Virus record (IMG/VR): IMGVR_UViG_3300025120_000759
Span: 1 to 20,026 of that record
DNA: 20,026 nt
Origin: a virus
Strand: one strand, 5' to 3'
Shown: piece by piece, positions 1 to 20,026 of the stretch
Numbering within the stretch: position 1 is the stretch's first letter
Layout of the letters: the number at the start of each line of letters is the position of its first letter
Notes under the pieces: generated by a model
Databases searched by the model: none
What the model was told of the DNA's origin: nothing
Seen by the model: the letters and a program-made list of their open reading frames with translations, nothing else
Position numbers and translations under genes: made by a program

Positions 1-184
1 TTAGTTCAATAAAAGGCTGTGTAAAGCTTTTTATATTTGATAGCTTAGTTAAAGGTTGTAATGCTTCTTGTCTAGCGTTTGCTGATAACTTTTCAAATAA
101 ACCACTACCAGTAGACTTGCTTACGTTCTTTGTTAAATCACCAAGAAAGTCTTGGCTTTTCATAAAATCTTTTTCTTCTGCCAT
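1..184 (-). CDS. Partial CDS, N-terminal 61 residues of an unknown late protein
   Basis: An open frame starts at the ATG at 184-182 and runs off the left edge, giving 61 complete codons. The peptide begins MAEEKDFMKSQDFLGDL, is hydrophilic, and is rich in Lys, Ser and Leu; no motif or membrane segment is visible. It follows the stop of the 267-aa gene by 9 bp, so it is almost certainly cotranscribed with it. The leader is A/T-rich with no Shine-Dalgarno site, like its neighbours. The position directly after a cargo-like protein suggests another internal virion or ejection protein, but this is inferred from context only. The MA- start and the tight spacing make it a credible gene; its function is not recognised. 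Confidence 0.7.
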   Translation of the reverse strand, partial: MAEEKDFMKSQDFLGDLTKNVSKSTGSGLFEKLSANARQEALQPLTKLSNIKSFTQPFIEL

Positions 185-193
185 AATTATTGT

Positions 194-997
194 TTAAAAC
201 GGATCGCCTGAGCCTTTTTTACCAAAAAATAATTCATCTGTATTAATGCCTCCGCTAGCTACACCGCCAGCTATTGTACTACCTAAATTACCTAGTGAAG
301 AGCTAAACTGTGATTGAGCTGTGTTGTACGCTTGGCTAGTACCTGTTTGTCTATCAGCTGCTAAACCATACAAGCTAGCTATTCTATCCTGTTCTTGCTG
401 CTGAACGTACATGTCACCTTTTCTTTGAAGCATATCTGTTTGATAAGCACCTTGACGTTGTAGCATGTCTATTCTTTGAGCGTCTTGTCTTTGCAGTGAG
501 TCTATTCTACTAGCTTCGCCTCTACGTCTTGCTTCGCTAGCTTGTTCTTGTCTACCAATATCTATAGAAGCTCGTCTTGCTTGTTCAGTGCCAATGTTAG
601 CTACTTGTTGTGCTAAACCAGCTACACCGCTACCGCCAGCTACGCCTCTTAAATTACTTAGTATATTAGCTTGTTGTTGTTGTGATTGCTCACGCATAAA
701 ATCTGCTGCTTGAGTATTTACTTGTGGCTCTTCAAATACGTTTTCCATACCTGTAAACTGACTTTGTATGCCTTCGTATGGATTTGTTATTCCTTCGTAT
801 GGATTTGTAAACTCAATAGCGTTGTAAGCTTCTCTAGCTTCTGCTAATCTTTCTCTTGCTTCAGCATCTCTACGTCTAGAGTCTTTTCTAGCTTTACCAG
901 CGCCGAACAGTCCTAGTACAGAAGATCCTAAGCTTATTGCTGTTATCGGATCTATTACTTTAAACGGACTTATTTTTTTTAAACCTACTATTGCCAT
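194..997 (-). CDS. Repeat-bearing internal virion/cargo-like protein (267 aa)
   Basis: The ATG at 997 follows a 40-bp A/T-rich gap. Residues about 15-35 are hydrophobic and Gly/Ala-rich (ITAISLGSSVLGLFGAG), followed by a basic stretch, which may be membrane-active or just a flexible anchor. Residues about 60-80 carry a tandem TNPYEGI repeat. The centre is Gly-rich, then Gln/Arg-rich with repeated RIDxLQRQ-type units (about 165-205) that predict long helices. The C-terminus is Gly/Ser-rich. Low complexity, Gln-rich helices and a place after the nozzle gene resemble ejection or cargo proteins of short-tailed phages, which in crAss-like phages are also encoded downstream of the tail muzzle. I see no enzymatic motif. 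The role is inferred from composition and order; a minor tail protein is the alternative. Confidence 0.6.
   Translation of the reverse strand: MAIVGLKKISPFKVIDPITAISLGSSVLGLFGAGKARKDSRRRDAEARERLAEAREAYNAIEFTNPYEGITNPYEGIQSQFTGMENVFEEPQVNTQAADFMREQSQQQQANILSNLRGVAGGSGVAGLAQQVANIGTEQARRASIDIGRQEQASEARRRGEASRIDSLQRQDAQRIDMLQRQGAYQTDMLQRKGDMYVQQQEQDRIASLYGLAADRQTGTSQAYNTAQSQFSSSLGNLGSTIAGGVASGGINTDELFFGKKGSGDPF
771..808 (-). repeat. Short tandem repeat inside the 267-aa gene
   Basis: The 17-mer ccttcgtatggatttgt occurs at 771-787 and again at 792-808, a 21-bp (7-codon) period. It encodes two consecutive copies of the heptapeptide TNPYEGI. The period keeps the frame, so this is a recent in-frame duplication. 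It is read directly from the sequence. Confidence 0.9.
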
Positions 998-1037
998 ATT
1001 ATTAAATTTATGTATTAATAGTTACATTTTTGACTTG

Positions 1038-1376
1038 TTATTTACTACTTTCTGATACCTCTGCAGATACAGAAAACAATTTACCTTTATTATCAGAGTC
1101 TAACTCTAGCTTAACTCTAGCGTAATAGCCTTTTAAACCTGATGTGTTTACTTTGTTGTTTTTTACAAACATTAAAAAATCACCTTCTTGAGGTTGAGCT
1201 TCAGTTTCAACTGTAGTTATTGTTGATCCGCTAATGTTAGTTACCTCGCCAATTAATGTAGGATCGTCAACACTGTTAGATATTGGTCCTTCACCGTTTA
1301 ACGGCGCATAGTATAATATGTCACCTACTTGAAGCGAGTCGTTTATTTTTATATTTTCGTTTAATTCAATTATCAT
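1038..1376 (-). CDS. Small beta-rich virion-cluster protein (112 aa), unknown function
   Basis: The ATG at 1376-1374 overlaps the TGA stop of the 409-aa gene in an ATGA junction, which implies translational coupling. The protein begins MIIELNENIKINDSLQVGDI and shows alternating hydrophobic residues and Gly turns (VGDILYYAPLNG, EGDFLMFVKNN, GYYARVKLEL), so an all-beta barrel is likely. It ends in LFSVSAEVSESSK. It has no signal peptide, transmembrane segment or catalytic motif. From memory, similar short proteins with GDFxMFxK and GYYAxVxF-type segments are common hypothetical proteins in structural clusters of marine phages; I cannot verify this here. A decoration or small tail/head accessory protein is plausible given the neighbours. 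Confidence 0.65.
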   Translation of the reverse strand: MIIELNENIKINDSLQVGDILYYAPLNGEGPISNSVDDPTLIGEVTNISGSTITTVETEAQPQEGDFLMFVKNNKVNTSGLKGYYARVKLELDSDNKGKLFSVSAEVSESSK

Positions 1377-2602
1377 GATACTGTACCTGGAGTTATTAGG
1401 CCGTCAATAGCCACGTTTATTGTTTTGCTAGTTGAAGGAAACTGTGTAACTGTTAATTGTGCTGCTAAAGTTGCTGCTGTTGTTAATGTTTGTTTTCCAC
1501 CGCTTGCTGAAGTAAAAGTTAATAGTGTACCTACGCTTAGCGTTTGTGAAACATCGCAAGTAATAACACCGTCACCATCAGCTCCACTAGGATCTGGAGT
1601 GACAACATTTACGTTATTAGTGCTAGAGTTATCAACACCTAAACCGTTAAAAATAGCTACACTACCACCTGGTATTCCTTGAGTTTTAGTCACATTAATA
1701 GTAGTTCCAGATCCTCCAGATCTAACATTTGTAGTTACTTGTGATGTACCTGGATCTATAGAGCTTGAATTTAAAGTAATACTAGCGCCTATAGCAGATG
1801 AAGCTAAAGATAAACCAATTGCTTTTAACGTCATAGTTTCTCCGTCTTCAAAAGCAACGCTAGTACTGAATGTTACTTGCTTAAGCTCAGTGTCTATAGC
1901 TTGTATTACAGTGGTAGAAGAAGGAGCTGTAGTGCCTTTGTGAAAAACTAAACGCATACCTACAACTAAGTCTGTTACGTCTGATAGTATAGCTCTAGCA
2001 CCTGCTACGCCATCGCCGCTAGGATTACTAGATATAGTTTTTGTTGTTTGAAAGCTAAAGCTTGAATCTTGTAGGCTTGCTCTTGAAAATACAAGCAGCC
2101 CTTGACTGTTAGCATCTGTAGTAGCATTGCTTATAGTTCCTGATATGTTAACTATTTTTGAAGTTGGTGCAGCAGAAGATCCTGTAACTGTAGTGTTAGC
2201 TATAACTGGATCAGAAGCGTATTTAGCTGTATTATCTGTAACAACAGCAAATGTTAGTGTAGAGTCAGATATAGATCCTATTGCTTGAATATAAACACCT
2301 CCATCTACTACAGTATCTGTGTAAGGCTTTGGATTAATAATAATAAAATAATTTACAGAAGTTGCTGCTGGAAAGTGTATAAGCTTTGAAAAGCTAGTAC
2401 TTTTTAAATTAACTTCTAATTTGTTTTTAGTACCAAAACTAGAGTCAAAGCTACTAGTAACAAAGTTGTAAAACTTATTGGTACTACTAACAATTTGTAC
2501 TGTTACTTGAGCGCCAACTTCACCTTCTATAGATAAAGATCTATTTTCACCAGCAGCGTTTAGATCAGTAGTTAGTATTGATATGTTATTTATATTTGCC
2601 AT
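1373..2602 (-). CDS. Ser/Thr-rich beta-structured virion protein (409 aa), possible fibre or decoration protein
   Basis: The ATG at 2602 lies 3 bp after the stop of the 1806-aa gene. The protein is unusually rich in Ser, Thr, Val, Gly and Asn and poor in charged residues and Cys, with short alternating strands throughout, as in beta-sandwich or fibre proteins. Two stretches look like a diverged duplication: residues about 194-222 (SGDGVAGARAILSDVTDL then VVGMRLVF) and about 338-368 (SGADGDGVITCDVSQTL then SVGTLLTF). I see no signal peptide or transmembrane helix. The position among tail genes and the composition suggest a virion surface protein such as a tail or head fibre or decoration protein. 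No enzyme motif is present, and I cannot assign a family. Confidence 0.6.
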   Translation of the reverse strand: MANINNISILTTDLNAAGENRSLSIEGEVGAQVTVQIVSSTNKFYNFVTSSFDSSFGTKNKLEVNLKSTSFSKLIHFPAATSVNYFIIINPKPYTDTVVDGGVYIQAIGSISDSTLTFAVVTDNTAKYASDPVIANTTVTGSSAAPTSKIVNISGTISNATTDANSQGLLVFSRASLQDSSFSFQTTKTISSNPSGDGVAGARAILSDVTDLVVGMRLVFHKGTTAPSSTTVIQAIDTELKQVTFSTSVAFEDGETMTLKAIGLSLASSAIGASITLNSSSIDPGTSQVTTNVRSGGSGTTINVTKTQGIPGGSVAIFNGLGVDNSSTNNVNVVTPDPSGADGDGVITCDVSQTLSVGTLLTFTSASGGKQTLTTAATLAAQLTVTQFPSTSKTINVAIDGLITPGTVS

Positions 2603-2605
2603 TTA

Positions 2606-5600
2606 TTATTCGTCTACAATAATTTCATCGTACTCAACACTAGCGATAACACCTAAGCCTTGCACATTTAAACTTCCTATATCATCTGAGTTTGTATTAT
2701 CAAAAGAACCTCCTCTTATGTAGTTATAGTATTTACCTTCTTTTTTAATAAATTCTGGTATAGAACCTTTTTGTAAGTCAGTAATTATATTTGAAACAAA
2801 CCAACCATCACTACTATTTAAGTTGTCGTAACTTACATCATTAGCGCCGTCAGCGTGCTCTACATAACCGTTTCTTCTTCCTGCACTACCTTCATAAGAC
2901 AGTGTTTTAAAATCTTTCACTACAGGCGTAGAGTCATTAAATATAAAATCAATAAAAGAATTAACTCTTTCTATATCATAGAAAACATTAGTGTTATCTT
3001 CATCTTGATGATGCTTATATATTGATCCATTATAAAACGTATAATAATCACTACCTAAGCTTACACCGCTTTCTGGCACAAAAGATTTAAAACTAATCCA
3101 GCCTTTAGCCTGTTCGCTATAGCTTAATGTCTTTGCTTCAAAGTCTTCATTTACAACAGCTTCATCTTCAGTATAACCTGCTTTTATTGTTAAATTGTAC
3201 TCTTGTTTATCTTCATCGTAAGTACCTAAGCATGCAATATTATTATCGGCTAAGTTGTCACCAAACCAGTCTTTCATACCAGCATCTGATATTGGAGTAA
3301 TTCCGTCCATTGATAATCTTAACACAGCTCGTCTTTGCTTGTCTGTAAAATAAGCTCTATATGATTCGCTAGCAAAAGACTCAGGATTTTTAGATATACC
3401 AAACTCACCAACAAAAGGAGTTACTTGACCAAGAACTCTGTCGTTAGCAACTAACTGAGGGTTACCATCAGCGTTGAATATAGCGTCTTTGTTGCTAATT
3501 ACTTTAACAACTCTGTCTTCGCAAAACACTACTAAGTTAGTCTGTCGTTGAAACAACTTTTGTATACTACCGTAAGTAGGGTTTAAGTCTTTAGTTATTT
3601 TCTGAGCTTGTATAAATTGATTTAAGTTGTTAACACCTGAGTTAGAACTGTATAATCCAGAGAATATTAAGCCATGCTCTCTTGTTTCTTCTTTGTAAGG
3701 CTCATCTAGCGTAGTAGATGCTCTAGCGCCTGTTCTTATAGAAACTCCGTTAAAATCATCTCTAACAGTGTTAGATTCTATACCGTTACCAAAAGCAAAT
3801 ACATTATAAAAATTAGAGTAGTAAGGTAAAGTTGTAGAAATTTTTATTTTAAAAGATGCTAGATTACCGTAGCTACCTGATCCTCCTCCGTCGATGTAGT
3901 AATTAGGATTATCTGCAGGTTGACTAATTTGACTTGATATTATTTCAGCATGAACAACACTACCGTCAGCTCTAGTTATAGCAAATATTTTACCTGCGTA
4001 ATCTAATATTGTAGCTCCGTCGACTGGATCAAAGTAGTTAAATCCATGTTCTTCGTTGTTTAGCCCTCTAAGAGCAATTGTTACATCTCCTTCATTATTA
4101 ACACGACATTGGCGAAGATACCTTTGAGCAGGCAACTCAATACCATCAACAGCTTTATCAAAGTCTAATATTTCAACTTTAGATCCTATTGGAAATACAA
4201 TATCTTTATTTTCGTCTTTTATTTCTACAGGTATAGCGTCACTAATCTCGTAGTAAATATCTAAATCAGCTGATTTTTCAGGCTCTGTTTCAAACAAAGC
4301 TTTATTAGTACTAGCGTCACTAGAAAAAGATTTAGAACTTTCTTCTATAAACTCAAACAAGCTACCGCTACTATCAACATCAAAAGTAGTGTCAGTCTGA
4401 CTTAAAGGTTTAAAGCCATTAGAAGCTTGAGGGTTTTTATCTAGTTTTAAAGCGTAAACTATACGTCTATTAGATCTAGCGCCAAAAGCTTCTAGCTTAT
4501 CTAATAAAGTAGTGAACAATGGATTGTTTTCAGTTGTATTACCATCTTCAGCCCAAGCCATCACAGCTTCTTCTACGCTATCACTTCCGTTAACATAACT
4601 TGAAGTAGTGTTATCCCACTCTTTCCTTATACGCCACGGCGTGTGGTTGTATACGTGTTTTACTTTAACGCCTAATATAGTATACACTTCTTCGTTTTCA
4701 TCTACAGAAAATCTAAACTTTTTGCCGGCAACTAAATTGCTAACCATCTCCTGCACACCTTGTACGTCTTGAGCCCCATAAGTAGGATCAAACTGTCTTT
4801 CGTGTTGAGTTTGATAGTCTGAATCGTAACCAAGTACACTAAAATTATTTGCCTGAGGATTTCCACCTATTGGTGGTAACAAAGTAGCTACATTAGCATT
4901 AGTATAGCTACCTTCCATTTCTACAAAACCTGTTTCATTTCCGTGGTTAAAAGCACCACCACCCCATATACCTTGAAGATATTCTGCTATAGATCCAAGA
5001 CCTCTATACGGTATATTATCAGGATAACTATTTGCTCTTGTGAATAAATCTACACCAGGTCCTAAAAACGAAACGTGCATATAATAACCACCAAGATCAT
5101 AGTCATTTGCTAAATCATTAACTCTATCGCTTCCGTATATTGTGCTATTAGACCATGCTCTTCCACCATTACCGTCTGCTACGCCACTAACAGGATTAAC
5201 GTAATAATCACCATCAGCTTGTATAATAGGCTCTATACCGTTTACATACCAATCAACTTCATCATCAGCATCAACAGCAAAAGCTGTATAAGTACGCGCG
5301 TCCATAGCGTCAGTATCGTAATCAACGTCTGTGCCTACGCCTGTATTATACTCGCTTGATGCATCTAAACCATCTAAAACCCAACCGTACGTTGGAAAAC
5401 TAAAGTTAAAACCATGCGATATATACGTCCATCTTAGCTTTGGATAACGAATAATAGGACTACCTGCCCAACCTTGACCTGACTCTCTAGCATATAAAGT
5501 TGAAGAAGGATTAGAAGCAGCCATGTACATGCCGTCAATGAAAAACTTACCTTGGCTACTGCCAAAACCTAAGTTAGCATTTAACATGTCATCCCACTTT

Positions 5601-8026
5601 GCTTTAGTGTTTGTTAAGCCTGCGTTGCCATGTATGATTTCAGGAGTTCCAATCACTCCGTCGTAATAGTTGGTGTTAATTTCACTGTAATATTGAACAT
5701 TACTATTAGCTGTAGTGCTAGCGCTAGCGTCAGCTGGATCTAACCATAGATAAACTTTTTCAGAGCTAAGTATTTTATCTGAAGCTTCTAGCTGCAAAGG
5801 CTCGTTTACAAGTTGAGACTTTATTAAATCATCTGCAGCTATTTTAACAAAGAAATGTCCAGAAAAGTTTTCATCTGAATACCTATCTTTTCTTTGTATT
5901 TTAAAATTAAGAGCTGCAGGCATAGTAGCCGTAGCGCCTAAAATCCCATCAGCATCTACTCCATCGCTGTTAGCTATTAAAGCGTCTTGCAATTGTATTA
6001 CCTCACTTAACCTAATAATATAATTAGCATCTAAACCTACTCTTACATTTGTTACTTTGTATCTTTTAGACTGCAAGCCACCTAAAGACCAAGATACATA
6101 AAGATTTTCTACTTTATTTGATGACTCTGTTACTCCGCCTTCGCTATTAGTTAAAGCAGCTCCATCTGTACCAACAGCTTGCCACTCATTTTTACGAATC
6201 ATTATAGTGTCTGTTTGTTGATCTATACGTTGTAAGTCACCTTCGTTAGTTGGATCTTGAGGAAAAATACCAGTGTCATCAGCGGTTAAGCGATTAGAAG
6301 TATTATTAACTGATCCAAGATCGTAGAACTTGTAAGATATTGCTTCTGGAGCTTCGTTACTTATGTCTAATACTTTATACTTGTTGTCTTCGCTTACCCT
6401 AAAAGGTATAGGCTCTAGCATTACTGTTTTTAAAACAATGTAGTCGTCAACAGATATTTTAGATCTATCTTTTGAAGGAAAAGAAAGGTAAACGTGATCT
6501 TCTTCGTTTTCAAACTGACTATGTGAAAATGGCACGTAAACTCTTTGATTTAACAAATTGTAATATTGACCTGAAGATTCTTTTATATAAAACTTATAAT
6601 AATGAGCCCAAGAAGGAATATCAGAATTAACTTTTATAGAAGTTTTAAAACTTACTTCGCTAGTATAGTTTTGAAGAGTTTTAAATCCACCTTCTGTAGA
6701 AGTAAATATAGGTGTTTCTCTTCCGTAAGCGTCACCAAATAGCATACCTACTTGATAGCTTCTATTTGACTTTAATGATTTAACAGGTTTGTCTTGATTT
6801 TCATAGTAGTATGGATATACTGTAGCATCTAAATCTACAGAATCTACATCATAGTTTTGTGTGTAATTACCATAAACTATTCTATTACCAACAACTTCTT
6901 GCGCTAAAGCTTTTTTAGGTACATTGTCAAAAGGTCTTAGCAATTGATCTTCTGCTATTGCAGTAAAAACATTTTCACTTTTTATAGTATAGCTACCTGA
7001 AGTTACAAGGTACGTGTCATCAAAACCTATATCGTCTAGATAACTTCCTATAGCGCTCCAACTTGAGTCTATTTTTTTAATTTTTGCTATAGAATATACT
7101 ACGTTAGAGTCTTCTGTTTTGTATAATATTTCTACTTCTACGACATCAGCAGGCGTGCTAGCGTCTACAAAACCATAAACCTCTATTGATTTAATGTAGT
7201 TTAACATAGCAGTATTATACGACTCTGAAGTATCGTAAAAACTGTAGTTGTTATAGTCGTCAATATATTCTGCGTTAAACACTGGCTGAGTAAACGGACT
7301 AAAAGCAGACAACTGATTATCTTCGTACTTATACCTAACACAAAACCTAGGTATTTGTCTTTGAAATATAGAAGACTTTTCATCACCTTTAGAAGAGATT
7401 ACTTTTATTTGAGGAGCTCTAAGAGGTTTTTTCTTTATAACAGTTAAGTGCTCTTCTTTTAAAAAACCGTAGTTTACACCGTCAAGAAAAAGTCTTGAGT
7501 GATGATTATCGCTTTGAGGATTATTTTGTAAACCTGAATAGTTTTTAGTTAAATCTATTTTTTTAGGCTCATTGTCACCATCTGACCAAAACAAGTAATT
7601 ATCTATAATATTTATAGCAGTTATTTGTCTTCCAGTAAAATTTAAAAAAGGATCTAAAATAAGTGGATTTCCGTCACCGTCTTCTAAATCAGGCGTTCTA
7701 CTTAAGTCAACAGCTACAAAAGTAGCATAGTCAGCTTTAACATCGTATTTAACTATAAAGTCTCTAGTAATAGATTTAACAAAGTAATATATACAGTCTG
7801 TTAAAGTATCTTCAATACTACCTATACAAACTGACGTATCGTCATAAGCGCCTATAGCAGAAAGAGCTTTAGTTCCAAGAATATTTTGAGCACTACCAAC
7901 ATCTGAACCATCAGACGTAGTGATCTGTATATTCATCGCATCTCTATATTGTCCTTTAGGTATGATTCTCTCATCAAGGTCTTTATTCATTTTACCTTGA
8001 AGAAAATTGTTAGTAATCTCTGCCAT
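2606..8026 (-). CDS. Giant tail nozzle/muzzle-type protein (1806 aa)
   Basis: This is the largest gene in the window; its ATG at 8026 is 3 bp after the stop of the 533-aa gene. The N-terminus (FLQGKMNKDLDERIIPKGQY, then RDAMNIQ, residues about 8-35) resembles the start of phage tail nozzle or 'stabilization' proteins, including those of crAss-like phages. Blade-like repeats follow, with an INIIDNYLFWSDGDNEPKKI segment near residue 140, suggesting a beta-propeller. A matching C-terminal region, from about residue 1476, carries LFQRQTNLVVFCEDRVVKV and, near 1542, GISKNPESFASESYRAYFTD. The middle (about 690-1450) is Tyr/Asp/Asn/Gly-rich and likely inserted, exposed beta structure. T7 gp12, a nozzle of the short-tail class, is about 794 aa, so this protein is more than twice that. 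It should form the end of the DNA channel in the virion. The role is inferred from family resemblance and gene order; the middle domains are unassigned. Confidence 0.7.
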   Translation of the reverse strand: MAEITNNFLQGKMNKDLDERIIPKGQYRDAMNIQITTSDGSDVGSAQNILGTKALSAIGAYDDTSVCIGSIEDTLTDCIYYFVKSITRDFIVKYDVKADYATFVAVDLSRTPDLEDGDGNPLILDPFLNFTGRQITAINIIDNYLFWSDGDNEPKKIDLTKNYSGLQNNPQSDNHHSRLFLDGVNYGFLKEEHLTVIKKKPLRAPQIKVISSKGDEKSSIFQRQIPRFCVRYKYEDNQLSAFSPFTQPVFNAEYIDDYNNYSFYDTSESYNTAMLNYIKSIEVYGFVDASTPADVVEVEILYKTEDSNVVYSIAKIKKIDSSWSAIGSYLDDIGFDDTYLVTSGSYTIKSENVFTAIAEDQLLRPFDNVPKKALAQEVVGNRIVYGNYTQNYDVDSVDLDATVYPYYYENQDKPVKSLKSNRSYQVGMLFGDAYGRETPIFTSTEGGFKTLQNYTSEVSFKTSIKVNSDIPSWAHYYKFYIKESSGQYYNLLNQRVYVPFSHSQFENEEDHVYLSFPSKDRSKISVDDYIVLKTVMLEPIPFRVSEDNKYKVLDISNEAPEAISYKFYDLGSVNNTSNRLTADDTGIFPQDPTNEGDLQRIDQQTDTIMIRKNEWQAVGTDGAALTNSEGGVTESSNKVENLYVSWSLGGLQSKRYKVTNVRVGLDANYIIRLSEVIQLQDALIANSDGVDADGILGATATMPAALNFKIQRKDRYSDENFSGHFFVKIAADDLIKSQLVNEPLQLEASDKILSSEKVYLWLDPADASASTTANSNVQYYSEINTNYYDGVIGTPEIIHGNAGLTNTKAKWDDMLNANLGFGSSQGKFFIDGMYMAASNPSSTLYARESGQGWAGSPIIRYPKLRWTYISHGFNFSFPTYGWVLDGLDASSEYNTGVGTDVDYDTDAMDARTYTAFAVDADDEVDWYVNGIEPIIQADGDYYVNPVSGVADGNGGRAWSNSTIYGSDRVNDLANDYDLGGYYMHVSFLGPGVDLFTRANSYPDNIPYRGLGSIAEYLQGIWGGGAFNHGNETGFVEMEGSYTNANVATLLPPIGGNPQANNFSVLGYDSDYQTQHERQFDPTYGAQDVQGVQEMVSNLVAGKKFRFSVDENEEVYTILGVKVKHVYNHTPWRIRKEWDNTTSSYVNGSDSVEEAVMAWAEDGNTTENNPLFTTLLDKLEAFGARSNRRIVYALKLDKNPQASNGFKPLSQTDTTFDVDSSGSLFEFIEESSKSFSSDASTNKALFETEPEKSADLDIYYEISDAIPVEIKDENKDIVFPIGSKVEILDFDKAVDGIELPAQRYLRQCRVNNEGDVTIALRGLNNEEHGFNYFDPVDGATILDYAGKIFAITRADGSVVHAEIISSQISQPADNPNYYIDGGGSGSYGNLASFKIKISTTLPYYSNFYNVFAFGNGIESNTVRDDFNGVSIRTGARASTTLDEPYKEETREHGLIFSGLYSSNSGVNNLNQFIQAQKITKDLNPTYGSIQKLFQRQTNLVVFCEDRVVKVISNKDAIFNADGNPQLVANDRVLGQVTPFVGEFGISKNPESFASESYRAYFTDKQRRAVLRLSMDGITPISDAGMKDWFGDNLADNNIACLGTYDEDKQEYNLTIKAGYTEDEAVVNEDFEAKTLSYSEQAKGWISFKSFVPESGVSLGSDYYTFYNGSIYKHHQDEDNTNVFYDIERVNSFIDFIFNDSTPVVKDFKTLSYEGSAGRRNGYVEHADGANDVSYDNLNSSDGWFVSNIITDLQKGSIPEFIKKEGKYYNYIRGGSFDNTNSDDIGSLNVQGLGVIASVEYDEIIVDE

Positions 8027-8029
8027 AAA

Positions 8030-9631
8030 TTAGTGCTTTATATGCTTAGACTTCCCTCTAAGTATTTGAGTAATATCTTCTATCTTAACATTTGACAGTC
8101 TAAGCTTAGCTTTTCTATTTGCTGCTATTTTTTCTTTACGAGCTCTCATAACAATATATTCTGGTATATTACTTTTAACAGATAAAACACCGTATGTTAT
8201 GTTTTTGTACATAGCCTCTTCAGCTAACTTGTGTATTTGCATTTCAGCTTCAGTACCTAAACTATCACTTATGTAATCTAATATCACAGTTTTTCCAGAA
8301 ACATTAGAGCTAAAATGTATTCTACCTACTCTATCATCAATATAAAAAGAACCATTAGTTTGAGCTCTTGAAGGTTCTAAACCATATCTTTCGTCTGGCA
8401 CGCGTTGATAATTATCATCATCATAATCGTCATTGTTGTTTTCCGCTGGAGTTATAGCTTTATATTTATTCCATGTTGATGATTCACTTGGAGCTACTAA
8501 CTTGTTTACTGGATTTACTAAATCTATAGTTATAGTAGACACTGTGTTTACAACTTCTAAGACTTTACTAACGTCTTTTGCGGCTTCAGCGTCGTTTACA
8601 GTCCAAGGAGCTATTGATGTAATAACAATATAAACGTCACCTGTTAAATCGTTTACATCAAAAATATCTGAAGTTTTTATTCCTGACTCACCAGCTGTCC
8701 ACTCTATGTAACCTATGTCGTATATGTCTGCAGAAAAGTTAGGCGAAGGCGGAAGGGCTCCCATTTGCTGTGATCTAGTATTAGTACTAGGCTCAGTAGA
8801 CATCAATCCAATTCTAACAGTACTAGCTGGAGTAGCAAAATCTCCTGTTGCGCCATTTATAAGCGGTAAAGAAATATCAGGATGATCATCATCAAATCCA
8901 GTTTGAAGTGCATAAGCATCATCATTTGGATCTATATATGTTGAAGCGTTATTAATAGTTTGAGTTGCCGCAGCATTTGTAGTTGCATTTGCTGAAAAGC
9001 TAAAAATATCAAAGTCTGTTATATCTATAGCCTTGTAAACTGTTGAAACAAAATGACCAACGCTTGGAACGTTGTTTCTATTGTGTGGCCGATGAGCTAT
9101 AGATAAAGAATCTCCGCCAGAAGCTGCAAGTGTGTTTCTAGCAACTGTTTTTGCTTTTAAACCAGGATCACTTAAAGTCCAGCCATCTGTTTTTGATATA
9201 GGTAAAGCTAATTGAAACTCATCAGTAGAAAAAGAATCACCATACAAATAATCGCCATCAGCATCTTGACTAACTTGAAAAGGATTAGAAGTATCATTAG
9301 TTTTGTATAAAGGATGTTTAATTCCAGATGCATCACACCAGCTAAGCTTAGTGTAATTAACATAATCATGAGGTAAGCTCATAACAAGACTAGGAGGTAA
9401 AACTATACTTTGTGATTTAAAAGATTTTAACGTATCAAACGACAACTCAGCTAAAGCTCTTTGAGCATGAAACGCAACCTCTGTTCTACCAACTTTATTT
9501 ATTATTTTTTCTTCACCAACATATATAGCCATAAATTGAGCTATAACGTCTTGTAAAGAAACAAATTGATAACTACCTAAATTGTTACTTTCGTAGTATT
9601 GTTTATGTGTTTTGCCGTCTAGTAATGCCAT
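8030..9631 (-). CDS. Portal-vertex adaptor / ring-type tail protein (533 aa)
   Basis: The ATG at 9631 is 4 bp after the stop of the 224-aa gene. The N-terminal part (residues about 15-120) is helical, with QFVSLQDVIAQFMAIYVGEE, FHAQRALAELSFDTLKS and LPHDYVNYTKLSW. The C-terminal part (about 427-533) has GSFYIDDRVGRIHFSSNVSG followed by helices and a basic tail (ILRGKSKHIKH). These two ends look like one folded unit, and similar ends recur (from memory) in structural proteins of marine phages. Between them, about 130-420, lies a Ser/Thr/Asp-rich, probably beta-structured stretch including an acidic NNNDDYDDDN run. T7 gp11, a comparable adaptor, is only about 196 aa, so the middle is probably an insertion exposed on the tail. 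The place between a connector-like gene and the nozzle gene fits a ring or adaptor protein. Confidence 0.6.
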   Translation of the reverse strand: MALLDGKTHKQYYESNNLGSYQFVSLQDVIAQFMAIYVGEEKIINKVGRTEVAFHAQRALAELSFDTLKSFKSQSIVLPPSLVMSLPHDYVNYTKLSWCDASGIKHPLYKTNDTSNPFQVSQDADGDYLYGDSFSTDEFQLALPISKTDGWTLSDPGLKAKTVARNTLAASGGDSLSIAHRPHNRNNVPSVGHFVSTVYKAIDITDFDIFSFSANATTNAAATQTINNASTYIDPNDDAYALQTGFDDDHPDISLPLINGATGDFATPASTVRIGLMSTEPSTNTRSQQMGALPPSPNFSADIYDIGYIEWTAGESGIKTSDIFDVNDLTGDVYIVITSIAPWTVNDAEAAKDVSKVLEVVNTVSTITIDLVNPVNKLVAPSESSTWNKYKAITPAENNNDDYDDDNYQRVPDERYGLEPSRAQTNGSFYIDDRVGRIHFSSNVSGKTVILDYISDSLGTEAEMQIHKLAEEAMYKNITYGVLSVKSNIPEYIVMRARKEKIAANRKAKLRLSNVKIEDITQILRGKSKHIKH

Positions 9632-9635
9632 TTAC

Positions 9636-10310
9636 TTATGCTTTTTCTTGTCTTACGTTTTTAATTTCTTCTTGTGTAGCTACTTGAACTAATCCAGCAT
9701 CTTCAATAGATATACCAGCTAATTTTAATATTCTATTAACTAAGTTTTTTTGCTCTGAAGGATGTAATTCAAAATCTACAGCGTTTCCACTTGGGTTGTA
9801 TAAAGCTTTGTCATTAAGAACAACATAAGTCCACTCAGGCTTATTAGGTTTTCTTATATAACTGAATGTTGCTTTATTACCAGCAGGCGTAAAGTATATT
9901 GAGCTGTTGTCAAAATAATATATTGGTCTAAGTTTAGTTGGAGATATTAATGGAGAAGCGTAAGCTGTAGCTTCGTCTTTAGTAATTTTTTCTGCTCTTG
10001 CATTGTCAAGAATTACAGAGCCTTGAGATCTATAATAATTTTCAGGCAATATGCCTACTTCAGCAGGCTCATAATCTACACTTGCAGAGAACATAGATAT
10101 TTTGTCTTCTAGTATTGATACCATATCAGCATAATCTGATTGATTACCTGGTACTCTTTTAAATTGATTTAAGTCGTAGAAGTATTGCTCGAATATTGAC
10201 ATCTGAGCATGATCTGCAAATAAGTTAAATTCTTGTGGAGTTATATAACCTCTTTGCTCTTTGTTAGCTAGCGCTAATACTGTTTGATATACTGTATCTA
10301 TTTTTACCAC
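9636..10310 (-). CDS. Head-tail connector-like protein (224 aa), GTG start
   Basis: The start is a GTG at 10310-10308. No in-frame ATG exists upstream before the hairpin region, and the first residues (MVKIDTVYQTVLALANKEQR) already look like the true beginning of the fold. Helical segments include GYITPQEFNLFADHAQMSIF and EQYFYDLNQFKR, then MVSILEDKISMF. A basic/aromatic middle (YIRKPNKPEWTYV) precedes a helical C-terminus (HPSEQKNLVNRILKLAGISI). The size and position, between the capsid block and the adaptor/nozzle genes, fit a head-completion or ring protein joining portal to tail. From memory, similar N-termini occur in structural clusters of marine and crAss-like phages. A strong hairpin and a 4-codon out-of-frame ORF sit just upstream of the start and could modulate translation. 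Confidence 0.6.
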   Translation of the reverse strand: MVKIDTVYQTVLALANKEQRGYITPQEFNLFADHAQMSIFEQYFYDLNQFKRVPGNQSDYADMVSILEDKISMFSASVDYEPAEVGILPENYYRSQGSVILDNARAEKITKDEATAYASPLISPTKLRPIYYFDNSSIYFTPAGNKATFSYIRKPNKPEWTYVVLNDKALYNPSGNAVDFELHPSEQKNLVNRILKLAGISIEDAGLVQVATQEEIKNVRQEKA

Positions 10311-10322
10311 GTTATCATTATT

Positions 10323-10364
10323 TATAGTTAAGCAACCACCCCGTAGAGTGGCTGCTCTACTATA
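10323..10364 (-). terminator. Strong intergenic hairpin with UACG tetraloop, no T-tract
   Basis: The whole 273-aa/224-aa gap is occupied by an inverted repeat. The inner stem is 10331-10341 against 10346-10356: 11 pairs, two of them G-U on the minus-strand RNA. The loop reads UACG closed by C-G on that RNA, a UNCG-type stable tetraloop. After a 2x2 internal loop (10329-10330 with 10357-10358) a further 6-bp stem, 10323-10328 with 10359-10364, extends it. No U-run follows, so it is not a classic intrinsic terminator; an RNA-stability, processing or attenuation element is at least as likely. It ends 12 nt before the GTG of the 224-aa gene. Confidence 0.75.
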
Positions 10365-10370
10365 TAGTGA

Positions 10371-11192
10371 TTACGCGTTTAATCGCTTTTCTATGTTTGC
10401 ATAAATCTCCATACCTTCATCAGTTTTGAACCAATGCGCTAACGCTGTGTATGGATGCTCATCAAACGGTACAGTCATTATTTTTCTATCAGTTGATCCC
10501 CATAAGAAATTACGTTGATCACTAGATAATTTAATAATACCTTCTTCTACAGCTTTAATACCAAAGTTTCTAAGCTGAACATTATCATCAGCCGCCAACT
10601 CTAAGAATAAAGCAGGATTGTTTCGAGCAAATAGTAGTAAATCTCTTTTAAGCTCTTTAGAGCTCATCTTAGACACTCCAGATCCTTTCTCTACTCGCAT
10701 TATAGCTTCAGCCATGTCAATGTCTATTTGTCTAGCCATTAATATTGCATCAGCTTCCATCTCTAGCACTTCTATTTCATCTGCAGCAACAGTTTCAGGT
10801 TTATGCTCGTAGAAAATACTACCATTGTGAGGATGATGTAAAGTTAAAAGTTTTTGTAAAACTGTTTTCTGTCTCTCTACAAACAAGGCACCGTTTCTAA
10901 AAATTACATGCGATAGTCTTTGATCACCTGTCATTTCATCGACAAATGGTGTTCTTTGATTTTCACAATATTTTAATTCTCTTTCGTAACCTTTTTCTTC
11001 GTCAAAATAATAAATCCCATTTGTCTTCAACATATAAGAAAGTGGTTTTTTATTTCCTTTTAAATAATAAACTCTATCTTTTATCTCCCAACTTGGTTTT
11101 TTAGGTTCAGGATTAATTTTAACCTCAACCATTTCGTTTGCAGCTTTTACTTCAGGTGCTGCATCAACCTTCTTTGTTTGTTTTTTTGCCAT
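10371..11192 (-). CDS. Conserved-looking late protein of unknown function (273 aa), between two hairpins
   Basis: The ATG at 11192 lies downstream of the capsid-gene terminator. The N-terminus (about residues 1-35) is Lys/Pro/Glu-rich and probably disordered. Residues about 36-125 form a compact-looking domain (DRVYYLKGNKKPLSYMLKTN; RELKYCENQRTPFVDEM; HVIFRNGALFVERQ). An acidic helical segment follows (ADEIEVLEMEADAILMARQI), then a helical C-terminal region with LFLELAADDNVQLRNFGIKA and a SSDQRNFLWG / IMTVPFDEHPYTALAHWFKT end. I see no Walker, nuclease or membrane motif. The placement right after the major capsid gene suggests a head or neck component. From memory, proteins with this layout recur in marine phage head-gene clusters without assigned function. 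The separate transcriptional setting, hairpins on both sides, suggests its level is tuned apart from the capsid protein. Confidence 0.6.
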   Translation of the reverse strand: MAKKQTKKVDAAPEVKAANEMVEVKINPEPKKPSWEIKDRVYYLKGNKKPLSYMLKTNGIYYFDEEKGYERELKYCENQRTPFVDEMTGDQRLSHVIFRNGALFVERQKTVLQKLLTLHHPHNGSIFYEHKPETVAADEIEVLEMEADAILMARQIDIDMAEAIMRVEKGSGVSKMSSKELKRDLLLFARNNPALFLELAADDNVQLRNFGIKAVEEGIIKLSSDQRNFLWGSTDRKIMTVPFDEHPYTALAHWFKTDEGMEIYANIEKRLNA

Positions 11193-11212
11193 GATATAAT
11201 ATAATAAAAATT

Positions 11213-11248
11213 AAAAAAAAAAGATCGAGGACCGAAGCCCTCGACCTT
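11213..11248 (-). terminator. Rho-independent terminator after the major capsid gene
   Basis: On the minus strand, a 12-bp stem (11248-11237 with 11232-11221, two G-U pairs) encloses a UUCG loop (11236-11233) closed by C-G. It is followed directly by a run of ten T (11222-11213, the first two also counted in the stem). This is a textbook intrinsic terminator lying 10 bp past the capsid stop codon. The plus strand has no T-run after the hairpin, so it acts in one direction only. It should end or attenuate the abundant capsid transcript before the 273-aa gene. Confidence 0.93.
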
Positions 11249-11258
11249 AATAATATGC

Positions 11259-12743
11259 TTACTTCATTAACATGAAGTTGTTAGCACCTTGTGTAATTAA
11301 ACATCTCTCAGTTAAGAAGTGTAGTTGCATTGCATCTAAAGCAGATGTAGCAGCTCCTACAGATCCTGTAACCCAAGACTTCATTCTACGATCATCAGTT
11401 TGTGAAGCTCTGTAACGTACGTGTAAGAACGGACGCTTAATAGAAGCTCCAACAGTTTGATCATAAACAGATGAAGAACCAGCAGGAATTACAACCCCTC
11501 TGATTGCGTTAGCACCAGCAGCATCGTTGATACCACCACGAGTAGCTTTGTCGTTTAAGTAACGGAAGTCAGACTTGTAAAAGTCGTAAGATCCTCTACG
11601 GAAACCAGAAAAGCCTAAGTTTAATGCCATATCTTCAGAGTTGTTGAATACACCGTAAGATGTACCACCAGCACCGTAAGAGTTCATAGAAGCTAACATA
11701 TCATCCATAGCTAGAGACGTAGCTCTATTTACAAACATCATGTTTTCTTCAATAGCACCTTGCTTGTCAAATTCAGCTAAGATAGCATCAAATTCAGCTA
11801 AGTCAGTTGCAGCGTTAACACCAGTAACACCAGTAGTAACATTACCTCTTGATTCAATAGCAGCGAATAAACCTTGAGTACCAACTGAATCACCAGCTGT
11901 TCCTAAGAAGTTATCCACTTCATCAGTACCGTGAACACCAAGCTCACCTTCTAACATTGCCATTTCAATGTAATCAGTAAATCTTGCTCTTGTGTCAGCT
12001 TCAGCTTTTAAATACCATAAGTAACCACCTTGTCCAGCTTCAGTAGAAACCTCTACCCAACCAATACGAGATGCATCTGATCCAGATACTTCGTAGTAAT
12101 CTTTCATGATAATTGGCTTATTGCTAAAAGACTTGAAAGAAGGCTCGTTAGCTCCTCTTGTGTCAGCTTCAGCTGCAAGTGGAGAAAGGTATTTTTTACC
12201 TTTAGCGTACTCAGAACCGTAAACTAATACTACTAAGTCAGTTTTTGCGTCAGTAATTGCAGCACACGTCGCTACACCATAAGGTGCAACGTCTATAACG
12301 TCAGCAGCAACTTTAATAACTAAAGCTTTAATAACTGCTTCTGGGTTAGAAATAATAACAGTGTCATTAACTCTAATACCATGACTAGATGCAGTATAAG
12401 TTGCACCAGTATCAATGTGATCAGTAATAGTAATCTGACCAGCTGTAGATGTACCACCATTGTTGTTAGTCATCGTAGCTGTGTAAGATAAATGCAAGCG
12501 ACCTTGCTCAGACCAAACAACTTGATCAGCTGTCATTGCCTCTTCAGCACCTACTTGTGAAAGAAAACCTGAAATGGTACGAGGACCAAATACTTCAGCT
12601 TCTTTCTCCATTAGGTCTGGTAAATATTGTTGCGCCCAACCTTCATTCGCGGTTGCCGCAAGATCTAGATAGTTTGTTGCTAACGTCTGCTGTATTACAG
12701 AAGGCGTGCTGTTCAACAAACCACCGGGATTTGAAATTGCCAT
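11259..12743 (-). CDS. Major capsid protein (494 aa)
   Basis: The ATG at 12743 is preceded by an A/T-rich leader (TTTTAAATT) with no Shine-Dalgarno site. The N-terminal region (NYLDLAATANEGWAQQYLPD, residues about 25-45, then FGPRTISGFLSQVGAEEAMT, about 52-72, and VVWSEQGRLHLSY) resembles the opening of crAss-like major capsid proteins as I remember them; those are close to 490-500 aa. Ala/Gly-rich turns and alternating strands follow, ending in HVRYRASQTDDRRMKSWVTG and NNFMLMK. The position after portal and scaffold-like genes, and immediately before a strong terminator, fits the most abundant virion protein. Codon choice appears shifted toward C-ending codons (TTC, TAC, AAC, GAC) compared with neighbours. 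An HK97 fold is expected for the family but cannot be shown here. Confidence 0.85.
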   Translation of the reverse strand: MAISNPGGLLNSTPSVIQQTLATNYLDLAATANEGWAQQYLPDLMEKEAEVFGPRTISGFLSQVGAEEAMTADQVVWSEQGRLHLSYTATMTNNNGGTSTAGQITITDHIDTGATYTASSHGIRVNDTVIISNPEAVIKALVIKVAADVIDVAPYGVATCAAITDAKTDLVVLVYGSEYAKGKKYLSPLAAEADTRGANEPSFKSFSNKPIIMKDYYEVSGSDASRIGWVEVSTEAGQGGYLWYLKAEADTRARFTDYIEMAMLEGELGVHGTDEVDNFLGTAGDSVGTQGLFAAIESRGNVTTGVTGVNAATDLAEFDAILAEFDKQGAIEENMMFVNRATSLAMDDMLASMNSYGAGGTSYGVFNNSEDMALNLGFSGFRRGSYDFYKSDFRYLNDKATRGGINDAAGANAIRGVVIPAGSSSVYDQTVGASIKRPFLHVRYRASQTDDRRMKSWVTGSVGAATSALDAMQLHFLTERCLITQGANNFMLMK

Positions 12744-12770
12744 AATTTAAAATTTTAAGCGTTAAATAAT

Positions 12771-13964
12771 TTATTTTCTATTTTTAATTTTAAACTTAAA
12801 ATCAGAAGAGTTGTCGCCTAATACTTTAACTTTCACTCCACCAGTGTTAATTGGTCCTGTAAACTGTTGTCTTGGGTCCATGTTAACATTTTTAGATTTA
12901 GCAACGCTCTCCTTGAGTGCGTCAGCTTTACCTTGCTCGTAGAAATGTTGCGCTATAGCGTCAGCATTCATAGCTGTATATAAACTTTTATGATAACCTT
13001 TAGCGTCTGACATTGTATTATCTTCGTTCAAAAACTTTTTGACAAAGTTGTTAATGTCGCTTTGGGTATCTTTAACAGACTCAGAGTTTTTAACATTATA
13101 CCTAAACCTTTTATCTCCAACATTGTATTCAAAACCTTTGAAGTCTTTGTTGAATAATTGATTAGTTTTATTTAAAAACGTTTTGTGCTGTTTTTCAGCT
13201 ACTTTATTATTGTCTTCCGACTCCTTGTTATATCTATTAAAGAAATCAACCGCTTTCTGCTGCTCTACTGTGAGCTTGCTTCCAGCCTTGATGTCTTCAT
13301 AGTATTTGGATTTTACACTTTCCAAGTGGTTCTTTGCTTGAGCAACTTGCTCTTTCAAAGCTAATTTTTTTCTTCTTATATCTCTTTGCTCGTCCTCTTC
13401 TTCGTCGTAAGAAAATTGATCTTCCATCATGAAGTCTATTTCTTCTAAGTCTAGATGAGGTTTAGTTTGCTTATAGTATTCTCTTAGTAAAGACAAACTG
13501 TCAAAGTCAGAGTAATCTTGATTTAATCTAACGTAGTCTTGTATGTCTCCTCCAGTATCTTCCATAAAGTCTACTAACTTTTGGATATTCTCTGGTAATG
13601 GTTTGCCAGTCTCTTGAGCTTCAGCTATTGCTTCTTCTACTTCTTCAGTAACTTGCTCAACTTCTTCGTCTGTTATTTCTTGAACAGTGGGTTCATCATC
13701 TTGAACGGCTTGCTCTTCTTCTCTGGCAGGTTCTTCAACTTGCTCTTCGACGTTTTCTTCAAGTACTTCTTCGCTAGTTTCGGATTCGTCGCGAACAGGT
13801 ACCTCATCTGTGCTTTGCTCTCTAGTGGCATCTTCTTCTATACTTTTACTTAAATCTACTTTGATTACACTGTCATCGCCAGCGCTTTCAAATTTACTTT
13901 CATCAACTGTTTCTACAGTTTGTTCTTGTGTAGTCTCATCAACTACGTTTTCATTTTCTTCCAT
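12771..13964 (-). CDS. Acidic scaffold-like head assembly protein (397 aa)
   Basis: The gene sits between portal and major capsid genes, the usual place for a scaffold. The ATG is at 13964. Residues 1-125 are dominated by Glu, Asp, Thr and Val and are surely disordered. Residues about 125-185 (ENIQKLVDFMEDTGGDIQDY; LLREYYKQTKPHLDLEEIDF) look folded and helical. Residues about 190-260 are a highly charged, coiled-coil-like stretch (RRKKLALKEQVAQAKNHLES). The C-terminus is basic (DFKFKIKNRK), which could bind the coat, as basic C-terminal ends do in other scaffolds. Length, charge and order all suit a scaffolding protein, but no protease domain is visible here or in adjacent genes. A minor head protein with a disordered tail is the alternative. 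Confidence 0.65.
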   Translation of the reverse strand: MEENENVVDETTQEQTVETVDESKFESAGDDSVIKVDLSKSIEEDATREQSTDEVPVRDESETSEEVLEENVEEQVEEPAREEEQAVQDDEPTVQEITDEEVEQVTEEVEEAIAEAQETGKPLPENIQKLVDFMEDTGGDIQDYVRLNQDYSDFDSLSLLREYYKQTKPHLDLEEIDFMMEDQFSYDEEEDEQRDIRRKKLALKEQVAQAKNHLESVKSKYYEDIKAGSKLTVEQQKAVDFFNRYNKESEDNNKVAEKQHKTFLNKTNQLFNKDFKGFEYNVGDKRFRYNVKNSESVKDTQSDINNFVKKFLNEDNTMSDAKGYHKSLYTAMNADAIAQHFYEQGKADALKESVAKSKNVNMDPRQQFTGPINTGGVKVKVLGDNSSDFKFKIKNRK

Positions 13965-13985
13965 AATAAAATATTATATAATTAA

Positions 13986-16409
13986 TTATTTAGGTTCAAA
14001 AGCACCTAAATCAAATCCACCTCCAAGTATATCATTACCTGAAGATTCAAAGTTTTTAGGTGGTTTGCCTGATTGACGTTGATCTATTAACTCGCTTTGT
14101 TGTGAAGCTTGTATTTTAGTTCTCTCGTCTTTTCTATTTTCTTTAGCATCTTCTCTAGCTTTTAAGTTAGAAGAGTCTATAGATCTTAATTGCATGTTAT
14201 ATTGAAACTCTTGTTCCATTAACTGCGCTTTCAAAGCTGCATCAGCTTGCATTTTTTGAGCATCTAGTTGAGCTTGCATTTGAGCTAGCTGAGCTTCTGC
14301 TTGTTTTAACGCTTGTTGTTTTTGTATTTCAAGTTGAGCTTGTGCTTGTTGAGATTGTGTGTTAGCTTGAGCTTGCGCTTGTATATTTTGCTGCTGCATC
14401 ATTTGATCTCGCTTAAGCTTTTTACCTCTACGTATTTTAAGTAGTTGGTTAGCTAGCTTAATGTTCTTTATATCTCTAAGATCTATAGCATCTTCAAGAT
14501 CTATTATCTTCTGTGCTAATGCTTGCTGTATGTTATTTTCAAGTATTGCTTTTTGCTCGTCATCCGGCGCTAGCTCTAAGAATATTCCAAAGTCATACAA
14601 GTGTAGCTCTGACATTTCTTGCAGTGTAGCAACATTGTGCACACCTATACTTTGTATGAACGCTTCTTTAGTAGGTGAATATTCTATTATATCTGATATT
14701 CTTAATGATAAGCACTCACATACTTCTGCTGTTAGAAATAAACCAGAGTTTAATATATGTCTTGTAGCAGTATTACTATTAGCTGCAGCTAGTTTTTGCA
14801 CACCAACTAAAGCTCTTTGATCAGGCATACTTCCATCACGCGCTTCGTTGAGCCCGGTTACGTCGCGTATCATCTGAAGATAATAGTTATAATTACCGAT
14901 TAAAGCTTGTAGCTTGTTTCCGCCAGATCCAGAAGTTATTTCTTGAATAGGTACTTTACCAGGATTCATATCACCTTCTGAAGTAAAAGATCTACCGATA
15001 ACAGAACCTGTTTGGAAGAACATATTTAAAGCTTCTTGCGGATTGTAGTTCGTGCCATTACCTAAGTCTACTTCAGCTAAGCCATCAGCATCTAAGTAAA
15101 CGCCATCAGGCACCATGCGTGACATTACTTGCTGTAGCTTCAAGTGCGTTAGCTGTATCATATCAGCAAAACCTGTAATACGCTTTACTAATGATTCAAT
15201 TTTACCTTTATACATCCTTGGAGCTACAATACTATAGTTCATTTTAACTTTAGTAAAGTTGCTTTTAGGACGCATCATGTTTTCAGACATTTCCCACTTA
15301 AGTAGCTTGTTTGTGCCTAAGATTAAAGCACCTTCATACAATGTTTCAATAGCTCTTTCTAATTTTGAAAAATTACCTTCAACACCTTCAGGTGGATTAA
15401 AGCTGTCATCTTTTTCTATAAGCTTGTCTGCGCCGCTACCTGTTTCTTTTACTTTGTACACTTCGTTCATGTACGTCTTATAATTAAAATATAAAACTTG
15501 AACTTTGTTAAGGTCTATGTCTTCATATCTTGGTCCTGAATTATAAGAATTAGATCTTTGTGGATAACCTGATTGTTGTATTTCTTCTAAATCTTCTTGC
15601 GATAAGTGAGGAAACTGCTTTACAAGCTCATTAATAGGTATAGTTTTAACTTCACCAACATAGTATATATCATCAAAATATGGAGACTCAGTATAAGAAT
15701 AAACTAAGTCTGCTGGATCAACATAATCTACAGTAACACCTTCTGATGTTGTAAAATTACTTTTAACAGCAGCTATACCTAAAACTGTTAGATCGTAGTA
15801 TAATTGTCTTTTTATTAACTCGTAGTTATTACCATCTAGTAAAACATTGATAGCTTGCTCTTCTGCTATTTCTACTGCTTGCTTGTAAGTTAGCTGCATG
15901 TGCAACTCTAGCTCTTCTTGCGTTTCAGGAAGTTTATCAGGATCGTTTTGATATAGATTTATACCAAACTCTTGAGCAGCAAAATCATTCATTTCTTTAG
16001 TAGCCATATCTCCAAGTACACTTTCCATGTACTCAGTTCTTTTTGCTACGCCATAAGGATCTTGTGAATATGCTTTTATGTCAAAAGCTCTGTCTGCAAT
16101 ACCGTTAACAACTATGTCTACAAACTTAGGTATTATTGGAACAGGGCTCCAATCTAAGTTTAAGTAGCTTAAGTCACCGTTTATAGATAACTCATCTTTA
16201 TATTTTTGTATAGACTGTTCGCCTCTAGCGTACAACCTTAAATTATGAAAATTATTAAAGTTTGCGTCATATCTAGTGTGACTTCTATTGTCGTAAAACC
16301 ACTCTGTCTCTATTGCTTTAGCAACCTTTAATCCGTAGTCGTAACTTAGCTTTTCAGCATCACTAACTACTTGACTTGGAAAATAACTTTTTATAACAGA
16401 CTCTGCCAT
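13986..16409 (-). CDS. Portal protein (807 aa)
   Basis: The ATG at 16409 follows the terminase stop by 3 bp; terminase then portal is the standard phage order. The N-terminal region contains aromatic, charged helices (YDNRSHTRYDANFNNFHNLR; DLSYLNLDWSPVPIIPKFVD, about 75-95). A central part has DYVDPADLVYSYTESPYFDD (about 230-250), a membrane-free 'wing'-type alpha/beta domain. Near residues 520-550 a MIRDVTGLNEARDGSMPDQR segment looks like the conserved portal stem/crown region. Residues about 668-740 are almost pure Gln/Ala/Leu heptads, a long helix resembling the C-terminal barrel of P22-type portals, which are also large (P22: 725 aa). Crass-like portals are about this size. The protein should form the dodecameric DNA gate at one capsid vertex. 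The last 25 residues are Gly/Pro-rich. Confidence 0.85.
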   Translation of the reverse strand: MAESVIKSYFPSQVVSDAEKLSYDYGLKVAKAIETEWFYDNRSHTRYDANFNNFHNLRLYARGEQSIQKYKDELSINGDLSYLNLDWSPVPIIPKFVDIVVNGIADRAFDIKAYSQDPYGVAKRTEYMESVLGDMATKEMNDFAAQEFGINLYQNDPDKLPETQEELELHMQLTYKQAVEIAEEQAINVLLDGNNYELIKRQLYYDLTVLGIAAVKSNFTTSEGVTVDYVDPADLVYSYTESPYFDDIYYVGEVKTIPINELVKQFPHLSQEDLEEIQQSGYPQRSNSYNSGPRYEDIDLNKVQVLYFNYKTYMNEVYKVKETGSGADKLIEKDDSFNPPEGVEGNFSKLERAIETLYEGALILGTNKLLKWEMSENMMRPKSNFTKVKMNYSIVAPRMYKGKIESLVKRITGFADMIQLTHLKLQQVMSRMVPDGVYLDADGLAEVDLGNGTNYNPQEALNMFFQTGSVIGRSFTSEGDMNPGKVPIQEITSGSGGNKLQALIGNYNYYLQMIRDVTGLNEARDGSMPDQRALVGVQKLAAANSNTATRHILNSGLFLTAEVCECLSLRISDIIEYSPTKEAFIQSIGVHNVATLQEMSELHLYDFGIFLELAPDDEQKAILENNIQQALAQKIIDLEDAIDLRDIKNIKLANQLLKIRRGKKLKRDQMMQQQNIQAQAQANTQSQQAQAQLEIQKQQALKQAEAQLAQMQAQLDAQKMQADAALKAQLMEQEFQYNMQLRSIDSSNLKAREDAKENRKDERTKIQASQQSELIDQRQSGKPPKNFESSGNDILGGGFDLGAFEPK

Positions 16410-16412
16410 ATT

Positions 16413-18629
16413 TTATTTTATTATTGTAGATGTATATCCTTTATTATCGTATGTTGATACGTTTACATTTAACTTTGGTTTTACTCTTGTAGGTGTTGGT
16501 GTGTAAAGGTGTCTGTTGCAAGCCATTATAGCTAAACCTGAGCTTATAGTTGCATCAAACTTAGTTCTTTTATTAATATCAAATCTAGACCAATCATTTA
16601 GCGTCTCATTAAAATATATATTTCCATAAACACCATCGCCTCTATGACCTACATGTCCTTGTATGTACATCTCGATTGCAGCAGCGTGAGCTTGCTTTAT
16701 GTCTTCACTAGAGTTTGGTATACCACCTATTTCTTTTTCAGCAACAGAAAGCTTGTTCCAAGTTTTGTCTGGTCTGTTCATACTAAAGCCTCTATATCCT
16801 CTTCGCTTTAAATAGTATAGTAATCTTGGCTTATTGTTTTCTGCTAGTATTGGCATGCCGTAAAAAACTAATGACATTAAAACATCTTCAAAAAATATCT
16901 CTGCAGTTTGTGGTCTAGCTATATATTCTAAAAACATATGGTTTGGCGGAGCGTCTTCCATTGAAAACTTTGTTAATCCATGTAGTGATCCTTTAGAACC
17001 TTTGCCACCAACAGTACCACTAATGTCGTAGCTGTCACAACCAAAAGCTCCAACGTGTTCGTTACCAGGATGTTTAACTCCATTTTTTACTATTATTTTA
17101 TTTTGCAAATGACTTGGCGGCACCCAGCTTATTTTAAATCTACCTTTTGCGTTAGGGTAAAATATAACGCTACTGTCTTTAACACCGTCTAACCATTGAA
17201 AATTACCGGTTGTAATAGCATTGTCATTACCGATACCTTCATTGTAATCTATTTGCTCGTATATCTTAACTAAATTAAATATACTATTTTTAGCTTCATC
17301 TCTAAAAGCGTGCTCTTCTGTTCTTGGAAACTGGCGGTAAAATTCATTTAAACCATCTTGGTCTCCTTTTAAGCCATCAGCTTCGTTATTCCAATGATCA
17401 ATTATACCATAGTCAATTAATTCACCGTCGGGTCCGTATACATCATGATCTGGGTTATTAAATACAGGTTGTCCGTATTCGTCAATAAATCCTTCATAGT
17501 TCCATTCCATTGGGATAAACAAAGAATATAAACCAGACTTTGTTTGTCCATTGCGGTTTCTAGAAGTGACATCTGAATCATTGTACAGCTTTTTAAAATT
17601 ATCTCCACCTTTATCAAGAGCGTTACTCGTTGATCCCATCATACACTTACCAACTATACGAGCACCTAGCCTTAAACAAGTTTTAGTTACTCGCCAGTTG
17701 TTTAGAATATTATCAGGTCTCTCCCACTTACCGCTTTCATCATGCACTAACAAGCTGAGCTTTTCACCATCATAACTGTTGTCTCCAGTGTTTTTCCAGT
17801 CAATAGTAGTATCAAGTCCAACCAGCTCTTCCTGCTTTTCGTTCGTAGTAATTTTTCTACGCGTAAACTTACTTGCAGGAACCCTATAAGCAAGTTCACT
17901 TTTAGGTCTGTCCATACCGTCTTGTATCGGTTTAAAGAAAAACGGATAGTTGACAGATATTGGTACAACTTTATCGGTAAACATTTTTTTAGCATCACCA
18001 CCACTTTTAGATAGTATTCCATATCTAGAGTCACTCGATATAGTAGCTAAGTTAACGGTTTCAGCTGAAGACATAAAAGAAAAACCACTACGTCTGTTTT
18101 TTAAATAACACATGCCGTAGCAGCGTTTGTCTGCTTTACACGCTTCCCAAAATATAAAGAACAATCTGTTAGCTTCTCTAAAGTCAGGAGCACCAACATC
18201 TATTTTACTCCATTGAAGATACATATAGTGGCTGCCAGTTATGTATGTAGGCTCATTGTTATTCATGAACCAAAAACCTTCGTCACGACGTTTAAACTCT
18301 TCGTCTATATAGTCGTACCACTGCTCTTTAGACTCTTCTGGATACGATCTCCAATCAAATATGTTTTTTAATTTACCTAATTCTTTAGGATACTTTAGTC
18401 TTTGCCATTTTCTTTTAGCTGACAAATACACTGATTTCGGTTCAGACGGCAGCCCAATTCGCAAACCTTGAATCTCCACCACTTGTCCAATTTTTCCAGT
18501 TTTTGATATAACGACAATATCATGTTCTTTATTGTATCCATACTCCCATTTTTTAGATTTGTTAAGCCGACTAATAGTAGTCTTTTTAACAGGTTCAACA
18601 ATTTTATATAGTGTTTGCTCGCTTATCAT
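16413..18629 (-). CDS. terL: Terminase large subunit, DNA-packaging ATPase/nuclease (738 aa)
   Basis: The ATG at 18629 overlaps the upstream TGA (ATGA). Motor motifs are visible in order. A deviant Walker A, KNRRSGFS (177-184), has its Lys at the front, as in lambda gpA (KSARVGYS), rather than the usual GK[ST]. Walker B is LSLLVHDE (291-298) with D297 and E298. A coupling motif MGSTSN (331-336) follows. The C-terminal nuclease region has FGCDSYDISG with D532 as first metal ligand, acidic candidates E577-D582 (EIFFED), and a late TKFDATISSGLA segment with D692. An N-terminal 150 residues with YITGSHYMYLQW resemble crAss-like terminases. The enzyme cuts concatemeric DNA and pumps it through the portal. 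Length is at the high end for the family but complete. Confidence 0.93.
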   Translation of the reverse strand: MISEQTLYKIVEPVKKTTISRLNKSKKWEYGYNKEHDIVVISKTGKIGQVVEIQGLRIGLPSEPKSVYLSAKRKWQRLKYPKELGKLKNIFDWRSYPEESKEQWYDYIDEEFKRRDEGFWFMNNNEPTYITGSHYMYLQWSKIDVGAPDFREANRLFFIFWEACKADKRCYGMCYLKNRRSGFSFMSSAETVNLATISSDSRYGILSKSGGDAKKMFTDKVVPISVNYPFFFKPIQDGMDRPKSELAYRVPASKFTRRKITTNEKQEELVGLDTTIDWKNTGDNSYDGEKLSLLVHDESGKWERPDNILNNWRVTKTCLRLGARIVGKCMMGSTSNALDKGGDNFKKLYNDSDVTSRNRNGQTKSGLYSLFIPMEWNYEGFIDEYGQPVFNNPDHDVYGPDGELIDYGIIDHWNNEADGLKGDQDGLNEFYRQFPRTEEHAFRDEAKNSIFNLVKIYEQIDYNEGIGNDNAITTGNFQWLDGVKDSSVIFYPNAKGRFKISWVPPSHLQNKIIVKNGVKHPGNEHVGAFGCDSYDISGTVGGKGSKGSLHGLTKFSMEDAPPNHMFLEYIARPQTAEIFFEDVLMSLVFYGMPILAENNKPRLLYYLKRRGYRGFSMNRPDKTWNKLSVAEKEIGGIPNSSEDIKQAHAAAIEMYIQGHVGHRGDGVYGNIYFNETLNDWSRFDINKRTKFDATISSGLAIMACNRHLYTPTPTRVKPKLNVNVSTYDNKGYTSTIIK

Positions 18630-18904
18630 TTAGATCTTCCTTCAGCAAATCCTTTAAATACTTTTTCTTTTTTATCTTCAGGCTCTTTACCTTCTAATAT
18701 ATTCTCTTCTTCTTGTACACGGTTAAGTATTTCAAAAGCATCAAATATAGCTAGCTTTTTTGTAGCTGCTGCGTTTTTTAATCTATCAGCAGAAACATCT
18801 TCTTCAGTATTAGTTATAATTTGCTCTTCTGCAACTTTAATTAATTCATCAACAGCTTTACGCCCAGCTAGGATTATACGCCTCTTCGTCTCCTTGATAC
18901 TCAT
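18626..18904 (-). CDS. Candidate terminase small subunit (92 aa)
   Basis: The ATG at 18904 is the only Met codon in the frame, so the start is firm, and it makes a 47-bp overlap with the end of the 193-aa gene. The protein is short and helical: ETKRRIILAGRKAVDELIKV, then a SADRLKNAAATKKLAIFDAF-type helix (about 39-58), an acidic segment, and a basic tail (FKGFAEGRSK). It ends in an ATGA junction with the large terminase, so the two are probably translated in coupling. Small size, helical make-up and position directly before terL fit a small terminase, which recognises DNA and regulates the motor. I see no clear helix-turn-helix, so the call rests on order and composition. Confidence 0.5.
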   Translation of the reverse strand: MSIKETKRRIILAGRKAVDELIKVAEEQIITNTEEDVSADRLKNAAATKKLAIFDAFEILNRVQEEENILEGKEPEDKKEKVFKGFAEGRSK

Positions 18905-19439
18905 ATTTAATTGTAATAAATTTATTTAAAACGCGGTATAGCTTAGTATTATCTATTATAAACTCGTATGTTGAAAAAGGTGTAAAGCCAACAAGCTCGC
19001 CAATATCATTTACACCGTCAGTATACTTGACAATACCTACGCACTGCTCTTCGACTTCTTCAGCAAGATTATTTCTTTGCTTTATAGGCTGAACAAAACA
19101 GTAGCCATTACAAGCTTTCCAATTGTCCTTTGACTTGTAAAGAAATATTTGATCTTCACTAACTATATAAGTGTCTTCATCAAAAAAAGCTTTACTGTTT
19201 TTTTCATTACCGTACGTATCATGCCATCTTCTGAAGACGTTATGATGTACAATGACGGTATCACCAACTCTTATATTTGTATCAAAAGCTGTAGGCGTAG
19301 CTTTAACCACGGCTTGCCTATTGACAAACTCATGGTTAAATATTTCAGAATTTAATATTAAATCTGAATCGCCAACTTTTTTCACGTTGTTGTATCTATT
19401 ACCTAAAGGCTCTATTACAAAACTATGTGTAGCTTTCAC
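18858..19439 (-). CDS. GroES-like co-chaperonin candidate with two GroES-like halves (193 aa)
   Basis: The GTG start at 19439-19437 shares one base with the TAG of the 73-aa gene; no ATG lies upstream before an in-frame stop. The N-half (1-105) follows the GroES layout: a FVIEPLGNRY strand (7-16), a DLIL stretch (26-29) where GroES has the IVL mobile-loop tripeptide that grips GroEL, an AVVKATP strand, VGDTVIVHHN (58-67) matching the GroES VGDxV strand, and DTYIVSEDQIFLY (89-101) matching the C-terminal YLIMxExDILA strand. The C-half (107-182) repeats the pattern: GYCFVQPIK, CVGIVKY, IGELVGFTPFSTYEF, KLYRV, ITIKYEY, but with a short loop. T4 gp31 is a known phage GroES analogue that helps fold its capsid protein. 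The family call is my alignment by eye. Confidence 0.6.
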   Translation of the reverse strand: MKATHSFVIEPLGNRYNNVKKVGDSDLILNSEIFNHEFVNRQAVVKATPTAFDTNIRVGDTVIVHHNVFRRWHDTYGNEKNSKAFFDEDTYIVSEDQIFLYKSKDNWKACNGYCFVQPIKQRNNLAEEVEEQCVGIVKYTDGVNDIGELVGFTPFSTYEFIIDNTKLYRVLNKFITIKYEYQGDEEAYNPSWA

Positions 19440-19660
19440 TAATACTCTAAGTTGTATTCAACTGAAACAGCCATATTCTTATTAAAGTCTTTCCAAGGTA
19501 ATACATCTTTGTTTTTTCTAATATAAACAGAAAACTTATCTTTTTCTTCTATAATATCACAAATAGTATGACCACCGTAAACTTCTTGCCCAACAGCATA
19601 GTGCATAGCTTCGTTCTTATAGTCTTTACCTATACTAATCTTTCTTATCAGCTTTGCCAT
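19439..19660 (-). CDS. Small unknown protein (73 aa) between coiled-coil and GroES-like genes
   Basis: The ATG at 19660 overlaps the end of the 99-aa gene by 26 bp; there is no closer start that would preserve the MAKLIRKISIGKDYKNEAMH beginning. The protein has short alternating strands (AVGQEVYGGHTICDIIEEKD, KFSVYIRKN) and ends KNMAVSVEYNLEY, suggesting a small beta-sheet fold. It has no Cys pair, membrane helix or catalytic motif. It lies in a run of overlapping early-in-operon genes leading to the terminase, so it is probably coexpressed with the packaging block. From memory, very similar short proteins accompany comparable marine phage clusters; the function is unknown. Confidence 0.7.
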   Translation of the reverse strand: MAKLIRKISIGKDYKNEAMHYAVGQEVYGGHTICDIIEEKDKFSVYIRKNKDVLPWKDFNKNMAVSVEYNLEY

Positions 19661-19934
19661 CTGTGTAGTCTATTTCTCCAGTTTGAATATTAATATTTAC
19701 AGTACCATATTCTTTTTCAAACTCTGATTGAAGTACAGTTAATTGATCTTGAACAGTTTGTATGTTGTGCAGCAATGTATGCTTTTTTGTTTCCATCATA
19801 CCAAGCTCTAGTTGTGCTCTGTTAAGAGTATTAACTATTGATTGAACTTTTTTTAACTGTTCATCTGTAATTTTTTCTGCCTTAGGTTTAAGGTCTACAA
19901 TTTTCTCTGCTTTTGCAGTCTTTCTTTTCGCCAT
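19635..19934 (-). CDS. Small coiled-coil protein (99 aa), unknown function
   Basis: The ATG at 19934 follows a 37-bp A/T-only-like leader. The N-terminus is Lys/Ala-rich (MAKRKTAKAEKIVDLKPKAE). Residues about 22-75 form a probable coiled coil (ITDEQLKKVQSIVNTLNRAQ; HNIQTVQDQLTVLQSEFEKE). The C-terminus is a short acidic strand-turn (VNINIQTGEIDYTDGKADKK). No motif points to an enzyme. It is the first complete gene of the transcribed cluster visible here and overlaps the next gene by 26 bp. Coiled coil plus basic end could suit a small DNA- or capsid-associated protein, but that is only a guess. Confidence 0.75.
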   Translation of the reverse strand: MAKRKTAKAEKIVDLKPKAEKITDEQLKKVQSIVNTLNRAQLELGMMETKKHTLLHNIQTVQDQLTVLQSEFEKEYGTVNINIQTGEIDYTDGKADKKD

Positions 19935-19936
19935 GA

Positions 19937-19966
19937 TTTAATTTAATTTAAGTTAATTGTTAATTG
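19937..19966 (-). repeat. Short A/T tandem repeats in the leader of the 99-aa gene
   Basis: Three copies of TTTAA (19937-19951, plus strand) are followed by two copies of TTAATTG (19953-19966). They fill the only gap (19935-19971) between the upstream gene end and the 99-aa start. I find no clear promoter: there is no TTTG / TAnnTTTG pair of the Bacteroidota type and no good sigma-70 pair. It may act as an unstructured ribosome-loading leader. Confidence 0.6.
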
Positions 19967-19971
19967 TTGAT

Positions 19972-20026
19972 TTATCTTTCAAATGAAAGATTTAATATCA
20001 TTGGTGCTTGAACGTAGACGTCTTTG
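19972..20026 (-). CDS. Partial CDS, last 17 residues of an upstream gene
   Basis: On the minus strand one frame entering from the right edge reads KDVYVQAPMILNLSFER and ends at the TAA at 19974-19972, 37 bp before the 99-aa gene. The other two frames stop earlier and read less like protein, but with so few codons the frame choice is uncertain. Function cannot be told from this fragment. Confidence 0.4.
   Translation of the reverse strand, partial: KDVYVQAPMILNLSFER

Follow-up and report, generated by a model that had tools for sequence, protein, structure and literature searches.

The window analysed here is a whole virus record, a fragment of 20,026 bases, and the gene under study occupies positions 18858..19439 on its minus strand. 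This gene starts with GTG and encodes a protein of 193 aa, of which residues 1–123 match phrog_13932 (E 5.7e-16), named 'co-chaperonin GroES', in a PHROG scan. The coordinates of the original prediction are correct; the strand, which it did not name, is minus. The product is predicted to consist of an N-terminal GroES domain (residues ~1–105, 19125..19439, minus strand), recognised by a structural match to human Cpn10 4pj1_U and by a phage GroES profile, and a C-terminal GroES domain (residues ~106–181, 18897..19124, minus strand), recognised by a match to GroES 4pkn_W, by a bacterial GroES profile and by Pfam Cpn10 in some relatives. The mobile-loop region of the N domain (residues 12–40, 19320..19406, minus strand; based on 229 distinct homologs) contains the hydrophobic tripeptide LIL (residues 27–29, 19353-19361, minus strand). 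The shortened loop of the C domain corresponds to residues 121–134.

The tandem gene is part of a minus-strand morphogenesis cluster in the order 99-aa gene, 73-aa gene, tandem gene, 92-aa gene, terminase large subunit (TerL), portal, 397-aa gene, capsid candidate and further virion proteins. The 73-aa gene of unknown function (19439..19660, minus strand) and the tandem gene share one base, between the stop of the former and the GTG start of the latter, and may be translationally coupled. The 3' end of the tandem gene, which encodes the tail YNPSWA, overlaps the start of the next gene by 47 nt (18858..18904, minus strand). This next gene (92 aa, 18626..18904, minus strand) lies between the tandem gene and TerL; it gave no family match and is small-terminase-like by position only. 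The gene order thus agrees in part with the original prediction, which put the tandem gene directly before the terminase genes: the position in the cluster holds, the directness does not, since the 92-aa gene intervenes and the tandem gene stands one gene before TerL.

TerL (16413..18629, minus strand; phrog_6681, E 4.3e-170; 84.7 kDa) is followed by the portal protein (13986..16409, minus strand; phrog_6547, E 4.4e-157; 91.4 kDa) and, between the portal and virion structural protein genes, by a 397-aa scaffold-like gene (12771-13964, minus strand). A virion structural protein of 52.8 kDa (11259..12743, minus strand; phrog_13704, E 2.9e-97) is, from its position, the probable major capsid protein and a candidate substrate. 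Another frame within the 397-aa gene holds a 52-aa ORF (13673-13831, minus strand), which begins MPLESKAQMRYLFATNPKLAKKY and matches phrog_1375 (E 7.2e-6); a similar ORF is present in 11 loci at hand, making it a candidate overlapping gene. The record stops ~0.6 kb upstream of the tandem gene, and no Pfam Cpn10 match was found anywhere in the window; a GroEL–GroES pair of this phage would be located beyond its end. Judging from its relatives, the phage probably infects Bacteroidota in an aquatic habitat.

Occurrence of the gene and its neighbourhood in relatives

The tandem ORF is a real gene. With the window protein as the query, at least 596 of the 600 listed IMG/VR pattern matches encode a relative, and with an alignment of 24 sequences as the query at least 589 of the 600 listed do so. 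Further scans gave 20 relatives among 23 matches (Elemovirus protein), 4 among 8 (phi38:1) and 540 among 545 (Manatee-Spring protein, MW202828). The reading frame is open across the matched stretch in all 80 homologs of the first scan, and dN/dS against five relatives is ~0.07–0.13. The phage collection contains 78 matching records, including 68 Flavobacterium phages and 7 Cellulophaga phages; phi18:3 lies outside the reach of this search and is linked via PHROG 13932 and the fold. A match to an Aminobacter tail protein (E 0.1, 52% covered) was regarded as chance. The alignments used in this work (24, 54 and 58 sequences) were assembled by hand from the available loci so as to be diverse.

Several contigs with the tandem gene (L258, L265, L268, L269, L271, L272 and L277) are found in MAGs labelled Maricaulis, Woesearchaeota, Pseudomonadales, Aliivibrio and Aenigmatarchaeota, one of them (L271) within a 1.05-Mb 'chromosome' record. 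Occurrence in MAGs labelled Aliivibrio, Maricaulis or archaea was set aside, these being probably misbinned phage contigs.

The set comprises 268 tandem loci, of which 267 are given on the plus strand and 240 of these have at least 1.2 kb downstream. TerL lies within 1.05 kb downstream in all 240. The distance is 1,044 bp in L059 and 1,014 bp in L257; these two loci have an added gene (L059:1250-2059, 270 aa; L257:8821-9600, 260 aa) that separates TerL from the 92-aa gene. A profile of the 92-aa gene matches 235 ORFs, including phi18:3 gp097 (E 2.2e-7). It also matches the N-terminal extension of TerL in phi38:1 (E 1.6e-6) and, weakly, in Elemovirus (E 0.07), where a homolog of the 92-aa gene may have been fused to TerL.

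A GroEL gene and a small GroES gene are located upstream in all 30 window-type loci that have at least 5.9 kb of upstream sequence. The pair lies within the flank in 29 of them and, in L035, 0.6–2.3 kb past the flank edge (record G003). The GroES of these loci (85–86 aa) overlaps GroEL and is found 2.6–6.6 kb upstream of the tandem gene. Elemovirus carries its GroEL–GroES pair ~5 kb upstream on the other strand, and in phi38:1 the pair is far from the tandem gene. Among 30 records of all types GroEL is present in 24 and single-domain GroES in 25, tallies that are not independent because some records are near-identical. The five records with neither gene (L006, L032, L060, L080 and L109) say little, because their contigs end 0.8–4.6 kb upstream of the tandem gene. 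Single-domain GroES also occurs in phi18:3 and Panino. The layout of phi18:3 (Pachyviridae) is the same: GroES gp080, tandem gp096, 99-aa gp097, TerL gp098 and portal gp099. No GroEL match was found in the complete phi18:3 genome or in the record of L165 (G022, 72.8 kb), both of which have the tandem gene and GroES; GroEL there would therefore be that of the host.

Public labels of the family members (PHROG 13932, Elemovirus, phi38:1, phi18:3, Maribacter Panino) are 'co-chaperonin GroES', cpn10 or hypothetical. According to the accessible parts of the respective papers, 'chaperonin cpn10' was listed among Pervagoviridae core proteins by Bartlau et al. 2021 (PMC8776804), GroEL was reported in 36 of 78 genomes of the phi38:1 group by Nishimura et al. 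2017 (PMC5332604), homologs of GroEL and GroES were noted in Panino (PMC11590407), and some phages are said to carry both GroEL and GroES (PMC7185714). The novelty suggested in the original prediction is accordingly partial. The family has already been annotated as GroES/cpn10; a phage tandem GroES with a two-domain, one-loop design is not described in the literature searched, as far as its accessible text goes and with most subscription journals outside its scope. The linkage to TerL in 240 of 240 loci and the upstream GroEL and small GroES in 30 of 30 window-type loci are new here.

Predicted fold and sequence of the two domains

An AlphaFold model of the window protein was built on the 54-sequence alignment (mean pLDDT 77.0, pTM 0.71). 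Its loop-region block means are pLDDT 58–67, and only the tail 181–193 falls below 50. A second model, of an Elemovirus relative (L143), was built on the 58-sequence alignment (mean pLDDT 81.4, pTM 0.74); its residues 19–35, at the position of the mobile loop, are below pLDDT 50. The two models are not wholly independent, because their alignment rows are mostly common to both. Each is mainly beta, with strands at the positions that the original prediction named.

In a Foldseek search against the PDB, 7ekq chain R (E 6.4e-5), a chain labelled as Cpn20 co-chaperonin subunit, is the sole match of the window model with E <0.001; the next ranks are Cpn10/GroES chains and 7ekq chain Q. The best match of the Elemovirus model is also 7ekq_R (E 7.6e-6, TM 0.63/0.59). 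VIA-align superposes the window model on 7ekq_Q over model residues 1–179 (Z 10.1, rmsd 4.2, 153 aligned) and the Elemovirus model on 7ekq_R over 1–180 (Z 10.8, rmsd 3.9, 157 aligned). A comparison with viral models aligned the window model to the 200-aa phi18:3 Cpn10 across 202 columns (TM 0.72/0.69). A GroES beta-barrel is predicted in each domain: the N half (1–105) matches human Cpn10 4pj1_U (Z 8.0, rmsd 2.5, 83 aligned) and the C half (106–181) matches GroES 4pkn_W (Z 8.7, rmsd 2.5, 75 aligned). The match of the window model to gp31 (1g31_A) has Z 5.7. The aligner cautions that Z 7–8 can reflect merely a common arrangement, and the GroES reading was accepted because of the whole-length matches with Z >10 together with the sequence tests. 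The predicted structures thus contain two Cpn10 domains joined head to tail in a single chain, and for neither half of the window model does an unrelated fold rank above GroES. The outcomes that the original prediction named as refuting it were thus not observed.

Profile comparison was performed with hhalign, and scores were judged against those of column-shuffled GroES profiles (200 shuffles). The bacterial GroES profile included six sequences: five from MAGs with phage contigs titled Bacteroidota and that of E. coli. The C half aligns to it with a probability of 92% and a score of 34.1 (shuffles 10.6 +/- 2.0, z 11.8, 0/200), and to 18 phage GroES with z 2.6 (4/200). The N half yields z 5.5 with phage GroES (0/200), z 4.8 with bacterial GroES (0/200) and z 5.0 with the joint set (1/200); its hhalign probability is 4–9%, and it is the shuffle control alone that lifts it. 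Each half therefore exceeds the shuffled profiles in its best comparison. The closer affinity of the C half to bacterial than to phage GroES may be a weak hint at a fusion of two lineages. Compared with each other, the two halves give z 2.8, with 6 of 200 shuffles as good; the origin of one half by duplication of the other is therefore not claimed.

Pfam gave no match in either half of the window protein, and a profile of single-domain GroES scores 2.7 bits on it. In relatives the signal of this profile is higher: both halves of phi18:3 gp096 are matched (10.5 and 27.2 bits), the Elemovirus protein scores 13.4 bits in the N half and 2.7 in the C half, and L165 and phi38:1 score 20.3 and 14.0 bits in the C half and −0.9 and 1.6 in the N half. 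Pfam Cpn10, with a cut-off of 21.1 bits, is exceeded on the C half of L165 (26.0–26.4), of phi38:1 and its near-identical record G021 (24.1) and of phi18:3 (32.6–33.3). At E up to 0.1, 12 members of the 58-member alignment match Cpn10 and 7 match the unrelated family MJ0548_C (best E 0.013). A PDB profile search by sequence with 24 homologs returned no GroES and two unrelated matches (E ~0.5); the fold claim therefore rests on the models and the profile–profile tests. Taken with the whole-length matches to CPN20/CPN23 (PDB 7ekq) and Pfam Cpn10 in relatives, these tests bear out the two GroES-like domains in tandem that had been proposed. The details named for each half are likewise present: in the N half the loop DLIL and the strand VGDTVIVHHN, and in the C half the strands GYCFVQPI, VGIVKY, IGELVGF, KLYRV and ITIKY in this order.

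Loops were counted in 269 sequences (the 268 loci and that of the window), which collapse to 229 distinct ones. The N loop is 26–30 residues long. Position 27 is L/F/I/M/V in all 229, position 28 is I/V/L in 227 (A in 2), and position 29 is L/V/I/F in 214 (T in 15); the tripeptide is LIL in 109, FIV in 40, LIV in 26 and LII in 15. The absence of a long mobile loop from the second domain, as first described, is borne out across the family: in 225 of the 229 sequences the corresponding stretch of the C domain is 14–16 residues long, and a run of three I/L/V/F/M residues occurs there in just 11. Four sequences (L165, L166, L164 and phi38:1) have C loops of 24–25 residues, and that of L165, KMIGSIIVPNSGETHKG, strongly resembles a GroES loop. 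The C-domain loop may therefore be ancestral and may have been lost in the lineage of the window. The models and the alignments together support two GroES-type domains with a long loop in one alone.

The roof stretch was counted between hand-picked anchors, beginning where the loop-exit strand starts and ending at the G of the GD-type motif that follows. Its length is 18 residues in the N half and 13 in the C half, compared with 25 for E. coli GroES, 20 for gp31 and 17 for the L003 phage GroES. No hairpin strands were seen at this stretch in the window model, where it is shortened in both halves; the GroES roof hairpin is thus missing from both halves in the model and the alignment. Twenty residues are conserved at ≥97%, including R15, Y16, N18, R41, P49, D60, HHN 65–67, Y158–F160 and Y168, and none of them lies in the tripeptide. 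The tripeptides of the two co-chaperonins in one locus display no informative covariation, because the most frequent combination is LIL with LIL. A role of the tail YNPSWA as a binding peptide was weighed and rejected: its conservation is explained at least partly by the second reading frame in the 47-nt overlap, and it is not present in the Elemovirus, phi38:1 and Manatee-Spring-type homologs.

Chaperonin partners and known co-chaperonins

Residues D52, D87 and D398, which we take to be the catalytic residues of GroEL, are kept in all 42 full-length phage GroEL ORFs. Among the positions that presumably contact the loop, all 42 ORFs have L/I/V at 237; position 234 carries Q in 28 and L in 9 of them, and position 259 carries K in 26. 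The groove of phage GroEL thus appears to be altered at two loop-contact sites (L234 to Q, L259 to K), and this counts against the co-chaperonin reading. In phi40:1, MS/MS virion annotations are given for gp087, gp091–093, gp095 and gp097–101 and are absent on gp089 (the tandem protein) and gp090 (TerL).

The closest structural analog is Cpn20 of chloroplasts and apicoplasts, which also has two Cpn10 domains head to tail and matches over the whole length. Plants and algae likewise possess single-domain Cpn10 alongside it, as the consulted part of PMC5780408 states. The differences concern loops and roofs. Both domains of apicomplexan Cpn20 keep the mobile loop and roof (PMC3542282, in the portion seen), and the domains of Arabidopsis Cpn20 have roof loops (PMC4242682, likewise in part), whereas the phage protein, which is not plastid, lacks the long loop in its C domain and the roof in both. 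Loop and roof in both domains, a trait described for apicomplexan Cpn20, are therefore not found in the window protein. Roof absence is not specific to gp31, since Arabidopsis Cpn10(1) and Cpn10(2) are described as roofless too in the available text.

T4 gp31 is a phage co-chaperonin as well, with a loop ESGLII (NC_000866) in register with DLIL. It is roofless, and its capsid protein substrate of ~56 kDa is comparable to the 52.8-kDa candidate here; gp31 is believed to open the cage for this substrate, gp23 (PMC6318259, in the sections available). It differs in being a single domain that uses host GroEL, whereas most tandem relatives bring their own GroEL and GroES. Bacterial GroES and the 84–86-aa GroES of these phages share the barrel of each half and the GroES-type loop of the N half; they are single-domain, and the window protein has diverged too far to be recognised by Pfam Cpn10. 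The nearest relatives (PHROG 13932, phi18:3 gp096, phi38:1 gp089, Elemovirus, Panino) are of the same size, ~180–200 aa, and lie 0–1 gene before TerL; they differ in the C-domain loop, which is longer in phi38:1 and L165 and in L165 still GroES-like.

Single- and two-domain co-chaperonins are able to cooperate. As far as the accessible text of the sources goes, Cpn10 and Cpn20 form working hetero-oligomers (PMC4242682, PMC3542282), Arabidopsis Cpn10(1) is functional solely together with Cpn20 (PMC4242682), and mixed rings of seven domains in Chlamydomonas and Arabidopsis are recounted in PMC3542282 and PMC5780408.

Proposed function and alternatives

The tandem protein is best interpreted as a two-domain co-chaperonin serving phage morphogenesis (probability about 0.72). 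We infer this role and its link to capsid folding from the adjacency of TerL and portal, the upstream GroEL and GroES and the lack of a virion annotation. GroEL binding, ring composition and substrate could be envisaged as follows. Two GroES domains would be joined head to tail in one co-chaperonin chain; the hydrophobic tripeptide of the N-domain mobile loop would engage the GroEL apical groove, and the C domain, with its barrel kept and its long loop lost, would act as ring wall. The agreement of both models with the Cpn20 arrangement makes it probable that the domains lie side by side in one ring. The lid would be open at its top, as in T4 gp31, because neither domain has a roof hairpin, and an open lid would suit bulky substrates, for instance the probable capsid protein of ~53 kDa.

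The ring could be completed by the single-domain GroES of the phage: three tandem chains and one GroES would give seven roofless domains with four GroEL contacts, a private chaperonin set. This 3+1 ring is suggested by the CPN20/23-like arrangement, the accompanying single-domain GroES and the seven-fold barrel; its basis is arithmetic plus analogy, and we offer it tentatively, with the odds clearly against it. If it is true, the domains without a loop would keep apical sites available to a large capsid-protein substrate while it is being encapsulated. Work by Nojima in 2008 reportedly implies that a lid with four loops may not suffice to encapsulate a substrate.

A doubtful but still appreciable alternative is a ring formed without single-domain GroES, as a trimer or tetramer of tandems or as seven chains stacked into a two-storey lid over a taller cage. 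It concerns the ring only, and its odds fall within the figure given for the two-domain co-chaperonin. Homo-oligomers of Cpn20 function in chloroplast and apicoplast systems, according to the seen portions of PMC5780408 and PMC4242682. A taller dome would suit TerL and portal, given their masses; stacking finds no support in the two models, both of which match the CPN20/CPN23 arrangement across both domains, and the single-domain GroES present in 25 of 30 records, phi18:3 and Panino speaks against an own ring. The protein could also have ceased to be a chaperonin and become an assembly or packaging factor (acting, for example, with small terminase or portal) that retains the GroES fold as a scaffold. 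The strict TerL linkage, the separate GroES–GroEL pair that window-type phages already possess upstream and the absence of the ≥97% conserved residues from the tripeptide all fit this, which we nevertheless consider unlikely: the tripeptide is hydrophobic in nearly all distinct sequences, and the Elemovirus model predicts a disordered loop, like that of free GroES.

Capping of the ClpP protease, by which host proteolysis would be modulated, is very improbable. It is suggested by the best structural match, which comes from a complex, 7ekq, whose entry title names ClpP; we take this to be the Chlamydomonas ClpP complex, and plastid co-chaperonins are presumed to cap ClpP. This match follows from the fold, because 7ekq is the listed entry that holds tandem co-chaperonins, and the upstream genes found are GroEL and GroES, in a search targeted at chaperonins. 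Hardly any credence is given to a resemblance of fold alone, in which the GroES-like barrel would be of the kind shared with medium-chain reductases and imply no kinship to GroES. Reductases do appear further down the structural lists; in that of the Elemovirus model, which has one row per entry, every row confined to the N half is a reductase or a related synthase domain (Z up to 5.9). This explanation is disfavoured by the rank of GroES chains above reductases in both models, by the profiles linking each half to GroES and by Pfam Cpn10 scores that clear the cut-off on the C half in some relatives.

As a two-domain co-chaperonin, the protein would extend to a widespread phage group a tandem GroES architecture that, in the literature accessible here, is otherwise described from plastids and apicoplasts, and it would add a one-loop twist to it. 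The family offers a natural system for two questions about chaperonins, namely what number of loops a lid requires and how chains with an even domain count can be accommodated on a seven-fold barrel. The proposal can be tested, since cultured phages have the gene (Flavobacterium Elemovirus; Cellulophaga phi38:1, phi40:1 and phi18:3; Maribacter Panino). The window-type phages, in which GroEL, GroES and the tandem protein are encoded in one cluster, may build an unusual mixed lid for capsid folding.
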